Part shown: one piece after another, positions 1 to 64,000 of the stretch
How the letters are laid out: the number at the start of each line of letters is the position of its first letter
How positions within the stretch are numbered: the first letter of the stretch is position 1
Source: Catellatospora paridis
GTDB lineage: Bacteria; Actinomycetota; Actinomycetes; Mycobacteriales; Micromonosporaceae
Length of the DNA stretch: 64,000 nt
Assembly: GCF_009720365.1 (NCBI RefSeq)
Contig: NZ_ML769315.1
Span: 217,621-281,620, forward strand
Direction: 5' to 3'
Notes under the pieces: generated by a model
Database searches by the model: none
Told to the model about the DNA's origin: nothing
What the model saw: only the letters and a program-made list of their open reading frames with translations
Position numbers and translations under genes: made by a program

Positions 1-1
1 G

Positions 2-1483
2 CTCCTGCTCACCTACCGCAGCCCGGTGCTGCTGCTGGTGCCGCTGTTCACCGTCGGCGTCGCCAGCCAGCTCGCGAGCGCGCTGGTCTACCTCGGCGCG
101 AAGTATCTCGGCCTGGTCGTCAACGGGGCCAGCGCGGGCATCCTCACCGTGCTGGTGTTCGGCGCGGGCACCGACTACGCGCTGCTGCTGATCTCCCGGT
201 ACCGCGAGGAGCTGACCCGCCACGCCGACCACCGGCAGGCGATGCGCCTGGCGCTGCGGCACAGCCTGCCCGCGATCATCGCGTCCGCCGGCACCGTGAT
301 CCTGGCGCTGCTCACCCTGCTCGCCGCGGGCCTGAACTCCACCCGCGGGCTGGGCCCGGTCGCCGCGCTCGGCATCGTCTCGGCGCTGCTGGCGATGACC
401 ACTCTGCTGCCCGCCCTGCTGGTGATGTGCGGGCGGCGGGTGTTCTGGCCGCTGGTCCCCGCGGTGCGCGACGCCGCCGAGCCCGCCCGCGGACCGGGCC
501 TGTGGGCGCGCACCGCCGGATTCGTGTCCCGGCATGCCCGCCCGATCTGGATCGTCACCGCGCTCGGGCTGGCCGCGCTGAGCCTCGGCGCGACCACCCT
601 CGACACCGGGCTGCGCCAGTCGGAGGCCTTCGTGACCAAACCCGACTCGGTACGCGGCTTCGAGGTGCTCGCGACGCACTTCCCCGCCGGTTCCGGCGAC
701 CCCACGGAGGTGTACCTCGACACCACCGCCGCGGACCGGGTCACCGGCACGCTGCGCGCCCTGCCCGGCGTCGCCGAGGTCGGCGCGGCGGAGCCGTCGC
801 TCGCGGGCGGCTGGACCCGGCTGCGCATCGTGCTCGCCGACGCGCCCTCCAGCGACCGCGCGGAGCAGACCGTGCTGCGGCTGCGCGACGCCGTGCACGC
901 CGTCGACTCGTCAGCCCTGGTCGGCGGCGCGACCGCGCAGGAACTCGACGAGAACACCACCATGGACGCCGACCTGCGCCTGCTCATCCCGCTGATCCTG
1001 GCGGTGGTGCTGGGCGTGCTGATCGTGCTGCTGCGCTCGCTGGTCGCGCCGCTGCTCCTGCTGGGCAGCGTGCTGCTGTCCTTCGGCGCGGCGCTGGGCG
1101 CGGCCGCGCTGGTCTACCACGCGATCGGCTTCCCCGCGATCGACCGCTCCGTGCTGCTGCACGGCTTCCTGTTCCTGGTCGCGCTGGGGGTCGACTACAC
1201 CATCTTCCTGATGACCCGGGCCCGCGAGGAGGTCGCGACACATGGCCACGCCGAAGGAGTCACCCGCGCGCTGGCCGTCACCGGCAGCGTCATCACCAGC
1301 GCCGGCGTGGTGCTGGCCGCGACGTTCTCGGTGCTCTCCCTCATGCCCGTCGTCTTCATGATGCAGGTCGGCATCCTCGTCGGCATCGGCGTCCTGCTGG
1401 ACACCTTCGTCGTCCGCACCCTCCTCGTGCCCGCCCTCGTCCACCACGTAGGCCCCCGCACCTGGTGGCCGCGCCACCCGTGA
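2..1483 (+). CDS. MMPL-family RND transporter, 3' part (5' end outside window)
   Basis: The frame is open to the left edge (it begins LLLTYRSPVLLL), so this is the C-terminal ~493 residues of a longer gene; a GTG at 26 is internal. MMPL proteins are inner-membrane, proton-driven exporters of lipids or lipid-like metabolites, about 700 residues long, with two sets of six membrane helices and two periplasmic porter domains. Visible here are helices of the first half with the family motif GTDYALLLISRYREE, a soluble porter domain at about residues 190-310 of the visible part, and the second helix bundle with the matching motif GVDYTIFLMTRAREE. The first porter domain is missing because of the window edge. 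Substrate cannot be told. A family B palindrome starts one base after the stop codon and may act as terminator. Confidence 0.9.
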   Translation, partial: LLLTYRSPVLLLVPLFTVGVASQLASALVYLGAKYLGLVVNGASAGILTVLVFGAGTDYALLLISRYREELTRHADHRQAMRLALRHSLPAIIASAGTVILALLTLLAAGLNSTRGLGPVAALGIVSALLAMTTLLPALLVMCGRRVFWPLVPAVRDAAEPARGPGLWARTAGFVSRHARPIWIVTALGLAALSLGATTLDTGLRQSEAFVTKPDSVRGFEVLATHFPAGSGDPTEVYLDTTAADRVTGTLRALPGVAEVGAAEPSLAGGWTRLRIVLADAPSSDRAEQTVLRLRDAVHAVDSSALVGGATAQELDENTTMDADLRLLIPLILAVVLGVLIVLLRSLVAPLLLLGSVLLSFGAALGAAALVYHAIGFPAIDRSVLLHGFLFLVALGVDYTIFLMTRAREEVATHGHAEGVTRALAVTGSVITSAGVVLAATFSVLSLMPVVFMMQVGILVGIGVLLDTFVVRTLLVPALVHHVGPRTWWPRHP

Positions 1484-1532
1484 AAGGAAGGGCACCTTCA
1501 CATCGCTATGCGTTGTAGAAGGTGCCCTTCTT
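1484..1532. repeat. Family B palindromic repeat, copy B1
   Basis: AAGGAAGGGCACCTTC at 1484-1499 faces GAAGGTGCCCTTCTT at 1518-1532 around an 18 base loop. The half-site GAAGG-N3-CCTTC is itself palindromic. Other copies lie at 31374-31421 and 51014-51060. It directly follows the MMPL stop codon, so it can fold as a transcript-ending hairpin, and its right arm supplies the apparent GTG start of the PIN remnant. Confidence 0.7.
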
Positions 1533-1803
1533 AACCGTCGATCGCATACCGGGTCCTGCCGAGGCCATGCTGAGCCAGCGCTGGTTCGACGTGACCACCG
1601 CGGCGATGGACCGGGCCATGGAGGTCCACCTGAGCCTGGCCGCGAGCAGCCAGCACCGGCACTTCCGGCTCCCCGACCTGATCATCGCCGCCACGGCCGA
1701 GCAGCACGGGGCGACCGTGCTGCACTACGACGCCGACTACGACCGCATCGCGGCCGTCACGGGGCAACCCGTCGAGTGGATCGCCCCGCGCGGGAGCCTC
1801 TAG
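1522..1803 (+). pseudogene. Truncated PIN-domain (VapC-type) toxin remnant
   Basis: From about 1566 the translation matches the C-terminal half of actinobacterial VapC-type PIN ribonucleases: a helix ending in QHRHFRLPDLIIAATAEQHG, then TVLHYDADYDRIAAVTGQPVEW and a short tail. Intact proteins are about 130 residues and begin with a strand carrying the first catalytic Asp. That strand and the central acidic residue are absent; only the LPD and HYDADYD acids remain. The N-terminal ~15 residues come from family B repeat sequence, and the only start codon (GTG 1522) lies inside the repeat arm. No VapB antitoxin is adjacent. I read it as a decayed toxin gene cut at its 5' side; a short expressed protein is less likely. 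Confidence 0.65.
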
Positions 1804-2927
1804 TCCAAGCAGGCCACCGGGACCTGCTGCACCGCGTTGTTGGCGAAGCCGCCGCGGTTCCAGGCTTGCTCGACCGGCTGCACCCCGCCCAGCGCGTCGA
1901 CGGCGCGGGCGGTCAGCAGATGCCGGCCCGGCACCGCGTCCCACGCGTACGTGAAGCGACGCCATGCCCACCGGTGACCGTTCTCCGGTTCCAGTTCGGC
2001 CGCCGACCAGGTCTCGCCACCGTCGATGCTGACCTCCACCGAGGTCACCGGTGCCCGACCGGACCAGGCCCGCCCCTGCACCGACACCGGTCCCGGACGC
2101 ACCACCCGGGTGCGGGACATGAAATCGGGGAAGCCGGGCGGGGCCAGCAGCGCCCGCGGCGCGATCCGGGTCACCGGCACGCCCGGGTCGGCGGCGTCGC
2201 GGCGCACCCGGTATGCCACGGCCTGCTGGAAACCCTCGAACGGCCGGTCGACCAGCGTGATCTCGCGCAGCCACTTCACGTGCGCCATGCCGTACCAGCC
2301 GGGCACCACCAGCCGCACCGGGAAACCGTGCTGCGGCAGCAGCGGCGAGCCGTTCATCTCGTACGCCAGCAGCACGTCCTCACCGAGCGCCTCCGCCACC
2401 GGCAGGCTGCGCTGGTAGTCCTGCTCGATCCCGCGCTCCACCCCGTGATCCGCACCGGTGAACACCACCTCGACCGCGGACGGGTCCACCCCGGCCGCCG
2501 CCAGCACGTCGCGCAGCGGCACACCGGTCCACTCCGCGGTGCCGACCGCCTCCACCAGCCATGGCTGGCTGACCGGGCGGGGCAGCAAACGGGCCCGCCC
2601 GTTGCCCGCGCACTCCATGGTCACCCGCACCGTGCGCGCCGGCATCGCCCGCAGCGCCGCCAGATCCAGCGTCGCCGGCCGCCCGACCAGCCCACCCACG
2701 CTGATCTGCCAGGACGCCTCCTCGGCGTACGGGATGTCGTAGTGGATCAGCAGGTAGTGCAGCCCGGCCGGAGTCACGTCGTAGCGCAGCGCCTCCAGCG
2801 GCATGCCGTGGTTGCGGGCGGCCAGCGCGAGCTCCTCGGCGCTGATGCCCTCGTCCGGCTCGGCCAGGCGGCCGGGGCGGCTGACGTCGTTCAGGGTCGT
2901 GTCCACCCCACCAGCATCACCCCTCAC
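1800..2927 (-). CDS. Sulfite oxidase-family molybdopterin oxidoreductase
   Basis: A 375-residue protein with the two-domain layout of the sulfite oxidase family: an oxidoreductase molybdopterin-binding domain (about residues 40-235) and a Mo-co oxidoreductase dimerisation domain (about 250-370, containing TSVEVSIDGGETW). Cys in RVTMECAGNGR matches the residue that ligates molybdenum. There is no twin-arginine signal or heme-binding domain, so it is probably cytoplasmic with an unknown electron partner. Its stop codon overlaps that of the convergent PIN remnant. The start may be ATG 2927 or the GTG seven codons in. The family includes sulfite, nitrate and sulfoxide enzymes, so substrate is open. 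Confidence 0.85.
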   Translation of the reverse strand: MRGDAGGVDTTLNDVSRPGRLAEPDEGISAEELALAARNHGMPLEALRYDVTPAGLHYLLIHYDIPYAEEASWQISVGGLVGRPATLDLAALRAMPARTVRVTMECAGNGRARLLPRPVSQPWLVEAVGTAEWTGVPLRDVLAAAGVDPSAVEVVFTGADHGVERGIEQDYQRSLPVAEALGEDVLLAYEMNGSPLLPQHGFPVRLVVPGWYGMAHVKWLREITLVDRPFEGFQQAVAYRVRRDAADPGVPVTRIAPRALLAPPGFPDFMSRTRVVRPGPVSVQGRAWSGRAPVTSVEVSIDGGETWSAAELEPENGHRWAWRRFTYAWDAVPGRHLLTARAVDALGGVQPVEQAWNRGGFANNAVQQVPVACLD

Positions 2928-3020
2928 CCCGGCGACACGGAACCCGGCCCGCCCGGCTACTGCCGATCAACCGACGCACGGGGCGGCGCGGCGCGGCGGG
3001 CTGTGGCACGATCACCCGTC

Positions 3021-4427
3021 ATGAACGGGGAATCAGATCGTCGTACGTCTATGTTGACCGTCGCCGTGGCCGCGCTGGCCGCCTGCGCCGCCGGGATCGT
3101 GCTGGCCCGCTGGGGCCTGATCGCGGTCCCGCGGCGGCTGTTCGCCGGCTATCCGAACGCGGAGCTCGCCGTCGGCGCGTTCGAGCCGGGCGTGACCGCG
3201 CTGGCGGCGGCGCTGACCGTGCTCGCCGCCGGGTTGGCCCCCGCGCTCTCCCGGCTCAGCGGCTGGGCGGTCAGCGCGGCCGGGGTGCTGCTGACCTTGG
3301 CGGGCCTCCAGTTCGCCACCGCCGGCGTGCCGGACCAGGGAATCGTCTCGGCGGCTCTCGTCGCCGCGGGGCTCGGCGTCATGTGCGGCGGGCTGCTGGT
3401 CGCGGCCGGACAGCAGCAGCTCGCGGGCCGGCTCGCCACAGCGGGCGGGTTCGCCGCCGGGCTCGGGCTGGCCTCGCCGATCCTCCTGCTGCTCGCCCCG
3501 CGGGACTACGATCCCGACGCGCTGGGCCCGGACGTCTATCTGCCCGGGATCGCGCTCGCGCTCGTGGTGGCCGCGGCGGTCGCCGCGATGACCCGCCCCG
3601 TTCCCGCCACGCCGAAGACCGCGAGAGTGTGGGGGCCCGCGGTCGCGACCGCCGTCGCCGCCGCTGTGCTGTACGCGGGCGACGCCGCGCTCGCCGCCAC
3701 CGTCGACGCGCTGCGGCTCAGCCGCGACGGTCTCGCCTCCCAGCAGCGCATCGACTTCGTGCAGGACCTCGCCCGCTACGGCATGCTCACCATCGCGGTG
3801 GCGGTCGGCCTCGTGCTGACCGGGTACGCCTACCGCCGCGGCCGCGCGGACCTGGCCCGCTGGACGCTGCTCTGCCTCGCGCTCGCCGCGCCCCTGCACA
3901 TGGGCCTGGTCCGGGCGCTGTACCTGCCGTCGGCGCCGTACGTGATGGTGCTGGCGGCAGCCGCCGCGGCGGCTCTCGGCGTCGCCGCGACGGCCTACGC
4001 CGACCGCTGGCTGCCCGCGGACGCGCTGGGCGTCTGCCTGGCCGGCGTGGGGATCGCGGTCAGCGCCGCCGCCTACCGGATGGGCCCGTCCTGGGGTTAC
4101 GCGGCGGGGGTGCTCGTCGCGACCGGCACCGGGTTCGCGCTCGCCGCCGGGCTGGCGCGGGTGCTGCGCACCGCCCATGGCACTCCGGTCGACGTCGCCG
4201 GTTCAGCGGTGCTCGGCCTCGCCACGGTGCTGCTCGCCGGGCAGGCCCTCGGACCGCTGATCGTGGAGGCCGCGACCTCCACCGGCTACGGCGGCGACCT
4301 CCCGCTGACCCTGCCCGGCCTGGCCGGCGCGTCGGCCGTGGCGTTGCTGCTGCTGTTCGGGATGTCCCGCGCCGTCGACCGGATCCGCCGCGACATCCAG
4401 GACGAGGCCCGCCGCGCGGTGTCCTGA
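3021..4427 (+). CDS. Polytopic integral membrane protein, unknown function
   Basis: A 468-residue protein, almost entirely hydrophobic, with roughly 12-14 predicted membrane helices rich in Ala, Val, Leu and Gly, and a short charged C-terminus (DRIRRDIQDEARRAVS). I do not recognise a family signature. ATG 3021 is chosen because the hydrophobic region begins soon after it and because the frame upstream is antisense to the molybdoenzyme. The latter is divergently transcribed, with about 90 bp between starts. It is followed 51 bp later by the ADP-ribosylglycohydrolase gene. It could be a transporter or a polytopic sensor without its soluble part; no motif decides. Confidence 0.75.
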   Translation: MNGESDRRTSMLTVAVAALAACAAGIVLARWGLIAVPRRLFAGYPNAELAVGAFEPGVTALAAALTVLAAGLAPALSRLSGWAVSAAGVLLTLAGLQFATAGVPDQGIVSAALVAAGLGVMCGGLLVAAGQQQLAGRLATAGGFAAGLGLASPILLLLAPRDYDPDALGPDVYLPGIALALVVAAAVAAMTRPVPATPKTARVWGPAVATAVAAAVLYAGDAALAATVDALRLSRDGLASQQRIDFVQDLARYGMLTIAVAVGLVLTGYAYRRGRADLARWTLLCLALAAPLHMGLVRALYLPSAPYVMVLAAAAAAALGVAATAYADRWLPADALGVCLAGVGIAVSAAAYRMGPSWGYAAGVLVATGTGFALAAGLARVLRTAHGTPVDVAGSAVLGLATVLLAGQALGPLIVEAATSTGYGGDLPLTLPGLAGASAVALLLLFGMSRAVDRIRRDIQDEARRAVS

Positions 4428-4478
4428 CGGGACCGCCGGTCGGCGCAATCCGGTTGCGGCGCACGAGATCATCGAAGG

Positions 4479-5375
4479 ATGACCCCGAACCGCGCCGCGG
4501 CGCTGCGCTCGCTGCGCGGGCTGGCCCTGGGCGACGCCTTCGGCGAGACCTGGTTCTTCCAGCCTGCCGACAAGTTCGAGTGGCTGGTGTCCGAGCGGCA
4601 GGCCCGCTCCGGACCCTGGCCGTGGACCGATGACACCGCGATGGCGCTGTCCCTGCTCCGCGTGCTGACCGAGCACGGCGAGGTGGACCAGGACGCGCTG
4701 GCCGCGGCGTTCGCGAACGCGTACGACGCCGACCCGTACCGCAACTACGGGCCGTCGATGCACGGCGTGCTGCGCGCGGTGTACGAGGGCGAGCACTGGC
4801 GCGAGGCCACCGGGCGCCAGTTCGGCGGCCAGGGGTCGTGGGGCAACGGCGCGGCGATGCGGGTCGCGCCGCTCGGCGCCTGGTTCTCCGGCGACCTCGA
4901 CCGGGTCGTCGCGCAGGCCCACGCCTCGGCCGAGGTCACCCACGCCCACCCGGAGGCGGCGGCGGGCGCGGTGGCGGTCGCCGTGGCCGCGGCCCTGGCG
5001 ACCGCCGGAATCGCCGCCGACGAGCTGATCGGGGGCGTGCTCGCCCGCACCCCGGACGGCGAGGTGGCCGCCGGGCTGCGCCGGGTGGCCCGGCTGCCGT
5101 TCGACCGGCATCCGACCTGGGTGGCCGGCGAGGTCGGCTGCGGTGCGCGCATCTCCGCGCCGGACACGGTGCCGTACGCCGTGTGGTGCGCCGCGCGGCA
5201 CCTCGACGACCTGCCCGAGGCGCTCTGGGCGACCGCCTCGGCGGGCGGCGACATCGACACGACGTGCGCCATCGTGGGCGGCATCGTGGCCGCCCGCACC
5301 GGCCTCGACGCGGTCCCCGCCACCTGGCTCGACGCCTGCGAGCCGCTACCCGCCTGGGTCGCCGCGGCCACCTGA
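4479..5375 (+). CDS. ADP-ribosylglycohydrolase family protein
   Basis: 298 residues with the DraG/ARH fold signatures. GLALGDAFGE near the N-terminus is followed by WTDDTAMAL (residues ~48-56), whose Thr-Asp-Asp coordinates the first metal. GGDIDTTCAIVGGIVAAR near residue 250 supplies the second metal-binding Asp-Thr set. Members are Mg-dependent hydrolases that remove ADP-ribose from modified arginine, serine or small molecules; some act in dinitrogenase regulation, but no nif gene is present here. Length matches the family (about 300). Cytoplasmic. No ADP-ribosyltransferase partner is visible nearby, so the substrate is unknown. Confidence 0.9.
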   Translation: MTPNRAAALRSLRGLALGDAFGETWFFQPADKFEWLVSERQARSGPWPWTDDTAMALSLLRVLTEHGEVDQDALAAAFANAYDADPYRNYGPSMHGVLRAVYEGEHWREATGRQFGGQGSWGNGAAMRVAPLGAWFSGDLDRVVAQAHASAEVTHAHPEAAAGAVAVAVAAALATAGIAADELIGGVLARTPDGEVAAGLRRVARLPFDRHPTWVAGEVGCGARISAPDTVPYAVWCAARHLDDLPEALWATASAGGDIDTTCAIVGGIVAARTGLDAVPATWLDACEPLPAWVAAAT

Positions 5376-5406
5376 CCGCCACGCGCCACAGCCGGGCCGG
5401 GCGGTG

Positions 5407-6198
5407 TCAGGGGCGCAGGGTGCCGGTGGGTGGGAGGCCGGCGGAGGCGGTGACGTGGACGGCGGTGGTCCACCAGCCGCTGTCGAGGCGGCCCGCGGAC
5501 GTCCAGTCGATGACCCAGTCGAGCATGCACAGCGGCGGCTCGTCGTAGGCCTCGGGCATCGGTAGCAGGGTGATGCCACCGTCGGGTTCGACGTAGCCGT
5601 CCAGCGGCAGTTGCCGGGGCATCGCCAGCCGGGAGGGCAGCAGCTTCCACGCCCGGTGGGACGGATAGCTGTGGTCGGTGGCCCAGGTGTCGATGATCCC
5701 CGCCCGGACCAGCGGCCGCAGCAGCGACGCGGTGTCGGTGCACAACCGGTCCCGCTTGGGCTGGTACGGCGTGAAGCTGAGCAGCCGCGCCCGGGTCAGC
5801 TCGACGCCCGCCGGCCGCCCTGCCTCGTCCCGCGACCGCCCGTCCCACCCTTCGGCGTCGGGTTCGGCGTGCGGCCAGGACCCGCCGTCCGACCGCCCGT
5901 CGAAGGCCCCGGCGCCCGGGTGCTCGACCGCGCCGACGCGGTCGTCCCACTGCTCGGCGGCGTCGGGTTCGATGTCGTCCGGTTCGGCGTACGCGCGCCG
6001 CCGCCGTCCACTGCGCACCTGCCGGTCGTAGGACTCGGCGAGTGCCGTCTCCTCCTCCGGGCCGAGGTCAGTCCCGTGCCGGGCGCGGTGCGTCGCGTCC
6101 CCGGCGTACGGGAGCTCCTCGACGGCGAGCCCGCCCGACCCGGGCACGGGGTCGTCCTCGCGCCGCGCGGTCGAAGCTCGCTGTCGTGACGCCCACAT
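5407..6198 (-). CDS. Hypothetical protein with disordered acidic N-terminus
   Basis: 263 residues. Residues 1 to about 130 are low-complexity, rich in Asp, Glu, Gly and Arg and probably disordered. About 130-263 look folded, with ELTRARLLSFTPYQPKRDRL, several Trp residues and WVIDWTSAGRLDSGWWTTAVHV. I do not recognise the family. The ATG at 6198 has a strong AGGAGGTG ribosome site 6 bases upstream. It is convergent with the ADP-ribosylglycohydrolase gene (31 bp apart) and divergent from the VWA protein. No signal peptide or membrane helix. Confidence 0.7.
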   Translation of the reverse strand: MWASRQRASTARREDDPVPGSGGLAVEELPYAGDATHRARHGTDLGPEEETALAESYDRQVRSGRRRRAYAEPDDIEPDAAEQWDDRVGAVEHPGAGAFDGRSDGGSWPHAEPDAEGWDGRSRDEAGRPAGVELTRARLLSFTPYQPKRDRLCTDTASLLRPLVRAGIIDTWATDHSYPSHRAWKLLPSRLAMPRQLPLDGYVEPDGGITLLPMPEAYDEPPLCMLDWVIDWTSAGRLDSGWWTTAVHVTASAGLPPTGTLRP

Positions 6199-6397
6199 CG
6201 GCGCACCTCCTGGGGTCCCGGGGAATGGGACGGGACGGGATGAGTTCCTGTCCGCCAGAAGGAGTAACGGGTGATCTTTCCGCCGGGTTAGCGGTGATCA
6301 GGCAGTACAGAAGGCCGGTGTGACATGTTTCTCTCCGGTAACATTCGTCCGAACGTATGTGGCGAGACGCCTTCATGTTGACGAAACATAGCTTCTT

Positions 6398-8140
6398 GTG
6401 CCGGGCCGCCATCGCAACGTACGCCGTTTCCACCCCGTCACCAGCGCCATTGCCGCGGTCTTCGCGGTCGCGCTGGTCGTCTCGGGTGCCTTTCTCGTCT
6501 ATCGACAGCTCGCCGAGCCGGGCTGCTCCGGGGAGGCGCCGCTGACCGTGGCCGCGCCCGCGGAGATAGCGCCGGCACTGCAGGAGACCGCCGCCGCGCT
6601 CACCGCGCAGAAGGCCGAGGTCGACGGTGCCTGCATCGCCGTGCAGGTGAAGGCGGCCGACCCCGCCGACGTCGCGGCCGCGGTCGCCGCGCTGCGCGGG
6701 CTCTCACTGACCGGCGTCGGCCAGCCCAGCGGCAGCACCGAGGTGCCCGACGTGTGGATCCCGGACTCCGCGACCTGGCTGGCCCGGGTGAGCGCCGCCG
6801 CGCCCAACACCGCGGTCCAGGAGTCGCCATCGATCGCGCGCAGCCCGATCGTGGTGGCCATGCCGGAGCCGATCGCCACCGGCCTCGGCTGGCCGGCGGC
6901 GAAGCTGACCTGGCCGGCGCTGCTCCAGCAGATGACCGCCGGCACCAAGCTGCACGTCGGCATCGTCGAGCCGACCCGCGACTCCGCCGGCCTGTCCGGC
7001 CTGCTGGCCATGGCATCGGCGGCGAGCACCTCGCCCAACGCCCAGGCCGCCACGACCGGCGCGCTGCGCTCCCTGGCCGCGGGCCGCTCCGCGCTGCGCC
7101 AGGACGTGCTGGCGCGCTTCCCGCGCGCCGGCGACCCCGCCGCGATCGCCTCCGGGCTGAGCGCGGCCCCGCTGTCCGAGCAGGCCGTCATCGCGTACAA
7201 CGCGGCGAAGCCGCCGGTGCCGCTGGCCGGGCTCTACCTGGAGCCCGCGCCGATCGCCCTGGACTACCCGTACGCCGTCATGCCCGGCATCGAGCCGGAG
7301 CGCCAGGCCACCGCCTCCCGCCTGCTGGAGGCACTGCAGACGCCCTCGTTCCGCGACCGGCTCGCCAAGATCGGCCTGCGCGGGCCGGACGGCGGCTTCG
7401 GCGCGGGCGCGACGACCCCGCGCGGCGCGCCGGAGGTGATGGGCGCCCCGGCGCCCGCCGCCTCGCCCACCGCGGCCACCACCACGGCCGCCGTCGAGCG
7501 GATCCTGTCCACCTGGGTGGCCGTGACACTGCCGGCGCGCATGCTCGCCGTGATCGACGTGTCCGGCTCGATGCTCCAGCAGGTCGCCACCGCAGGCGGC
7601 GCGACCCGTGCCCAGGTGACCCTGGAGGCGGCACGGCGCGGGCTGGGCCTGTTCGACGATTCGTGGGCGGTCGGCCTGTGGACCTTCTCCACCGAGCTGG
7701 ACGGCAGCAAGGATTACAAGCAGCTGATGCCGATCGGGCCGCTGTCGTCGAACCGGACGAAGATGCTGTCGACCCTGGCCGCCATCCAGCCCAAGCCGAC
7801 CGGTGACACCGGCCTCTACGACACGATCCTGGCCGCGTACCAGACCGTGCAGAAGGACTGGGATCCCGGCCGCGTCAATTCCGTGGTGCTGATGACCGAC
7901 GGCGACAACGACGACAACAACGGCATCTCGCACGACGCGCTGCTGAACAAGCTGAAGGAGATCGCCGACCCGGCTCGGCCGATCCAGGTCGTCATCCTCA
8001 CCATCGGCGACGTCAGCACCGACCCGCTCAACAAGATCACCAAGGTGACCGGCGGCGGCGTCTTCTCCGCCAAGGACCCCGCCAAGATCGGCGAGATCTT
8101 CCTCAAGGCCATCTCCCTGCGCTCCACCCAGCCCAGCTGA
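6398..8140 (+). CDS. Membrane-anchored solute-binding and VWA domain protein
   Basis: 580 residues. An Arg/His-rich N-terminus precedes one hydrophobic segment (about residues 14-35), giving a signal anchor with the rest outside the cell. About 45-340 resemble a type 2 extracellular solute-binding domain (LTVAAPAEIAPAL, VPDVWIPDSATWL, SPIVVAMPEP). A proline/alanine linker leads to a von Willebrand A domain (about 380-575) with a complete MIDAS: LAVIDVSGSM, later GDTGLYDT and VVLMTDGDND. VWA domains bind ligands through a metal; combined with a binding-protein domain this suggests envelope sensing or adhesion rather than transport, as no permease is adjacent. GTG 6398 follows an in-frame TAG by two codons and lacks a clear ribosome site, so the exact start is uncertain. 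Confidence 0.85.
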   Translation: MPGRHRNVRRFHPVTSAIAAVFAVALVVSGAFLVYRQLAEPGCSGEAPLTVAAPAEIAPALQETAAALTAQKAEVDGACIAVQVKAADPADVAAAVAALRGLSLTGVGQPSGSTEVPDVWIPDSATWLARVSAAAPNTAVQESPSIARSPIVVAMPEPIATGLGWPAAKLTWPALLQQMTAGTKLHVGIVEPTRDSAGLSGLLAMASAASTSPNAQAATTGALRSLAAGRSALRQDVLARFPRAGDPAAIASGLSAAPLSEQAVIAYNAAKPPVPLAGLYLEPAPIALDYPYAVMPGIEPERQATASRLLEALQTPSFRDRLAKIGLRGPDGGFGAGATTPRGAPEVMGAPAPAASPTAATTTAAVERILSTWVAVTLPARMLAVIDVSGSMLQQVATAGGATRAQVTLEAARRGLGLFDDSWAVGLWTFSTELDGSKDYKQLMPIGPLSSNRTKMLSTLAAIQPKPTGDTGLYDTILAAYQTVQKDWDPGRVNSVVLMTDGDNDDNNGISHDALLNKLKEIADPARPIQVVILTIGDVSTDPLNKITKVTGGGVFSAKDPAKIGEIFLKAISLRSTQPS

Positions 8141-8189
8141 CCCGCCACGGGCAGCTCGGCCGGGCGGGCCGGGCGGCCCCCGGCTTTCC

Positions 8190-8254
8190 ATAGACGTTGG
8201 CCTATCTAGATGAGTTCGATCGTCGATTTCTCATCTGGATAGGCCAACGTCTAT
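8190..8254. repeat. Family C long palindrome, copy C1
   Basis: Two 25-base arms (8190-8214 and 8230-8254) pair at 24 of 25 positions around a 15-base loop, TTCGATCGTCGATTT. The second copy is at 29646-29710. C1 and C2 share the arm layout ATAGACG-x-TGGCCTATC but differ by a compensatory change (T:A here, G:C in C2). It lies between two same-strand genes and could end the VWA transcript. Confidence 0.75.
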
Positions 8255-8354
8255 CTGAAGCACGGCACAGCGCGGGGCGCGGGGGTGGGGTGCGGGTCGG
8301 CGAGGGCGGGCGGGGTGGTCGGAGCGAGTCGGTGGGGCGTGGGAGTATCCGGGG

Positions 8355-8843
8355 ATGCTGAGTCAGGAGCTGCGGCGGTTGCCGGGGGTGGCACGGGGGA
8401 TCGCCGAGGGGGCGGTCGACGCGGTGGACGCGGCGCGGGCGCGCGACGCCGAGGGGCTGCGCGAGGCGGCGGACCGGCTGGCGGCGGCCGACTCGGAGCA
8501 CGTCGGGCTGGTGCTCGGCAGCGTCGTCCGCTCGCTGCTGGAGGACCTGCACCCGGACGGGCTGGCCGGCGAGGACATCCAGGACGTGCTGGAGCAGTGC
8601 GTGCGCGAGACCCTGGCGTGGACCGCCGAGCTGGACGTCGACACCCTGGTCGTGGTGCTGACCGGGGCGCTGGGCGTGCACCAGCAGGAGGACGGGGCAC
8701 CCCGGCCCGACCCCCGGCTGCTGGCCTGGCATGCGCCGGTGCTGCTGGCATACCTGCTGACGGTCTCGGGCCGGCGGCTGGACCCCTACCTGTCGGCCGC
8801 CTTCGCGGAGATCATGCGGGCCGAGACGGTGGAGATGCCGTAG
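8355..8843 (+). CDS. Hypothetical helical protein
   Basis: 162 residues, predicted mostly alpha-helical, acidic, without signal peptide or membrane segment. It begins MLSQELRRLPGVARGIAEGAVDAVDAARARDAEGLREAADRLA and includes a run compatible with amphipathic helices (HVGLVLGSVVRSLLEDLHPDGL). No family is recognised. It is 52 bp upstream of the AspT/YidE-type transporter on the same strand and may be cotranscribed with it. Coding statistics fit the neighbourhood. Confidence 0.65.
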   Translation: MLSQELRRLPGVARGIAEGAVDAVDAARARDAEGLREAADRLAAADSEHVGLVLGSVVRSLLEDLHPDGLAGEDIQDVLEQCVRETLAWTAELDVDTLVVVLTGALGVHQQEDGAPRPDPRLLAWHAPVLLAYLLTVSGRRLDPYLSAAFAEIMRAETVEMP

Positions 8844-8895
8844 CCCTCATCACCCTTTGTCCTAATATGAGGGAACTCATGGGCGGGGGTGCGGG

Positions 8896-10581
8896 GTGCT
8901 CGACTGGCTGGGCGACCTGCTGCGCAGCATCCCCGGGCTGGCCCTGTTCGGCTGCCTGGCGGCCGGTTTCACGCTCGGCCGGGTGCACTTCTGGAAGATC
9001 ACGCTCGGCGGGGTGGCCGGCACGCTGCTGGTCGCGCTCGCCGTCGGCATGCTGGACGTCACCCTGAGCCCGGAGCTGCGCAACGTCGCGTTCGCCCTGT
9101 TCATCTTCACGCTGGGTTACCTGGCCGGACCGTCGTTCTTCGCGAGCCTCAACCGCAAGGCGCTGCGGTATGCCGTCTTCACCGTGATCCAGGTGGTGAC
9201 GCTGGTCGCGCTGGTCTGCGCGGCGACCGTGGCGCTGCGGCTGGACCAGGGCACCGCGGCCGGGCTGCTGGCCGGCGGGACGACGTCGTCGTCGGTGCTC
9301 GGCACCGCCGGGGAGGCGATCGGCGCGCTGCCCGTCGGCCCCGCGCGGGTCCACGAGCTGCAGTCCAACCTGGCCACGGCGTACTCGATCGCGTACATCT
9401 TCAGCCTGGTCACGCTCATTCTGTTCACCAGCCAGTTCGTGCCCATGCTGATGCGCGTCGACCTGCGCGAGCAGGCCGGCGTGCTGTGGCGCGCACTCGG
9501 CGGCGAGCCCGAGCGGTCGGACAGCACGACCCGGGCGGTGCCCGGCATCGTGGGGCGGGTGTACGAGGTCACGGCAGCGCACGGGCGCACTCTCACCCAG
9601 TTGGCGGAGGCGCTGGGCCCGGACGCGGCGGTGGAGCGGCTGCGTCGCGGTGGCGAGATCACGCCGGTCGAGCCCGGCATGGTGCTGCGGACCGGCGACC
9701 GGCTCGTGGTGGTCGGCAGGCGGGAGGCGCTGCTGCAGGCGGAGCAGCTGATCGGGCCGGAGACGCTCGGCACCGGAGGCGACCCGCTGAGCCTGGACGT
9801 GGCGGAGGTCGTCATCACCGATCCGCGCTTTCGCGGCTGGACGCTGGAACGGCTGCACCAGCAGGTCCCACCGCGCGGCGTGTTCGTCACCGGCCTGTCC
9901 CGGATGGAGCACGAACTGCCGATCAAGCCGTACACCGACATCACCACCGGCGACACGGTGCGACTCACCGGCGCGGCGCACGACCTCGACGCGTACACGC
10001 CGCTGCTGGGGGTGCGGATCGACCCGGCGGTCAAGGCGGATCTGAGCTTCATCGCGCTCGGCGTCGTGGTGGGCATGCTGGTCGGACAGCTGTCCGTGCC
10101 GATGGGCGGGGTGCCGCTGTCGCTCGGCATCGGCGGGGGCTGCCTGTTCAGCGGCCTGTTCTTCGGCTGGCTGCGGGCCCGGCACCCCACCTACGGGCAG
10201 TACCATCCCGCCGCCGCCCAGGTGATCCAGCAGTTCGGGCTGGCCACGTTCGTCTGCGCGGTCGGGCTCAGCGCGGGCCCGGCCGCGATCACGCTGCTCG
10301 AGCGGTACGGGGTGCTGCTGCCGGTGATCGCGGTGCTGGTCACCGTGATCCCGGCGCTGTTGAGCCTGTGGGTGGGCGGCCGGTTGATGAAGCTGCCCGC
10401 GCCGCTGGTCGCCGGGGCCATCGCGGGCCAGCAGTGCAGCACGCCCGCGGTCGACGCGGTGCGCAAGGCCGCGGGCAACACCACACCCCTGCTGGCGTAC
10501 ACCATCGTCTATGCCTTCTCCGCGGTGCTGCTGCCGCTGCTCGGACCGTTGATCGTGGCACTGGCGGGGGCGCTGCGATGA
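8896..10581 (+). CDS. AspT/YidE-type transporter with two TrkA-C domains
   Basis: 561 residues in the pattern of the aspartate:alanine exchanger family. An N-terminal membrane half (about 1-180) contains the duplication motif GGTTSSSVLGTAGEA. Two consecutive RCK_C/TrkA-C regulatory domains follow (about 200-380; ITPVEPGMVLRTGDRLVVVG). A second membrane half (about 385-560) contains the mirrored motif QQCSTPAVDAVRKAAGNTTPLLAY. Family members exchange or export small acids; TrkA-C domains bind a small ligand that gates the channel. Substrate is not determinable here. Start is GTG 8896 with GGCGGGGGTGCGGG just upstream. Full length for the family. Confidence 0.9.
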   Translation: MLDWLGDLLRSIPGLALFGCLAAGFTLGRVHFWKITLGGVAGTLLVALAVGMLDVTLSPELRNVAFALFIFTLGYLAGPSFFASLNRKALRYAVFTVIQVVTLVALVCAATVALRLDQGTAAGLLAGGTTSSSVLGTAGEAIGALPVGPARVHELQSNLATAYSIAYIFSLVTLILFTSQFVPMLMRVDLREQAGVLWRALGGEPERSDSTTRAVPGIVGRVYEVTAAHGRTLTQLAEALGPDAAVERLRRGGEITPVEPGMVLRTGDRLVVVGRREALLQAEQLIGPETLGTGGDPLSLDVAEVVITDPRFRGWTLERLHQQVPPRGVFVTGLSRMEHELPIKPYTDITTGDTVRLTGAAHDLDAYTPLLGVRIDPAVKADLSFIALGVVVGMLVGQLSVPMGGVPLSLGIGGGCLFSGLFFGWLRARHPTYGQYHPAAAQVIQQFGLATFVCAVGLSAGPAAITLLERYGVLLPVIAVLVTVIPALLSLWVGGRLMKLPAPLVAGAIAGQQCSTPAVDAVRKAAGNTTPLLAYTIVYAFSAVLLPLLGPLIVALAGALR

Positions 10582-10683
10582 GCGTGATCTTTGGCAGCCT
10601 GCCCGGTTAGCGCGTTATGGTCGCTTTGTGAAGTACCAGGTCAGGCGACCCGTCCAGGTCCGCGCCGCGTTTCGGGAGGGATC

Positions 10684-11916
10684 ATGACTGTCGACGATCC
10701 CGCGGGCCGGACCGAGCGGAGCGCGGCCACCACGGCCACGGCCGAGAAGCTGCGCGTCGGGGTGGGCTACAGCGACGCCGCCGACGCGGTCGAGGCCGGG
10801 CGCGCCGCCTCCGCCGACGCCCTGGCCGGCCTGCACGGCGCCACCCCGGCACTGATCGTCATGTACGCCTCCGTCTCCTACGACCTGATCGCGCTGCTGC
10901 ACGCGGTGCGCCGGGCCACCGGCAAGGCGCCCCTGGTCGGCGCCACGACCAGCGGGCAGTTCCACGACGGCCGGCTGATCAACCCCGGCCTCGGGGTGTC
11001 CGTGCTCGCGCTGTCGGCGGGTCCGTACCGCTTCGGCGTCGCCTCGGTCACCGGCGTCACCGAGGACGGCGACGCCGCCGGGCAGCGCCTGGCCCGGGCC
11101 GCCCGCGCCGCCGCCGGACCCGAACCGGCCGCGCACGCCGCCCTGCTCCTGCTCACCACCGGACTGGCCGGGCACCAGCAGGAGCTGCTCAACGGGGTGC
11201 ACAAGGTGCTCGGCGCACCGGTGCCCGTGGTCGGCGGCAGCGCCGGCGACGACCGCCTGCTCATCCGCACCTGCGTGTTCGAGAACGACAACGTGCTCAC
11301 CGACGGCGGGGCCACCGGCGTCTGGATCGCCGCGCCGACGCCGCTGTCGGTCGTCGCCGAGCACGGCTGGCACGACGTCGGCCTGCCGCTGCTGGTCACC
11401 AAGTCCGACGGCCTGGAGATCCAGGAGATCGCCGGCCGCCCCGCCGTCGAGGTGTTCCAGGAGCACTTCCACGACGACGTCAACTTCGAACGACCCGGCC
11501 TGGTCAAACCCGCGCCCGGTTACCTGTCGGCGTACGCCTTCGGGCTCATCCAGCCCGACGGAAGCAAGCTGATCCGCGGCGCGTACATCGACGACGAGGG
11601 CCTGCTCAAGACGTTCAGCCCGCTGCCGCTGTACGCCCCGGTCCAGATCGTGTCCTGCCGCGCCGAGGACCTGCTGCGGGTCACCGGCGACGTGGTCCGC
11701 CGGAGCCTGGCCGGCCGCGACGCGGCGGTGCTGCTGGCGTTCAGCTGTGTCGCCCGCCTCGACGTGCTGGCCGAGCAGGGAGCCGAGGAGGCGGCCCTGA
11801 TCCAGGACGCCGCGGGCGACGTGGCGACCTTCGGCTTCTACACCTACGGCGAGTTCGCCCGGACCACCCGCGTCGCCGGATACCACAACGCGACCCTGAC
11901 CGCGATCGCGCTGTGA
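10684..11916 (+). CDS. FIST-domain sensory protein
   Basis: 410 residues with the FIST N-terminal domain (about 25-235: LIVMYASVSYDLIALLHAVR, PLVGATTSGQFHDGRL, VPVVGGSAGDD) and FIST C-terminal domain (about 240-395: ADEGLLKTF-like core, PLYAPVQIVSC, GVFSC-like AFSCVARLDVL, FGFYTYGEFARTT). FIST domains are predicted small-ligand sensors linked to signal transduction. ATG 10684 has GGGAGGGATC directly upstream. The stop overlaps the GTG start of the GGDEF-EAL gene by 4 bp (GTGA, 11913-11916), so the two are translated together and the FIST protein is likely an input partner for cyclic-di-GMP control. No signal peptide. Confidence 0.9.
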   Translation: MTVDDPAGRTERSAATTATAEKLRVGVGYSDAADAVEAGRAASADALAGLHGATPALIVMYASVSYDLIALLHAVRRATGKAPLVGATTSGQFHDGRLINPGLGVSVLALSAGPYRFGVASVTGVTEDGDAAGQRLARAARAAAGPEPAAHAALLLLTTGLAGHQQELLNGVHKVLGAPVPVVGGSAGDDRLLIRTCVFENDNVLTDGGATGVWIAAPTPLSVVAEHGWHDVGLPLLVTKSDGLEIQEIAGRPAVEVFQEHFHDDVNFERPGLVKPAPGYLSAYAFGLIQPDGSKLIRGAYIDDEGLLKTFSPLPLYAPVQIVSCRAEDLLRVTGDVVRRSLAGRDAAVLLAFSCVARLDVLAEQGAEEAALIQDAAGDVATFGFYTYGEFARTTRVAGYHNATLTAIAL

Positions 11917-14207
11917 CCGCCGCCGTGCCTGCCGACAGCGAGATCGAGCAGCTCAGACAGCAGCTTGCCGAGGCCGTCGACGCTGCCCGGGACGCCTACC
12001 GCGACACCACCCGGCTCATCCAGCTGCTGGATCTGCTCGGTCGCCCGGCCGGCTCGGCGGAGCTGATGGGCGACATGCTGAACGTGCTCTCCGACGCCTT
12101 CTTCGCCGACGTCGTCTGCATGGCCCGGGTGACCGGCGACCGGCTCATCGTGTCCGGGTCGTGCGGGCTTCCCGAGGACGACCCGGCATACACCGAGGGC
12201 TGGCCGGTGGGCGAGGCCGCGCGCCGCACCCTGGCCACCACCGAGCCGACCGCCCTGCACGGCGACGTGCCCGGCGAGGACGCCCCGGGTTCGGTGGCGG
12301 GCCTGGGCATCCGGTCCGCCGCCTGGATCCCGCTGTCGGCCGAGCCGTACGCCGACACCCTGCTCGTCCTGTTCCGCAGCCTCGACCAGCCGTTCGCGGT
12401 CGCCGACCTGCGCATGCTGACCTCGGTCGCGGCGCGCCTGCACATGGCGCTGGAGGAGCGCGAGCGCCACGCGATCATCGAGCAGCTGGCCCACTACGGC
12501 CACCTGCTGGCCCGCCACCTGGAGGTGGAACCACTGCTCGATGAGGCCGCCGACCTGCTGCGCCGGCTCACCGGCGCGGACCGGGCCTGGGTGGTCACCG
12601 TCGAGGGCGGCGAGGGCCGGCTGCGCGCGCACCGCGGCATGCCGCCCGAGCTCACCGCGGCCTGGCCCGTCTCCGCGAAGAGCCTCGACGACCTGCCCGC
12701 CTGCGACGCCGGGCTGCCCGAGACGCTCAAGGTCGCCGTCGCCCGGGAGAACGGCGCGACCACGCTGCTGTGCGCCGGACGCGAGCGCCGCCGGCCGTTC
12801 GCCCAGGGCACCCTCGAGATCATGACGATCTTCGCGAACTACCTCGGCGTCGCGCTCACCAACGCCGAGCTGTATCGCGCGCTCGCCGACCGGGCGACCC
12901 GCGACCCGCTCACCGGACTGGCCAACCGCAGCGCGCTGGTGTCGCACCTGGACACGCTGCTGGCCGCCGACGAAGCGACCCGGGTCGGCGTGCTCTTCTG
13001 CGACCTCGACGGGTTCAAGGCCGTCAACGACCTGCTCGGCCACGAGGCCGGCGACGAGCTGCTGATGCAGGTCGCCGACCGGCTGCGCAGCAGCGTACGC
13101 CCCGACGACCTGCTCGCCCGGTTCGGCGGCGACGAGTTCGTCATCGTGCTCGACGGGGTCAAGCAGCTGTCCGAGGTGGCCGAGATCGGGGCCCGGGTCT
13201 GCGCCGACCTGGACGACCGGCTCGTGGTCAGCGGCGAGCAGGTGCACGTGTCCGCCAGCATCGGCGGCGTGCTCGGCATCCGCGGCCAGGCCACCCCGAG
13301 CACCATGCTGCGCGACGCCGACGCGGCCATGTACGTGGCCAAGGCCCGCGGCAGCGGCCAGGTCGAGGTGTTCGACGAGGACGCCTCGCACCGCTCCCGC
13401 GACCGGCTGGACCTGCGTTCCGAGCTGCTGCTCGCGCTCACCCGCGGCCAGCTGCACCTGGCGTACCAGCCGATCTTCGCGCTGGACACCCGCGCCATCG
13501 TCGCCTTCGAGGCGCTGCTGCGCTGGACCCACCCGCACCATGGCACGGTGCCGCCGGACGTGTTCATCCCGCTGGCCGAGGAGACCGGGGCCATCGTCGA
13601 GATCGGCCAGTGGGTGCTGGCCCAGGCCTGCCGCCAGCTCGCCCAGTGGCACCGCCTGCCCGAGGGCCGCGGCCTGGGCATGAGCGTCAACCTCTCCCCC
13701 GTGCAGCTGCACCAGGCCCGCGCCGCCGAGCGCACGCTGGACGTCATCCGGGCCGCCGGGCTGCACCCCGCCGACATCTGGCTGGAGATCACCGAACACA
13801 GCTACCTGCGCCACGAGGTCACCGAGTACGCCGGCGCGCTCGGCGCGGCGGGGGTGCACCTGGTGCTCGACGACTTCGGCACGGCGTACTCGAACCTGAG
13901 CTACCTCAAGCGGCTGCCGGTCGAGATCCTGAAGATCGACAAGTCCTTCGTCAGCGGGGTGACCGGCGCGGGCGGCGGCCACCTCGACCTGAGCATCGTG
14001 CGGGCCATCCTGGCCATCGCCGACTCGCTCGGGCTGGTCGCCATCGCCGAGGGCATCGAGACCGAGGACCAGCGCGCGGCACTGCGGGCCCTGGGCTGCC
14101 GCCTCGGGCAGGGCTACCTGCTGTCCCGGCCACTGCCGGCCGCCCAGGCGGGGCTGCTGCTGCGCCCCCAGGAGCAGCTGCCCGCCCGCGTCCAGCGCGG
14201 CGCCTGA
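11913..14207 (+). CDS. GAF-GGDEF-EAL cyclic-di-GMP turnover protein
   Basis: 764 residues. A short coiled-coil start is followed by two GAF-like domains (about 40-190 and 195-315), a GGDEF domain (about 325-490) and an EAL domain (about 500-755). The cyclase site is intact (RFGGDEFVIVL) and is preceded by RPDD five residues upstream, the RxxD product-inhibition site. The phosphodiesterase site also looks intact: FEALLRW, later LEITEHSYL, DDFGTAYSNLSYLKRLP and LKIDKSFV. So both synthesis and breakdown of c-di-GMP are possible, with direction set by the GAF and FIST inputs. No membrane segment. It is translationally coupled to the FIST gene and ends 7 bp from the convergent DUF2203 gene. Confidence 0.95.
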   Translation: MTAAVPADSEIEQLRQQLAEAVDAARDAYRDTTRLIQLLDLLGRPAGSAELMGDMLNVLSDAFFADVVCMARVTGDRLIVSGSCGLPEDDPAYTEGWPVGEAARRTLATTEPTALHGDVPGEDAPGSVAGLGIRSAAWIPLSAEPYADTLLVLFRSLDQPFAVADLRMLTSVAARLHMALEERERHAIIEQLAHYGHLLARHLEVEPLLDEAADLLRRLTGADRAWVVTVEGGEGRLRAHRGMPPELTAAWPVSAKSLDDLPACDAGLPETLKVAVARENGATTLLCAGRERRRPFAQGTLEIMTIFANYLGVALTNAELYRALADRATRDPLTGLANRSALVSHLDTLLAADEATRVGVLFCDLDGFKAVNDLLGHEAGDELLMQVADRLRSSVRPDDLLARFGGDEFVIVLDGVKQLSEVAEIGARVCADLDDRLVVSGEQVHVSASIGGVLGIRGQATPSTMLRDADAAMYVAKARGSGQVEVFDEDASHRSRDRLDLRSELLLALTRGQLHLAYQPIFALDTRAIVAFEALLRWTHPHHGTVPPDVFIPLAEETGAIVEIGQWVLAQACRQLAQWHRLPEGRGLGMSVNLSPVQLHQARAAERTLDVIRAAGLHPADIWLEITEHSYLRHEVTEYAGALGAAGVHLVLDDFGTAYSNLSYLKRLPVEILKIDKSFVSGVTGAGGGHLDLSIVRAILAIADSLGLVAIAEGIETEDQRAALRALGCRLGQGYLLSRPLPAAQAGLLLRPQEQLPARVQRGA

Positions 14208-14214
14208 CCCGCCT

Positions 14215-14568
14215 TCAGCAGGGGCGGCGGCCCGCGAAGCCGGTGTCGCTGCGGTGGTACCAGTCGATGCCGTCGTCGCCTTCCAGCCAGCACCAGCGCA
14301 CCGCACGGCCGTCGAGCTCGCCGGGGAAGTCCAGCAGCAGTGGGGCGAAGCCCTTGACCTCGATGTCGGCGTCGGCGATCTCCTCCAGCCCGGCATAGAG
14401 CCGTGCTTCGAGGGCCTTGGCCTCGGCCAGCCCGCCCAGCTCGCTGTGCCCGCCGGTGTCCAGATCGGCGCGCAGTTCGGCGAGGTCGGCGCGTACGCCG
14501 ATGAGCTCTTCGAGCTGCGGCATCAGCGCGGCGAGCCGGGTGCGCGCTTCGTCCAGGGTGAACATCAT
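14215..14568 (-). CDS. DUF2203 family protein
   Basis: 117 residues, cytoplasmic. It begins MMFTLDEARTRLAALMPQLEELI, a helical region, and ends in the conserved DUF2203 core: EIADADIEVKGFAPLLLDFP, a Trp-containing strand VRWCWLEGDDGIDWYH and FAGRRP. These small proteins are widespread in actinobacteria and have no assigned function. ATG 14568 (or the adjacent 14565) fits the usual length of about 120; the open frame runs further upstream but through DNA containing a palindrome. Convergent with the GGDEF-EAL gene. Confidence 0.85.
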   Translation of the reverse strand: MMFTLDEARTRLAALMPQLEELIGVRADLAELRADLDTGGHSELGGLAEAKALEARLYAGLEEIADADIEVKGFAPLLLDFPGELDGRAVRWCWLEGDDGIDWYHRSDTGFAGRRPC

Positions 14569-14648
14569 CCCAGTATGTCGACCCCGCGCCAGCTCACCGC
14601 GCCAGGGGCGAACCCCACCCCGCCGCCGCGCCCCGCCCCGCCGGGCAA

Positions 14649-14761
14649 GATCGCTCGACTTGCCAGGCAGGTGGGCGGAAGCGTGACCAAGATACGCACA
14701 GGGGCCAGGCAAGTCCGGTGATCGAGGCCGGGGCGGATTCACTCACGGTCGACTTGGTCAC
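14649..14761. repeat. Interleaved inverted repeats (element D)
   Basis: A 20-base arm at 14649-14668 (core CGACTTGCCAGGC) is complementary at 16 of 20 positions to 14704-14723 (GCCAGGCAAGTCCGGTGATC). A second pair, GTGACCAAG at 14683-14691 and CTTGGTCAC at 14753-14761, is exact. The order is a-b-a'-b', so the two helices interleave. The region is the leader side of the DUF6232 gene and the upstream side of the DUF2203 gene. Confidence 0.5.
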
Positions 14762-14802
14762 TCTGCGCGATCCTAAGACAACGCTGAAGCGTCGGAGGGG
14801 TC

Positions 14803-15300
14803 GTGATCACCTACTATCGTGATGAGACGGTGGCGGTGACCTCGACGTACATACAGGTCGAGGACCGCCGGTTCCGCCTCTCCGAGCTGCGCTACGTCTG
14901 GCACCGCCAGGAGCGCCCGGACTGGCAGGTGCGCCGCCGCACGGCCGGGCGCGGGATCCTCAACCTGTTGATGATCCTGTCCGCCTTCGCCGGGTTCGTC
15001 GCGCTGGTCGGGCTGATCGCATCCGCCTACGGCGAGTCCCGCGTCGCCGCCGCCCTCGGCAGGCTGCCGTTCCCGCGCGACACCCTGTTGCTGGTGGCGG
15101 TGCTGCTGCTGGTGCTCGGCCTGGTGCCGCTGCTCTGGGAGTGGGCCCTGCACCGTGTCGACGACAGCTACGACCGCGGCAACGCCATCTACGAGGCCTG
15201 GGCCGAGACCCAGGGCACCCAGGTCCTCCTGCTGCGCATCGACGACGCCGCCCGCTTCGGCAAGATCTACCGAGCCCTGCAACGCGCCCTCGGCCAGTGA
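14803..15300 (+). CDS. DUF6232 family membrane protein
   Basis: 165 residues. An N-terminal soluble part (about 1-50: ITYYRDETVAVTSTYIQVEDRRFRLSELRYVWHRQ) resembles the start of DUF6232 proteins. Two membrane helices follow (about 53-75 and 86-110), then a short C-terminal domain ending RIDDAARFGKIYRALQRAL. Function unknown. GTG 14803 has a GGAGGGG ribosome site 5 bases upstream. It is convergent with the phosphotransferase-like gene 93 bp away. Confidence 0.75.
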   Translation: MITYYRDETVAVTSTYIQVEDRRFRLSELRYVWHRQERPDWQVRRRTAGRGILNLLMILSAFAGFVALVGLIASAYGESRVAAALGRLPFPRDTLLLVAVLLLVLGLVPLLWEWALHRVDDSYDRGNAIYEAWAETQGTQVLLLRIDDAARFGKIYRALQRALGQ

Positions 15301-15392
15301 CCGACCCCGCCCACCGGGCGGCCCGGCGACGGGGGGTTGTACGGGGCGGGCGGCCCGTGGGGGTGGCGGGCCGCCCGGGTGGGGATGGGTGG

Positions 15393-18089
15393 TCAGGTGA
15401 GGGTGACGGTGCCGGCGGCGCCGTCGACGGTGATCTGCTGGCCGGTGGTGATGCGGGCGGTGGCGTCGGGGACACCGACGACCGCGGGGATGCCGTACTC
15501 GCGGGCGACCACTGCCCCGTGCGAGTTCGCCCCGCCCATCTCCATGACCAGGCCGCCCGCGGTGAGGAACAGCGGGGTCCAGCCGGGGTCGGTGGACGGC
15601 GCGACGAGGATCTCGCCGGGCTCCAGGTGCGCGCCGACCGGGTCGAGGATCACCCTGGCGGTGCCAGTCACCACCCCGGCCGAGGCGGGCGTGCCCGTCA
15701 GCGCCCCGTCGGCGCTGCCCGCGGCCGCCTTCGCCGCGGGTTCGGTGCCGTCGGACAGCAGCACCCGCGGGATGTGGCGGCGGCGCAGCTCCTCGTCGTA
15801 CGCCCGGCGGCGCGCCTCGACCAGCTCCCGCTGGTCCGTTCCGGACAGTGCCGCACGGGCCTCCGCGAGATCGAGGAAGAACACGTCGTCGGCCTCGGTG
15901 AGCCGCCCCTGCTTGGCCAGCTCGGCCCCGATCAGGGCGACCTGCTGCCGGCAGGCCGCGATGATCCGCACCATGTAGTACTTGGGCAGCTCGCGTACCC
16001 CGGCCAGCTGCCGGGCCCGGCCGAGCATGGCGCGCACCAGCCTGCCGCGCAGGCGGCTGCGCCTGGCGGCCCGGCCGGCGAGTGTGTCCACCATCGCCTC
16101 GGCCGCGGCCGCGCCCTGCGCGAACAGCCGGTCGGGCGTCAGCGCGGAGCCGTCGGCCGGGTCCGTCCGCAGGTAGTTGGCCAGCACGCCGAGGAGGTAG
16201 CGCGGGTCGTCGGACCAGCGCGGCATGCCCATGTCGATCTCCGCGACGGCGCGGTGGCCGTACCGCGCGAGGAACTCGGCGATCCCGGCCTGGGCCGCCG
16301 CGGGCATGGTGCCGGCGGTGTACCGGTGCGCGAGCTCGTCCACCTTCGCCGTGCCGAACAGCCGGGCCGTGGCGTCCTCGGCGCGCAGCCGGACCGCCAG
16401 GTGCCACAGCTCCAGGTCCATGTCGGTGGTGACGTTGTGCGGGATGCCGCGCAGCACGGCCTGCACGTCGCCGACCGCGGCGTCGGCCCCGAGCAGCCGG
16501 TCGGCGATGCCGAGGGCGGCGAAGCCCGCCGCGGCCACCGGCATGACCCGTGGCAGCAGCGGGATGACCTCTTCGCCGAGCACGTGCTCGACGAAGTCCA
16601 GCCGCTCGGCGGCGGTGGCCCCCTCCGGCACGGTGAGCCGGCTCTCCAGCTCGGCCCCGACCCGGTCCACCGCGGCCAGCCCGCGCTGCGGTTTGGCCAG
16701 CGCCTGCACCAGCCGGACCGGCACCCGGTGCCGCACGGCCGTCCGGCCGACCCGGCGCACGAAGGGCAGGCGCGAGCGGCGGGTCACCGTGAACCGCGGG
16801 TCCTCGAACAGCTCCAGGAAGATCGCCGCAGAGCGGGCCTCCATGACCCCGAGGATCTTCGGGATCAGGGTGCGGCCCATGGTGCTGCGCACGGCGGTGG
16901 TGACGTCGATGAACAGGCGCTGCCCGGCGGGGGCGAATACGGCGGGACCGGCGAGCGGGTCGGCGACGCCGAAGCCGAACAGCCGCGCGGCCGACGAGGC
17001 CAGCACCCGGAACGCGGCCATGCCCATCGGCGTGATCGGACGGTACAGGCCCTGGGCCACGCTGAAACAGAAGTAGGCCCGGGTGTCCGCACCGGCCGGC
17101 GGGGCGTGCTCCGGCAGCGGGAACAGTGTCGTGACGGGACGGGCCTGGGTCAGCCACAGCGCGCCGTCGCCGTCGATGGCCCACTCGGTGTCCTGCGGCG
17201 CGCCGTAGTGCGCCTCGACCCGGTCGCCGAGCGCGGCCAGCGCGAGCACCTGCGCGTCGGTGACGCAGGCGGTGTCGCCGCCCGCGGGCAGCGTGACGTG
17301 CTCGGTGCCGCCGCCGGGCAGCGACCGGATGGCCAGCCGCTTGTCGCCCAGCCGCCGGTCGAGGATCACCCCGGCTGCGGTGTCCACCACGAAGTGGTCG
17401 GGGTTGACCGCCCCGGAGACGACGGCCTCGCCGAGCCCGGGGCTGGCGTCGACGACGGCCTGGCGGCGACGCCCGGTCACCGGGTTCGCGGTGAACAGCA
17501 CCCCGGCCACGGCGGAGTCGACCATCCGCTGAACGACCACGGCCAGGCGCACCGTGCGGTTGTCGATGGCGTGCGTGGCCCGGTAGACCACCGCCCGGTC
17601 GGTCCACAGCGACGCCCAGCAGCGGCGTACGGCGTCGACCACGGCGTCCTCGCCGACGATGTTGAGGTAGGTGTCCTGCTGCCCGGCGAAGCTGGCGAAC
17701 GGCAGGTCCTCGGCGGTGGCCGAGGAGCGCACCGCCACCGGCACGCCGTCGCCGAGCCGGGCGTATCCGGCGGCGACCGCGGCGGCGATGTCCGCCGGGA
17801 TCGGGGCGGCCAGCAGCGCCGCCCGCGCCCGTCCGGCCAGCGCGGTGAGCGCGGGCACGTCGGTCGGCGCGGTGCGCGCCAGCTCCTCGTGGATCTCGTC
17901 GAGCTGCGCGGTGTCGGCGACCACCCGGTATGCCTCGGTGGTCAGGCACAGCCCGGGCGGCACCGGCAGCCCGGCCCGGGTCAGCACGCCCAGGTTGCCG
18001 GCCTTGCCGCCGACCACGGGCAGCATCCCGGCGTCGATGTCGGCGAAGTCGAGGACGAGGTCGGTGGCGGGGGTCAAGGTGGCGCTCAT
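15393..18089 (-). CDS. Rifampicin phosphotransferase-like PEP/pyruvate-binding enzyme
   Basis: 898 residues. An N-terminal ATP-grasp-type PEP/pyruvate-binding domain spans about 10-320 (VGGKAGNLGVLTRAGLPVPPG, VAVRSSATAEDLPFASFAGQ, ANPVTGRR). A long middle region spans about 340-790. The C-terminal swivelling phosphohistidine domain has TDPGWTPLFLTAGGLVMEMGG followed by SHGAVVAREYGIPAVVGV, where His is the phosphocarrier. This is the order of rifampicin phosphotransferase (Rph, about 865 residues), which inactivates rifamycins with ATP; the same folds occur in PEP synthase, whose domains are arranged differently. The middle domain, which would bind drug, cannot be verified by eye. A MarR gene lies 81 bp upstream on the same strand, fitting inducible expression. 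ATG 18089 is preceded by GAGG. Confidence 0.7.
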   Translation of the reverse strand: MSATLTPATDLVLDFADIDAGMLPVVGGKAGNLGVLTRAGLPVPPGLCLTTEAYRVVADTAQLDEIHEELARTAPTDVPALTALAGRARAALLAAPIPADIAAAVAAGYARLGDGVPVAVRSSATAEDLPFASFAGQQDTYLNIVGEDAVVDAVRRCWASLWTDRAVVYRATHAIDNRTVRLAVVVQRMVDSAVAGVLFTANPVTGRRRQAVVDASPGLGEAVVSGAVNPDHFVVDTAAGVILDRRLGDKRLAIRSLPGGGTEHVTLPAGGDTACVTDAQVLALAALGDRVEAHYGAPQDTEWAIDGDGALWLTQARPVTTLFPLPEHAPPAGADTRAYFCFSVAQGLYRPITPMGMAAFRVLASSAARLFGFGVADPLAGPAVFAPAGQRLFIDVTTAVRSTMGRTLIPKILGVMEARSAAIFLELFEDPRFTVTRRSRLPFVRRVGRTAVRHRVPVRLVQALAKPQRGLAAVDRVGAELESRLTVPEGATAAERLDFVEHVLGEEVIPLLPRVMPVAAAGFAALGIADRLLGADAAVGDVQAVLRGIPHNVTTDMDLELWHLAVRLRAEDATARLFGTAKVDELAHRYTAGTMPAAAQAGIAEFLARYGHRAVAEIDMGMPRWSDDPRYLLGVLANYLRTDPADGSALTPDRLFAQGAAAAEAMVDTLAGRAARRSRLRGRLVRAMLGRARQLAGVRELPKYYMVRIIAACRQQVALIGAELAKQGRLTEADDVFFLDLAEARAALSGTDQRELVEARRRAYDEELRRRHIPRVLLSDGTEPAAKAAAGSADGALTGTPASAGVVTGTARVILDPVGAHLEPGEILVAPSTDPGWTPLFLTAGGLVMEMGGANSHGAVVAREYGIPAVVGVPDATARITTGQQITVDGAAGTVTLT

Positions 18090-18170
18090 GCCCTCGCCTC
18101 GCCGCGCTCGGCTCCGACATGAGTCACCGTGGTCATGATTCGCTCGCTGCGCTCGCCCGCGACCCGGGTC

Positions 18171-18647
18171 TCAGGCCACATGATCCGCTCCCTGCGCTCG
18201 CTCATCGAGATGTCTCCTTGAGGCCTTGCCGAGCAGCGCCATGGCCTCGCTCACCTGGCGCTGCTCGTCGTCGGTCAGGTACGCCATCAGCTGCCGTTGC
18301 GCCTGCGCCCGTACGCGCTCGAAGGCGCGCAGGTAGTCGCGCCCGGCCGGGGTGATCCGCAGCCGCTTGGCCCGCCGGTCGGCGGGGTCCTCCGCGCGCT
18401 CGACCCAGCCGCGCCGCACCAGCTGGTCGATCAGCCTGCTGGTCACCGACATCGACCGGCCGACCTGCTCAGCGAGGTCCCGGACCGTGGGGTGCGGTCC
18501 GGCGTCCAGGGCGTAGAGGCTGGCCATCTGCAGCAGGTTGGGCTCCTCGTCGCCCATCCGGCGGAGCAGGCCGAGCAGGAAGTCCGGGATGAGCGCGCGC
18601 CGGAACAGCCCGATGTCCTCGGCGAGCTGGTCGCGCTGCGTCTCCAC
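18171..18647 (-). CDS. MarR-family transcriptional regulator
   Basis: 158 residues with the winged-helix MarR layout. An N-terminal dimer helix leads into LRRMGDEEPNLLQMASLYALDA, then the recognition region HPTVRDLAEQVGRSMSVTSRLIDQLVRRGWVER and the wing EDPADRRAKRLRITPAGRDYL. C-terminal helices end in EAMALLGKASRRHLDE. MarR proteins are ligand-released repressors, often of drug or stress genes. Three consecutive palindromes sit in its own upstream region (18663-18716), so autoregulation is likely. The downstream rifampicin-phosphotransferase-like gene is a plausible target. Confidence 0.9.
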   Translation of the reverse strand: METQRDQLAEDIGLFRRALIPDFLLGLLRRMGDEEPNLLQMASLYALDAGPHPTVRDLAEQVGRSMSVTSRLIDQLVRRGWVERAEDPADRRAKRLRITPAGRDYLRAFERVRAQAQRQLMAYLTDDEQRQVSEAMALLGKASRRHLDERAQGADHVA

Positions 18648-18662
18648 GGCACCTGCCTTTGC

Positions 18663-18716
18663 TTGCGACTTCGCAACTAATGCGTTAACACAAGCTTAAC
18701 GCGATGCCATGGCATC
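18663..18716. promoter_or_regulatory. Three adjacent palindromes upstream of marR-type gene
   Basis: TTGCGACTTCGCAA (18663-18676), GCGTTAA-N7-TTAACGC (18682-18702) and the perfect GATGCCATGGCATC (18703-18716) lie 15-70 bases before the MarR start. The AT-rich GCGTTAA/TTAACGC repeat has the size of a MarR operator. The assignment of protein to site is inference. Confidence 0.55.
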
Positions 18717-18753
18717 AAGTCAACACCTGATGAAATATTCGCGGCCGCCCGTC

Positions 18754-19407
18754 TCACCGGCTGTCCAGGCCCGCCCGGTAGGCCACCCGGGCGGCCTGGA
18801 CCCGGTTGTCCGCGGCCAGCTTGGCGAGGATCGCGCTGACGTAGCCCTTCACCGTGCCCTCGGTCATGAACAGCTCCGCGCCGATGTCGGCGTTGGACAG
18901 TCCCCGCCCGATCAGCCGCAGCACGTCGACCTCCCGCGGGGTCAGCGACTCCAGCTGCGCCTTCTCCTGCGGGGTGAGCCGCGGCGCCTGCTCGACGATG
19001 GCGTCGATGACCTGCCGGGTGACCACCGGGTCGAGCATCGCGTGGCCCTCGTGCACCGCCCGCAGCGCCCGCAGCAGTTCCTCGGGCGGCGAGTCCTTCA
19101 GCAGGAAACCCGCCGCCCCCGACCGGATCGCCTCGTCGACGTACTCGTCGGTGTTGAACGTCGTCAGGATGATCACGTGGGGCGGTGTGTCCAGCTCCAG
19201 CAGTTGGCGGGTGGCGGTCAGCCCGTCCATGCCCGGCATGCGGATGTCCACCAGCGCGATGTCCGGCCTGGCCCGCCGGGCCGCCTCGATCGCGCTGCGC
19301 CCGTCGCCCGCATCGGCCACCACCTGCAGGTCGTCCGCGGCGTCGATGATGGTGCGCAGGCCGCGCCGGATGATGTCGTTGTCGTCGACGATCATTATCT
19401 TGATCAT
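18754..19407 (-). CDS. NarL/LuxR-type response regulator
   Basis: 217 residues. The receiver domain (about 1-120) has the acidic pair DDND, the phosphoacceptor Asp in IALVDIRMPGMDG (residue ~53), Thr in ILTTFN and Lys in FLLKDSPPEELL. The C-terminal LuxR-type helix-turn-helix (about 150-210) reads LTPREVDVLRLIGRGLSNADIGAELFMTEGTVKGYVSAILAKL. It is the partner of the histidine kinase gene, whose stop overlaps this start by 4 bp. The target genes are unknown. Confidence 0.95.
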   Translation of the reverse strand: MIKIMIVDDNDIIRRGLRTIIDAADDLQVVADAGDGRSAIEAARRARPDIALVDIRMPGMDGLTATRQLLELDTPPHVIILTTFNTDEYVDEAIRSGAAGFLLKDSPPEELLRALRAVHEGHAMLDPVVTRQVIDAIVEQAPRLTPQEKAQLESLTPREVDVLRLIGRGLSNADIGAELFMTEGTVKGYVSAILAKLAADNRVQAARVAYRAGLDSR

Positions 19408-20654
19408 GAGTTGCCCTCTCCCGCGCTGACCTGCGGCTGCGCCGCAGCACCGCCGTCCGGCGGGACGGCCCTGGGCTGCCCGGCGGGTGGGATGAGCGCG
19501 GTCACCCGGAACCCGCCACCGGGCAGCGGCAACGCTGCGAACTGCCCGCCGAGCAGGTCGACCCGCTCGCTCAACCCGATCAGCCCGTGGCCGGAGCTGG
19601 GCAGACCCGCCCCGCGCCCGCCGGGCGGCCGGTCGTTCTCCACCGTGACGTGCACCCCGTCGGCGGCGCAGCGCACCCCGACCCGCACCGGCGCGCCCGG
19701 CGCGTGCTTGACGACGTTGGTCAGCGACTCCTGGACCAGCCGGTACACCGCCCGCTGGGTCTGGTCGGCCAGCAGCTCGGGGAAGCCGGTGACGTCCAGC
19801 TCGACCGGCATCCGACCCACCCCGCGCATGCGCTCCACGAGAGCGGGCAGGTCACGCGCGGTGGGCTGCGGGGCCAGCGGGGCCCGGTCACCGGCTGCGC
19901 CGCGCGCGTTCAGCAGACCGAGCAGGCCGCGCAGTTCGGTCAGCGCCTCGCGGCCCTCGGCGCGGATGCGGTCCACCTCCGGGCGCACCGCGGGCGCCTG
20001 CGCCTCCGGGACGCTCTGCAGCGCGGTGGCCGTGACGACCATGTTGCTGACCCGGTGCGCCACCACGTCGTGCATCTCCCGGGCGATCCGGGCGCGCTCG
20101 GCCCGGCGCGCGGTCTGCGCCATCATGTCCCGTTCCCGCTCCAGGTCACCGGCGCGGGCGCGCAGGCTCACCACCAGGTCCTGGCGCACCCCGGCGGCAT
20201 AACCCAGCAGCAGTGGACCGAGGGCGAAGGACAGGGTGTACGCCCACGCGCGCACGTCGGGGGCCAGCCCTTCGGCGGCCGACAGCGCCTGCACGCCTAC
20301 CCCGAACACGGACAGCACGCCCAGTTGCCACCACTGCCGGGTGAGGACACCCATCGTGTACATCATCACCGCGAACGCGAACGGGGTGAACGCCAGCAGA
20401 TGGCAGACCGCCACGAACAGCGTGGTGAGCAGCGGCCAGCGCCGCCGGGCCAGCAGCGACAGCCCGCCGGCGATGGTGAGCAGCTCGGCCGGGACGGTGT
20501 GCCCGAGCAGCCTCGGCGCGCTGGCACCGACCAGCTCGTCGACCTGTCCGACGATCAGCGCGATGGCAGTGACGACGAAGTCGAACCAGGTCAGCCGGGG
20601 CTTCTCGGCGGCGTCGCCGGGCAGGCGCGGCCGCAGATCCCCCATACCCGACAT
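19404..20654 (-). CDS. Two-component sensor histidine kinase
   Basis: 416 residues of the NarX/DesK-like actinobacterial type. An N-terminal sensor has about four to five membrane helices (about 25-170), followed by a coiled coil (RARAGDLERERDMMAQTARRAERARI). The HisKA_3 dimerisation helix with phosphoacceptor His is REMHDVVAHRVSNMVV, and a HATPase_c domain with VQESLTNVVKHAPGAPV and GHGLIGLSERV follows. The tail is Pro/Ala/Gly-rich. There is no large extracellular domain, so the signal is probably sensed in or near the membrane. It is coupled to the response regulator by a 4 bp ATGA overlap. Confidence 0.95.
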   Translation of the reverse strand: MSGMGDLRPRLPGDAAEKPRLTWFDFVVTAIALIVGQVDELVGASAPRLLGHTVPAELLTIAGGLSLLARRRWPLLTTLFVAVCHLLAFTPFAFAVMMYTMGVLTRQWWQLGVLSVFGVGVQALSAAEGLAPDVRAWAYTLSFALGPLLLGYAAGVRQDLVVSLRARAGDLERERDMMAQTARRAERARIAREMHDVVAHRVSNMVVTATALQSVPEAQAPAVRPEVDRIRAEGREALTELRGLLGLLNARGAAGDRAPLAPQPTARDLPALVERMRGVGRMPVELDVTGFPELLADQTQRAVYRLVQESLTNVVKHAPGAPVRVGVRCAADGVHVTVENDRPPGGRGAGLPSSGHGLIGLSERVDLLGGQFAALPLPGGGFRVTALIPPAGQPRAVPPDGGAAAQPQVSAGEGNS

Positions 20655-20690
20655 CTCACCACCAACGCCGTGGCGCAGGAGCCGAACCGG

Positions 20691-21656
20691 CTACTCCACG
20701 GCCCGCGCCAGCGTCACCGCGAAGCGGCCCTGCGGGTCGGTCCACCAGCGCGCCGCCTTGAACCCGGCCCGGGCCAGCTCGGCCTCCACCCGCACCCGGT
20801 CGAACTTCGCCGAGACCTCGGTGCGCAGCTCCTCGCCGGCCTTGAAGTCCACGTCCAGGTCGAGCGCGGGCACCTCCACCCGCATGTCGCGGGTCGCCCG
20901 CAGCCGCATCTCGATCCAGTTGTGCTTCGGGTCCCACAGCGCCACATGCTCGAACGCGGTGAGGTCGAAGTCGGCGCCCAGGTTGCGGTTGAGCACCCGC
21001 AGCACGTTCAGGTTGAACTCCGCGGTCACCCCCGCCGCGTCGTCGTACGCCGCGACCAGCGTCTGCGGGTCCTTGACCAGGTCCGTGCCGAGCAGCAGCC
21101 ACTCGCCCTCGTGCAGCACGTCGCGCAGCTCCTCCAGGAACGCGGCCCGCTCCACCGGGGGCAGGTTGCCGATCGTGCCGCCCAGGAACACCACCATCCG
21201 GCGCCCGCCCTCCGGGATGCGGTGCAGGTCGTGGCTGAAGTCGCCGACGATGCCGTGCACCTCCAGGTCCGGGTAGTCGCCGTCGATCGCCTTCGCGGCC
21301 GAGCGCAGCGCCGTCTCCGACACGTCCAGCGGCACGAACTGGGCCAGCGTGCCCGTGTCGTGCATGGCGTCGAGCAGCAGCCGGGTCTTGTCCGACGACC
21401 CGGAACCCAGCTCCACCAGCGTCTTCACGCCGGTCTCCTGGGCGATGTCGGCGGCGTGCTCGGCCAGCACGGCGCGCTCGGCCCGGGTCGGGTAGTACTC
21501 GGGCAGTTGCGTGATGCGTTCGAACAGGTCGCTGCCGTACGCGTCGTAGAACCACTTCGGCGGCAGCCACTTCGGAGAGGAGGTCAGGCCCTCACGGGCG
21601 TCCTCGCGCAGCTGCTCACTCAGGTCGTCGGGTGTGAGGTACACGTCGAGCTTCAT
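20691..21656 (-). CDS. egtD: L-histidine N-alpha-methyltransferase EgtD
   Basis: 321 residues, the size of known EgtD. It trimethylates L-histidine with three SAM molecules to make hercynine, the first step of ergothioneine synthesis. Visible are the N-terminal substrate region LPPKWFYDAYGSDLFERITQLPEYYPTRAE (Tyr and Asn-type contacts lie here), the SAM-binding ELGSGSSDKTRLLLDA, and VVFLGGTIGNLPP. It is last in the egtA-B-C-D operon; its ATG overlaps the egtC stop by 4 bp. Cytoplasmic, soluble. Confidence 0.95.
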   Translation of the reverse strand: MKLDVYLTPDDLSEQLREDAREGLTSSPKWLPPKWFYDAYGSDLFERITQLPEYYPTRAERAVLAEHAADIAQETGVKTLVELGSGSSDKTRLLLDAMHDTGTLAQFVPLDVSETALRSAAKAIDGDYPDLEVHGIVGDFSHDLHRIPEGGRRMVVFLGGTIGNLPPVERAAFLEELRDVLHEGEWLLLGTDLVKDPQTLVAAYDDAAGVTAEFNLNVLRVLNRNLGADFDLTAFEHVALWDPKHNWIEMRLRATRDMRVEVPALDLDVDFKAGEELRTEVSAKFDRVRVEAELARAGFKAARWWTDPQGRFAVTLARAVE

Positions 21657-22387
21657 AATTCCTCCACGGTGTACGTGGCCGGGTGCGCCACCACCAGTCG
21701 GCGGTCGGGCACCTGCACCCAGCCGGGGTCGTCGTCGAAGGGCTCGGAGGCGACCACCACCCGCCCGGGCGAGTGGTGCACCGCCAGCGCGTGCCCGTAG
21801 GTAGTCGCGTACGCCTTGTCGCCGTCGGTGAGCAGCAGGTTCAGCCGGGAGCCGTGCGCGGTGGCGCTCACCTCCGCCACCGTCGCGTGCAGCGCCTCGG
21901 CCGGGCCGTAGCCGGCGCGCAGCCGGTTGCGCACCAGCGTCCACACGAACGCCGCGTCCGTGGGCGCGTCCATCGTCAGCAGATCCGTCACCGGCAGCCG
22001 CTCGGCCAGCTTCGCGACCGTGTCCGGCCAGCCCGCGACGAACCCGTTGTGGCTGAAGAACCAGCCGTCCCCGCTGAACGGGGCACACGCGTCGTCGGTC
22101 ACGGTCAGGCCCGGCGTCGCCGAGCGCACCGCCGCCAGCAGCGCGCCGGTGACCGTGACCCGGGCCAGCGCGGCGAAGTTGCGGTCCGTCCAGATCGGCA
22201 CCGCCCGCCGGTAGCGCACCGGGCCGGCCGGGGTGTACCAGCCCGCCCCGAAACCGTCCACGTTGATCGTCCCGCCGCCGCGCATGTCGCGGGGCGCCCA
22301 GGACTGGTGCTGCAGCCCGTAGGGCGGCTCCACCAGCAGCGCCGCCAGCGGCACCGGCGGACCGAGATAGACCAGGTGGCGGCACAT
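21653..22387 (-). CDS. egtC: Ergothioneine pathway amidohydrolase EgtC
   Basis: 244 residues of class II glutamine amidotransferase fold. Cys2 (MCRHLVYLG) becomes the N-terminal nucleophile after Met removal. Supporting motifs are GFGAGWYTP, FFSHNGFVAGWPDT and the aspartate-rich DAPTDAAFVWTLVRNRL. EgtC removes the glutamyl group from gamma-glutamyl hercynylcysteine sulfoxide. Its start overlaps the egtB stop by one base (TGATG) and its stop overlaps egtD by 4 bp, so stoichiometric translation is expected. Confidence 0.95.
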   Translation of the reverse strand: MCRHLVYLGPPVPLAALLVEPPYGLQHQSWAPRDMRGGGTINVDGFGAGWYTPAGPVRYRRAVPIWTDRNFAALARVTVTGALLAAVRSATPGLTVTDDACAPFSGDGWFFSHNGFVAGWPDTVAKLAERLPVTDLLTMDAPTDAAFVWTLVRNRLRAGYGPAEALHATVAEVSATAHGSRLNLLLTDGDKAYATTYGHALAVHHSPGRVVVASEPFDDDPGWVQVPDRRLVVAHPATYTVEEL

Positions 22388-23688
22388 CAGTCGGCCAGCT
22401 CCCCCGGACGCGGGTCGCGGGCGCAGCGGAAGCCGCTGAAGATCTGCCGCCGGATCGGGTAGTCCCAGTTGCGGAACGTGCCCCGGCAGGCCGCCGCGTC
22501 GGTGCCGAACGAGCCGCCGCGCAGGACGCGGTAGTCGTCACCGAAGAAGACCTCGGAGTACTCGCGGTACGGGAACGCCCGGAAGCCCGGGTAGCCGTAC
22601 AACGGCGAGCTGGTCCACTCCCACACGTCGCCGATCAGCTGGTGCACACCCGCGGGTGAGGTGCCCGCGGGGTAGGCGCCGACCGGCGCCGGCGACAGGT
22701 GCCGCTGGCCCAGATTGGCGTGCTCGGGCGTCGGATCCTCGTCGCCCCACGGGTAACGCCGCGAGCGCCCGGTCGCCGGGTCGAAGCGGGCCGCCTTCTC
22801 CCACTCGGCCTCGGTGGGCAGCCGCCGCCCGGCCCAGGCCGCGTAGGCGGCGGCCTCGTGCCAGCTCACGTGCACCACGGGCTCGTCGCCGACGATCGGC
22901 TCTCGCCGCCCGAACCGGGTGTACGTGCCGTCGCCGTGCCAGTGCCCCGGGCCGGTCAGCCCGGCCTCCTGCCGGTGCGCCCAGCCCTGCGGGCTCCACC
23001 AGCGCGGATCGTCGTACCCGCCCGCGTCGACGAACGCCTGGTACATAACATTGGTGACCGGCGCGCGGTCGATGAAGAACGGCGGCACGTCGACCAGGTG
23101 CGCGGGCCGCTCGTTGTCCAGCGCCCACGCCTCCAGCGAGGTGCCCATCTCGAAGGGGCCGCCGGGGATCAGCGCCTCGCCCGCCACGATCGCCTGCGAC
23201 GGCGGGGGTGGCACGGCGACCAGCACCGGGTCACCGGTGCGCAGCTGGTGGGTGGCCAGCATGGTCTCGTCGTGCTGCTGCTCGTGCTGGATGATCATGC
23301 CGAACGCGAAACCCTGCTCCACCAGCGGCCGGCCCTCCAGCTGCACCGTGTCGAGCAGGTCCAGCACCTTCTCGCGCACGGTGCGCACGTACGCCCGCGC
23401 CTGCGCCGGCCCCAGCAGCGGCAGTTGCGGCCGGGCGCCGCGCGGGTGCTTGAACGCGTCGTAGAGCTGGTCGATGTCGGCTCGGACCGGCTCGCCGCCG
23501 CCCACGTCGCGCACCAGCCACAGCTCCTCCTGGTTGCCGATGTGCGCCAGGTCCCACACCAGCGGCGACATCAGCCGGGAGTGCTGGCGGACCAGATCGT
23601 CGTCGTCCACCGCGTCGGTCAGCCCGACGCTGCGCTGCCGGGTCCGGGCCAGTTCCGCGGCGGCCCGCTCCCGCAGTCCGGTGCTCAT
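22387..23688 (-). CDS. egtB: Hercynine oxygenase EgtB
   Basis: 433 residues. The N-terminal DinB_2 domain contains PLVWDLAHIGNQEELWL and the iron-binding HX3HXE pattern HEQQHDE, giving the three-His nonheme iron site. The C-terminal FGE-sulfatase domain (about 190-430) has FEMGTS, RLPTEAEWEKAARF, YPWGDEDP and VLRGGSFGTD. EgtB joins hercynine and gamma-glutamylcysteine with O2 to form the sulfoxide. The chosen ATG 23688 overlaps the egtA stop; the open frame continues upstream antisense but only through egtA. Full length. Confidence 0.95.
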   Translation of the reverse strand: MSTGLRERAAAELARTRQRSVGLTDAVDDDDLVRQHSRLMSPLVWDLAHIGNQEELWLVRDVGGGEPVRADIDQLYDAFKHPRGARPQLPLLGPAQARAYVRTVREKVLDLLDTVQLEGRPLVEQGFAFGMIIQHEQQHDETMLATHQLRTGDPVLVAVPPPPSQAIVAGEALIPGGPFEMGTSLEAWALDNERPAHLVDVPPFFIDRAPVTNVMYQAFVDAGGYDDPRWWSPQGWAHRQEAGLTGPGHWHGDGTYTRFGRREPIVGDEPVVHVSWHEAAAYAAWAGRRLPTEAEWEKAARFDPATGRSRRYPWGDEDPTPEHANLGQRHLSPAPVGAYPAGTSPAGVHQLIGDVWEWTSSPLYGYPGFRAFPYREYSEVFFGDDYRVLRGGSFGTDAAACRGTFRNWDYPIRRQIFSGFRCARDPRPGELAD

Positions 23689-24911
23689 CTGACGCCTCCC
23701 TCGCGTAGTCGCCGTCCCACCACGTCCCTCACCGCCTTGGCAGTCGCGGCGGGCAGGTCGGTGTGGTCCAGCGCGGCGCAGGCCAGGTCGAGCAGAGGCG
23801 GGGTCACCGCGGCGATCGCCGGGTCGGCCAGGCCGTGCCGGGCCGCCTGCACCCAGCGCCCCGCCGCAGGAGCGGCCAGCGCCGCCGCCGCGTCGACGGT
23901 CTCCTCCCGGGCGAACAGCGCGACCAGCACCGCGACCGGGGCCACCCAGTCCATCCCCGACTGCATGTCCAGGTAGCGCACCTCGAAGTAGCCGCGCGCC
24001 CGTACCGGCGGGAACAGCGTGCTCAGGTGGTAGTCGAGGTCCGCATAGGTCGGGCCCGGGGGGATCGCGCCGTCGATCCAGTCCGCGAACGTGACTCCCG
24101 ACGGCGCCTCCCATGAGCCGTCCCGGCGTACGCACAGCAGCGGTGTGTCCAGCACCCGCCGCGCCCAGCCGGCCACCGGATCGGCGTCGTCGGCGGGCGG
24201 CCCGTTGCGCATCGGGTCGGCGGCCAGGCAGGCCCGCATCCGCGCCGACGCCCAGCCGGTGTCCACACCGGCGTGCCGGGACGAGTTGGCGAACGCGGCG
24301 ACCAGCGCCGGGCCCACCGCGTGCAGGGCCCGCCAGCGCGGCGCGACCCGCTCGGGCAGCCCCACGTCGAGGCACACCTGCACGCTGGCCGTCCCGCACA
24401 TCCACTGCCTGCCGTACGGGCCGAAGCGGTCGAAGACGCGCTCCATCGTCGCGTACCGCGGAGTGTCCAGGATGCGGCCCGGCCGGCGGTGGGCGTCGCA
24501 GCCCCGCCCATCCAGTGCCAGGCCCGCGTGTTCGAGGAGGCCGGTCAGCTGCCGAAGGTCCGCCGTGGTGGCGTCGAGCAGCTCGGCGAGAGAGTCGCTG
24601 GTTTCGGTGGAGATCTCCACCTGCCCGCCCGGTTCGAGGGTGACCCGGCCGCCGTACGGCAGCGGGGTCTGCGGGCTGTCCGGCACCAGGCTGCGGGGGG
24701 CATGCTCGCCCAGCGCCGAGCCGAGTGCTCCCGGATCGACCGGCCGCGCCGGATCGTCCAGGTGGTGCGTGGTCCACTCGAGTTCGATGCCCACCCGCCC
24801 GGGCGGCCCGGTCTTGAAGCACACCTTGGCCACATAACCTTCGGCCTCGGCCCGGTCCGCGATCCGCACCCCCGCGTCCCGCACCATCTCCCGCTGCACC
24901 ACCACATTCAC
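23685..24911 (-). CDS. egtA: Glutamate-cysteine ligase EgtA
   Basis: 408 residues of the GCS2-type glutamate-cysteine ligase family: RVGIELEWTTHHLDD, GRVTLEPGGQVEISTE (active-site Glu region), MCGTASVQVCLDVG and YFEVRYLDMQ. It makes gamma-glutamylcysteine, the sulfur donor used by EgtB. It is the first gene of the operon and its stop overlaps the egtB start. Start GTG 24911 is followed by several further in-frame GTG codons (MNVVVQREMV), so the exact N-terminus is uncertain by up to ten residues. A family A palindrome lies 100 bp upstream. Confidence 0.93.
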   Translation of the reverse strand: MNVVVQREMVRDAGVRIADRAEAEGYVAKVCFKTGPPGRVGIELEWTTHHLDDPARPVDPGALGSALGEHAPRSLVPDSPQTPLPYGGRVTLEPGGQVEISTETSDSLAELLDATTADLRQLTGLLEHAGLALDGRGCDAHRRPGRILDTPRYATMERVFDRFGPYGRQWMCGTASVQVCLDVGLPERVAPRWRALHAVGPALVAAFANSSRHAGVDTGWASARMRACLAADPMRNGPPADDADPVAGWARRVLDTPLLCVRRDGSWEAPSGVTFADWIDGAIPPGPTYADLDYHLSTLFPPVRARGYFEVRYLDMQSGMDWVAPVAVLVALFAREETVDAAAALAAPAAGRWVQAARHGLADPAIAAVTPPLLDLACAALDHTDLPAATAKAVRDVVGRRLREGGVR

Positions 24912-25010
24912 CCCCGCCCATCACCACCGGTACGTGAGACCGCCCAACATACTCCCCCAACTCCACCCCCACCCCATGATTCCCCCTCACTCACCCACCC
25001 CCCTTCCCCG

Positions 25011-25069
25011 TTGATCATGAACTTATGGCACGGCTCGACGGCGTGTCGTGGCCCTAACTTCATGATCGA
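25011..25069. repeat. Family A palindromic element, copy A1
   Basis: Left arm GATCATGAACTTATGG at 25013-25028 and right arm TAACTTCATGATC ending 25067, around a loop holding CTCGACGGCGTGTCG. The loop reads in the opposite direction to copy A2 (25391-25449), so A1 and A2 face each other around a 62-codon gene. Confidence 0.8.
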
Positions 25070-25151
25070 TGCTGGGTGGGTTCGATGGGGCTGCCCGTGG
25101 GATTCCCCGATCAGGCGATCTCGAACCATCGGGCGGGCGGACAATGGCCAC

Positions 25152-25340
25152 ATGCAGCCCGAACCCCGCGAATCGCCGAGCTTGGACGAGGTGCTCGCCG
25201 AGGAGGCCGACTTCGCCAGCGAGCATTCGCGCACCAGTACCAGCGAGGCCGTCAGCGCCGGCGAGGACCTGCACTCAGGCTCGGACATACCACACGGCCT
25301 GGGCGGCATGGACATGAAACGCCTCCGCCTCCTCGACTGA
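25152..25340 (+). CDS. Small hypothetical protein between two family A repeats
   Basis: 62 residues, acidic N-terminal two thirds (SLDEVLAEEADFASEHSR, then Ser/Thr-rich) and a short basic end MDMKRLRLLD. No family is recognised, and there is no signal peptide or membrane helix. ATG 25152 lacks an obvious ribosome site. It is the only gene between inverted repeat copies A1 and A2. Codon use has the GC-rich third positions of real genes here, but with so short a frame the call is tentative. Confidence 0.5.
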   Translation: MQPEPRESPSLDEVLAEEADFASEHSRTSTSEAVSAGEDLHSGSDIPHGLGGMDMKRLRLLD

Positions 25341-25390
<50 letters not shown>

Positions 25391-25449
25391 TTGATCATGA
25401 AGTTATGGCAGTGACACGCCGTCGAGCCGTGCCATAAGTTCATGATCAA
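25391..25449. repeat. Family A palindromic element, copy A2
   Basis: Twenty-base arms (25391-25410 and 25430-25449) pair at 19 of 20 positions. The loop GTGACACGCCGTCGAGCCG carries the family core CGACACGCCG-type sequence (here with TGACACGCC) in the orientation opposite to A1. It is about 60 bp beyond the chitinase stop codon and could form its terminator. Confidence 0.85.
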
Positions 25450-25510
25450 CGCGGAGAACCGGTGAGCCCCGCCAGGCCGAGGGCCGGGCGGGGCTCGGTG
25501 GTGCGGGGGG

Positions 25511-27811
25511 TTACGGGAGGGCGTTGAGGAAGGGTTCGTGGGAGTTGCTGAACTCCCAGTTGTAGTAGCGGTCCCAGTTGATGGACCAGGTCATCAGGCC
25601 GCGGAAGTCGGGGCTGGTGCCGCCGCGCAGGGTGTAGCCGCCGCAGTTCTGGTTTTTGACCAGGCAGTTGACGGCCTGTTGGACCTGGGCGGGGGTGGTG
25701 TATCCGCCGCCCGCGCTGACCGCGGCCGGCACGCCGAACGCGATCTGGTCCTCCCGCAGCGCGGGGAACGTGACGCCCGTGTTGGCCACGGTGAAGCCTG
25801 CGGCCAGCATGTCGGTCATGGCGATGTGGAAGTCCGCCGCGCCCATGTTGTGGTACTGGTTGTCCAGCCCCATGATCGGGCCGGAGTTGTAGTCCTGCAC
25901 GTGCAGCACCGTGATGTCGTTGCGCAGCGCGTAGATCACCGGCAGGTACGAACCGGCCCGGTTGTCGCAGCCGCTGCAGGTGCCGCCGTAGAACTGGTAC
26001 CCGAGCTGCACGAAGAACGTCTCCGGCGCCATGGTCAGGATGAAGCCCGAGCCGTAGCGCGCCTTCAGCGTGCGCAGCGCGGAGATCAGGTTGACGATGA
26101 CCGGGGTGGTGGGGTTCCGGATGTCGCCGTCACCGGCGTTCAGGAACAGCGAGTGGCCCTCGAAGTCGATGTCGAGGCCGTTCAGGCCGTACTTGTCGAT
26201 GATGGCGCTGACCGAGTTGACGAACGTGTCCCGCGCCGCCGTGCTGGTGAGCTGGACCTGCCCGTTCGCGCCGCCGATGGAGATCAGCACCTTCTTGCCC
26301 TGGGCCTGCTTGGCCCGGATGGCGGCGATGAAGTCGGCCTCGCTCTCCACATTGGGGCACTCGGCGACCGGGCACTGCCGGAACCGGATGTCACCCGAGG
26401 TCACCGAGGTCGGCTCACCGAAGGCCAGGTTGATGATGTCCCACGAGGACGGCACGTCGGCCATCCGCAGGTACCCGGACCCGTTGGCGAAGCTGGCGTG
26501 CAGGTAGCCGATGAGCGCATGCTTGGGCAGCCCGGTGTTGACGCAGCCCGTGGTGGTCGCGCTGACCGCCCCGCTCTTGGCCGACTCGCCGGAGGCGTTG
26601 TACGCGGCGACGGTGTAGGCGTGCGCCGAGCAGGTGGCCAGGCCGCTGACCGTCGTCGAGGTGCCGGTCACGGTGGCCCGCACCGTCGTGCCCTCGTACA
26701 CCCGGTAGCCGGTCGCGCCCGAGGACGCGGACCAGGACAGCGACACCGAGGTGTTGGTCGTGCCGGTGACCGTCAGGCCGGTCGGCGTCGGCGGCACCGT
26801 GGTGCAGCCCGTGGTGGTGGCACTGACGCCACCGCTCTTGGCGGACTCGCCGGAGGCGTTGTACGCGGCGACCGTGTAGGTGTGCGCCGAGCACGCCGCC
26901 AGACCGGTGATCGTCGTCGAGGTGCCGGTCACGGTGGCCCGCACCGTCGTGCCCTCGTACACCCGGTAGCCGGTCGCGCCGGAGGAGGCGTTCCAGGACA
27001 GCGCGATCGACGTGTTCGTGATCGTGCCGACGGTCAGGCCGCCCGGGGTCGGCGGCACCGAGGTGCAGCCGGTGGTGGTGGCGCTCGCCGCGGAGGTCTT
27101 GGCCGACTCACCGGTCGAGTTGTACGCCGCGACCGTGTAGCTGTGCGCCGAGCACGTCGCCAGGCCGGTGATCGTCGTCGAGGTGCCGGTCACGGTGGCC
27201 CGCACCGTCGTGCCCTCGTACACCCGGTAGCCGGTGACCGTGCCGCTCGACGCGCCCCACGACAGGGCGATCGAGGTGTTGGTGACGGTGCCGACGGACG
27301 GGTTGCCCGGCACGCCGGGCACGCCGGTGCCGCCGGGGCCGTCGAGGCTGATGTCGTCGGCGAAGTAGGTGCCCTGGCCGTACCAGCCGTGCGTGTACAC
27401 GACCACGCTGGTCTGCGACGCGCCGGTGGTGAAGTTGACGGTGAGCTGCGTGAACGCGGCCGCACCGGGGGTCCAGGTGGACGCGCCGCCGTCGATGCCG
27501 AGGTACACGTAGTTGCCGCGCACCCAGCCGGTCAGCGAGTACGCCGTGTTCGGCTGCACCGCGACGGTCTGCGAGCACTTGGCGTTGTCCGATGCCGACG
27601 CCGCACCCTGCAGCGCCTTGGTGCCGGTGCGCACCGGGCTGCTCACTACAGAGCCGAGGCCGCCGGTGCAGCTCCACGGGGACAGTGTGCCGGTCTCGAA
27701 ACCGGGGTTGGCCAGCAGGTTGGCCGCCGACGCCGGGGTGGCGACGGCGAGGACGCCGACCGCGACCAGCAGCGACAGGGCGGCGGCGAGTGAGAGTGGT
27801 CTTCTGGTCAC
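25511..27811 (-). CDS. Secreted GH18 chitinase with CBM and three FnIII domains
   Basis: 766 residues. Signal peptide (about 1-29, ending ATPASA), a CBM4/9-like carbohydrate-binding module (about 30-165: NLLANPGFETGTLSPWSC ... YFADDISLDGPGG), three fibronectin III domains (about 170-425) and a GH18 catalytic domain (about 430-766). The catalytic DxxDxDxE pattern is GLDIDFEGHS near residue 548, with Glu the acid. It hydrolyses chitin outside the cell, the binding module holding substrate. The FnIII modules are near-identical copies with an exact 261 bp period. GTG 27811 has an AGGAGGG ribosome site and a strong promoter 30-60 bp upstream. Confidence 0.95.
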   Translation of the reverse strand: MTRRPLSLAAALSLLVAVGVLAVATPASAANLLANPGFETGTLSPWSCTGGLGSVVSSPVRTGTKALQGAASASDNAKCSQTVAVQPNTAYSLTGWVRGNYVYLGIDGGASTWTPGAAAFTQLTVNFTTGASQTSVVVYTHGWYGQGTYFADDISLDGPGGTGVPGVPGNPSVGTVTNTSIALSWGASSGTVTGYRVYEGTTVRATVTGTSTTITGLATCSAHSYTVAAYNSTGESAKTSAASATTTGCTSVPPTPGGLTVGTITNTSIALSWNASSGATGYRVYEGTTVRATVTGTSTTITGLAACSAHTYTVAAYNASGESAKSGGVSATTTGCTTVPPTPTGLTVTGTTNTSVSLSWSASSGATGYRVYEGTTVRATVTGTSTTVSGLATCSAHAYTVAAYNASGESAKSGAVSATTTGCVNTGLPKHALIGYLHASFANGSGYLRMADVPSSWDIINLAFGEPTSVTSGDIRFRQCPVAECPNVESEADFIAAIRAKQAQGKKVLISIGGANGQVQLTSTAARDTFVNSVSAIIDKYGLNGLDIDFEGHSLFLNAGDGDIRNPTTPVIVNLISALRTLKARYGSGFILTMAPETFFVQLGYQFYGGTCSGCDNRAGSYLPVIYALRNDITVLHVQDYNSGPIMGLDNQYHNMGAADFHIAMTDMLAAGFTVANTGVTFPALREDQIAFGVPAAVSAGGGYTTPAQVQQAVNCLVKNQNCGGYTLRGGTSPDFRGLMTWSINWDRYYNWEFSNSHEPFLNALP
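26530..27312 (-). repeat. Three FnIII-coding repeats with 261 bp period
   Basis: The same coding block recurs at exactly 261 bp steps: for example GTGCCGGTCACGGTGGCC begins at 26661, 26922 and 27183. Each unit encodes YRVYEGTTVRATVTGTST, a cysteine-containing strand (C-SAH-YTVAAYN) and GESAK. Long identical stretches imply recent duplication or ongoing homogenisation. Confidence 0.85.
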
Positions 27812-27837
27812 GGGCCCTCCTCTTAATGGATGGCCCT

Positions 27838-27870
27838 GATTATTAACTCTCTTAACTGTTAATGTCCATG
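27838..27870 (-). promoter_or_regulatory. Chitinase promoter with overlapping AT-rich operator
   Basis: On the minus strand a -35 box TGGACA (27863-27868) and a -10 box TAATAA (27840-27845) are separated by exactly 17 bp. The spacer contains TTAACAGTTAA, and ATTAAC/GTTAAT repeats overlap both boxes, so a repressor bound there would block polymerase. The AT-richness is exceptional for this window. Confidence 0.6.
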
Positions 27871-27898
27871 CCAGATTGATGAAGCTCCATTGTGGATC

Positions 27899-28876
27899 TC
27901 AGGCCAGCAGCGCCGTGGTCGCCACCCCGACCCCGACCACGATCACCGCGGACGAGGTGACCAGCGGCAGCAGCCGCCAGGCGCGGTGCGACATCCAGGC
28001 GCGCGGCGCCCGTTCCAGCCGGTCGCGCATCCGGGTCAGCAGCAGGCCGATCCCCAGCAACGACGCCGCCATCCCCGCCCCGTACGCCGCCACCAGCAGC
28101 ACGCCGTACCAGGCCCGGCCCAGCGCCACCGCGCCCAGCAGCACCACCACGGCCGACGGGCTCGGCATCAGACCACCCGCGAGCCCCATCGCCACGACCC
28201 CCCGGCCACCGGGCCGCCGCGCGCCGTGCCCGGCGCAGCCGTCGTGCCCGGCGACACCGTGCGTGCCATGTCCGCCGTGCGCCTCATGCGCGCCGTGTCC
28301 GCCGTAGCCGCCCGCGGGTGCGTGGGCACCTTGCCCGTGCCCGCCGGCCCGGTCCCGCCAGGCCCGGCGGAGCAGCGACAGCCCCACGGTGACCACCAGG
28401 GCTCCACTCAGCACGGTGAGCAGCGTGTACACCCGGTGCGGCACGAAATGCAGCCCGCCGGCCAACACCACTCCCAGGACCAGCACCCCGGCGGTATGGG
28501 TGAGCGCGACCGTGCCCGCCACCGAGACCGCCTGCCGCAGCGAACCGCGCTCGTTCACCAGGTACGTCGCCATCAGCAGCTTGCCGTGCCCGGGGGCCAG
28601 CGCGTGGCCCGCGCCGAGCGCCAGCGCCACCCCCATCGCCAGCAGGGCGAACCCCGGCGTCAGCTCCTGCCGGCCGACCAGCCCCGCGAACTCGGCCGTC
28701 AGCCGCCCCAGCAGCAGACCGTGCTCGTGGCCGTCCTCGGCCAGGCCCGCGGACCCGCCGCCGGTGTCCCCGGTCGCCCACCACACGGCCAGCCCCACGC
28801 CGACCAGCCCGGCGACAGCCGCCAGGACCGGCGCGGCACGCAGGCTCCGCCCCGCCGACCGCACTGCATCCGCCAT
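27899..28876 (-). CDS. NicO-family nickel/cobalt transporter
   Basis: 325 residues with about seven membrane helices. The family signature GAGHALAPGHGKLLMATYLV lies in the second helix region, with a second conserved helix LAGGLMPSPSAVVVLLGAVALGRAWYG. Between the halves is a cytoplasmic or periplasmic loop extremely rich in His and Gly (about residues 175-220), likely binding metal. NicO/RcnA members export or import Ni2+ or Co2+; direction is not decided by sequence. An N-terminal helix precedes an acidic, partly His-containing stretch. Downstream lies the chitinase promoter; upstream, the divergent LPXTG protein. Confidence 0.88.
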   Translation of the reverse strand: MADAVRSAGRSLRAAPVLAAVAGLVGVGLAVWWATGDTGGGSAGLAEDGHEHGLLLGRLTAEFAGLVGRQELTPGFALLAMGVALALGAGHALAPGHGKLLMATYLVNERGSLRQAVSVAGTVALTHTAGVLVLGVVLAGGLHFVPHRVYTLLTVLSGALVVTVGLSLLRRAWRDRAGGHGQGAHAPAGGYGGHGAHEAHGGHGTHGVAGHDGCAGHGARRPGGRGVVAMGLAGGLMPSPSAVVVLLGAVALGRAWYGVLLVAAYGAGMAASLLGIGLLLTRMRDRLERAPRAWMSHRAWRLLPLVTSSAVIVVGVGVATTALLA

Positions 28877-29083
28877 CGCCCGCCCCCTCGCTCTGCGGGC
28901 TCAACTCGGGACATATCGGGATAGAAACGGCTACCGATCGGTGGTATCACGCGCGCCCGTTTTATGGAGTCTCATCCGTGATAGCACGTATCCAGGGCAG
29001 AAGATCCGCGTTGACCAGGTGTGCAGCAGCCCGGCCAGCCCTCCTACCCGCCGTCCGCCCGGACGGCCAGAGAAGGACGACCC

Positions 29084-29620
29084 ATGCGTATGACCCGAGA
29101 GCAGTCCCGTCTGGCCTGCCTCGCCGCTCTCGCGACCGCGCTCACCGCGATGGTGGTCGCCTCCGTGATGTTCCTGTTCGTCGCGCCCGGCACCGCCGGC
29201 CCCGACGACCGGACCAAGCACCGCGGCTACGGCTCGCACAGCCCCTCCGCCCGCCCGAGCGACAGCCCGTCCGAGTGGCCCTCGGAAGGCCCCTCCGAGT
29301 CGGCGACGCCGTCGACCGGAGTCTCCGGCACCCACCACGACGACGGCGGGGATGACGACGACGATGACGATGGCGACGGTGGCGACCACAACGGCGATGG
29401 CGGTGGCGGCGGCGATGACGAGCTGCCGCGGACCGGCGTCTCGGGTCCGTCGACGTCGACCATCCTGCTCACCGGACTGACCGTGCTGCTGCTCGGCGCG
29501 GGCGCGCTGTGGCTGGCCGCCGCGATGTCCCGCCGCCTGGAGGGGACCCGCCTGAAGGCGCAGGCCGCCGGGGCCGTCGCCGCCCTGCGCCGTCGCCCGA
29601 GCCCCCGCCCTCGCGACTGA
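29084..29620 (+). CDS. LPXTG-type cell-wall-anchored low-complexity protein
   Basis: 178 residues. An N-terminal hydrophobic segment (about 9-35) can act as signal peptide or anchor. The middle is low-complexity: Ser/Pro/Glu repeats (SARPSDSPSEWPSEGPSES), then a long Asp/Gly tract. It ends with LPRTG, a hydrophobic segment (about 125-147) and a basic tail, the layout recognised by sortases. The basic tail is unusually long (about 30 residues). Start ATG 29084 is set by AAGGA seven bases upstream. The acidic tract could bind divalent metal, and the divergent neighbour is a Ni/Co transporter; a functional link is only a guess. Confidence 0.75.
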   Translation: MRMTREQSRLACLAALATALTAMVVASVMFLFVAPGTAGPDDRTKHRGYGSHSPSARPSDSPSEWPSEGPSESATPSTGVSGTHHDDGGDDDDDDDGDGGDHNGDGGGGGDDELPRTGVSGPSTSTILLTGLTVLLLGAGALWLAAAMSRRLEGTRLKAQAAGAVAALRRRPSPRPRD

Positions 29621-29645
29621 GCCCGACCCACACCGACCGTTTTTT

Positions 29646-29710
29646 ATAGACGGTGGCCTATCCAGATGACTTCGATCGCCGAGGATTCATCTGGATAGGC
29701 CACCGTCTAT
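29646..29710. repeat. Family C long palindrome, copy C2
   Basis: Perfect 24-base arms (29646-29669 and 29687-29710) flank a 17-base loop with TTCGATCGCCGA. A run of six T precedes the left arm. Compared with C1, one stem pair has changed from T:A to G:C on both sides. It lies between the LPXTG gene and the arabinofuranosidase gene. Confidence 0.8.
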
Positions 29711-29806
29711 CAGAGGACGGGTGTGCCCGCGCTGTTCCCGGGGTTCGGTGGAGCGATATTTTCGCGGCTGTGGACGGGGCGCGCCGGGTGCGCGAAGCTG
29801 GCCGTC

Positions 29807-31324
29807 ATGCCCGCACCCCGTACCGCCGAGATCTTCCTCGACCCGCACTTCACCACCGGTGAGGTGGACCCGCTGCTGTTCGGCTCGTTCGTCGAGCACC
29901 TCGGCCGGTGCGTGTACACCGGACTGTTCGAACCCGGCCACCCCGCCGCCGACGCCGCCGGCCTGCGCACCGACGTGCTGGCGCTGATCCGCGAGCTGGG
30001 CGTGACCATGGTCCGCTACCCGGGCGGCAACTTCGTGTCCGCATACCGCTGGGAGGACGGGGTCGGTCCGGCGGACCTGCGGCCGCGGCGGCTGGACCCG
30101 GCCTGGCGCACGATCGAGACCAACCGGTTCGGCCTCGGCGAGTTCACGGCCTTCACCCGCGCCGCCGGGCTGGAGCCGATGATGGCGGTCAACCTCGGCA
30201 CCCGGGGCATCACCGAGGCCGGCGACCTGCTGGAGTACTGCAACCATCCGAGCGGCACCACCCTGTCTGACCTGCGGGGCGCGCACGGCGCGCCGGAGCC
30301 CTACGGCATCCGGCTGTGGTGCCTGGGCAACGAGATGGACGGGCCGTGGCAGGTCGGGCACAAGACCGCCGACGAGTACGGCCGCCTGGCCGCCGAGACC
30401 GCCCGGCTCATGCGGATGGTCGACCCGTCGGTGCGGCTGATCGCCTGCGGCAGCTCCGGATCGGGCATGCCGACGTTCGGCGACTGGGAGTCGACCGTGC
30501 TCTCGCACGCGTACGACCAGGTCGACTACCTGTCCCTGCACGCCTACTACGACCCCGACGCCACCGACCAGGGCTCCTACCTGGCCAGCGCGCAGGACAT
30601 GGAACGGTTCATCACCGACGTGATCGCGCTGTGCGACGCGGCCCGCGCCCGCCACCGCTCGACCAAGCGGCTGTCACTGGCGTTCGACGAGTGGAACATC
30701 TGGTACATGTCCCGGCAGCGGCCCGGCCAGGGCGAGTGGCCGCGCGCGCCGCGGCTGCTGGAGGACGTGTACACGGTCGCCGACGCGGTGGTGCTGGGCA
30801 GCCTGCTGATCACGCTGCTGCGCCACTGCGACCGGGTCACCGCCGCATGTCTGGCGCAGCTGGTCAACGTCATCGCGCCGATCATGACCGAGCCGGGCGG
30901 GCCCGCCTGGCGGCAGACCACGTTCCACCCGTTCGCCCAGGCCGCCCGGTATGCCCGCGGCCAGGTGCTGCGACTGCACATCACGTCGCCGACTTACGAG
31001 ACCCCGAAGTACGGCGACGTACCGCTGCTGCACGCCACGGCGGTGCACGGCGAGGACGGCGTGCTGACCGTCTTCGCGGTCAACCGCGACCCGGCCGCGA
31101 GCCTGCCGCTGACCGTGCACCTCGGCGGATTCCGCACCGCCGGGCCGGTGAGCCACTCCGTGCTGGCCGACGCCGACCCCACCGCCGTGAACACGATGGC
31201 CGAGCCGGACCGGGTGACCCCGCGGGACGAGCCCGCACCCGCGGTCGAGAAGGGACGCCTCACCCTCGCGCTGCCCCCGCTGTCCTGGAACGTGATCCGC
31301 CTGCCGCTTACGGCGGCGCACTGA
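29807..31324 (+). CDS. Alpha-L-arabinofuranosidase, GH51
   Basis: 505 residues, full length for GH51. The catalytic barrel starts LFGSFVEHLGRCVYTGLFEPGHPAAD and VRYPGGNFVSAYRWEDGVG. The acid/base Glu is in CLGNEMDGPWQ (residue ~175) and the nucleophile Glu in LAFDEWNIWYM (residue ~294). A C-terminal beta-sandwich follows (about 370-505). It removes terminal arabinose from arabinoxylan or arabinan fragments; no signal peptide is seen, so it acts inside on imported oligosaccharides. ATG 29807 gives the canonical N-terminus. No transporter is adjacent; a family B hairpin follows the gene. Confidence 0.93.
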   Translation: MPAPRTAEIFLDPHFTTGEVDPLLFGSFVEHLGRCVYTGLFEPGHPAADAAGLRTDVLALIRELGVTMVRYPGGNFVSAYRWEDGVGPADLRPRRLDPAWRTIETNRFGLGEFTAFTRAAGLEPMMAVNLGTRGITEAGDLLEYCNHPSGTTLSDLRGAHGAPEPYGIRLWCLGNEMDGPWQVGHKTADEYGRLAAETARLMRMVDPSVRLIACGSSGSGMPTFGDWESTVLSHAYDQVDYLSLHAYYDPDATDQGSYLASAQDMERFITDVIALCDAARARHRSTKRLSLAFDEWNIWYMSRQRPGQGEWPRAPRLLEDVYTVADAVVLGSLLITLLRHCDRVTAACLAQLVNVIAPIMTEPGGPAWRQTTFHPFAQAARYARGQVLRLHITSPTYETPKYGDVPLLHATAVHGEDGVLTVFAVNRDPAASLPLTVHLGGFRTAGPVSHSVLADADPTAVNTMAEPDRVTPRDEPAPAVEKGRLTLALPPLSWNVIRLPLTAAH

Positions 31325-31373
31325 CGCCGCCCGAGCGCCGCCCCGTCACCGCAGGCAGCCGCCGTCGGAGGTT

Positions 31374-31421
31374 AGGAAGGGCACCTTCTTATACGCGGAG
31401 CGATAAGAAGGTGCCCTTCCT
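31374..31421. repeat. Family B palindromic repeat, copy B2 (bidirectional terminator)
   Basis: Nineteen-base arms at 31374-31392 and 31403-31421 are perfectly complementary around a 10-base loop ACGCGGAGCG. It sits between the convergent arabinofuranosidase and aldo/keto reductase genes, five bases from the latter's stop codon, as expected for a shared terminator. Confidence 0.75.
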
Positions 31422-31426
31422 TCGAG

Positions 31427-32413
31427 CTACCAGCGGTGGTGGATCTGGGGGCGGATCAGGTCGTCGTAGACCTCGGTGACGACGCGGAGCTGGTCGGGCA
31501 GGAGTGCGGGCAGGTCGGCGGCGGCGGCGTTGGCGCGGGCCTGCTCCGGGTTGCGGGCGCCGGGGATGACCACGCTGACGCCGGGCTGGTCGATGATCCA
31601 GCGCAGCGCGAACTGGGCCATGGTCGCGCCGGCGGGCACCGCCGGAGCCAGGCGGCGCACCGCGGCCAGGCCGGTGGCGAAGTCGACGCCGGAGAAGGTC
31701 TCGCCGACGTCGAACGCCTCGCCGTGGCGGTTGTAGGTGCGGTGGTCGTCGGCCGAGAACGTGGTGTGCTCGTCGTAGCGCCCCGACAGCAGGCCGCTGG
31801 CCAGCGGGACCCGGGCGATGATGCCCACGCCGGCGGCCGCGGCGGCGGGCAGCACCCGCTCCAGCGGCTTGAGCCGCAGCGCATTGAAGATGATCTGGAC
31901 GGACGCCACGTTCGGCCGGGCGATCGCGGTCAGCGCCTGGTCGCAGGTCTCCACGCTGACGCCGTACGCCGCGATGCGCTTCTCCTGCACCAGCGTGTCC
32001 AGCGCGTCGTAGACGGCCTCGTCGGAGTAGACCTCGGTCGGCGGGCAGTGCAGCTGGACCAGGTCCAGCGTGTCCACGCCCAGGTTGGCCCGGGACCGGT
32101 CGTTCCAGGCCCGGAAGTTGTCCATGCGGTAGTTGGCCGGTTCCTGGGCGACCCGGCGACCCATCTTGGTGGCCACGGTGATGCCGTGGCCGGGGCCGCG
32201 CTCGCGCAGGAACCTGCCGATCAGGGTCTCGCTACGGCCGTCGCCGTACACGTCGGCGGTGTCGATGAAGTTCACGCCCGCGTCGACCGCGGTCGCGAGC
32301 ACGGCCAGGGCATCGTCCTCACTGACGCTGCCCCAGTCCGCGCCGAGCTGCCATGCGCCGAGCCCGACCACGCTCACGTTCCGGCCTGTCCGGCCGAGGA
32401 TTCGCTGCTGCAC
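31427..32413 (-). CDS. Aldo/keto reductase
   Basis: 328 residues forming an NAD(P)H-dependent (beta/alpha)8 barrel. RILGRTGRNVSVVGLGAWQLG starts it, the catalytic Tyr is in FIDTADVYGDGRSETLIG, the catalytic Lys in TVATKMGRR, and the His in LVQLHCPP. The coenzyme region near the C-terminus reads SVVIPGARNPEQARANA. This matches the YajO/L-glyceraldehyde reductase-like subgroup. Substrate unknown. It is convergent with the arabinofuranosidase gene, and 59 bp separate it from the downstream GNAT gene on the same strand. Confidence 0.92.
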   Translation of the reverse strand: MQQRILGRTGRNVSVVGLGAWQLGADWGSVSEDDALAVLATAVDAGVNFIDTADVYGDGRSETLIGRFLRERGPGHGITVATKMGRRVAQEPANYRMDNFRAWNDRSRANLGVDTLDLVQLHCPPTEVYSDEAVYDALDTLVQEKRIAAYGVSVETCDQALTAIARPNVASVQIIFNALRLKPLERVLPAAAAAGVGIIARVPLASGLLSGRYDEHTTFSADDHRTYNRHGEAFDVGETFSGVDFATGLAAVRRLAPAVPAGATMAQFALRWIIDQPGVSVVIPGARNPEQARANAAAADLPALLPDQLRVVTEVYDDLIRPQIHHRW

Positions 32414-32472
32414 CTCGACAGCCTACGGCGACCGGCGGCGGCCGCCCCCGGCGCGCCACCGCGGCGGCCGCG

Positions 32473-33033
32473 TCACAGGTCCCGGTGCATCACGATGCAG
32501 TCGCGCCCGGCCTGGAGGTCCGGGCGGCGGTCGATCTCGGTGTAGCCGAGCCGGGTCCAGAACGCGAGCGCGGCCGGGTTGTTCACCAGCACGGCCAGCC
32601 GCACCCCGCGCCGGCCCGCCCGGCGCAGCCGGTCGTGGACCTCCTCCGCCACCGCGCGGCCCAGCCCGCGACCCGTGCGCCGGGCGTCGACCATCAGCAG
32701 CCCGATCCACGGAAACCCGTCGACCGGGTGCGCGTCCAACAGCGCCACCACACCGGCGAGCGGCGCGCCCGCGTCACCTCCGGCGGCATCCGCCTCGTCC
32801 CGGCGGGTCGGACCGCCGGAGCCGGGCACGCGGGCGAGGAACACCCCGACGCCGGGCATCGCCAGTTCCTCGGTCAACGCGCCGGCGACCTCGGTCGGGC
32901 TCACCGACTCCGGTTCCGGGCCGAAATCGCCGCTGAGGCGGTGGAAGGCGGCATTGCCGGCGTAGAGCTCCGCGAGCTCGGCCAGCACGGGCGAGCCCGG
33001 AGCGATGTCGCCGGGCAGCAGCGGGATCAACAC
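32473..33033 (-). CDS. GNAT-family N-acetyltransferase
   Basis: 186 residues. The GNAT core lies in the second half: GVVALLDAHPVDGFPWIGLLMVDA (strand beta4) followed by the acetyl-CoA pyrophosphate loop RRTGRGLGRAVAEEV, then RLAVLVNNPAALAFWTRLGYTEID. The N-terminal half, with LYAGNAAFHRLSGDF, is characteristic of a subgroup with an extra substrate-binding region. Substrate unknown. Reading the same way as the aldo/keto reductase gene, it may form a small unit with it. Confidence 0.88.
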   Translation of the reverse strand: MLIPLLPGDIAPGSPVLAELAELYAGNAAFHRLSGDFGPEPESVSPTEVAGALTEELAMPGVGVFLARVPGSGGPTRRDEADAAGGDAGAPLAGVVALLDAHPVDGFPWIGLLMVDARRTGRGLGRAVAEEVHDRLRRAGRRGVRLAVLVNNPAALAFWTRLGYTEIDRRPDLQAGRDCIVMHRDL

Positions 33034-33058
33034 CGACCGAGGGTACGCCCGTGGCTGG

Positions 33059-33244
33059 TCAGCCCTGGTCGTGGCGGTTGCGCCGCGCCGGGTTGTTCGC
33101 CTTCTCGATGGCGCGCACCAGCTCGACCTTGGTCATCTGCCAGCGCCCGGTGATGTTCAGCTTCTTCGCCATGCCGAGCAGCTGGTCCTTGGTCTGGTTC
33201 GACTGGTATCGCAGCTTGCTGCGCATCTCCCGTTGGATCGGCAT
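33059..33244 (-). CDS. Small basic SAP/Rho-N-like protein
   Basis: 61 residues, strongly basic. SNQTKDQLLGMAKKLNITGRWQMTKVELVRAIEKAN resembles the helix-extended-helix of Rho N-terminal or SAP-like domains, in which TKxEL repeats bind nucleic acid. It starts MPIQREMRSKLRYQ and ends in NNPARRNRHDQG. ATG 33244 is followed by only this domain. Function unknown; nucleic-acid binding is inferred. It lies directly downstream of the CBS-BON gene (26 bp), so they are probably cotranscribed. Confidence 0.7.
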   Translation of the reverse strand: MPIQREMRSKLRYQSNQTKDQLLGMAKKLNITGRWQMTKVELVRAIEKANNPARRNRHDQG

Positions 33245-33270
33245 CGGGCCTCCCGCTAGTTCGATCCTGC

Positions 33271-34008
33271 CTACTCGATCCCCAGCGTGCCGTCGCGGGG
33301 ACGCTCGGGTCCGTCCACCTCGGCGTTGAACTCGTAGCGCCGGTTGAGGTGGCCGGTGTCGTCGTACTCGAAGGTCAGCGAGTTGACCACGTCGATCACG
33401 CCCGGCACGCCGCGCACCAGGCGCTCGGCGATCTGGGCCGAGCTGCGCCGGCCGGTGCCGCCGGTCAGCGTGACCACGCCCTCGTCGACGGTCGCGTCGA
33501 TCTCGGGCGGTTGCACGAAGAGCATGCCCTGGATGATGTCGTGCACCACGTCGTGCCGGATGGCCTCGTCCGAGCGGCGGTACGTGCGCAGCAGGTCGCG
33601 CCGCGACACGATGCCCACCAGCATGCCCTCGGCGTCCACCACCGGCAGCCGCTTGAGGTGCTCGTCCTCCATGATCCGGGCGGCCGCGACGACGGAGGCG
33701 CCGGGCGCGACGGTGATCACCGGGCTGGTCATCAGATCCTCGGCCTGGTCGCCCTCGGCCTTGGCCCGCACCACGGCGCGCCGCCGGCGCTCGAACAGGT
33801 GCCGCTGCGGCTCCTCGCCGGACAGGGCCAGCTTGTGCAGCAGGTCGGCCTCGGAGACGATGCCGACCACCACGCCGCCGGGGTCGAGCACGGGCACGGA
33901 GCTGATCCCGTGCTCGGCCAGCCGGTCGATGATCTCCTTGTACGGCGTCGCGGTGCCCACACTGATCACCGGTGCGGACATCACCTCCCGCACGGTCCGC
34001 ACCGTCAT
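33271..34008 (-). CDS. CBS-CBS-BON domain protein
   Basis: 245 residues. Two CBS domains span about 1-60 (VMSAPVISVGTATPYKEIIDRLAEHGISSVPVLD) and 90-150 (LMTSPVITVAPGASVVAAARIMEDEHLKRLPVVD). A basic linker (FERRRRAVVRAKAEG) lies between them. A BON domain spans about 165-225 (IDATVDEGVVTLTGGTGRRSSAQIAERLVRGVPGVIDVVNSL). CBS pairs bind adenine nucleotides; BON domains bind membranes or proteins. Such proteins are common stress-related actinobacterial regulators. ATG 34008 is chosen as the start of the first CBS domain; it is divergent from the DUF6158 gene. Confidence 0.9.
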   Translation of the reverse strand: MTVRTVREVMSAPVISVGTATPYKEIIDRLAEHGISSVPVLDPGGVVVGIVSEADLLHKLALSGEEPQRHLFERRRRAVVRAKAEGDQAEDLMTSPVITVAPGASVVAAARIMEDEHLKRLPVVDAEGMLVGIVSRRDLLRTYRRSDEAIRHDVVHDIIQGMLFVQPPEIDATVDEGVVTLTGGTGRRSSAQIAERLVRGVPGVIDVVNSLTFEYDDTGHLNRRYEFNAEVDGPERPRDGTLGIE

Positions 34009-34156
34009 CGGCGTACCCCCTCGTTCGGCCGGTGTGACCCACCCGCGCAGGCCAGACTGGAGAGGTAGCCACCGCGGCCGGTGGGTATGTGCCCACTGTG
34101 ATCGTACCGAGCCGGACGTGCCCGTCCGGCCCGGTTGACCCACCCGGAGGTGCATG

Positions 34157-34387
34157 ATGAGGTCCGACGTGGCCGACCGCAGCGGCATACCGGCCGCCGC
34201 GCTGAGCAACCACGAGCTGTCCCGCGAGCTGGCGTCGCTGCACCGTACGCGGCACGACACGTTCGTGCACGGTTCGGACAGCGCGCTGGCCAACCATGAT
34301 CAGCGCAGCCGCGAGCTGGAGCTGGAGTACCTGCGGCGGTTCCCCGAACGCGATCCCGATCCGCGGCGGCTGCGCCCCGTCGGCTGA
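34157..34387 (+). CDS. DUF6158 family protein
   Basis: 76-77 residues, one domain: LSNHELSRELASLHRTRHDTFVHGSDSALANHDQRSRELELEYLRRFPERDPDPRR, matching small actinobacterial DUF6158 proteins. It is helical and highly charged, without membrane segment. Two ATGs (34154 and 34157) follow GGAGG; the second gives the better 6-base spacing. It is divergent from the CBS-BON gene, with 148 bp between starts, suggesting a shared stress regulon; that link is inferred. Confidence 0.8.
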   Translation: MRSDVADRSGIPAAALSNHELSRELASLHRTRHDTFVHGSDSALANHDQRSRELELEYLRRFPERDPDPRRLRPVG

Positions 34388-34470
34388 CGACGGCGGGCCC
34401 GGCCGGCCACGCTCATCACCGAAACGGACGAATCCGTCTCTTTCGGATGACGGATGAGTGTCCGATCAGG

Positions 34471-34710
34471 TCAGTGGCCGGTGAAGAGCACCTTCACCCG
34501 GTGCTGGCCGTGCTGCACCCCGGCCCCGGCGGTCAGCCGACCGGCGAGGGTGTCGGCGGCGTCACGCGAATCGGCGGTGTGCTCGGCATCGCGCTGCTCC
34601 GGCCAGCGCAGCTCGTCGCGTCCACCACCATTCGGGTCAAGCGGACGAACGCGGCTGACCACGACAATCCACTTGCCTGCGGCCGCCTTTCGCCTCCTCC
34701 ACCAGAACAT
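34471..34710 (-). CDS. Small hypothetical basic protein
   Basis: 79 residues. It begins MFWWRRRKAAAGKWIVVVSRVRPLD and continues with charged residues to VKVLFTGH. The Trp/Arg-rich start is not a signal peptide. ATG 34710 has a clean GGAGG ribosome site 5 bases upstream, which decides the start. It is followed by no gene on its strand for 460 bp and is divergent from the 34828 gene. No family recognised. Confidence 0.6.
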   Translation of the reverse strand: MFWWRRRKAAAGKWIVVVSRVRPLDPNGGGRDELRWPEQRDAEHTADSRDAADTLAGRLTAGAGVQHGQHRVKVLFTGH

Positions 34711-34827
34711 CTCTGCCTCCGTATCCCGCGTGCGCCGAGTGCCCACCGTACCGTGGCGCGTTTAACGGAACAGCCCTCGGTTGCGGGGTACGTTTGAAGA
34801 ACGACCGACCTCACTGGGGAGGGCAAG

Positions 34828-35616
34828 GTGACAGGCCTTTTCGCTTCGATAGGCGTCGACCTCGCCCGGGAAGACCTGCGGCAGTTCACGATGTCGATCG
34901 TCACCGCGGGCGTCGCGGTGACCCTGTCCCGCCGTTTCTGCGACCACATATGGACCGACGCCTCCGGAGCCCGGGTGGTCGCCCGTGCCCGCTGGGGCCG
35001 CATCCACCACATGCAGCCCTCACTGGCCGGCGGCGCAGTGGCGGTGGCCTGCGAGAACATCCGGCTCATCGACGACCGCACCGCGGTCATGGACCTGCTC
35101 GACGAGACCGACGGCGGCCTCGTCTGCCCGGTGGCCGTGCACCTGGAGGACCACACCGCGCTGCACGTCGCCGGCGGCGGGCTCGCCCGTGGCCAGGTAA
35201 CCCTGTCCGCCCTGGCCGAGACCGTCGAGCTGCCGCCCGGTGACGAAGCCGCCCCGGCCGCCACCTGCGGCCTGGTCTGCGACGACCTGGTCCGCCCCGG
35301 CCTGGCCGAACCCGGCTGGACGCCCACCGCCCGGGCCCGCCTGCACGGCACGGTCCGCCTGGCCGAACTGCGCACCAACACCCTCACCGGCGAGCCGTTC
35401 CACTGGCTGCGCCTGCGCGTGCACCCCCACATCGACATCGACGTCGCGGCCCCCGCCTCGACCCTGCCCGCCAGCCCCTCCCCCGGCGCCCCCCTCCGCG
35501 CCACCGCCACCCTCACCGGCCGCCTTGACCTGCAACCCGACACCTTGAAGAAAGGAAGGGCCTCATCGGCTCGTGGCAGCGAGACGAGCGACAGCTCCAC
35601 ACATCGCTCCGCGTAG
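34828..35616 (+). CDS. Hypothetical beta-rich protein
   Basis: 262 residues without signal peptide or membrane segment. It includes ITAGVAVTLSRRFCDHIWTDASG-like strands, HLEDHTALHVAGGGLARGQVTLSALAE, and RLRVHPHIDIDVAAP. From about residue 215 the sequence is Pro/Ser/Thr-rich, and the last ~25 residues (LKKGRASSARGSETSDSSTHRSA) are encoded by DNA resembling a degraded family B half-site (AAGAAAGGAAGGGCC), so the original stop may have been displaced. Start GTG 34828 follows GGGGAGGGCAAG. No family recognised. Confidence 0.65.
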   Translation: MTGLFASIGVDLAREDLRQFTMSIVTAGVAVTLSRRFCDHIWTDASGARVVARARWGRIHHMQPSLAGGAVAVACENIRLIDDRTAVMDLLDETDGGLVCPVAVHLEDHTALHVAGGGLARGQVTLSALAETVELPPGDEAAPAATCGLVCDDLVRPGLAEPGWTPTARARLHGTVRLAELRTNTLTGEPFHWLRLRVHPHIDIDVAAPASTLPASPSPGAPLRATATLTGRLDLQPDTLKKGRASSARGSETSDSSTHRSA

Positions 35617-35669
35617 CGGAAAAACGCCTTCCACCGGCTGACCCTCCGGGGCCCCGGCGTACACAGTCC

Positions 35670-35701
35670 GGGACCTGTCTCACCATGCAGAGACAGGTCC
35701 C
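35670..35701. terminator. Hairpin between convergent genes
   Basis: GGGACCTGTCTC (35670-35681) and GAGACAGGTCCC (35690-35701) form a perfect 12 bp stem with an 8-base loop. It lies between the 34828 gene and the convergent broken GNAT gene, and no T-run follows. The rest of 35617-35857 shows nothing I can assign. Confidence 0.6.
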
Positions 35702-35857
35702 GCCTGACGCCTGAAGGTCGTGCCCAGCGTGGTTGCGCACGTCCGGGGACCTCGTGGGACCCGGGCGCGGCGCGGCTGAGATCTGGCGCCATCATCACAC
35801 CCGGCGGTTACCGGCGCGTCCCCCGTCCGACCATGTGCGGACCGGCTTCGGGCCAGG

Positions 35858-36337
35858 TCACCGCCGCCCGGCGGCCCATCGCAGCGCGGTGTGCGAGACC
35901 GGCGCGAAGCCCAGCTCCCGGTAGAGCGGCTCGCCGTCGGCCGTCGCCCGCAGATCGACCGTCGACACCCCGCGCTCGGCGAACCAGTCCAGCACCGCGG
36001 TCATGCAGGCCCGGGAGAAACCCCTGCGGCGGTACGCCGCGTCCGTCACCACGTTCTACACGTACCCGGTCCGCCCCGACGGGTTCGCCGGACCGCCCAG
36101 CCGCAGGTCGACGGCGCCCACCGCACACGCGGCCAGGCCCACCCCGTCCGGCGCGTCCACCACGTACGCCGCCATCGTCGGCTCCGGCTCCGCCAGCCGC
36201 GCCCGCAACATCGCCAGCGCCTCCTGCTGCCAAGGCCCCGGCTCGACCGGTTGCCCCGCCATCGCGCCGAGCATCACCGCCCGCAGCCTGACCAGCTCCG
36301 CCGCGTCCCCCGCCACCGCTCGCCGCGTCTCGATCAC
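35858..36337 (-). pseudogene. GNAT acetyltransferase interrupted by an in-frame amber stop
   Basis: Residues 1-93 (MIETRRAVAGDAAELVRLR ... NPSGRTGYV) and the following same-frame segment (NVVTDAAYRRRGFSRACMTAVLDWFAERGV ... GFAPVSHTALRW) together make one complete GNAT of about 159 residues. They are separated only by TAG at 36056-36058. Relatives have Gln at this place (GYVQNVVTD), so one CAG to TAG transition explains it. The acetyl-CoA loop YRRRGFSRA is after the stop, so the truncated product would be inactive. No other lesion is seen, meaning the change is recent, a sequencing error, or suppressed. A GTG three bases after the stop might restart translation. Confidence 0.8.
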
Positions 36338-36402
36338 GACCCGCAGGCTAGCCGAGATGTCGTACCGTGTCCGTCCCCGCCCATTCGGCCCTGCCCGCCG
36401 GA

Positions 36403-36648
36403 TCAGGTCACGTACGGGCAGTGGCGGCAGCCCCGGGTGCAGCAGAACCCACGCTTGGCGAGGAACCCGGCGCTGAGCACGAACAGGCCGGAGGACGGGT
36501 CGAGGTAGCCCGGGGTGCCGTCGCGCAGCGCCTCGGCGTGCCGGGCCAGGATCTCGGCACGGTCCGGGTGGTCCTCGCCGAGCCGGGACGGATGCGGTTC
36601 GTCCAGCTCACGCGGTGCCAGCGGCCATCGTTGCCGGGGTTCGGACAT
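36403..36648 (-). CDS. DUF5522 small zinc-ribbon-like protein
   Basis: 81 residues. The C-terminal motif LAKRGFCCTRGCRHCPYV, with four Cys and one His, is the hallmark of DUF5522 and suggests a metal site. The middle reads HAEALRDGTPGYLDPSSGLFVLSAGFL. Such proteins occur alone or fused to others in many bacteria and lack an assigned function. The chosen ATG 36648 begins the conserved region (MSEPRQRWPLAPRELDEPHPSRL). Cytoplasmic. Confidence 0.85.
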   Translation of the reverse strand: MSEPRQRWPLAPRELDEPHPSRLGEDHPDRAEILARHAEALRDGTPGYLDPSSGLFVLSAGFLAKRGFCCTRGCRHCPYVT

Positions 36649-36760
36649 CCGGCGACGATATCGTGCGGCACGCGGCGCATCGACGCTTGGTGACGTCGCC
36701 GACACCATGACCGTCATCGGCGCTCGCGGCCAGGCTCAGCGCGCAGGCGACGAACCCGCG

Positions 36761-36820
36761 GTCAGGCACGGGCCGCCGGTCAGGCACGGGCCGCCGGTCA
36801 GGCACGGGCCGCCGGTCAGG
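36761..36820. repeat. 18-bp tandem repeat across a gene 3' end
   Basis: Three full copies of GTCAGGCACGGGCCGCCG start at 36761, 36779 and 36797, and a fourth partial copy begins at 36815. The stop codon of the neighbouring GNAT gene (36816-36818, minus strand) lies in the partial copy. Confidence 0.85.
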
Positions 36821-37382
36821 GCGCGGCCGGGCCCGGTTCGTCGGCGGCCAGGCGGGCGAACAGCAGCATGTCGCGGCGAATCCCGCCCAGCTCCATCCAG
36901 CTGCGCAGCAGGCCCTCCCGCCGGAACCCGGCGCGCTCGGCGGTGCGCACCGAGGCGGTGTTCCACGGCTCGATGTGCAGGTGCACCCGCGGAATCGCGA
37001 GGTCGGTCAGCGCAAAGCAGGCCACTGCCGCCAGCGCGTGCCCGGCCGCGCCGCGTCCGCGGCCCGAGGGCGCGATCCAGTAGCCCGTTGCGGCCCGGCC
37101 CTCGGCCAGCTCGGTGACCCACAGCCCGATCTGGCCGACTGCCCGGTCCTCGGCACGGTCGACGATCGCCAGGGAGTATCCGACGCCCTCCCGCGCCCGG
37201 TCGTGCTGGCGCTGCACGAACGCCAGCCCGTCGGCCTCGCTGTACGGCACCGGCACCGAGCTGATCACCGGGATGTACGGATCCGCGGCGGCCTCCTCGA
37301 TGAGCGGCAGGTCGCCGGCCCCGAACGGGCGCAGCAGGAACGGTCCCGCGTCGAGTTCGGGGATCACCAGTCCGTCGGTCAT
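36816..37382 (-). CDS. RimJ/RimL-type GNAT acetyltransferase
   Basis: 188 residues with the RimJ/RimL arrangement: LLRPFGAGDLPLIEEAAADPYI at the start, VGQIGLWVTELAEGRAATGYWIAPSGRGRGAAGHALAAVACFAL in the acetyl-CoA region, and VHLHIEPWNTASVRTAERAGFRREGLLRSWMELGGIRRDMLLFARL at the end. It would acetylate an N-terminal or small-molecule amine. It is divergent from the AraC regulator gene, and its stop codon lies in an 18 bp tandem repeat. Confidence 0.9.
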   Translation of the reverse strand: MTDGLVIPELDAGPFLLRPFGAGDLPLIEEAAADPYIPVISSVPVPYSEADGLAFVQRQHDRAREGVGYSLAIVDRAEDRAVGQIGLWVTELAEGRAATGYWIAPSGRGRGAAGHALAAVACFALTDLAIPRVHLHIEPWNTASVRTAERAGFRREGLLRSWMELGGIRRDMLLFARLAADEPGPAAP

Positions 37383-37512
37383 CGCGCGAGTCTGCCACTT
37401 TCACCGGTCCGCCGCGGAGCACCCGGACCGCGCCCTGCGACCGCCGGCTGTTCGGCGGAGGGACCGGTCGGCCGGCCGGGTGATCGGACCCGGATTCGTC
37501 GGTGGGCGGGCC

Positions 37513-37528
37513 TAGGCTCGGATGCATG
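37513..37528 (+). promoter_or_regulatory. Leaderless -10 element of the AraC gene
   Basis: TAGGCT at 37513-37518 lies exactly 7 bases before ATG 37526, the spacing seen when transcription starts at the start codon. There is no ribosome site, and this decides the start. The next gene has the same arrangement (TAGGCT 38015-38020, 6 bases before ATG 38027). Confidence 0.55.
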
Positions 37529-38017
37529 GCGAGGGTGTCCCGGCCGGTGGCGGTGGAGCTGCTGCCCCACCTGCGGCGGGCGCGCGATCACATCGACCGC
37601 CACTACGCCGAGGCGGTCGACCTGGACCGGCTGGCCCGGGTGGCAGGTGTGTCCAAGTTCCACTTCGTGCGCAGCTTCGAGGCGACGTACGGGGAGACGC
37701 CGATCCGCTACCTCACCCGGCGACGCATCGAGCGGGCCCAGGACCTGTTGCGCCTGGCCAACCTGACCGTGACCGAAGTGTGCATGATCGTCGGCTTCGC
37801 CAGCCTCGGCTCGTTCTCCACCCGGTTCAGGGCGCTGACCGGCGAGACGCCGACGGCATACCGCGATCGCTGGGCGGCCCGGGGCGGCCCGCACGTGCCC
37901 GGCTGCTTCCTGTTCATGCGCGGCGTGCTCGACCTCGGCGGCACCACCGGGCACCCCAAGGCGGGTGCCGCAGAGCGCGCAATCTCGGAGAAGCCGCAGC
38001 TCAGCACCGAGTCCTAG
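37526..38017 (+). CDS. AraC-family transcriptional regulator
   Basis: 163 residues, a single AraC DNA-binding domain (about 12-110) without the usual ligand-binding part: RARDHIDRHYAEAVDLDRLARVAGVSKFHFVRSFEATYGETPIRYLTRRRIERAQDLL, then VTEVCMIVGFASLGSFSTRFRALTGETPTAYRDRW. Short AraC proteins of this kind commonly control a neighbouring VOC-family gene, as here, where the VOC start is 9 bp beyond this stop. The stop codon TAG is itself part of the -10 element of the VOC gene. Confidence 0.92.
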   Translation: MARVSRPVAVELLPHLRRARDHIDRHYAEAVDLDRLARVAGVSKFHFVRSFEATYGETPIRYLTRRRIERAQDLLRLANLTVTEVCMIVGFASLGSFSTRFRALTGETPTAYRDRWAARGGPHVPGCFLFMRGVLDLGGTTGHPKAGAAERAISEKPQLSTES

Positions 38018-38026
38018 GCTGGAGAC

Positions 38027-38467
38027 ATGATCACAAACATCTCGCTGGTCACCGTGTACTGCCTCGACCAGGACAAGGCCCGCGACTTCTACGTGGACGG
38101 GCTCGGCTTCGAGGCCGGGGCCGACATCACCATGGGCGAGGGTTTCCGCTGGGTGACCGTCCGGCACCCGAGCCAGCCCGAACTGCAGGTCACCCTGATG
38201 ACGCCCGGCCCGCCGCTGGACGCCGACGCCGCCGACTTCATCCGCCGCCAGCTGGAGAAGGGTGCGATGGGCGGCCTCGGTCTGAGCGTCGACGACTGCC
38301 GCAAGACGTTCGAGGAGCTCAGCGCCAAGGGCGTGGTGTTCCTGCAGGAGCCGGCCGACCGCCCGTACGGCGTCGAGGCGGTCATGCGCGACAACTCCGG
38401 CAACTGGCTGGTCCTCGTCGAGGAGAAGCAGTGGACCCCGGAGGACTTCGACTACCCCCGCGACTGA
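38027..38467 (+). CDS. VOC-superfamily (glyoxalase-like) protein
   Basis: 146 residues with two paired beta-alpha-beta-beta-beta modules: ISLVTVYCLDQDKARDFYVDGLGFEAGADI, then GLGLSVDDCRKTFEELSAKGVVFLQEPADRPYGVEAVMRDNSGNWLVLVEE. Glu-type metal ligands typical of the fold are plausible at the strand ends. Family members are dioxygenases, isomerases or drug-binding proteins. Which one applies is not visible; the pairing with AraC suggests a stress or detoxification role. A leaderless start is likely. Followed by a strong terminator hairpin. Confidence 0.9.
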   Translation: MITNISLVTVYCLDQDKARDFYVDGLGFEAGADITMGEGFRWVTVRHPSQPELQVTLMTPGPPLDADAADFIRRQLEKGAMGGLGLSVDDCRKTFEELSAKGVVFLQEPADRPYGVEAVMRDNSGNWLVLVEEKQWTPEDFDYPRD

Positions 38468-38487
38468 CCCTCGGTCCGCCGGACACG

Positions 38488-38520
38488 AAGGATGCCCTGC
38501 CCACCCGGGAGGGCATCCTT
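38488..38520. terminator. Terminator after the VOC gene
   Basis: AAGGATGCCCT (38488-38498) and AGGGCATCCTT (38510-38520) form a perfect 11 bp stem with an 11-base loop. It lies between the convergent VOC gene (stop 38467) and the small secreted protein gene (stop 38544), serving both strands. Confidence 0.75.
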
Positions 38521-38543
38521 CCACTTTCTCGACAGGCCCGGTC

Positions 38544-38867
38544 CTAGCAGTACCGGGCCACGCCGGCCTCCCACCCCTCACCGAAGCCCGCCTCATAACC
38601 CTGGGCGAACTTCCAATTGTCGAACTGGCGGCTGGCGTAGGAGCGCTGGCAGTCTTCCTTCGCGTCCTTGAAGCCGTCGCGGTAGCCCTGCCGGTAGCCG
38701 TCGCGCCACGGATCGGCGACCGGCTGGTCCTGCGTCGCCACCGTGGTAGACGGTGCCGCGGACACCGGTCCGGAGGACGCCTGCGCGGCGGTGGCCGGCG
38801 CGGACACCGCCAGGGCGGCCACTATCGCGGCGGTGCCGAACAGAACTGACACCTTTCGGGTACGCAT
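38544..38867 (-). CDS. Small secreted Tyr/Gly-rich protein
   Basis: 107 residues. A signal peptide (about 1-28: basic start, LFGTAAIVAALAVSAP, ATAA cleavage region) precedes a Ser/Thr/Ala linker. The mature part has repeats of aromatic-Gly type: DPWRDGYRQGYRDGFKDAKEDC, then FAQGYEAGFGEGWEAGVARYC. Two Cys could form one disulfide. Similar GYxxGYxxG patterns occur in small exported actinobacterial proteins of unknown function. It is divergent from the SARP-like gene, and the space between them holds 11 bp-spaced direct repeats. Confidence 0.75.
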   Translation of the reverse strand: MRTRKVSVLFGTAAIVAALAVSAPATAAQASSGPVSAAPSTTVATQDQPVADPWRDGYRQGYRDGFKDAKEDCQRSYASRQFDNWKFAQGYEAGFGEGWEAGVARYC

Positions 38868-38938
38868 GGGGTCTTCCTCCCTCGGTCGGTGATCATCTGT
38901 GCGATCGATTCATTCTGTGGCGGGCACCGTCACCCGGA

Positions 38939-38956
38939 CGTGACGCCGGCGTGACG
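38939..38956 (+). promoter_or_regulatory. Direct repeats with 11 bp spacing upstream of the SARP-like gene
   Basis: CGTGACG occurs at 38939-38945 and again at 38950-38956, exactly one helical turn apart. Direct heptamers at 11 bp spacing are the classical binding pattern of SARP regulators. The site lies between the secreted-protein gene and the SARP-like gene. Confidence 0.4.
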
Positions 38957-39095
38957 AGCCGCCCGGACAGATCGGGCATCCGGCCTGCACCGGCATGGTC
39001 CGGACCGTAGGCTGCTCGTGGGTGATAACGACACCCCGTTCCTTTCCCGAGGCTGTGCGGTGGGCGCCGCAGCCGGGCCGGCGAGACGAGTGGTG

Positions 39096-39854
39096 ATGTC
39101 CCTTCCTCGGGCGCAGGATCGCGGTGCGGCACCCGCGGCACATCTCTCGCTGCTCGGTGGTTTCGAGCTGACCGTGCACGGCGACCCCGTGCCGGTGTCG
39201 GGCGGGTCGGCGCGCCTGCTGGCGTTCGTGGCGATGCGCTGCCGTGCCGCGGTGCCGCGTGCCCTGGTGGCGCAGACCCTGTGGCCCGCCGCGCCGGAAC
39301 GGTGCGCCTACGCGAACCTGCGTTCGGCGCTGTCCCGGCTGCCCCGGGCCTCCCGGGACGCGCTCGACGTCCATCCCGACGAGATCCACCTGGCCAGGCA
39401 CGTCAGCGTGGATCTGCACCGCGCCCGGCGGACGGCATACCGCGCGCTCGACCCGGCCGTGGCCGTGCACGACGTCGGGCTGGATCCGGAGACCATGAAG
39501 GACCTCTCGACCGATCTCCTGCCCGGCTGGTACGACGACTGGGTCCTGCTGGAGGCCGACAACTGGCGGCAACTGCGGCTGGGCGCGCTGGAGGCGGTGG
39601 CGGTCGGGCTCATCGAGGTGGGACGGTTCGCCGAGGCGCAGGTGGCCGCACTGACCGCGGTCCGCGACGACCCGCTCCGGGAGACGGGCCACTCCATCCT
39701 GATCCGAGCCCACCTGGCCGCGGGCAACCGCGGCGAGGCACTGCGCGATCTGGACCGGTACGAGCGGCACCTGCACAACGATCTCGGGCTGGAGCCGACG
39801 CCCGAGCTCCGACGGCTCGTCGCCGAGCTGGTGCGCGCCGTCACGCCGCGGTGA
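39096..39854 (+). CDS. SARP/AfsR-type transcriptional activator (BTAD)
   Basis: 252 residues. The N-terminal OmpR-like winged helix (about 14-100) reads LSLLGGFELTVHGDPVPVSGGSARLLAFVAMRC then VAQTLWPAAPERCAYANLRSALSRLP. The bacterial transcriptional activator domain follows (about 105-250: LEADNWRQLRLGALEAVAVGLIEVGRFAEAQVAALTAVRDDPLRETGHSILIRAHLAAGNRGEALRDLDRYERHLHNDLGLEPTPEL). SARPs activate secondary-metabolite or stress genes. No biosynthetic cluster is adjacent, so it may act elsewhere or on the divergent secreted protein gene. GTG 39018 is an alternative start 26 codons upstream. Confidence 0.9.
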   Translation: MSLPRAQDRGAAPAAHLSLLGGFELTVHGDPVPVSGGSARLLAFVAMRCRAAVPRALVAQTLWPAAPERCAYANLRSALSRLPRASRDALDVHPDEIHLARHVSVDLHRARRTAYRALDPAVAVHDVGLDPETMKDLSTDLLPGWYDDWVLLEADNWRQLRLGALEAVAVGLIEVGRFAEAQVAALTAVRDDPLRETGHSILIRAHLAAGNRGEALRDLDRYERHLHNDLGLEPTPELRRLVAELVRAVTPR

Positions 39855-39888
39855 ACCGCCACCGCGAGGACGCCGGCACCGGCAGGGG

Positions 39889-39942
39889 TTAAAGACTTGC
39901 GGCCTCGACTGCCCTGGACGGCCGCAACTCTTTAAGAGTTGC
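39889..39942. repeat. Three-armed palindrome (element E) between convergent genes
   Basis: TTAAAGACTTGCGGCC (39889-39904) pairs with GGCCGCAACTCTTTAA (39920-39935) at 15 of 16 positions. The right arm also forms a second palindrome, GCAACTCTT-T-AAGAGTTGC (39924-39942). The two hairpins share bases and exclude each other. It separates the convergent SARP-like and histidine phosphatase genes. Confidence 0.65.
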
Positions 39943-39982
39943 GAACAGGGGTGGGGCGCGGCGGCCGGACCCTCGCCGTGGG

Positions 39983-40594
39983 TCAGGCGCTGAAGCGGTG
40001 CAGGGTCCAGCGGGTGGGTGGCGAGGTGGCCGGGTCTCCGTCAGCGGTCCACTCGGTGACCGAACCCGGGGCGACCACCGTGTCGAAGGCCCGCAGCAGC
40101 GGCTGCATCCCCAGCACGTGGAACGAGCTGTTGACGGTCTCACTGTGGCCGACCAGCACCACCGTCTGGCCCGCGTGCCGGTACGCGATGTCCATGATCG
40201 CCCGCCCGGTCCGCACCACCAGCTCCGCCCAGCTCTCGTTCTCCCGCTGGAACGGCCGGTGCACACCCCCGCCGGGCAGCTCCGCGGTCTTGAGCACGGC
40301 GAGCGGCCGCCCATCGGCGTACGCCGGATAGTGCCAGGTGCACAGCCCGCAGTCGGTTTCCGCGTCGACGCCCAGCGCCGTCGCGATCGGAGCCGCCGTC
40401 TGGATCGCCCGCCGCAGCACCGACGAGTACACCGCGACCGGCCCCGACACCTCCGCCGCCAGCCGCCACGCGACCGCCGCCGCCTGCTCCTGTCCCAGCG
40501 CCGTGAGCCCCCGGCACCCCGCCCGCCCGCCGACGAACCTCTCGACCGAGTGCACCGACTCCCCATGCCGCACGAAGATCAGCCGCGTCCGCAT
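39983..40594 (-). CDS. Histidine phosphatase family protein
   Basis: 203 residues of the phosphoglycerate mutase-like fold. The phosphohistidine motif RLIFVRHGESVHS is at the N-terminus, GLTALGQEQAAAVAWRLA follows, then YSSVLRRAIQTAAPIA, and the second catalytic His lies in TVVLVGHSETVNS. It would dephosphorylate a small metabolite or act as a mutase; substrate unknown. ATG 40594 places RHGE at the expected position near residue 8. A family A repeat lies 18 bp before the start. Confidence 0.9.
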   Translation of the reverse strand: MRTRLIFVRHGESVHSVERFVGGRAGCRGLTALGQEQAAAVAWRLAAEVSGPVAVYSSVLRRAIQTAAPIATALGVDAETDCGLCTWHYPAYADGRPLAVLKTAELPGGGVHRPFQRENESWAELVVRTGRAIMDIAYRHAGQTVVLVGHSETVNSSFHVLGMQPLLRAFDTVVAPGSVTEWTADGDPATSPPTRWTLHRFSA

Positions 40595-40616
40595 CGGACC
40601 GATGCTACGTCCACCC

Positions 40617-40678
40617 ATCGATCATGAAGTTGTGCCCACGACACGCCGCCCACCCGTGCCATAAGTTCATGATCAACC
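40617..40678. repeat. Family A palindromic element, copy A3
   Basis: Left arm from CGATCATGAAGTT (40619) and right arm CATAAGTTCATGATCAA (ending 40676), with loop core CGACACGCCG. The TGA stop of the downstream flavoprotein gene (40673-40675, minus strand) is inside the right arm, so the element has become part of the coding boundary. Confidence 0.8.
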
Positions 40679-41944
40679 AGCGAGGGTCTCGGACAGGGGG
40701 ACGGCGGGGTCGGTGAGGCGGGCGGGGTCGGCGGGGGTGCCGGCGAAGCCGGCTTTGACCAGGGCGTTGAGGTCGTCCTGGACGTCCCAGATGTTGATGT
40801 TCATCGCGGCCACGACGCGGTCGTCGTCGGTTAGCCAGAAGGCGATGACCTCGGGGGCCTTGCCGTCGCGGACGGTGGGGTCGCCACGGAAGACGACGCG
40901 GGCGTAGTCGCCCGGACCCGCCCAGCCGCAGTACTCCATGCCCAGGTCGTACTGGTCGGTGAAGAAGTACGGCACCTGCGCGTACGACACCTCCTGCCCG
41001 AGCATCGCCTTGCCCGCCGCCTTGCCGCCGGCCCGCGCGTTGGCCCAGTGCTCGGTGCGCAGGTGCTTGCCTACCAGCGGGTTCATGGTCGAGGCCACGT
41101 CCCCGCAGGCGTAGATGTGCGGATCCGAGGTGCGCAGGCCCGCGTCGGTGACGACGCCGTCGTCGACGTCCAGTCCCGCCTGCTCGGCCAGCTCGGTGGC
41201 GGGCCGGATGCCGACCCCGACCGCCACCAGGTCGGCGGCCAGCTCGGTGCCGTCGTCCAGCAGCGCGCTGCGCACCGCCCCGTCCAGATCGCCGAACGAG
41301 CGCACCCCGGACTCGAACCGGAACTCGACCCCGTTCGCCTCGTGCAGCGCCCGGAACAGCGCGGCCAGCTCGTCGCCGAGCACATGCCGCAGCGGGGCAC
41401 GCTCGTTCGACACGACGGTGACGGAGCAGCCGTAGCCCCGGGCCGCGGCCGCGATCTCCAGACCGATCCACCCCGAGCCGACGACCAGGACCTGGGGCCG
41501 CGAATCGGTGGTCAGCGCCTGCCGCAGCGCCGCCGAGTCGGGGTAGGCGCGCAGGTAGCGGATCCCGCTCGCGTCGGCGCCGGGCACGTCGAGGGTACGC
41601 ACGACCGAACCCGTGGCCAGGAGCAGTTTGTCGTACGCGAACTGCTCGTCTCCGTCCAGCGTCACCGTGCGGGCCTCCGGGTGCACCGCCACCACGCGGC
41701 GGCCGAGCATCAGCTCGATGTCCTGCTCGGCATACCACTCGCGCGGGTGCACGTACGCCTTCTCGCGCGGGTCCTTGCCCTGCAGGAAGCCCTTGGACAG
41801 CGGAGGGCGCTCGTAGGGCACCTCGTCCTCCTGCCCGATCAGCAGCACGCGGCCGGTGAAGCCCTCGGCCCGCAGCGCCTCGGCGGCCCTGGCCCCGGCC
41901 AGCGACGCACCGACGATGACGAATACCTGCTCGTCCGCACTCAT
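40673..41944 (-). CDS. Ferredoxin reductase-like FAD-dependent oxidoreductase
   Basis: 423 residues. N-terminal FAD motif FVIVGASLAGARAAEALRAEGF, RPPLSKGFLQGK, second Rossmann motif VLVVGSGWIGLEIAAAARGYG for NAD(P)H, and the FAD-closing GLRTSDPHIYACGDVAST. The C-terminal reductase domain spans about 325-423. It resembles ferredoxin/rubredoxin reductases that feed cytochromes P450 or dioxygenases; no such partner is in the window. The gene ends with a TGA supplied by family A copy A3, so its natural end may once have been slightly different. Confidence 0.92.
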   Translation of the reverse strand: MSADEQVFVIVGASLAGARAAEALRAEGFTGRVLLIGQEDEVPYERPPLSKGFLQGKDPREKAYVHPREWYAEQDIELMLGRRVVAVHPEARTVTLDGDEQFAYDKLLLATGSVVRTLDVPGADASGIRYLRAYPDSAALRQALTTDSRPQVLVVGSGWIGLEIAAAARGYGCSVTVVSNERAPLRHVLGDELAALFRALHEANGVEFRFESGVRSFGDLDGAVRSALLDDGTELAADLVAVGVGIRPATELAEQAGLDVDDGVVTDAGLRTSDPHIYACGDVASTMNPLVGKHLRTEHWANARAGGKAAGKAMLGQEVSYAQVPYFFTDQYDLGMEYCGWAGPGDYARVVFRGDPTVRDGKAPEVIAFWLTDDDRVVAAMNINIWDVQDDLNALVKAGFAGTPADPARLTDPAVPLSETLAG

Positions 41945-42048
41945 GCCGTCCAGCCTTGCGCATCGAGGCCTGCCGGTCCACGGAAACGCCGCAGTCGTCC
42001 GGAAAACGCCCGGCGGGCGGGCGCACCAGCCGCCCGCCCGTTGGTGAA

Positions 42049-42081
42049 GCCCGGCGCCGCACGGGGGTGGCGGCGCCGGGC
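42049..42081. terminator. Strong GC-rich hairpin after the protease gene
   Basis: GCCCGGCGCCGC (42049-42060) and GCGGCGCCGGGC (42070-42081) form a perfect 12 bp stem with a 9-base loop, 8 bases beyond the protease stop codon on the minus strand. It fits an intrinsic terminator of the kind without a T-run used by actinomycetes. Confidence 0.65.
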
Positions 42082-42088
42082 GGTCAGG

Positions 42089-43339
42089 TCACGACGTGAC
42101 CAGGCTCGCCTGCTGGGCGATGAGCACCCAGCTGATGTCCACCCAGGCCACCACGTTGCCGCAGCCCGTGCCGAACGAGCCGCAGGGCACCGGAGTCGTG
42201 CCGCCCACGATCTGACCCGCGGCGCGGACCTTGGAGAAATCGGCCGTGAGCGTGAACACCGGGCCGCCGCTGTCACCGGGGCCGGCCGCGGCCCGCCCGG
42301 AGACCTCGTTGCCCAGCGAGACCACGTCCACGAAGGCGAACCCGGCCAGCACCAGCTGGTTGATCCGGTTGGTGCGGATGTTGCAGTGCACGCCGGTGAA
42401 CCCGCCCGAGGTGCAGACGAACTGCCCCGGGAAGTTGCTGACCGCGCCGACCACCGGCTTGGAGAACTCCCCCACACCGACACCGCCGTCGTAGATGCGC
42501 GCACCGGATCTGGTGCGGATGAACAGCGAGTCGCTGAGCCGCCGCGCGGGCGCGGGCTCCGAGAGGCCGATGAGCTCCCCGGTCGGGTCCGTGAAGTTCA
42601 GCCCGCCGCCGGGCATGCAGTGCTCGGCGGTGAGGATGCCGCGGGCCGTCTCCCACCACAGGAAGTAGCGCGCCACCGCGAAGCCGGTGCTGCACCCGCC
42701 CGCGCCGGCGAACTGCCCGCGCAGCTGCGCCCCACCCCACCACGGCGCGAAGTCGTTCGCCCGGCTGTACGGCTGGATCTGCTCCTCGTCCTTGACGACG
42801 GTGGCCGCCACGGCGAACTCGTACTTGCCGGCCGCCTCGGGGTTGCTGGTCGCCACCTCCAGACCGCTGCCGTCGGGCAGCGGCCCGACCCGGGTCAGCC
42901 CCGGGTACGCCTCCGCCCGCTCTATCACCGCCGCGGCGGACTCGACGAGCTCGCGCTGCGTGTACTTCGACTCGCCGAGGGCGATCCGGATGCCGAGTTC
43001 GGACTCCGCGCGGGCGATCTCCTCGCGGACCTCGGCCGGCGCCTCGCCCTTCCACCACAGCTCCAGGGTCCGCTCCTCGACCTGCAGCCGCACCCCGCCC
43101 AGACCCGGGAACTTCGCGTCCAGGTCGGTGAAGCGCTGCGCCGCCTCGACCAGCGGCAGCTGCGCAGCCATGATCTCGGCGGCGGCGTTCGACCCGTCCT
43201 TCGGGTCCTCGCTGGTCCAGGCCGGCTTGTCCTCCTCGTACGCGGCCGCGGCGGGTGTTGCCGCGACCACCCCCCACACCGCCACCAGTGCCAGCACACC
43301 CAGTGCCGTGCGGCGTCTCCGCTGCCCGCTGCTGCGCAT
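42089..43339 (-). CDS. Secreted trypsin-like (S1 family) serine protease
   Basis: 416 residues. A signal peptide (about 1-33: RRRRTALGVLALVAVWGVVAATPAAAA) is followed by a long pro-region (about 35-205, including ERAEAYPGLTRVGPLPDGSGLEV, akin to the inhibitory prodomain of alpha-lytic-type proteases). The catalytic domain has His in GILTAEHCM, Asp in RRLSDSLFI and Ser in GPGDSGGPVF. Four or more Cys suggest disulfides. It is exported as a zymogen and degrades protein outside the cell. ATG 43339 has GGAGG 6 bases upstream, which decides it over upstream codons. It is divergent from the MCIGTS protein/two-component operon. Confidence 0.92.
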   Translation of the reverse strand: MRSSGQRRRRTALGVLALVAVWGVVAATPAAAAYEEDKPAWTSEDPKDGSNAAAEIMAAQLPLVEAAQRFTDLDAKFPGLGGVRLQVEERTLELWWKGEAPAEVREEIARAESELGIRIALGESKYTQRELVESAAAVIERAEAYPGLTRVGPLPDGSGLEVATSNPEAAGKYEFAVAATVVKDEEQIQPYSRANDFAPWWGGAQLRGQFAGAGGCSTGFAVARYFLWWETARGILTAEHCMPGGGLNFTDPTGELIGLSEPAPARRLSDSLFIRTRSGARIYDGGVGVGEFSKPVVGAVSNFPGQFVCTSGGFTGVHCNIRTNRINQLVLAGFAFVDVVSLGNEVSGRAAAGPGDSGGPVFTLTADFSKVRAAGQIVGGTTPVPCGSFGTGCGNVVAWVDISWVLIAQQASLVTS

Positions 43340-43599
43340 CGTTTCCTCCCTCGTGTCCGCCGCCGGTGCTCGGCGACTCACTCAGGCTGCGGTAATCCGG
43401 GTCGCACGGCGTCGGCCGAGGATCGGAACCAGGTCGTACGCCTACAGTCGTACCCGGACGGTCCGATCCCACCCGAGGTGGACCCGCGCCGCCCGCCGGA
43501 ACGCGGAAAGGCGACAGCCGAACCGATCGACCTGCGCAGACACCGGGGCTACTCTGCTGACACCCTTCCGCAGGCACCCTCCCTCCCCAGGAGCAGACC

Positions 43600-44184
43600 A
43601 TGTGCATCGGCACCTCCGTCCACGCCGACATCCGGGTGTCCGTCCAGGACAGATCCGCGCCCGACCGGGTCTCCGGCCACCTCGCCGCGGGCATCCTGGT
43701 CGACGCGGACGCCGTGCTCGTGCCCCGCCCATCCCCCGAACTGCTCGACCCGTCGCGCGACCTGGAGATCGTCGTGTTCCCGACGGACCTCGCCGAGCAC
43801 ACCCCGGTCGACGTGCTGACCGGCTGGAAGTGGAGCCGCTTCGCCCTGCGCGGGCAGGAGAAGCAGCCCACCGCCGCCGTCGCCAAGCTGGCCCACCACG
43901 CCACCTACGGCGCGCAGATCGGCGAGGTGGACAGTGGCGAGCTGGCCCGGCTCACCGCCGAGCTGGACGGCGACCTGTGGGCGGCGCTGACCCGGCTGGA
44001 GGCGGTGCCGCCCGGCATCGGCGAGATCGACCCGGCGCTGCTGGCCCGGCTCGGCGAGGTCGAGCGCGCGCAGCGGGTGCCACGCCGGGCCGAGCACACG
44101 TTCGACTCGTACGAGGCGATGACCGACGGGTTCTGCATCTTCTTCTGCTTCTGCCACCCCCACCACCCGCGGAGCAAGCCGTGA
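43600..44184 (+). CDS. Unrecognised protein with Cys/His-rich C-terminus, coupled to a two-component system
   Basis: 194 residues, no signal peptide or membrane helix. Residues about 1-75 (GHLAAGILVDADAVLVPRPS, DLEIVVFPTDL) faintly recall the start of trypsin-like domains, in which a VLTAAHC-type block would carry the catalytic His; here it is VLVPRPS, so no protease activity is expected. About 80-170 are helical. The last 25 residues change character: EAMTDGFCIFFCFC then HPHHPRSKP, giving C-X3-C-X-C-H-P-H-H next to aromatic residues. That could bind metal, insert in a membrane, or be a processed peptide. ATG 43600 follows AGGAGCAGACC. The stop overlaps the kinase start by 4 bp. Family unknown. 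Confidence 0.7.
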   Translation: MCIGTSVHADIRVSVQDRSAPDRVSGHLAAGILVDADAVLVPRPSPELLDPSRDLEIVVFPTDLAEHTPVDVLTGWKWSRFALRGQEKQPTAAVAKLAHHATYGAQIGEVDSGELARLTAELDGDLWAALTRLEAVPPGIGEIDPALLARLGEVERAQRVPRRAEHTFDSYEAMTDGFCIFFCFCHPHHPRSKP

Positions 44185-45359
44185 CGTGGTGGCGACGGGC
44201 GCAGGACACGGCGCTGGCCCTGGCCGTGTGGCTGCTCGACACGGCCCTGTTCTCCACGGCCGGGGCCGATCTCGGCGCGGCCCGCGGCGGCCGGTCCGCG
44301 CTGCTCATCGCCGGATACGTCGCGCTGGGCGCGGTGGCGCTGATCTGGCGGCGGCGCGCCCCGGTCGCGGTGTTCGCCTGGCTCTGGCTGCACGCCGTGG
44401 TCGGCAGCGTGTTCGTCGCCGGTTACCTGCCGACGCTGCCGCTGATGGTGGCCGTGTACACGGTCGGGGCCCACCTGTCCCGCCGCCAGGCCTGGCTGAT
44501 CGCCCCGGCGCTGGTGCCGTACGGCGTGCTCGCCGCCAACGGCGCGTGGCTCGAACCGCCGTCGCGCCAGGCGGCCACCTTCGTCGGGCTGCTGCTGGCG
44601 TTCAGCCTGCTGGTGGGCGGCGTGTGGGCGCTGGGCCGGTGGGCCGGCGCCAGCCGGCGGCGGCTGGCCGCGGCCGAGCAGCAGCGGGTCGCCTCAGCCC
44701 ACGCGGCGGTCGCCGCCGAGCGGGCGCGCATCTCGCGCGAGCTGCACGACATCGTCGCGCACACGGTGACGGTGATGATGCTGCAGGCGAGCGGGGCCGG
44801 CCGGATCATGGCCACCCGTCCCGAGCAGGCCCGCACCGCGCTCAGCCAGATCGAGGAGCTGGGCGGGCAGGCGATGGCGGAACTGCGCCGGATGCTGGCC
44901 GTGCTGGCGGCGGACGGCGCCGCCGAGCCCGCCGCGCAGCCCGGCCTCGGCGACCTGGACGAGCTGCTGGTGCGGATGCGGTCCGCCGGCATGCCGGTGG
45001 ACCTGGTGGTGGAGGGCGAGCCGCGGCAGCTGGATCCGTCCGTGGGACTGGCCGCCTACCGCACCGTGCAGGAGGCGCTGACGAACATCGCCAAGCACAA
45101 GGGCGGCGACGTGCCCGCCGTGGTGCGCCTGGTCTGGGCCGACGAACTGCTGGTCAAGGTCACCGACACGGGCGCGGCCGAGCTGCCGCGTTCCCCGCTG
45201 TCCACCGGGCACGGCCTGCTGGGCCTGCGGGAACGGGTCGCCGTCGCGGGCGGCAGGCTGGACGCCGGGCCCACCGGCGACGGTGGCTTCGAGGTCTCGG
45301 CGGCGCTGCCGGCCCAGGCGACCCGGGGCGGCCGACTTCCGGTCGGCGGGGCGCGATGA
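44181..45359 (+). CDS. Two-component sensor histidine kinase
   Basis: 392 residues. Four to five membrane helices (about 8-155) with short loops are followed by a coiled coil and the HisKA_3 helix containing [20 protein letters not shown], where His is phosphorylated. The HATPase_c domain has [21 protein letters not shown] and [16 protein letters not shown]. Start GTG 44181 overlaps the upstream TGA (GTGA), so its synthesis depends on the upstream Cys/His-tailed protein, which may therefore be its ligand, accessory sensor or target. The response regulator starts 37 bp downstream. Confidence 0.93.
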
Positions 45360-45396
45360 GCACGTCGGGCCGGCGACCGCGGACGGGTGGGCGGCG

Positions 45397-46086
45397 ATGA
45401 CCTTGCGAGTGCTGCTCGTCGACGACCAGCCGCTGGTCCGTGCCGGGATCGCGATGCTGCTGGCGGCCGAGCCGGACGTGGAGGTCGTCGGCGAGTGCGG
45501 CGACGGCGCCGACGCGGTGGCCCAGGCCTTGGCGCTGCGGCCGGACGTGGTGCTGATGGACGTGCGCATGGCCGGCATGGACGGGGTGGAGGCGACCCGG
45601 CGCATCACCGCCGACGGCTTCACGGGCGACCCGGACCGGCCGGTCAAGGTCGTCATCCTGACCACCTACCACGTCGACGAGACGGTGTACGCGGCCCTGC
45701 GCGCGGGCGCGTCCGGCTTCCTGCTCAAGGACGCGGTGCCCGCCGAGCTGACGCTCGCGGTGCGGGCGGTGGCGGCCGGGGAGGCCTGGCTCGACCCGGC
45801 GGTGGCCCGGGCCCTGCTGGACGAGTTCACCGCCCGGCCCGGACAGCAGGCACCCACCCCGGCCCGGATGCGCGGGCTGACCGACCGCGAGCGCGAGGTC
45901 CTGGTGCTCGCGGCGTACGGGCTGTCCAACACGGAGATCGCGGCGTCGCTGGTCATCGGCGAGGCCACGGTGAAGACGCACCTGGGCAGGGTGCTGATGA
46001 AACTCGGCGTGCGCGACCGCACCCAGGCCGTGGTCGCCGCCTACCAGCACGGTCTGGTCGAACCCGGCTCCCGCACCCGCTCCTGA
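45397..46086 (+). CDS. NarL/LuxR-type response regulator
   Basis: 229 residues. The receiver domain has [13 protein letters not shown], phosphoacceptor Asp in [19 protein letters not shown] (residue ~54), Thr in ILTTYH and Lys in [12 protein letters not shown] short insertion, [14 protein letters not shown], lengthens the alpha3-beta4 region. The LuxR-type DNA-binding domain is [47 protein letters not shown]. It pairs with the kinase just upstream. Its targets probably include the divergent protease or its own operon, but no binding site is proven. Confidence 0.94.
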
Positions 46087-46152
46087 ATCGGGCCCGGGAC
46101 GGCGCGGATCCGTACTCTCGGCGTACCCGCCACCGCGAGAGGAGCCGGGAAC

Positions 46153-46185
46153 ATGGGCGGTGCCTGCGGGCAAGTACTGGCATGA
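46153..46185 (+). other. Possible 10-codon leader peptide before the sigma factor gene
   Basis: ATG 46153 has a GAGAGGAG ribosome site 7-8 bases upstream and encodes MGGACGQVLA. Its TGA overlaps the sigma factor ATG (ATGA, 46182-46185). The sigma gene has no other ribosome site, so translation would pass from the leader to the sigma factor. Confidence 0.45.
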
Positions 46186-46757
46186 CCGTGACGACCCAGC
46201 ACGACCCACCGGCCGGAGCCGACCCACCGGCTGCCGAGCCGCCGCCGGACCCAGCCGACCTCGGCGCGATGTTCGACGCGTACGCCCGCGACCTGCTGCG
46301 CTACGCCGGTCAGCGGGTCGGCGAGCAGGTCGCCGAGGACGTCGTGGCGCAGACCTTCCTGATCGCGTACGAGCAGCGCCACCGCTACGACGGCACCCGC
46401 GGCGCGATGCTGCCCTGGCTGTACGGCATCTGCGGCAACCTGCTGCGCCGCCACCACCGCACCGAGGTCCGGGCGCTGCGCGCCGTGGCCGCGACCCACG
46501 CCGCTGACGAGGTCGCGCCGGACGCCCGCTCCGCGGAGCGCGTCGACGCGCAGCGCGCCGTGGCCCGCGTCGCGACCGCGCTGGCCAAGCTGCCCCGCCG
46601 CCAGCGCGAGGTGCTGCTGCTGTTCGCCGTCGCCGAGCTGGAGTACGCCGAGATCGCGCTGGCGCTCGGGATCCCACTGGGCTCCGTGCAGTCGGCTCTG
46701 CACCGCGCCCGTACGAAGATCAAATCTGCGCTCTCCGCCACCGGAGGTTCCCGATGA
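46182..46757 (+). CDS. ECF-type RNA polymerase sigma factor
   Basis: 191 residues. After a Pro-rich start, region 2 is AMFDAYARDLLRYAGQRVGEQVAEDVVAQTFLIAYEQRHRYDGTRGAMLPWLYGI and region 4 is LPRRQREVLLLFAVAELEYAEIALALGIPLGSVQSALHRARTKIK. These bind the -10 and -35 boxes of dedicated promoters. The stop overlaps the next gene's ATG by 4 bp. In this family the downstream membrane protein commonly accompanies the sigma factor and may control it. A 10-codon leader frame overlaps the start. Confidence 0.93.
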   Translation: MTVTTQHDPPAGADPPAAEPPPDPADLGAMFDAYARDLLRYAGQRVGEQVAEDVVAQTFLIAYEQRHRYDGTRGAMLPWLYGICGNLLRRHHRTEVRALRAVAATHAADEVAPDARSAERVDAQRAVARVATALAKLPRRQREVLLLFAVAELEYAEIALALGIPLGSVQSALHRARTKIKSALSATGGSR

Positions 46758-47827
46758 CCCGCACCGACCCCGACCTCACCGCGGTACGTGACCTGCCCGC
46801 CGGCTCACCCGGCCCGTCCGACGAGTCCGTCGCCCGCACCTGGTACCTGCTCAACGCCCGCCAAGCCGCGGCGCGGGGCCGCGCTCCCCGCAGGCTGGCC
46901 CGCTGGCTCGTCCCGGTCGCCGCGAGTCTGACGGTGACGGTCGTCGCGCTCGGCGCGGTGACGGTCGGCGGCGTCGGCGGCCACCGGTTCGCCACCCCGA
47001 GCATCGCCCTGGTGAAGGCCTCCCACCAGCCACTGCCCGCCGTACGCGGCACGGACCCCGCACTGTCACGGACGACTCCGGAGGCGGTCGCGGCGCTGGA
47101 CGAGCTCGCCCGCACCGCCGCGCACGCCCGGGCCGTCGACCTGCGTCCCGGCCAGCTGGTGCACGTGCTCACCGAGGGCTGGGCCGCCGACCTCACCGGC
47201 GGCTGGACCGGGACGCTGGAGTTCCAGCCCCGTGAGTCGTGGCTGGACCCGCAGGGCATGATCCCGCTGAAGCTGCTCAACGGTGACGAGAACATGTTCG
47301 AGAGCATGTTCGCCGACCACGAGGGCAACCTGGAGCACGCCCGCGCCTTCCTGCGCGACAACGGTCCGAGCATCGTGTCGCCGACCCCGCAATGGCTGGC
47401 CCAGCTGCCGACCGACCCGCCGGCACTGCTGGCCCTGCTGCGCGCCGACCTGGACGACGGCGGGGCGTGGACTGCGGACCACCAGCTCTGGGACGCCATG
47501 GCCCAGCTCTACATGAGCTGCGACATCCTGCTCAGCCCGCAGCTGCGGGCCGCGCTGCTGCGCTCGTTCCAGGGCATGGACGGGCTGACCGCCGGCACGG
47601 TCATGATCGACGACATCGAGCTGGTGGCGATCCGCCAGACCGACGGCGTCTCGGCGGACGAGATCCTGTTCGATCCGGTCACGGCTTGGGCCGTCGGCCG
47701 GCGCAGCGTGAACCTCGACGACCGGCTGCGGCTGACCCCGCCCAAGGTCGGGCCGAAGTTCGATCCGCTGGTCAGCTACCACGCCACCTGGCGGCAGAGC
47801 ATCGTCGGCAGCGTCGACGAACGCTGA
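46754..47827 (+). CDS. CU044_5270-type membrane protein, partner of the sigma factor
   Basis: 357 residues. A cytoplasmic N-terminus of about 50 residues (TWYLLNARQAAARGR) is followed by one membrane helix (about 53-75) and a large extracellular domain (about 80-357: LDELARTAAHARAVDLRPGQLVHVLTEGW, LLRADLDDGGAWTADHQLWDAMAQLYMSC, PKFDPLVSYHATW). This is the layout of CU044_5270 family proteins, which usually follow an ECF sigma gene and have no proven function; an anti-sigma-like role is inferred from topology and coupling. The ATG overlaps the sigma stop by 4 bp. Confidence 0.8.
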   Translation: MTRTDPDLTAVRDLPAGSPGPSDESVARTWYLLNARQAAARGRAPRRLARWLVPVAASLTVTVVALGAVTVGGVGGHRFATPSIALVKASHQPLPAVRGTDPALSRTTPEAVAALDELARTAAHARAVDLRPGQLVHVLTEGWAADLTGGWTGTLEFQPRESWLDPQGMIPLKLLNGDENMFESMFADHEGNLEHARAFLRDNGPSIVSPTPQWLAQLPTDPPALLALLRADLDDGGAWTADHQLWDAMAQLYMSCDILLSPQLRAALLRSFQGMDGLTAGTVMIDDIELVAIRQTDGVSADEILFDPVTAWAVGRRSVNLDDRLRLTPPKVGPKFDPLVSYHATWRQSIVGSVDER

Positions 47828-47841
47828 TCCTTCGACACGGC

Positions 47842-47883
47842 GAGGCCCGGTCCCGAGGCGCGACACCGCCCGGACCGGGCCTC
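47842..47883. terminator. Terminator after the sigma/partner operon
   Basis: GAGGCCCGGTCC (47842-47853) and GGACCGGGCCTC (47872-47883) form a perfect 12 bp stem, 15 bases beyond the stop codon. A second GC-rich hairpin (GGCCCCGG / CCGGGGCC around 47900-47930) follows. The remaining DNA up to 48048 holds the next promoter. Confidence 0.7.
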
Positions 47884-48048
47884 TCGCCGCACTCGGCGGC
47901 CCCGGTCCTGGATGCCGCCGGGGCCGGGCCTGTCCCGTCATGGCAACGCCCCGGCCGCTGGTCGGCGACCACCGTCGCCGGCCGGTGGGCATGTACCGGT
48001 CGTGCCCGGCTCCCGCGCCCTCGCCGGTCGAGGGAGTATGAATGAGAC

Positions 48049-48948
48049 ATGTCTGAGTTGGGCGAGTACCTGTCGAGTGAGGTCGTCGTCGACTACGCCG
48101 ACGGCCTGATCTCCCGCCGCGAGGCGTTGCGCCGCCTGGGCCTGCTCGGCGTCGGCGCGGCGGTGGCGGCTCCCTTGCTGGCCGCGTGCGACGCGCAGCG
48201 CGACACCGCCACGCCCCCGCAGGCCGCGCCGACCCCCGCGATCACCGGCCCGGCGGGCCCGAGCCCGCTGCCCACCGAGCCGATCACGTTCCCCGGCCCC
48301 AGCGGGCAGCTGCAGGGCCGCTGGGCCGCCGCGGCCACACCGAAAGGCTCCGTGCTCGTCGTCCACGAGAACAAGGGCCTGACCGACCACATCGCCTCGA
48401 TCGCCGGGCGGCTGGCCGCCGCGGGCTGGTCCGCACTCGCGATCGACCTGCTCTCCGAGGAGGGCGGCACGGCGAAGTTCACCGACCCCGCCCAGGCCAC
48501 CGCCGCGCTGAACGCCGCTCCGCCCGCGCGGTTCATCGCCGACATGAAGGCCGGCATCGACGAGCTGCTGCGGCGCAACCCCGGGCACACCGTCGGCGCG
48601 ATGGGCTTCTGCTTCGGCGGCGGCATGGTCTGGTCCCTGCTGGCCGCGGGCGAACCACGCCTGCACGCCGCGGCGCCGTTCTACGGACCGTTCCCCGCGA
48701 ACGCGTCGCTGGCGGGCTCTCCCGACGCCGCGGTGCTGGGCGTGTACGCCCAACTCGACGACCGGGTCAACGCCACGCGCGACGCCGCCCGCGAGGCCCT
48801 GAGCAAGGCCGGCCTGACCTTCGAGATCGTCACCTACCCCGATGTCAACCACGCGTTCTTCAACGACACCGGCGCCCGCTACAACGCCCCCGCCGCCGCC
48901 CAGGCCTGGACCAAACTCACCACCTGGTTCACCCAACACCTGACCTGA
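48049..48948 (+). CDS. Lipoprotein dienelactone hydrolase-family protein
   Basis: 299 residues. An N-terminal region ISRREALRRLGLLGVGAAVAAPLLAAC combines a twin-arginine-like start with a lipobox, so it is probably exported folded and lipid-anchored (Cys ~48). A Pro/Ala linker leads to an alpha/beta hydrolase: VLVVHENKGLTDHI, nucleophile Cys in GAMGFCFGGGMVW, Asp in AQLDDRVNA, and His in YPDVNHAFFND, the Cys-Asp-His triad of dienelactone hydrolases. Substrate outside the cell unknown. TATGAA (48037-48042) lies 6 bases before ATG, consistent with a leaderless transcript. Confidence 0.9.
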   Translation: MSELGEYLSSEVVVDYADGLISRREALRRLGLLGVGAAVAAPLLAACDAQRDTATPPQAAPTPAITGPAGPSPLPTEPITFPGPSGQLQGRWAAAATPKGSVLVVHENKGLTDHIASIAGRLAAAGWSALAIDLLSEEGGTAKFTDPAQATAALNAAPPARFIADMKAGIDELLRRNPGHTVGAMGFCFGGGMVWSLLAAGEPRLHAAAPFYGPFPANASLAGSPDAAVLGVYAQLDDRVNATRDAAREALSKAGLTFEIVTYPDVNHAFFNDTGARYNAPAAAQAWTKLTTWFTQHLT

Positions 48949-48961
48949 CCCCGCCAGGCGG

Positions 48962-50689
48962 TCACGCCGCGCGGCGCTTGGCGGCGACGAACGCCTTCAG
49001 CCTGGTCAGCGTCCAGGTGTTGATCACGTCGGCCGGGGTCAGCCAGCCGCGCTGGGCGATCGCGATGCCGAAGCGCAGCATGTCCAGGTGCACCGTGGAG
49101 TGCGAGTCCGTGTTGATCGCGAACTTCACCCCCCGCTCGCGCGCCCGCATGATCAGCTCGTCCGGCAGGTCGAGCCGGTCCGGGAACGCGTTCACCTCCA
49201 TCGCGGTGCCGGTCCCGGCAGCCGCGTCGAACACCGCGTCCCAGTCCGGCTCGACCGGCTTGCGCCGCCCGATCAGCCGCGTCGTCGGATGCCCGATGAT
49301 GTTGACGTACGGGTTCTCGCACGCCTTCACGAACCGGTTCGTCAACTCCGCCGGAGTCTGCGTGAAGTGCGAGTGGACCGACGCGACGCAGATGTCGAAC
49401 CCGGCCAGGAAGTCGGCGTCCCAGTCCACCCCGCCGTCGGGGTCGATGTTCAGCTCGCTGCCGTGCAGCAGCGCCATCTTCCCGTCACCGGCCAGTGCCC
49501 GCAGCTTCTTGCGCTGGGCGAGCATCTTCGCGTCGGTCATCCGCTGCATCGGCATGTCCTTGGCGTGGTCGGTGACCGCGTAGTAGCGGTAGCCGCGGGC
49601 CCGCGCGGCGGCCAGCATCTCCTCCAGCGTGGACACGCCGTCGGTGAGGTTGGTGTGGGTGTGCAGGTCACCGCGGATGTCGGCCTCGGTGACGAGCTGC
49701 GGCAGGGTCCCGTTGCGGGCGGCGGCCACCTCGCCCCGGTCCTCGCGCAGGGTCGGCGCGATCCAGGGCAGGCCGAGCCGCTCGTACACCTCCTCCTCGG
49801 TCTCCGACACCAGCAACGTGTCGTCCTCGGCGCGGAACAGCCCGTACTCGGAAAGCTTGAGGCCCTTGCGCACGGCGATCTCGCGGACCCGGATGTTGTG
49901 CTCCTTGGAGCCGGTGAAGTACTGCAGCGCCGCGCCCCACGACTCCGGCGGCACCACCCGCAGGTCGACCTGGAGCCCGCCGGTGGTGCGGATCGAAGTC
50001 TTCGCCGGGCCGCCCGCGATGACCTCGCCGACCAGCGGCAGCTCCGCGAACGCCGCCATGATCGGCTTGGACTCGCGGGAGGCGACCAGGATGTCCACGT
50101 CGCCGACGCTGTCCCGGCCGCGCCGCAGCGACCCGGCGTACGTGCACTTCTCGGAGCCGGGCAGCGCCGACAGGGCCGCGATCACCTCGTCGGCGACCTC
50201 CAGCGCCGTGGAGACCAGCACCCGGCCGCCGCTGTGCCGCAGCACCTCGATGCCGTGCAGGATGTTCGCCGCGGTCTTCGCGCCGAACCCGCGCAGCCCC
50301 GCCAGCCGCCCCGCCTCGATCGCGTGGACCAGCTCGTCCATCGAGGAGATGCCCAGCTCGCGGTGCAGGGTCATGGCCTTGGCCGGGCCCAGGCCGGGGA
50401 TCGCGATCAGCTCGCGCACCCCGGCGGGCACCTTGGCCCGCAGCTGCTCCAGCGCCTCCATCCGGCCGGAGGACAGGAACTCGACGATCTTCTCGGCGGT
50501 GGACTTGCCGACACCGGGGATCTGCTCCAGACCCTTCAGGTCGAGCGTCGCCACGTCGGTGGCGTGACCGGCCACGCCGCGGGCCGCCTTCTCGTAGGTG
50601 CGGGCCCGGAAGGCGTCACCGCCGGTGATCGAGATGAGATCGGCGTACTCCTGCAGTGCCGCCGCGACGACCTCGTTTGGCCGGGCCAT
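48962..50689 (-). CDS. polX: DNA polymerase X / 3'-5' exonuclease PolX
   Basis: 575 residues, full length for bacterial PolX. Helix-hairpin-helix motifs (LEQIPGVGKSTAEKIVEFLSSG and LIAIPGLGPAKAMTLHRELGI) bind DNA. The nucleotidyltransferase palm has GSLRRGRDSVGDVDILVAS with catalytic Asp residues and later QVDLRVVPP. The C-terminal PHP domain has DLHTHTNLTDG, YAVTDHAKDM, HGSELNI and VNIIGHPTTR, ligands for the exonuclease metals. It serves gap-filling DNA repair. It is divergent from the acylphosphatase gene with only 23 bp between starts. Confidence 0.95.
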   Translation of the reverse strand: MARPNEVVAAALQEYADLISITGGDAFRARTYEKAARGVAGHATDVATLDLKGLEQIPGVGKSTAEKIVEFLSSGRMEALEQLRAKVPAGVRELIAIPGLGPAKAMTLHRELGISSMDELVHAIEAGRLAGLRGFGAKTAANILHGIEVLRHSGGRVLVSTALEVADEVIAALSALPGSEKCTYAGSLRRGRDSVGDVDILVASRESKPIMAAFAELPLVGEVIAGGPAKTSIRTTGGLQVDLRVVPPESWGAALQYFTGSKEHNIRVREIAVRKGLKLSEYGLFRAEDDTLLVSETEEEVYERLGLPWIAPTLREDRGEVAAARNGTLPQLVTEADIRGDLHTHTNLTDGVSTLEEMLAAARARGYRYYAVTDHAKDMPMQRMTDAKMLAQRKKLRALAGDGKMALLHGSELNIDPDGGVDWDADFLAGFDICVASVHSHFTQTPAELTNRFVKACENPYVNIIGHPTTRLIGRRKPVEPDWDAVFDAAAGTGTAMEVNAFPDRLDLPDELIMRARERGVKFAINTDSHSTVHLDMLRFGIAIAQRGWLTPADVINTWTLTRLKAFVAAKRRAA

Positions 50690-50712
50690 GCCGTCCAGTC
50701 TACGGTTGTCGC
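50690..50712. promoter_or_regulatory. 23-bp back-to-back promoter core of polX and acylphosphatase
   Basis: On the minus strand TAGACT (plus 50697-50702) lies 7 bases before the polX ATG. On the plus strand TACGGT (50701-50706) lies 6 bases before the acylphosphatase ATG. The two -10 boxes overlap by 2 bp, both starts look leaderless, and each -35 region must lie inside the other gene. Confidence 0.55.
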
Positions 50713-50988
50713 ATGATCCGCAGGCGCGTTGTGGTCTCCGGCGAGGTGCAGGGCGTCTATTACCGCGACTCGTGCCGGCAGCAGGCACAGGCCGCCGGTG
50801 TCGCCGGGTGGGTGCGCAACCGGCCCGACCGCACGGTCGAGGCTGTCTTCGAGGGCACGCCCGACGGCGTGGACCGCCTCGTCTCCTGGACCAAGCACGG
50901 CCCCGAGCTCGCCATCGTCGACGGCGTCGCGGTCTTCGAGGAGACCCCCGAGGGCCTGTCCGGCTTCGACATCCGCTCCACCGCCTGA
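50713..50988 (+). CDS. Acylphosphatase
   Basis: 91 residues, canonical length. The phosphate-binding loop and catalytic Arg are in VVSGEVQGVYYRDSCRQQA, and the catalytic Asn is in VAGWVRNRPDRTVEAVFEG. It hydrolyses carboxyl phosphates such as acetyl or 1,3-bisphosphoglycerate. GVYYR replaces the more common GVFFR or GVGFR, a conservative change. Start ATG 50713 fits both homologues and a leaderless -10 box; polX is divergent only 23 bp away. Confidence 0.93.
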   Translation: MIRRRVVVSGEVQGVYYRDSCRQQAQAAGVAGWVRNRPDRTVEAVFEGTPDGVDRLVSWTKHGPELAIVDGVAVFEETPEGLSGFDIRSTA

Positions 50989-51013
50989 CCTGCACAACCC
51001 GCACCGCGAGGTG

Positions 51014-51060
51014 AGGAAGGTGCCCTTCCGCTACCTATGGCGACAAGAAGGTGCCCTTCC
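51014..51060. repeat. Family B repeat, copy B3 (same-direction half-sites)
   Basis: AGGAAGGTGCCCTTCC (51014-51029) and AAGAAGGTGCCCTTCC (51045-51060) are direct repeats, whereas B1 and B2 have inverted half-sites. The left half has flipped from GGGCACC to GGTGCCC. Because GAAGG-N3-CCTTC is palindromic, a hairpin can still form. It lies between the acylphosphatase and DUF3105 genes. Confidence 0.65.
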
Positions 51061-51160
51061 CATCGCACAGGGCGGTGACGGCATGCGTACGGGCTGTCGG
51101 CGGGCTGTCGGGCGTCGATAGGATCACCCCGGCGAATCGAGTTCCTGGGGAGGCCACGCC

Positions 51161-51826
51161 ATGGTGGATTACACGAGCACGCCGCCGCGCAAGCCGGGCG
51201 TGCCGGTCTGGGTGTGGATCGCGGGTGGCCTGGCGCTGCTGCTCTGCTGCTGCCTGGGGCTGGGCGGCGCGCTGTACTACTACCTGCACCCCGGCGCCGC
51301 GGAACCGGTCGCGGTCGCGCCGACGGGGACCTGGCAGCAGCAGCTCGCGGGGATCGACGGCGTGCGCAACTACCTGGCCGACGGCCCGCTGAGCCAGGAC
51401 CACGCCCAGGGCGGGGTGGCCTACCCGCAGCAGCCCCCGATCGGCGGGCAGCACAACGGCACCTGGCAGAACTGCTCCGGCGCCGTGTACGACGAGCCGA
51501 TCGCCAGCGAGCGGGCCGTGCACAGCCTCGAACACGGCGCGGTGTGGATCACCTACCGCCCCGGCATCGCCGACGACGAGGTCCGGGCGCTGGCGGCGAA
51601 GGTGTCCGGACGTGACTACCTGATGCTGAGCCCGTTCACCGGCCAGGATGCGCCGATCTCGCTGCAGGCCTGGGGATACCAGCTCAAGGTCGAGAGCGCC
51701 GACGACCCGCGCATCGACTTCTTCGTCAACGCCGCTCGCCAGAACGCCGGGCCCGAGATCGGCGCACCCTGCTCGGGCGGCACCCGCCAGACCGGAGAGC
51801 TGCCCCCCGCGGGAACCGCGGCATGA
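51161..51826 (+). CDS. DUF3105 membrane-anchored protein
   Basis: 221 residues. One membrane helix (about 15-42, with CCC in it) anchors an extracellular DUF3105 domain (about 60-215): PIGGQHNGTWQNCSGAVYDEPIASERAVHSLEHGAVWITYRPGI, then LMLSPFTGQDAPISLQAWGYQLKV. The conserved His, Cys and Glu residues suggest metal or thiol chemistry, but no function is established. The gene overlaps the deformylase start by 4 bp, so the two are translationally coupled. GTG/ATG choice: ATG 51161 follows GGGGAGGCCACGCC. Confidence 0.85.
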   Translation: MVDYTSTPPRKPGVPVWVWIAGGLALLLCCCLGLGGALYYYLHPGAAEPVAVAPTGTWQQQLAGIDGVRNYLADGPLSQDHAQGGVAYPQQPPIGGQHNGTWQNCSGAVYDEPIASERAVHSLEHGAVWITYRPGIADDEVRALAAKVSGRDYLMLSPFTGQDAPISLQAWGYQLKVESADDPRIDFFVNAARQNAGPEIGAPCSGGTRQTGELPPAGTAA

Positions 51827-52359
51827 GCGAGCGGGCCGTCCGGGCCGGGGTCGCCCGGGACATCACGCTGTACGGCACACCGGTGCTGCACCGGCCGACG
51901 GCTCCGGTCACCGATTTCGGGCCGGACCTGCACAAGCTGGTCGCCGACATGTTCGCCAGCATGTACGCCGCCAACGGGGTGGGCCTGGCCGCCAACCAGA
52001 TCGGCGTAGGCCTGCGCGTGTTCGTGATGGACTGCCCCGATCCGGGCAACGGCGCCAACGTGGTGGCCCACGTGGTCAACCCGGTCCTGGAACTCCCTGC
52101 GCCGCCGCGCGAGCTGGAGGTCTCCGGTGAGGGCTGCCTGTCCGTGCCAGGACAGCGCGGCGACGTGGCGCGCACCGCGGTCGCCGTGGTGACCGGGGTG
52201 GACATGCACGGCGAGCCGGTGCGTATCGAGGGCGCCGGGCTGGTCGCGCGCTGCCTGCAGCACGAGACCGACCACCTGGACGGCATGGTCTACGTGGACC
52301 GGCTCACCGCCAAGGAGCGCAAGAGGATCCTGAACGCCGCCGGGCTGCCGCTCGACTGA
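51823..52359 (+). CDS. def: Peptide deformylase
   Basis: 178 residues. The three family motifs are present: GVGLAANQIG (residues ~47-56), EGCLSVPG with metal-binding Cys (~105), and the HExxH motif QHETDHLDG (~146) supplying two His ligands. It removes the formyl group from new proteins at the ribosome. Actinomycetes often carry several copies; this one is coupled to the DUF3105 gene (ATGA overlap at 51823-51826) instead of sitting with fmt, so it may be an accessory copy. Confidence 0.95.
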   Translation: MSERAVRAGVARDITLYGTPVLHRPTAPVTDFGPDLHKLVADMFASMYAANGVGLAANQIGVGLRVFVMDCPDPGNGANVVAHVVNPVLELPAPPRELEVSGEGCLSVPGQRGDVARTAVAVVTGVDMHGEPVRIEGAGLVARCLQHETDHLDGMVYVDRLTAKERKRILNAAGLPLD

Positions 52360-52379
52360 TCGACGGCGCATCCACGTTC

Positions 52380-52409
52380 TTGACAGTGCTGGCCCTTCCT
52401 GAATAGATG
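52380..52409 (+). promoter_or_regulatory. Sigma-70-like promoter of the sulfotransferase gene
   Basis: TTGACA (52380-52385) and TAGATG (52404-52409) are 18 bp apart, in a locally AT-rich stretch (TATTTATTGTTAACG just downstream). Transcription would give a leader of about 65 bases before GTG 52482. Confidence 0.55.
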
Positions 52410-52481
52410 TATTTATTGTTAACGCAGCGATCAAGCCGCGTCGACACAACGTCTCATCAGGACTTTGTCAGGAGTGAACCG

Positions 52482-53345
52482 GTGCTTCGTGCGTATTTCG
52501 CGCGCCACAAATCAGCGTCGACCTGGGCCAGATCCATCCTGCACGAGGCGGCGTTCGCGCTGGACCTCAAGGTCGCCACGATCCACGTGCCGGAGCAGTG
52601 GGCGCCGCACGACACCCTCGGCGACTATGTGCGCGCCACCCGCCCCGACCTCCTGATCATGACGAACGCGAAGCCGGAATGGGTGGACACGCTGCCCGAG
52701 CACCGGGGGTTCCACCTCATCCGCGACCCCCGCGACATCGTGGTCTCCGGCTACTTCAGCCACCTCAACAGCCACCCCGAGGTGGTCGGCGGGGTGCCCT
52801 GGCCCGAGCTGGTCGCGCACCGGCGCAACCTGCGCACCCTCGACGAGGCCGGCGGGCTGCTGGCCGAGGTCGAGTTCAGCGCCATGTTCCTGGACCCGAT
52901 GGCGCAGTGGGACTACACCCGGCCCGGCGTGCTCGAGGTGCGCATGGAGGACGCCATCACCGACCCGGTGAAGTCCTGGACCGCCATCCTCGGCCACCTG
53001 GACCTGCTCACCCCCGACGGCTCCGGGCCGGAGCAGGCGCGTATGGCCGCGGTGCGCTGGAACGTCGCCGCCCGCCGGGGCACCCCGCGCTGGCTGGCCT
53101 ATCCGCGCCATGTGCTGCCCCGGCTGCCGCTGCGCCGGCTGCCCGGCGCGTACGTGACCAGCGCCTGCGAGCGGTTCTCGTTCAGCCGCCTGGCCAAGGG
53201 CCGCGAGCGCGGGCAGGAGGACGTGCACAGCCACTACCGTCGCGGGGTCGCCGGCGACTGGCGCAACCACTTCACCGACGCGCACCTCACGGCGTTCCGG
53301 ACCCGCTACGGCGACCTCGTGGAGCGCCTCGGCTACGAATGGTGA
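52482..53345 (+). CDS. Sulfotransferase family protein
   Basis: 287 residues. The PAPS 5'-phosphosulfate loop is HKSASTWARSILHEA at residues ~8-22, and the 3'-phosphate motif is LIRDPRDIVVSGYFSHL at ~80-96. Central and C-terminal parts (MEDAITDPVKSWTAILGHL, RKG-like YRRGVAGDWRNHFTD, FRTRYGDLVERLGYEW) match sulfotransferase_1-type enzymes. It would transfer sulfate from PAPS to a hydroxyl of a metabolite or glycan. GTG 52482 is set by AGGAG at 52470-52474; the frame extends upstream over the AT-rich promoter. It stands alone, convergent with the ATP-grasp gene. Confidence 0.88.
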   Translation: MLRAYFARHKSASTWARSILHEAAFALDLKVATIHVPEQWAPHDTLGDYVRATRPDLLIMTNAKPEWVDTLPEHRGFHLIRDPRDIVVSGYFSHLNSHPEVVGGVPWPELVAHRRNLRTLDEAGGLLAEVEFSAMFLDPMAQWDYTRPGVLEVRMEDAITDPVKSWTAILGHLDLLTPDGSGPEQARMAAVRWNVAARRGTPRWLAYPRHVLPRLPLRRLPGAYVTSACERFSFSRLAKGRERGQEDVHSHYRRGVAGDWRNHFTDAHLTAFRTRYGDLVERLGYEW

Positions 53346-53419
53346 CGCTCGTGTCCCGGGCCGGGCGTCTGCTGCCCGCCCCGGGGCGGTGAGCTTGCCG
53401 CACTGCGTCCGCGGCGACG

Positions 53420-54670
53420 TCAGCCGTGGTCGGCCGGCGGGAGGCCGTTGATGCGCAGGGCGGCGCCCGCGGCGTCGAGCGCCCGCTCGCACTCGCGCGG
53501 CGTCGCGGCCACCGCGGTGGCGTACGCGACCCGGCCGTTGACCGTGCCCGCCGGCGGCGGCGAGCGCCGGTCGCCGGGCTCGGCCAGCAGGGCCAGCTCG
53601 TCCACGGCCGACGGCAACCCGGCCCGGTCGAAGTCCAGCGTCTCGACGACGGTGTCGGGCTGCGCCGGGTAGAAGAAGCGCACCGCCGCCACCAGCTTGC
53701 GGTCCGGCGCGACGACCGGCGGGCGACCGCAGGCCACCGCGGCGGCGGCCAGCGCGACGTCGACGCCGGTGGCACGCAGCCCCAGGTAGGGGATCATGTC
53801 GCCGCCGAGCCGCCCGTTCACCTCGATGATCCGTGGCCCGCGCGAGGACAGCTTGATCTCGGTATGGGTGACCCCGTCCCGGAAGCCGAGCGCCGTGTGC
53901 GCGTCCTGCAGCAGCCGCACCAGCTGCGGATCATGCAGCAGCGGGTCGTCGCCGTGCACGTAGTGCCCGATCTCGATGCAGTACGGCGGGTGCCCGATCT
54001 CCTTGCGGGCCAGGCACAGCGGGGTGACCTCGCCGTGGTGCACCGCCGCGTCGACGCTGATCTCCTCGCCGTCGACGTACTCCTCGAGCAGCACCTGGGG
54101 CCGCCACTCGGGCAGCGCGCCGTGGCGCACCGCGCTGGTGAACTCGTATGCCGCGGCCAGCTCCTCGGGCCCCGCCACCTTGATCACGCCGACGCTGAGC
54201 GCCAGGTCGCTGGGCTTGAGGATCACCGGGTAGCCGATCCGGGCGGCCTCGGCGAACGCCTGCGACAGCGAGCCCACCGGCACCGACGCGGGCTGGGCCA
54301 CCTGGGCAGCGGCCAGCGCCCGGCGGGTCAGCAGCTTGTCCCGGCAGCGGGCGGTCACGGCGGGGTCGCCGGGCAGCCCCAGCGCCACGGCCAGCTCCGC
54401 GGTCTGCGGCGTGCGCGCCTCGTCCCAGGTGAACACGCCCGCGACCGGCCCGTCGGGCAGCCGCAGCGCGGCCTCGGTCATCGCCTTCACATCGAGCAGG
54501 CCACCGAGCTCGGTGGCGCCCGCGACGTACGCCAGCTCCCAGGTGGGCGCGACCCCGGTGAACAGGTGCACCCGGTAGGCCGGAGCCAGCGAACGCAGCA
54601 GGTATTCCCGGAACTCGCGCTTGCCGGTGCGGACCATCAGCAGCAGCGGCCGGTCGTCGTGGACGGTCAT
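53420..54670 (-). CDS. ATP-grasp carboxylate-amine ligase
   Basis: 416 residues. A pre-ATP domain (about 1-100) is followed by the ATP-grasp fold: RDKLLTRRALAAAQVAQPASVPVG, IGYPVILKPSDLALSVGVIKV (ATP-binding Lys), LLEEYVDGEEISVDAAV, and the metal site IIEVNGRLGGDMIPYL. A C-terminal domain follows (about 330-416). This resembles BtrJ/L-amino acid ligase-type enzymes that join amino acids or acyl groups in peptide-like metabolites. ATG 54670 has GAGAGGGAG upstream. It is convergent with the sulfotransferase; no biosynthetic cluster is evident. Confidence 0.88.
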   Translation of the reverse strand: MTVHDDRPLLLMVRTGKREFREYLLRSLAPAYRVHLFTGVAPTWELAYVAGATELGGLLDVKAMTEAALRLPDGPVAGVFTWDEARTPQTAELAVALGLPGDPAVTARCRDKLLTRRALAAAQVAQPASVPVGSLSQAFAEAARIGYPVILKPSDLALSVGVIKVAGPEELAAAYEFTSAVRHGALPEWRPQVLLEEYVDGEEISVDAAVHHGEVTPLCLARKEIGHPPYCIEIGHYVHGDDPLLHDPQLVRLLQDAHTALGFRDGVTHTEIKLSSRGPRIIEVNGRLGGDMIPYLGLRATGVDVALAAAAVACGRPPVVAPDRKLVAAVRFFYPAQPDTVVETLDFDRAGLPSAVDELALLAEPGDRRSPPPAGTVNGRVAYATAVAATPRECERALDAAGAALRINGLPPADHG

Positions 54671-54913
54671 GCTCTCCCTCTCGACCCCGTTGCCATGTGT
54701 CCGACATGCGGGATCGGCACGAACAGCCTCACGCGCCGATCCCGCCATGTCAACACCCGTGCATATGTCTATCTGATCGGCGGTTCAGGACACCAGCCAC
54801 AGCGGGACGGAGTCGGCCATGGCCTGATATCCGGTTTGGACTGTCCGGACAGGTTTCCCACCTGGCGGCGTCACCGGTGGAGCACACCGAGCTGCGGCAC
54901 TATGGTGCGAGAC

Positions 54914-55489
54914 ATGGACCTTCGTGACCTCGACCGGCGTGCGCTCGCCGCGGCCGCAGCGGCCGTGAACCGCGTCAAGCGCGCCGATCTCGCCCGGCCC
55001 TCACCGTGCGGCGACTGGACCCTCGGCCAGTTGCTCGGGCACATGATCGGGCACAACCGCGGTTTCGCCGCCGCGGCGGCGGGCAAGCCGACCGACCCGT
55101 CCGTGTGGGACGACCTGACCCCGCCGACCGACCCCCGCCGGGCGTTCGCCGACTCCGTCACCCTGGTCACCAAGGCGTTCAGCGCGAAGACGCTGCTGGA
55201 CCGCAAGATCGAGGTGTACGGCTACGGCACCTTCACCGCGCCGACGGTGCTCGGCATGCACTTCGTCGACTTCCTGGTGCACGCCTGGGACGTGGCGAAG
55301 TCGACCGGCGCGGACGCCACGCTCGACCCTGACCTGAGCGCGTCGGCCATGAAGATCGCACTGCGCTGGCCCACCGGCCGGCCCAGCAAGGCTTTCGGCG
55401 TCATGGTCGAGCCGGCCGACGACGCCCCGCCCGGCGACCGGCTGGTCGCCTACCTCGGCCGCTCGCCCGGCTGGCCGGACGGCCACTGA
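54914..55489 (+). CDS. TIGR03086-family DinB-like metal-binding protein
   Basis: 191 residues of the mycothiol-dependent maleylpyruvate isomerase/DinB fold. LARPSPCGDWTLGQLLGHMIGHNRGFAAAAAG carries the first metal His, and MHFVDFLVHAWDVAKSTG the other two. Such proteins are often mycothiol transferases in actinobacteria; this one is not typed further. TATGGT (54901-54906) lies 7 bases before ATG 54914, consistent with a leaderless start, although an ATG at 54902 is also in frame. Its 3' end overlaps the convergent MFS gene by 40 bp. Confidence 0.88.
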   Translation: MDLRDLDRRALAAAAAAVNRVKRADLARPSPCGDWTLGQLLGHMIGHNRGFAAAAAGKPTDPSVWDDLTPPTDPRRAFADSVTLVTKAFSAKTLLDRKIEVYGYGTFTAPTVLGMHFVDFLVHAWDVAKSTGADATLDPDLSASAMKIALRWPTGRPSKAFGVMVEPADDAPPGDRLVAYLGRSPGWPDGH

Positions 55490-57051
55490 GCGGACGCCGC
55501 CCGCAGCTCGGTCAGCGTCGACTCGAGCGCTCGCAGGTTGGCCCGCACCGCCGCCGCCTGCTGCTCGGCGGCCCGGCGGCGGGCCAGGTGCACCTGCTCC
55601 ACCGTGTCGTACACGTCGGGCAGCTCCAGGGCGGCGACCTGCTGGAGTGCCGCGGCGGACGAGACGGCGTACGGCCGTGCCAGCCGCCGCCTGCCGTGCC
55701 GCGCCGTCACCGTCCAGCCGCCCTCGGCATAGGCCAGCGTGACCGACACCGGCACGGCCGGACCGGTGTCCACCAGGCCCATCCGGCGGCCCAGCTCGGA
55801 CACGTACTCCTGCCACAGCGGGGCGGCCGGGGCGGCCTTGCCCTTGATGTCGTTGATCTGCTGCCACAGCCGCCACCCGAACACGGGTGTCAGCGTGGCC
55901 GCGAAGTACGCCGCCCCGGCCAGCCACAGCCCACCGGACAGGCCGAGCGTCTCCACCAACCACGCGCCGACCATGCCGCCGAGCGGGATGCCGCCGAACG
56001 TGATCGCCCCGGTCAGCCCGAACACCCGGGTCTGCATGGCCCGCGGCACCCGCTCGAACATCAGCAGGCCGTACGTGGGGTTCACCGAGGACATGGCAAC
56101 CCCGGACACGAACGACACGGCCAGCGCCACCCGCAGGTCGTCGCTCAGGGCCAGCACCAGGAACCGGGGGGCGCCGCCGATGAAGTATCCGATGACGAGG
56201 GTCGCGTACCGCGGCAGTCGGGTCACCAGGGCGGCGAAGGCGGCCCCGCCCGCGATCGCGCCGAGCGCGAAGGCGCCGCCGATCCAGCCCAGGGCCACCG
56301 GCGAGCCGAGGTGCTCGCGTACCCACATCGGGATGAAGACGACCGCGCTGGCCTGGTTGAACAGGTTCGTCACGAACATCATGCCGACCAGGCTGCGCAG
56401 CAGCCGCTCGCGCCGCACGAAGCCGAACCCGGTACGCAGCCCCTGCCAGTAGGACTCCTGCACGCCGCGGGCCGGGTGGTTCTGCTCGCGGGTGATGCGC
56501 ACCAGCACCACCACCACGCCCGCGCAGGCCGCGAAGGTCGCCGCGTCGGCCCAGATCGCGCCGACCGGTCCGAGCCAGGCGATCAGCACGCCGGCCACCG
56601 CGGCGCCGATCACCATCGCCATCCGGTTGAGCGCGGAGAAGACCGCGGTGACCCGCGCCATCGGCGTGCCCGACGCCTCGACCACCGGCGGCAGCAGCAC
56701 CCGCTTCGACTTGTCGCCGACCCCGCGCAGCGCGCCCAGCGTCGCGATGAGCACGACCAGCACCGTGAAGTCGCCGCTGCCGAAGGCCGCGATCGCGCCC
56801 ACCACCAGCGCGCTGCCCAGGTCGGTGCCGATGGAGACCTCGCGCACGCCGAACCGGTCCGCCAGCGGCGTGCCGAAGATCCCGGCCAGGATGTACGGCA
56901 GCGCCTCGGCGAACGCGACCACGCCGACCTTCGTCGGGTCATCGGTGGTGACCAGGACCAGCCACGGGATGGCCAGGAACGACATCCGCGAGCCGACGGT
57001 CGAGACCAGCTCGGCGCCGAGCAGCCCGATCAGCGCCGCTCTGCGCTGCAT
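55450..57051 (-). CDS. MFS exporter with C-terminal coiled coil
   Basis: 533 residues. Twelve membrane helices span about 5-415, including the MFS-type loop LADRFGVREVSIG between helices 2 and 3. It resembles enterobactin exporter/macrolide-efflux-type permeases (ELVSTVGSRMSFLAIPWLVL). A cytoplasmic C-terminal extension of about 115 residues follows, with TVTARHGRRRLARPYAVSSAAAL and a coiled coil LARRRAAEQQAAAVRANLRALESTL; this tail is longer than in most relatives. ATG 57051 has AGGAGG upstream. It is divergent from the LysR regulator, the likely controller. Substrate unknown. Confidence 0.9.
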   Translation of the reverse strand: MQRRAALIGLLGAELVSTVGSRMSFLAIPWLVLVTTDDPTKVGVVAFAEALPYILAGIFGTPLADRFGVREVSIGTDLGSALVVGAIAAFGSGDFTVLVVLIATLGALRGVGDKSKRVLLPPVVEASGTPMARVTAVFSALNRMAMVIGAAVAGVLIAWLGPVGAIWADAATFAACAGVVVVLVRITREQNHPARGVQESYWQGLRTGFGFVRRERLLRSLVGMMFVTNLFNQASAVVFIPMWVREHLGSPVALGWIGGAFALGAIAGGAAFAALVTRLPRYATLVIGYFIGGAPRFLVLALSDDLRVALAVSFVSGVAMSSVNPTYGLLMFERVPRAMQTRVFGLTGAITFGGIPLGGMVGAWLVETLGLSGGLWLAGAAYFAATLTPVFGWRLWQQINDIKGKAAPAAPLWQEYVSELGRRMGLVDTGPAVPVSVTLAYAEGGWTVTARHGRRRLARPYAVSSAAALQQVAALELPDVYDTVEQVHLARRRAAEQQAAAVRANLRALESTLTELRAASAQWPSGQPGERPR

Positions 57052-57210
57052 CGCCACCTCCTGGTACACGTCACCGCGCCGCGAACCCGCCGCCGCCCCG
57101 CGTTGCCGTCGCGTCGGGTCCACCGACCCTACCGACGGATTTCGATCTCCGTCCATACCGTCCGGCGGGGTGATCGGACGCGACACCTTCACGCGCCGCC
57201 GGTGCGGCCA

Positions 57211-57225
57211 TAACATCAGCGGGTG
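57211..57225 (+). promoter_or_regulatory. Leaderless -10 element of the LysR gene
   Basis: TAACAT (57211-57216) lies 6 bases before GTG 57223 with no ribosome site, so the transcript probably begins at the start codon. Confidence 0.5.
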
Positions 57226-58182
57226 AGGTTGGAGCTGCGGCACCTGCGGGTGGTCTGCGCGATAGCCGACGCCGGCAGCGTCACCAAGGCGGCGGCCGTG
57301 CTCGGCCTGGCCGCGCCCGCCCTCACCACCCAGCTGCAGCGCATCGAGCGCGCCTTCGGCGGGCAGCTGTTCGTGCGCGACCGGCGCGGCGCCCGCGCCA
57401 CCCCGCTGGGCGAGTTGGTGCTGGCCCGGGCCCGGGTGCTGCTGCCCGCGGTGCAGGGCCTGGAGGACGAGGCGACCCGGTTCGCCGGGCTGGCCCGGGA
57501 CTCCGGCGGTGACGGGCTGCCCGGCTACCGCATCGGGGCGGTGAACGGCCCGCTCATCGGCGGGGTGGTGCACCGGCTCGCCGCCGCGCAGCCCAGCGCC
57601 CAGCTGAGCACGTACCCGTCGTGGTCGTCGGCGGAGCTGGCGGCGATGCTGCTGGACGCCCGGCTCGACTTCGCGCTCATCGGCACCTGCGGTGAGGCCA
57701 CCCCGCCCGATGACGGCCGGCTGGTCTGGCACACCGTGGCGACCGCGCCGGTCTTCGTGCTGCTGCCCGCCTCCCACCCGTACGCCGCCGCCGACGAGGT
57801 GGAGCTGGCCGACCTGGCCGGCTCCCGGTGGGCGGCCACCCCCGGCGACGGCTGCTTCGCCGACTGCTTCGCCGCCGCGTGCGCGCGGGCCGGGTTCACC
57901 CCCAGCCCGATCCACGAGAGCGACCTCGGCGGCTGTGCCGACCTGGTCCGCGGCGGCAGCGTGGTGGCCCTGTGCCAGCCCACCTTCCGGGAGATCACCG
58001 GCGTACGCGCCGTCCCCCTGGCCGCCACCCCCCTGCGCTGGCGCCACCTCATCGGCTGGCACCCCGACTCCCCCGCCGCCCGCGTCGCCCCCCGCCTCGT
58101 CGACTACGCCGAACAGTCCTATGCCGACGCCATCCGCCTCAGCCCCAACTACACCCGCTGGCTGACCCGCCACCCCACCTGA
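57223..58182 (+). CDS. LysR-family transcriptional regulator
   Basis: 319 residues. The N-terminal winged helix (about 1-62) reads LRHLRVVCAIADAGSVTKAAAVLGLAAPALTTQLQRIERAFGGQLFVRDRRG; the periplasmic-binding-like effector domain spans about 95-300 (PVFVLLPASHPYAAADEVELADLAGSRW, ESDLGGCADLVRGGSVVALCQP). A small metabolite is expected as coinducer. It is divergent from the MFS exporter gene (172 bp between starts), the classical LysR layout. The stop codon is 12 bp before family A copy A4. Confidence 0.94.
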   Translation: MRLELRHLRVVCAIADAGSVTKAAAVLGLAAPALTTQLQRIERAFGGQLFVRDRRGARATPLGELVLARARVLLPAVQGLEDEATRFAGLARDSGGDGLPGYRIGAVNGPLIGGVVHRLAAAQPSAQLSTYPSWSSAELAAMLLDARLDFALIGTCGEATPPDDGRLVWHTVATAPVFVLLPASHPYAAADEVELADLAGSRWAATPGDGCFADCFAAACARAGFTPSPIHESDLGGCADLVRGGSVVALCQPTFREITGVRAVPLAATPLRWRHLIGWHPDSPAARVAPRLVDYAEQSYADAIRLSPNYTRWLTRHPT

Positions 58183-58194
58183 CCAGTTGATCAT

Positions 58195-58247
58195 GAACTT
58201 ATGGACCTGTTCGACGGCGTGTCGCCACCATAACTTCATGATCGACT
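58195..58247. repeat. Family A palindromic element, copy A4
   Basis: AGTTGATCATGAACTTATGG (58195-58214) faces CCATAACTTCATGATCGACT (58228-58247), 18 of 20 pairs matched. The loop ACCTGTTCGACGGCGTGTCG-type sequence reads like A1 and opposite to A5, so A4 and A5 face each other around the lipoprotein and ATP-grasp genes. Confidence 0.8.
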
Positions 58248-58317
58248 AGTTGTTGCGGCGCGAGATGAGTCGACGTGCCGATCCCACGAACGCCGTTAGC
58301 CTGACTAAGCTCTGACG

Positions 58318-58845
58318 GTGATCAGATTCCGTGCGTCGGCGACGGCGGTAGTCGCGGTGGTGACCATGCTCAGCCTGCAGGGCTGCATCGGGGTGGGCGA
58401 CTCGTGGACCCGCGACCAGGCTGCGCCGACCGTCGCCACCTCGCCGGCGGCCGCCCGGCCCAGCACGAGCGCCCCGGCCGGCTCGACGAGTGCCGCCCTC
58501 GCCACCATCAGCCGCGTCGAGTCCAATGTGGCCGCCGTCGGCAACCCGACCTGCGGCGGCAGCGCGCCCCAGACCGTCACGGTGACGGCGGAGATCGACG
58601 ACGGCGGCACGCCGGTGACCGCCAAGGCGCGCTACGCGATGACCGGAGGCAACTACACCGGCGAGGTCACCCTGACCCGTGACGCCACCATGGCCCGCTA
58701 CACGGCGACCCTGCCCAAGCTGGAGAAGAAGCACTTCACCAGCGCCGCGACGAACATCTTCGTCACCGTGACCGTCCCGGGCTCCACCGCCGGCCAGCAG
58801 GGCTTCACCTCCGTCACCGTCTCCCCGTGCGGCGGCAGGGCCTGA
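58318..58845 (+). CDS. Small lipoprotein, unknown function
   Basis: 175 residues. A type II signal (about 1-23) ends in the lipobox LSLQGC, predicting lipid attachment at Cys ~23. A Ser/Ala/Thr/Pro linker (about 35-60) leads to a beta-rich domain of about 100 residues, Thr-rich (TVTVTAEIDDGGTPVTAKARY, FVTVTVPGSTAG), with two Cys that may bridge (NPTCGG and SPCGG). It resembles an Ig-like fold. GTG 58318 with TAAGCT 6 bases upstream (58306-58311) suggests a leaderless start. It lies between repeats A4 and A5. Confidence 0.75.
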   Translation: MIRFRASATAVVAVVTMLSLQGCIGVGDSWTRDQAAPTVATSPAAARPSTSAPAGSTSAALATISRVESNVAAVGNPTCGGSAPQTVTVTAEIDDGGTPVTAKARYAMTGGNYTGEVTLTRDATMARYTATLPKLEKKHFTSAATNIFVTVTVPGSTAGQQGFTSVTVSPCGGRA

Positions 58846-58906
58846 ACCGGACCGGCGGGCCACCGCGTCGAGCCCCGCGAGCCGCACGGGTTCCGGCCGG
58901 AGCGGG

Positions 58907-59746
58907 TCAGCGCGACACGGTCGGCAGCCCGCGCAGGAAACGCCGGTCCGCCGGCGCGACCTCGGCCACCGGACGGCTCGCCGACAGCACCACGTCGAGC
59001 GCCTCGTCCGGGTCGGCCGCGTAGTGGCCGCTCGCCCAGGCCGCGTTCGCCTCGATCACCGCCCACTCCGGACGGCCGGTCGCGGCATCTGCGAGCAGGC
59101 CGACGTCGACCACCACCGCGCTCGGCAGCGCCGGCAGCCCCGGGCCGAGCAGCCCCGCCGCGAAGGCGGCCGCGTCCGCGCACCGTGCGTCCTCCGCGGG
59201 ACCGGCTAGATCCAGCTCGCCGTCCACGGCATACCGGCTCACGGCCCGGACCCGGCCCGCGCCGAGGAAGAGCCGGAACTCCACCCGAAACGTCACCACG
59301 TCGCTGACCAGCACCGGGGTGTCGTCCGCCAGGACCTCCGGCCCGGGCAGGGCCGCCCCGGACGGGTACACCCGGGCGGGGAAGCTCTTGTCGTCCGGTG
59401 GCTTCACGAACGCGGGCCGGTCCAGCGCCCGCGCTTGCGCCAGCGTGGTGAAGGCGACATCGCGACGCGTCCACTCGCGCGGCAACCGGGCGAGCCAGTC
59501 CTGGTCGGGCTCCAGCAGCCCGACACCGAGTTCCGCGCCGACCGCGTCGGCGAACAGCGGCCCGGCGTACAGGTGCGCTCCGGCGTGCCCGGCCAGGTGC
59601 TCCGGCAGCCGCCAGGTGCGCATCGTCTCGACCCGCATGCCGCGCCGCCGCGCGGCGTCGGCGAAGGCCAGCCCGGTCTCGGTCACCCGCGGCGGCAGTA
59701 TCAGCACTCGGTCCACGCCGCGCCATGCTGCCAGCCCGCGCGGCAC
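58907..59746 (-). CDS. ATP-grasp domain protein (DUF4343-like)
   Basis: 279 residues. ARALDRPAFVKPPDDKSFPARVYPSG and ADDTPVLVSDVVTFRVEFRLFLGAGRVRAVSRYAVDG resemble the DUF4343 ATP-grasp subgroup, and VVDVGLLADAATGRPEWAVIEANAAWASGHYAADPDEAL supplies the metal-binding Asp, Glu and Asn. Such enzymes join a carboxylate to a nucleophile; substrate unknown. The start ATG 59746 leads into RVLILPPRVTETGLAFADAARRRG. Convergent with the lipoprotein gene, bounded by inverted family A copies. Confidence 0.8.
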   Translation of the reverse strand: MPRGLAAWRGVDRVLILPPRVTETGLAFADAARRRGMRVETMRTWRLPEHLAGHAGAHLYAGPLFADAVGAELGVGLLEPDQDWLARLPREWTRRDVAFTTLAQARALDRPAFVKPPDDKSFPARVYPSGAALPGPEVLADDTPVLVSDVVTFRVEFRLFLGAGRVRAVSRYAVDGELDLAGPAEDARCADAAAFAAGLLGPGLPALPSAVVVDVGLLADAATGRPEWAVIEANAAWASGHYAADPDEALDVVLSASRPVAEVAPADRRFLRGLPTVSR

Positions 59747-59817
59747 GGAACCACTCCCTTTTCCCCGACGGCCCGCTCACTCCCCAGGCAGCCGACTCAC
59801 CGCGGGCTCGCCGCCCC

Positions 59818-59886
59818 CCGCGGTGATCATGAAGTTATGGCAGCGACACGCCGCCGAACCTGCCCATAAGTTCATGATCACCGCGG
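59818..59886. repeat. Family A palindromic element, copy A5
   Basis: Twenty-three-base arms (59818-59840 and 59864-59886) pair at all but about one position; the symmetry runs outward past the family core into CCGCGG/CCGCGG flanks. Loop core GCGACACGCCGCCGAAC reads opposite to A4. Confidence 0.85.
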
Positions 59887-59929
59887 GAGAGAGGGGCCGC
59901 GGTGCGGTGGTTCGCTGCAGGGTCGCGGC

Positions 59930-60415
59930 TCAGGCGGCGGCGGGCGTACGCCGGACCGCCCCCGCCCCCGGCCGCGTGGCCACCTCCCGGGGCGAGCCCA
60001 CCTCGTGCCCCTCGTCGCAGCTCAGGTGCGTGCGCACGGGCGACCCGCAGTCGCGGTGGACCATGTCGACGGGCGGCCCGGCCGGGTCCGCCAGATACCG
60101 GTCGCCCCACTCGCGTACGGCGACCAGCACCGGATACAGGTCGAAGCCCTTCTCGGTGAGCCGGTACTCGTGGCGTTCGCGCTCGCCGGGCTCCCGGTAG
60201 GGCACCCGGTGCAGCACGCCCTGCGCGACGAGCATGTTCAGCCGGTTGGTCAGCACCTGCCGGGGTATGCCGCTGTGCTCGCGCATGTCCTCGAAGCGGC
60301 GGATGCCGTTGAAGACCTCGCGCAGCACCACCAGCGTCCAGCGTTCGCCGAGCACGGCCATGGCGCGGGCGACGGTGCAGTTCTCTGCCGACCAGTCGAG
60401 TGCGGTAGGTCTCAC
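59930..60415 (-). CDS. HxlR-family transcriptional regulator
   Basis: 161 residues. CTVARAMAVLGERWTLVVLREVFNGIRRFEDMREHSGIPRQVLTNRLNMLVAQGVLHRVPYREPGERERHEYRLTEKGFDL is the HxlR winged helix; Cys ~13 just before the helix is the position used as a redox or aldehyde sensor in some members. The C-terminal ~55 residues, with CGSPVRTHLSCDEGHEV, may form a metal ribbon as in longer HxlR proteins. GTG 60415 is 6 bases after TAGCCT on the minus strand, so leaderless. It is divergent from a thioesterase gene, its likely target. Confidence 0.92.
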   Translation of the reverse strand: MRPTALDWSAENCTVARAMAVLGERWTLVVLREVFNGIRRFEDMREHSGIPRQVLTNRLNMLVAQGVLHRVPYREPGERERHEYRLTEKGFDLYPVLVAVREWGDRYLADPAGPPVDMVHRDCGSPVRTHLSCDEGHEVGSPREVATRPGAGAVRRTPAAA

Positions 60416-60470
60416 TCCCCCAGGCTAAGTCTCGTTGACAGACTCAGCAACCGCCTGCCAGGCTGAGTCC
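60416..60470. promoter_or_regulatory. Divergent HxlR/thioesterase promoter with repeated operator
   Basis: CCAGGCTAAGTC (60420-60431) and CCAGGCTGAGTC (60458-60469) are direct repeats 38 bp apart, with an inverted GACTCAG (60441-60447) between. TTGACA (60435-60440) and CAGGCT (60459-60464) form a plus-strand promoter with 18 bp spacing, while the left repeat contains the minus-strand -10 box. A regulator bound to both repeats would cover both promoters. Confidence 0.5.
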
Positions 60471-60998
60471 ATGACGCAGACCCAGACCGAGCCGACCGCC
60501 GGCCTCGCGACCCCGGAGCGCACCCGCACCTTCTCCTGGTCCGACCCCCGCCGCAACGCCGCCGAGCTGGGTCGGCTCAGCGGCCTGGAGCTGCTGCACG
60601 CGATGGCCCGCGGCGAGCTGCCCGCCCCACCCGTGATGCACCTGCTCGGCATGGACAGCGTGCAGGCCGAGGAGGGCCGCGTCGTGGTGACCATGCGCGC
60701 CCAGGAGTTCCACTACAACCCGCTCGGCGGCGTGCACGGCGGCATCCTGGCCACCCTGCTCGACACCGCCGCCGCCTGCGCCGTGCACAGCACCCTGCCC
60801 GCCGGCGTCGGCTACACCTCCCTGGACCTGACCACCAAGTTCCTGCGCCCGGTCAGCGTCGACTCCGGCCTGCTCCGCTGCGAAGGCACCGTCCTCTCCC
60901 GCGGCCGCCGCACCGCCCTCGCCCAGGCCCAACTCACCGACGACCGCGGCCGCCTCCTAGCCCACGCCACCTCGTCCTGCCTCATCTTCGACCTGTAA
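60471..60998 (+). CDS. PaaI-type hotdog-fold thioesterase
   Basis: 175 residues. The hotdog core reads FHYNPLGGVHGGILATLLDTAAACAVHSTLPAGVGYTSLDLTTKFLRPV; GGVHGG with its Asn and Asp (LLDTA) are the catalytic positions of PaaI-like acyl-CoA thioesterases. An N-terminal extension of about 40 residues precedes it. It would cleave aromatic or medium-chain acyl-CoA. ATG 60471 directly follows the operator-containing promoter, leaving a leader of only a few bases. It is divergent from HxlR and followed by element F. Confidence 0.9.
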   Translation: MTQTQTEPTAGLATPERTRTFSWSDPRRNAAELGRLSGLELLHAMARGELPAPPVMHLLGMDSVQAEEGRVVVTMRAQEFHYNPLGGVHGGILATLLDTAAACAVHSTLPAGVGYTSLDLTTKFLRPVSVDSGLLRCEGTVLSRGRRTALAQAQLTDDRGRLLAHATSSCLIFDL

Positions 60999-61015
60999 CC
61001 GCCACCCAAGATCGT

Positions 61016-61088
61016 GACGATCTTGCGTGAACTGTTGCCGATATGCCTGTTTAAGGCGTGTCGTACCCACAGTCCACGCAAGATCGTC
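61016..61088. repeat. Palindrome F sharing the family A loop core
   Basis: Arms GACGATCTTGCGTG (61016-61029) and CACGCAAGATCGTC (61075-61088) are perfectly complementary but unlike family A arms. The loop holds CCTGTTTAAGGCGTGTCG, which aligns with the A4 loop CCTGTTCGACGGCGTGTCG. It lies between the convergent thioesterase and beta-glucosidase genes, 3 bp before the latter's stop. Confidence 0.65.
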
Positions 61089-61091
61089 GCG

Positions 61092-62483
61092 TTAGAGGGC
61101 GTTGGCGCGGGTCACGTCGCGGAACCACAGGGCCGAGTCCTTGGGGTAGCGGCGTTGGGTTTCGTAGTCGACGTAGACGAGGCCGAAGCGCTTGTCGTAG
61201 CCGAAGGCCCACTCGAAGTTGTCCAGTAGGGACCAGGCCAGGTAGCCGCGGACGTCGGCGCCGCCGGACAGGGCCGCGTGCACGGCGCGCAGGTGGCCGT
61301 CGAGGTAGGCGATCCGGTCCGGGTCGGCCACCCGGTCGCCGGCCAGCGCGTCGGCGTACGCCGCACCGTTCTCGGTCACCATCAGCGGCGTGTCCGGATA
61401 CTCCCGGGACAGCCGTAGCAGCAGGTCGGACAGGCCGCTCGGGTCGACCGTCCAGCCCATGTCGGTGACCGGGCCTGGCTGCGGCAGGAACGCGACCCCC
61501 TCGCTGCCCGGGTACATCGGGTGCGCCGCCGCGCCGACCTGCGCCCGTACCAGGGCGGGTTGGTAGTAGTTGATGCCCAGCAGGTCGATCGGGGCGGAGA
61601 TCACCGTCAGGTCCCCGTCGACGATCGCGTCCGCCGCGCCGAACCGCTCGAAGAGCCCCAGCATGTCCAGCGGATACCGGCCGCGCAGCACCGGGTCCAG
61701 GAAGATCCGGTTGAGCACGCCGTCGACGCGCCACGCCGCCGCCACGTCGTGCGGGTCGCCCGGGTCGTCGGGGCTGACCCGGGCCAGGTTCAGGGTGAGC
61801 GACAGCTCGCGTACGCCCGCCGCGCGCAGCGCCTGCGCCGCCAGCCCGTGCCCGAGCAGCAGGTGGTGCGCGGCCCGGAAGGCAGCCCGGTTGTCGGTGT
61901 GCCCCGGCGCGTGGTCTCCGCTGGCGTAGCCGAGAAACGCCGCGACCCACGGCTCGTTGAGCGTGGTCCAGGTGCCGACGCGGTCCGCGAGCCGGGACGC
62001 GGTCACCGCGGCGTACTCGGCGAAGCACGCCGCGGTGTCCCGGTCCCCCCAGCCGCCCCGCCCGTGGGACTGCAGCGCGAGCGGCAGGTCCCAGTGGTAG
62101 AGCGTCACCATCGGCTCGATCCCGTGCGCCAGCAGCTCGTCCACCAGCCGGTCGTAGAAGTCCAGGCCGCGCACGTTGACCGGCCCGGTCCCGTCGGGCT
62201 TGACCCGCGGCCAGGCGATGGAGAAGCGGTACGTGCCGACGCCCAGCTCGGCCATCAGCGCGACGTCCTCGCGGTAGCGCCGATAGTGGTCGCACGCGAC
62301 GTCCCCGGTGTGTCCGGCGAAGACTCGGCCGTCCTTGCGCGCGAACGTGTCCCAGATGGACGGTCCCCGCCCGTCCTCGGCCGCGGCCCCCTCGATCTGG
62401 TACGCCGCCGTGGCGGCCCCCCACCGGAACCCCTCCGGGAACCGCAACATCTCCGCCGATGCCTCTACCTGCACTGTGCTCAT
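61092..62483 (-). CDS. Beta-glucosidase, GH1
   Basis: 463 residues, full GH1 length. [33 protein letters not shown] opens the barrel; the acid/base Glu is in [11 protein letters not shown] (residue ~175) and the nucleophile Glu in MVTENGAAY (residue ~369); the glycone site includes [23 protein letters not shown]. No signal peptide, so it acts in the cytoplasm on imported beta-glucosides. ATG 62483 overlaps the stop of the upstream permease gene by 4 bp (ATGA), so uptake and hydrolysis are encoded in one operon. Confidence 0.95.
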
Positions 62484-63292
62484 CCCTTCACCGCTCCCTG
62501 CATGATGCCGCCGATCAGCTGCTTGCCGAGCAGGCCGAACACGATGAGCAGCGGCAGTGTGGCCAGCATCGTCCCGGTCAGCGCCAGCGAGTAGTCCTGC
62601 ACGTAGCCGGCCCGCAGCTGGGACAGCGCGACCTGGACCGTCTGGTTCTCCGGCGAGGCCAGCACGACCAGCGGCCAGAGGTAGTCGTTCCAGACGTTGA
62701 GGAAGGTCAGCATGCCGAGCACGGCCGCGGCCGGACGGGCGACCGGCAGCACCACGTGCCAGAACAGCCGATGGGTGCCCGCGCCGTCGATGCGCCCGGC
62801 CTCCAGCAGCTCGGTGGGCAGCGCCTCGGACAGGTACTGCGTCATGAAGAACACCCCGAACGCGTTGACCAGGGCCGGCACCGTCACCGCCAGCAGCGTG
62901 TCGTGCCACTCCAGCTTGGTGATCAGCATGAACAGCGGGATGATGCCCAGCTGCATCGGCACCATCATGGTGCCGACGACGGCCAGCAGCAGCGCGGTGC
63001 GCCCCTTGAACCTCAGTTTGGCGAAGGCGAACCCGGCCAGCGTCGAGAACAGCACCACGGACGCGGTGTTGATGCCCGACACGATCAGCGAGTTGAGCAG
63101 CGCCTGGTCGAACGGCACGGTGTCGAAGACCCGCTTGATGTTCTCGATCAGGTTCGCGCCCGGCAGCACCGGCGGCGGCACGTGCGAGAGCGCGGAGTTG
63201 TCCTGGCTGGCCACCACCACGCTGAAGTACAGCGGGAACGCGGTCAGCATCAGCACCCCGGTCAGCGTCAGGTAGACGAGTCTGCGTGTCAT
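62480..63292 (-). CDS. Carbohydrate ABC transporter permease (MalG type)
   Basis: 270 residues with six membrane helices. The EAA loop that contacts the ATPase reads [57 protein letters not shown] is characteristic of MalG/CUT1 permeases. It is translationally coupled on both sides (4 bp overlaps with the other permease and with the beta-glucosidase). Substrate is probably a beta-glucoside such as cellobiose, inferred from the GH1 partner. The binding protein must be outside the window, and no ATPase gene is present here. Confidence 0.93.
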
Positions 63293-64000
63293 CGGGAGCT
63301 CCGGATCCGGCGCGTGATCAGGTAGTTGACGGCGGCGGCGAGCACGATCAGCCCGAACATCACCCAGGCGGTGGCCGAGGCGTAGCCGAACTCGAAGCCG
63401 CGGTTGAAGCCGTGCTCGTACATGTAGAGGGTCAGGGTCTGGAACTGCCGGTCCGGGCCGCCGATGATGCCGTTGGGCCCGCCCCCGGCGAACAGCTGCG
63501 GCTCGGCGAAGACCTGCAGGCCGTAGATGGTCGACACGATGACCACGAAGATGACGGTGGGCCGGATCGACGGGATGGTGATCTTCCGGAGCTGCTGGCC
63601 CGCGGTGGCGCCGTCGAGCGTCGCCGACTCGTACAGCTCTTTCGGCACCGCCTGCATCGCGGCCAGGAAGATCAGCGCGTTGTAGCCGGTCCAGCGCCAG
63701 GTGATCATCGCGGCGATGGCGACGTGCGAGGACGCGACACCAGCCTGCCAGTCGATACGGCCCAGGCCGAAGCTCTCCAGCAGCCAGTTGATCAGGCCGA
63801 AGTCGCGCCCGAACAGCTGGCTGAAGATGACCACGACCGCGACCACGCTGGTGACGTTCGGCAGCAGCAAACCCAGCCGCCACAGCGTCTTGGCCCGCAG
63901 CGGCCGGTTCACCAGGTGCGCCAGGATCAGCGCCAGGATCAGCTGCGGGATGGTGGACAGCGCCAGGATGGACAGGGTGTTGCGCAGGGCGTTCCAGAAG
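63289..64000 (-). CDS. Carbohydrate ABC transporter permease (MalF type), 5' end outside window
   Basis: The frame remains open to the right edge ([30 protein letters not shown]), so the N-terminus lies beyond it. About 236 residues are visible with at least five membrane helices and the EAA loop [45 protein letters not shown] and [19 protein letters not shown] are typical of CUT1 MalF-like subunits. An internal GTG at 63912 is not the start. It overlaps the MalG-type gene by 4 bp; both pair in the membrane. Confidence 0.93.

Follow-up and report, generated by a model that had tools for sequence, protein, structure and literature searches.

A conserved Cys-tailed protein with a predicted half-protease fold, adjoining a membrane histidine kinase in Catellatospora paridis and its relatives

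Actinobacteria contain many kinases without sensor domains, and what such kinases respond to is an open question. The question arises again at a locus of Catellatospora paridis located on contig 4 of an 8.97 Mb genome. In the window, i.e. the whole stretch of 64,000 nucleotides analysed, three genes stand in a row on the plus strand (43600-46086) and encode a protein of 194 residues, a histidine kinase and a LuxR-type regulator. What could the first of these proteins do for the second? The TGA of the accessory gene and the GTG of the kinase gene overlap as GTGA (44181-44184), and 260 bases separate the cassette from a divergent gene encoding a protease of 416 residues (Table 1). When the open reading frames were read again, the coordinates, the letters and the GTGA overlap given in the preliminary description were found to be correct. 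Downstream of the regulator (46182-47827), a sigma-factor-like gene is followed by a gene with one membrane segment (both named by reading); the same pair, as judged by cluster and length, follows in genome G002.

Table 1. Features of the cassette and of its shared promoter (positions in the window)
Feature	Position	Strand	Basis or remarks
194-aa accessory protein	43600..44184	+	barrel ~10-99, helical part ~100-176, Cys tail
Conserved C-terminal tail, residues 177-194	44128..44181	+	alignment and pN/pS
Histidine kinase, multi-pass membrane N-terminus, start overlapping the accessory gene	44181..45359	+	
LuxR/NarL-type response regulator	45397..46086	+	Response_reg and GerE matches
Divergent secreted S1 protease, alpha-lytic kind, 416 aa, probable target	42089..43339	-	
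Palindromic candidate operator GTACGCCTACAGTCGTAC	43436..43453	none	18-base symmetric model
Second candidate operator TCCCACCCGAGGTGGACCCG	43467..43486	none	non-symmetric model
Probable -10 region CTACTCTGCT of the cassette promoter	43549..43558	+	function inferred from relatives

The 194-residue protein gave no meaningful match in Pfam or NCBIfam, and a profile built from four sequences matched no PDB sequence. With the alignment of 24 members described below, nothing was obtained in NCBIfam and Pfam returned only single-member matches (E 0.06-0.14). PADLOC also returned no match for this protein, and its reading as part of a defence system was therefore dropped. Homologues were collected by a profile search (E<=0.01) of 354 genomes from the bacterial family of the window, which pointed to 30 genomes. 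Twenty-four were kept; the six weak rows left out (17.8 to 20.9 bits) corresponded, by reading, to unrelated stretches in five cases and to a remnant in the sixth (G224). An order-wide search of 397 genomes added three members from two other families (G669, G592 and G378), G400 being excluded at 21.7 bits, and a class-wide search yielded none in 393 other genomes at E<=0.001, with eight candidates scored in most genomes. The protein thus represents a real, conserved family, whose 27 members are distributed over nine genera of the window's own family and two genera of the two others.

The protein of the window ends with FCIFFCFC followed by HPHH. At least two Cys are present within the last 25 residues of all 27 homologues (range two to five), which indicates that the Cys tail is more than a product of chance. 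As a background, 42 of the 280 called proteins of 100-260 residues in the fetched loci have such a tail; 36 of these are the tailed proteins themselves, and the rate among the remaining ones is 6/244. Across the 24 rows of the alignment, C179 and C183 do not vary and C185 hardly does. The preliminary description had taken the whole Cys- and His-containing end as a feature and had named metal or thiol sensing and a long-leader peptide precursor as possible roles. Its Cys part was borne out by this alignment and by the low pN/pS ratio of the tail in the closer groups; the HPHH part was not, since the His residues of the tail, HPHH included, vary among the 24 rows. A metal site with conserved His was accordingly set aside as unlikely. 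That the tail binds a metal or a cofactor (zinc, an iron-sulphur centre or haem), the protein then being a cytoplasmic metal sensor for the kinase, would agree with the two to five Cys found in every family member, but their spacing varies as well (C-x3-C-x-C, C-x5-C and others), several members have two Cys only, and a partner protein found through its kinase (in G322, see below) has a single one. On these grounds we consider a metal or cofactor site unlikely.

The coupling to a two-component system, also proposed beforehand, is equally constant. In all 27 loci, a kinase of the same cluster is adjacent to the tailed-protein gene and a regulator lies next to the pair, downstream of it in most cases, upstream in L089 and on the other strand in L073. 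The preliminary description had held that homologues devoid of the tail or of the kinase would make either feature incidental; such homologues were looked for and none was encountered among intact copies. Two decayed copies, L081 and L080 (the latter in G224), have neither kinase nor regulator. In L081 (G002:C1:6795921-6796268), a truncated half-protease adjoins a B-lectin-type gene, and L080 is a short remnant at the site where G239 (L075) carries the whole cassette. Operons can hold unrelated genes, and the tailed protein might be a chance operon partner without any functional coupling to the kinase. With a linkage kept in 27 of 27 intact homologues, from 11 genera that belong to three families of the order, this is hardly credible.

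In order to describe the constraint on the tail, uncorrected pN/pS ratios are given here for the barrel, the middle part and the tail, in that order. They amounted to 0.56, 0.78 and 0.26 for 17 close members of the family, to 0.39, 0.54 and 0.12 for a subgroup of nine of these, and to 0.86, 0.78 and 0.30 for a second group of partner proteins (family 2, see below). In the seven most distant members of the first family, for which synonymous sites are near saturation and the Cys spacing differs, the ratios were 0.82, 0.91 and 0.90, the tail being no better conserved than the rest. Constraint is thus strongest on the tail within the closer groups, a pattern not seen among the most distant members.

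The fold of the protein was predicted with AlphaFold. The model obtained from four close sequences (pLDDT 48.7) was set aside; the one obtained from 24 sequences reached a pLDDT of 88.5 and a pTM of 0.80, with values mostly above 90 in the N-terminal domain. Strands are confined to residues 11-97 of this model and are followed by helices. A Foldseek search against the PDB gave S1-type proteases or complexes, by title, among the best 50 matches listed, the first one with an E value of 2.8e-4, a probability of 1.00 and a TM score of ~0.4 over ~110 columns. With VIA-align, Z scores up to 8.7 were observed over 95-104 residues (rmsd 3.3-3.8), a level that the tool's own note ranks as middling. The matches mostly concern the first of the two protease barrels, and the resemblance spans residues 7-150.

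A stretch of the protein, RVSIQ...GHLAAGVLVDGDLVLVPNPP, reads like the trypsin pattern QVSL...HFCGGSLI...WVLTAAHC, and Pro44 occupies the expected position of the catalytic His. No TAAHC or GDSGG block, and so none of the catalytic His, Asp and Ser, was found in the alignment of the family. Pfam Trypsin gave no match for the 194-residue protein and none in the 24 members at E<=1, and when the family was compared by hhalign with the neighbouring protease and with three trypsin-like proteins encoded in the genome, nothing was obtained (probability <1%). Because the Z scores are middling and hhalign found no sequence relation, we speak of a fold resemblance to S1 proteases and not of membership. 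The likeness of the N-terminal part to a protease deprived of its catalytic residues, suspected from the sequence, was hence supported by the predicted fold and not by profile-profile comparison. The accessory protein is predicted to consist of a single beta-barrel of the chymotrypsin type, devoid of catalytic residues, and of helices. The model resembles the first barrel of chymotrypsin-like S1 proteases; unlike them, the protein lacks the sequence match, the catalytic residues and, in the prediction, the second beta-barrel, and has a helical part and a Cys tail instead.

The kinase provides a second way into the same question. In the window kinase, HisKA_3 was recognised at 8e-19 and DUF7134 at 28.3 bits (cut-off 27); HATPase_c scored 25.6 bits, just under its cut-off of 26.4. 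A profile was built from the membrane parts of 21 kinases and searched in the 354 genomes of the same family, which gave 45 rows: 24 cassette genomes at 114-222 bits and 21 further rows at 51-131 bits. Twenty of these further loci were fetched (G143 omitted) and 19 were readable, G157 lying at a contig edge. In 11 of the 19, the upstream protein has at least two Cys in its last 25 residues; the other upstream genes encode one protein with a single tail Cys (G322) and five small proteins with Sec-like signals (by eye), and two loci held nothing clear. The kinase profile thus led to 12 further Cys-tailed partners, including the one of G322 with its single Cys. As tailed loci were used to build the kinase profile (and the protease profile as well, with the same bias), this comparison is partly true by construction, its independent part being the 11/19.

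In a class-wide search of 132 genomes, the kinase profile gave, besides the window, only scores of 37-50 bits, and 19 such loci were taken as an outgroup. None of the 19 outgroup kinases has a Cys-tailed upstream protein: the upstream gene is divergent in 12 loci, and the seven co-directional ones encode proteins with no or one tail Cys. In a tree of 59 kinases, 44 of the cassette group were split from 15 outgroup kinases with a support of 100/100. The kinases next to Sec-signal proteins are nested among those with Cys-tailed partners, which suggests that the partner may act outside the membrane. These kinases, distant members of the same clade, lie in L108, L109, L111, L114 and L116 behind genes for small proteins with Sec-like signals, and two of the five small proteins contain a Cys pair (RLCSSIFKNC and WLCKAQPEWC). 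In L110 (G326), a divergent Cys-tailed protein ending with VFCALRPKPWWCR precedes a related kinase. No Cys is conserved in the kinases themselves, the best column containing 12 of 44 and the window kinase having none. A disulphide between tail and kinase was therefore judged unlikely.

Eight of the further partners form family 2. They share the tail PL[ST]W[TLA]CR[ILM][FL]GIGCP, which follows a variable linker; over the whole protein, identity to the first alignment row is 32-55%, and no Pfam match was obtained. When families 1 and 2 were compared by hhalign, their first strands were in register without reaching significance (E 0.14). A pattern search detected in 8/8 of these loci an open reading frame of 31-34 residues resembling a class III precursor and forming a separate gene; the one tested scored 21.5 bits (cut-off 22). 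In six loci (L099, L100, L102, L104, L106 and L107), a large divergent gene starts alike, and the two examples tested are class III LanKC genes, at 954 and 934 bits (cut-off 575). Upstream in L101 lies a partial LanKC gene, of which the C-terminal end is present (95 bits), and ABC transporter genes follow; L105 has the same arrangement by reading. Judging from this gene content, the eight family-2 cassettes lie in class III lanthipeptide loci. Inverted repeats were listed in six family-2 intergenic regions. The 194-residue protein of the window, by reading, is itself no precursor of this kind: neither a short leader with an I/L-L-x-L-Q motif nor a Ser/Thr-Cys core was seen.

RamR, an orphan LuxR-type regulator, adjoins ramCSAB in Streptomyces. 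The family-2 loci are similar in that a LuxR-type regulator adjoins a LanKC/RamC gene. They differ from the orphan RamR in that a kinase and a Cys-tailed protein accompany the regulator; at the locus of the window itself, a protease gene is found in place of the LanKC gene.

A C-terminal peptide that is short and strongly conserved and follows a variable linker, as in family 2, is also what might be expected if the tail were a peptide signal. The half-protease would then serve as a carrier, from which a Cys peptide is released, exported and detected by the kinase, as for ComX and ComP. In peptide quorum-sensing loci of the ComQXPA type, a protein, a multi-pass HisKA_3-type kinase and a LuxR-type regulator are encoded in this order. 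The present cassette resembles these and other peptide quorum-sensing loci in its gene order and in its kinase and regulator types (such loci are tabulated in PMC8895600), and the small Sec-signal proteins preceding some related kinases point in the same direction. Unlike for ComQXPA, however, neither a modifying enzyme nor an exporter was seen to recur among the clustered neighbours of the 27 family-1 cassettes, and no prenyltransferase (ComQ) cluster recurs in these loci, whose neighbours are annotated in part. Moreover, the accessory protein has no signal peptide, its large N-terminal domain is well folded in the prediction (pLDDT mostly >90), and its tail evolves slowest in the closer groups, whereas pheromones usually diversify. 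A peptide signal is thus rather unlikely, though we place it ahead of a metal or cofactor site.

What the cassette controls is suggested by the gene on the other side of the promoter. The divergent protease has a signal-like N-terminus (by eye), and its His240, Asp270 and Ser357 are invariant in 9/9 relatives. When the PDB was searched with a profile of nine linked proteases, alpha-lytic protease was matched at 1.2e-5; the window protease's own match to Pfam Trypsin is below the cut-off (14.7 vs 20.6 bits). When the 354 genomes were searched with the protease profile (five candidates scored per genome), the close subfamily (>400 bits) was found in 12/24 cassette genomes vs 0/330 others. In three genomes (G168, G220 and G340), the close protease is unlinked to the cassette; counting these copies alone, 3/15 cassette genomes without a linked protease contain it vs 0/330 (p 6.7e-5, uncorrected for kinship). 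The link to a secreted protease, put forward in the preliminary description, is therefore upheld, as the close subfamily is confined to cassette genomes. In G326 (L095), the protease has two remoter relatives (305 and 254 bits), both unlinked to the Cys-tailed locus. The divergent neighbour is this protease in nine of the 27 loci, a B-lectin protein in three (one tested) and an M4-type protease in one. No secreted protein occupies the divergent position in the 14 others, where AMP-binding (five, one tested), DAHP synthase (two, one tested), DUF1444 (below cut-off), AfsA and others were found.

The shared promoter was then considered. In several relatives, CTAC-N-CTGC-like strings occur 35-45 bases upstream of the start. 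A non-symmetric model trained on the linked promoters alone picked up the core promoter and did not succeed at the unlinked ones; a symmetric model, in four widths, was chosen after this failure, with the data already seen. Trained on 11 linked promoters, the symmetric 18-base model, of the GTCCGCCC-GCGGGCGGAC type, scored 53.3, while 20 shuffles, in which kinship is not preserved, reached 32.3 at most. Recurrence was assessed on promoters outside the training set, L066 being left out. At the three unlinked protease promoters, the p values relative to random windows of the same locus were 0.050, 0.026 and 0.001 at width 18, 0.099, 0.072 and 0.023 at width 16, 0.037, 0.022 and 0.001 at width 20, and 0.044, 0.017 and 0.036 at width 22. 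As two of these promoters (L092 and L093) are syntenic, the p values at width 18 were combined without one of them, giving 5e-4. The palindrome also recurred at four related cassette promoters without a linked protease (p 0.044, 0.011, 0.015 and 0.011), and was absent at a protease relative of G326 (0.86) and at two distant cassettes (0.91 and 0.14). A non-symmetric model of linked and unlinked promoters together yielded the palindrome as well. We consider it a candidate operator.

The tailed-protein gene is in one operon with its own regulator, behind a promoter that carries a candidate operator, and the protein could be mainly an output, i.e. a regulated effector or a protease-associated factor, and not an input. 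Its gene, however, overlaps that of the kinase and is lost together with it, which suggests that the accessory protein is part of the signalling unit. An output role therefore appears very unlikely.

Our preferred reading, to which we give a probability of about one half, is that the three genes form one signalling cassette, whose tailed half-protease assists an intramembrane kinase in the control of an exported product. The 194-residue protein contains no hydrophobic window of 19 residues and, by reading, no signal peptide; since neither a signal peptide nor a membrane segment was seen, it would stay in the cytoplasm. Translational coupling could allow it to be made in step with the kinase, on whose loop-poor membrane domain the hydrophobic Cys tail would act, most simply as a switch dependent on thiol or membrane state. 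The regulator would then bind the palindromic sites of the shared promoter and tune the divergent gene for an exported product. In the window, this product would be the secreted protease of alpha-lytic type; in relatives it would be a B-lectin protein or a protease of the M4 type, or come from a class III lanthipeptide locus. As to its chemistry, the tail may act by an internal thiol switch, by inserting into the membrane or as a released peptide.

The closest system found in print is HbpS-SenS-SenR of Streptomyces. In that system, the accessory gene is clustered in the same orientation with those of a membrane kinase and a response regulator, and HbpS acts on the sensing domain of the kinase SenS (PMC4991794). 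Similarly, the accessory gene described here adjoins a kinase and a LuxR-type regulator in 27/27 homologues. HbpS, reportedly octameric (PMC3754957), is secreted and has a GAF/PAS-like fold, whereas the protein described here is devoid of a signal peptide, is predicted to fold as a chymotrypsin-type barrel and ends in a Cys tail. Homology to HbpS was not found, no Pfam family being above chance in the 24 members and the predicted fold being different. No description of this cassette was encountered among the top-ranked results of the open-access literature.

In conclusion, the half-protease-like protein probably helps the kinase to control genes for exported products, such as the adjacent protease. 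More speculatively, and with a good deal less confidence, the cassettes could define a novel class of signalling modules, spread over at least three families of the order. The C-terminal Cys peptide carried by a degenerate half of a serine protease would itself be the signal or the switch for an intramembrane kinase, and each module would drive a different exported product (a full-length protease cousin here, class III lanthipeptides elsewhere). For the question of what kinases without sensor domains respond to, the compact accessory protein offers a sharp experimental handle, with two Cys near its C-terminus and named candidate targets, the secreted protease here and the lanthipeptide loci in relatives. 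If true, this would be an unusual reuse of one protease-fold barrel as a signalling part.
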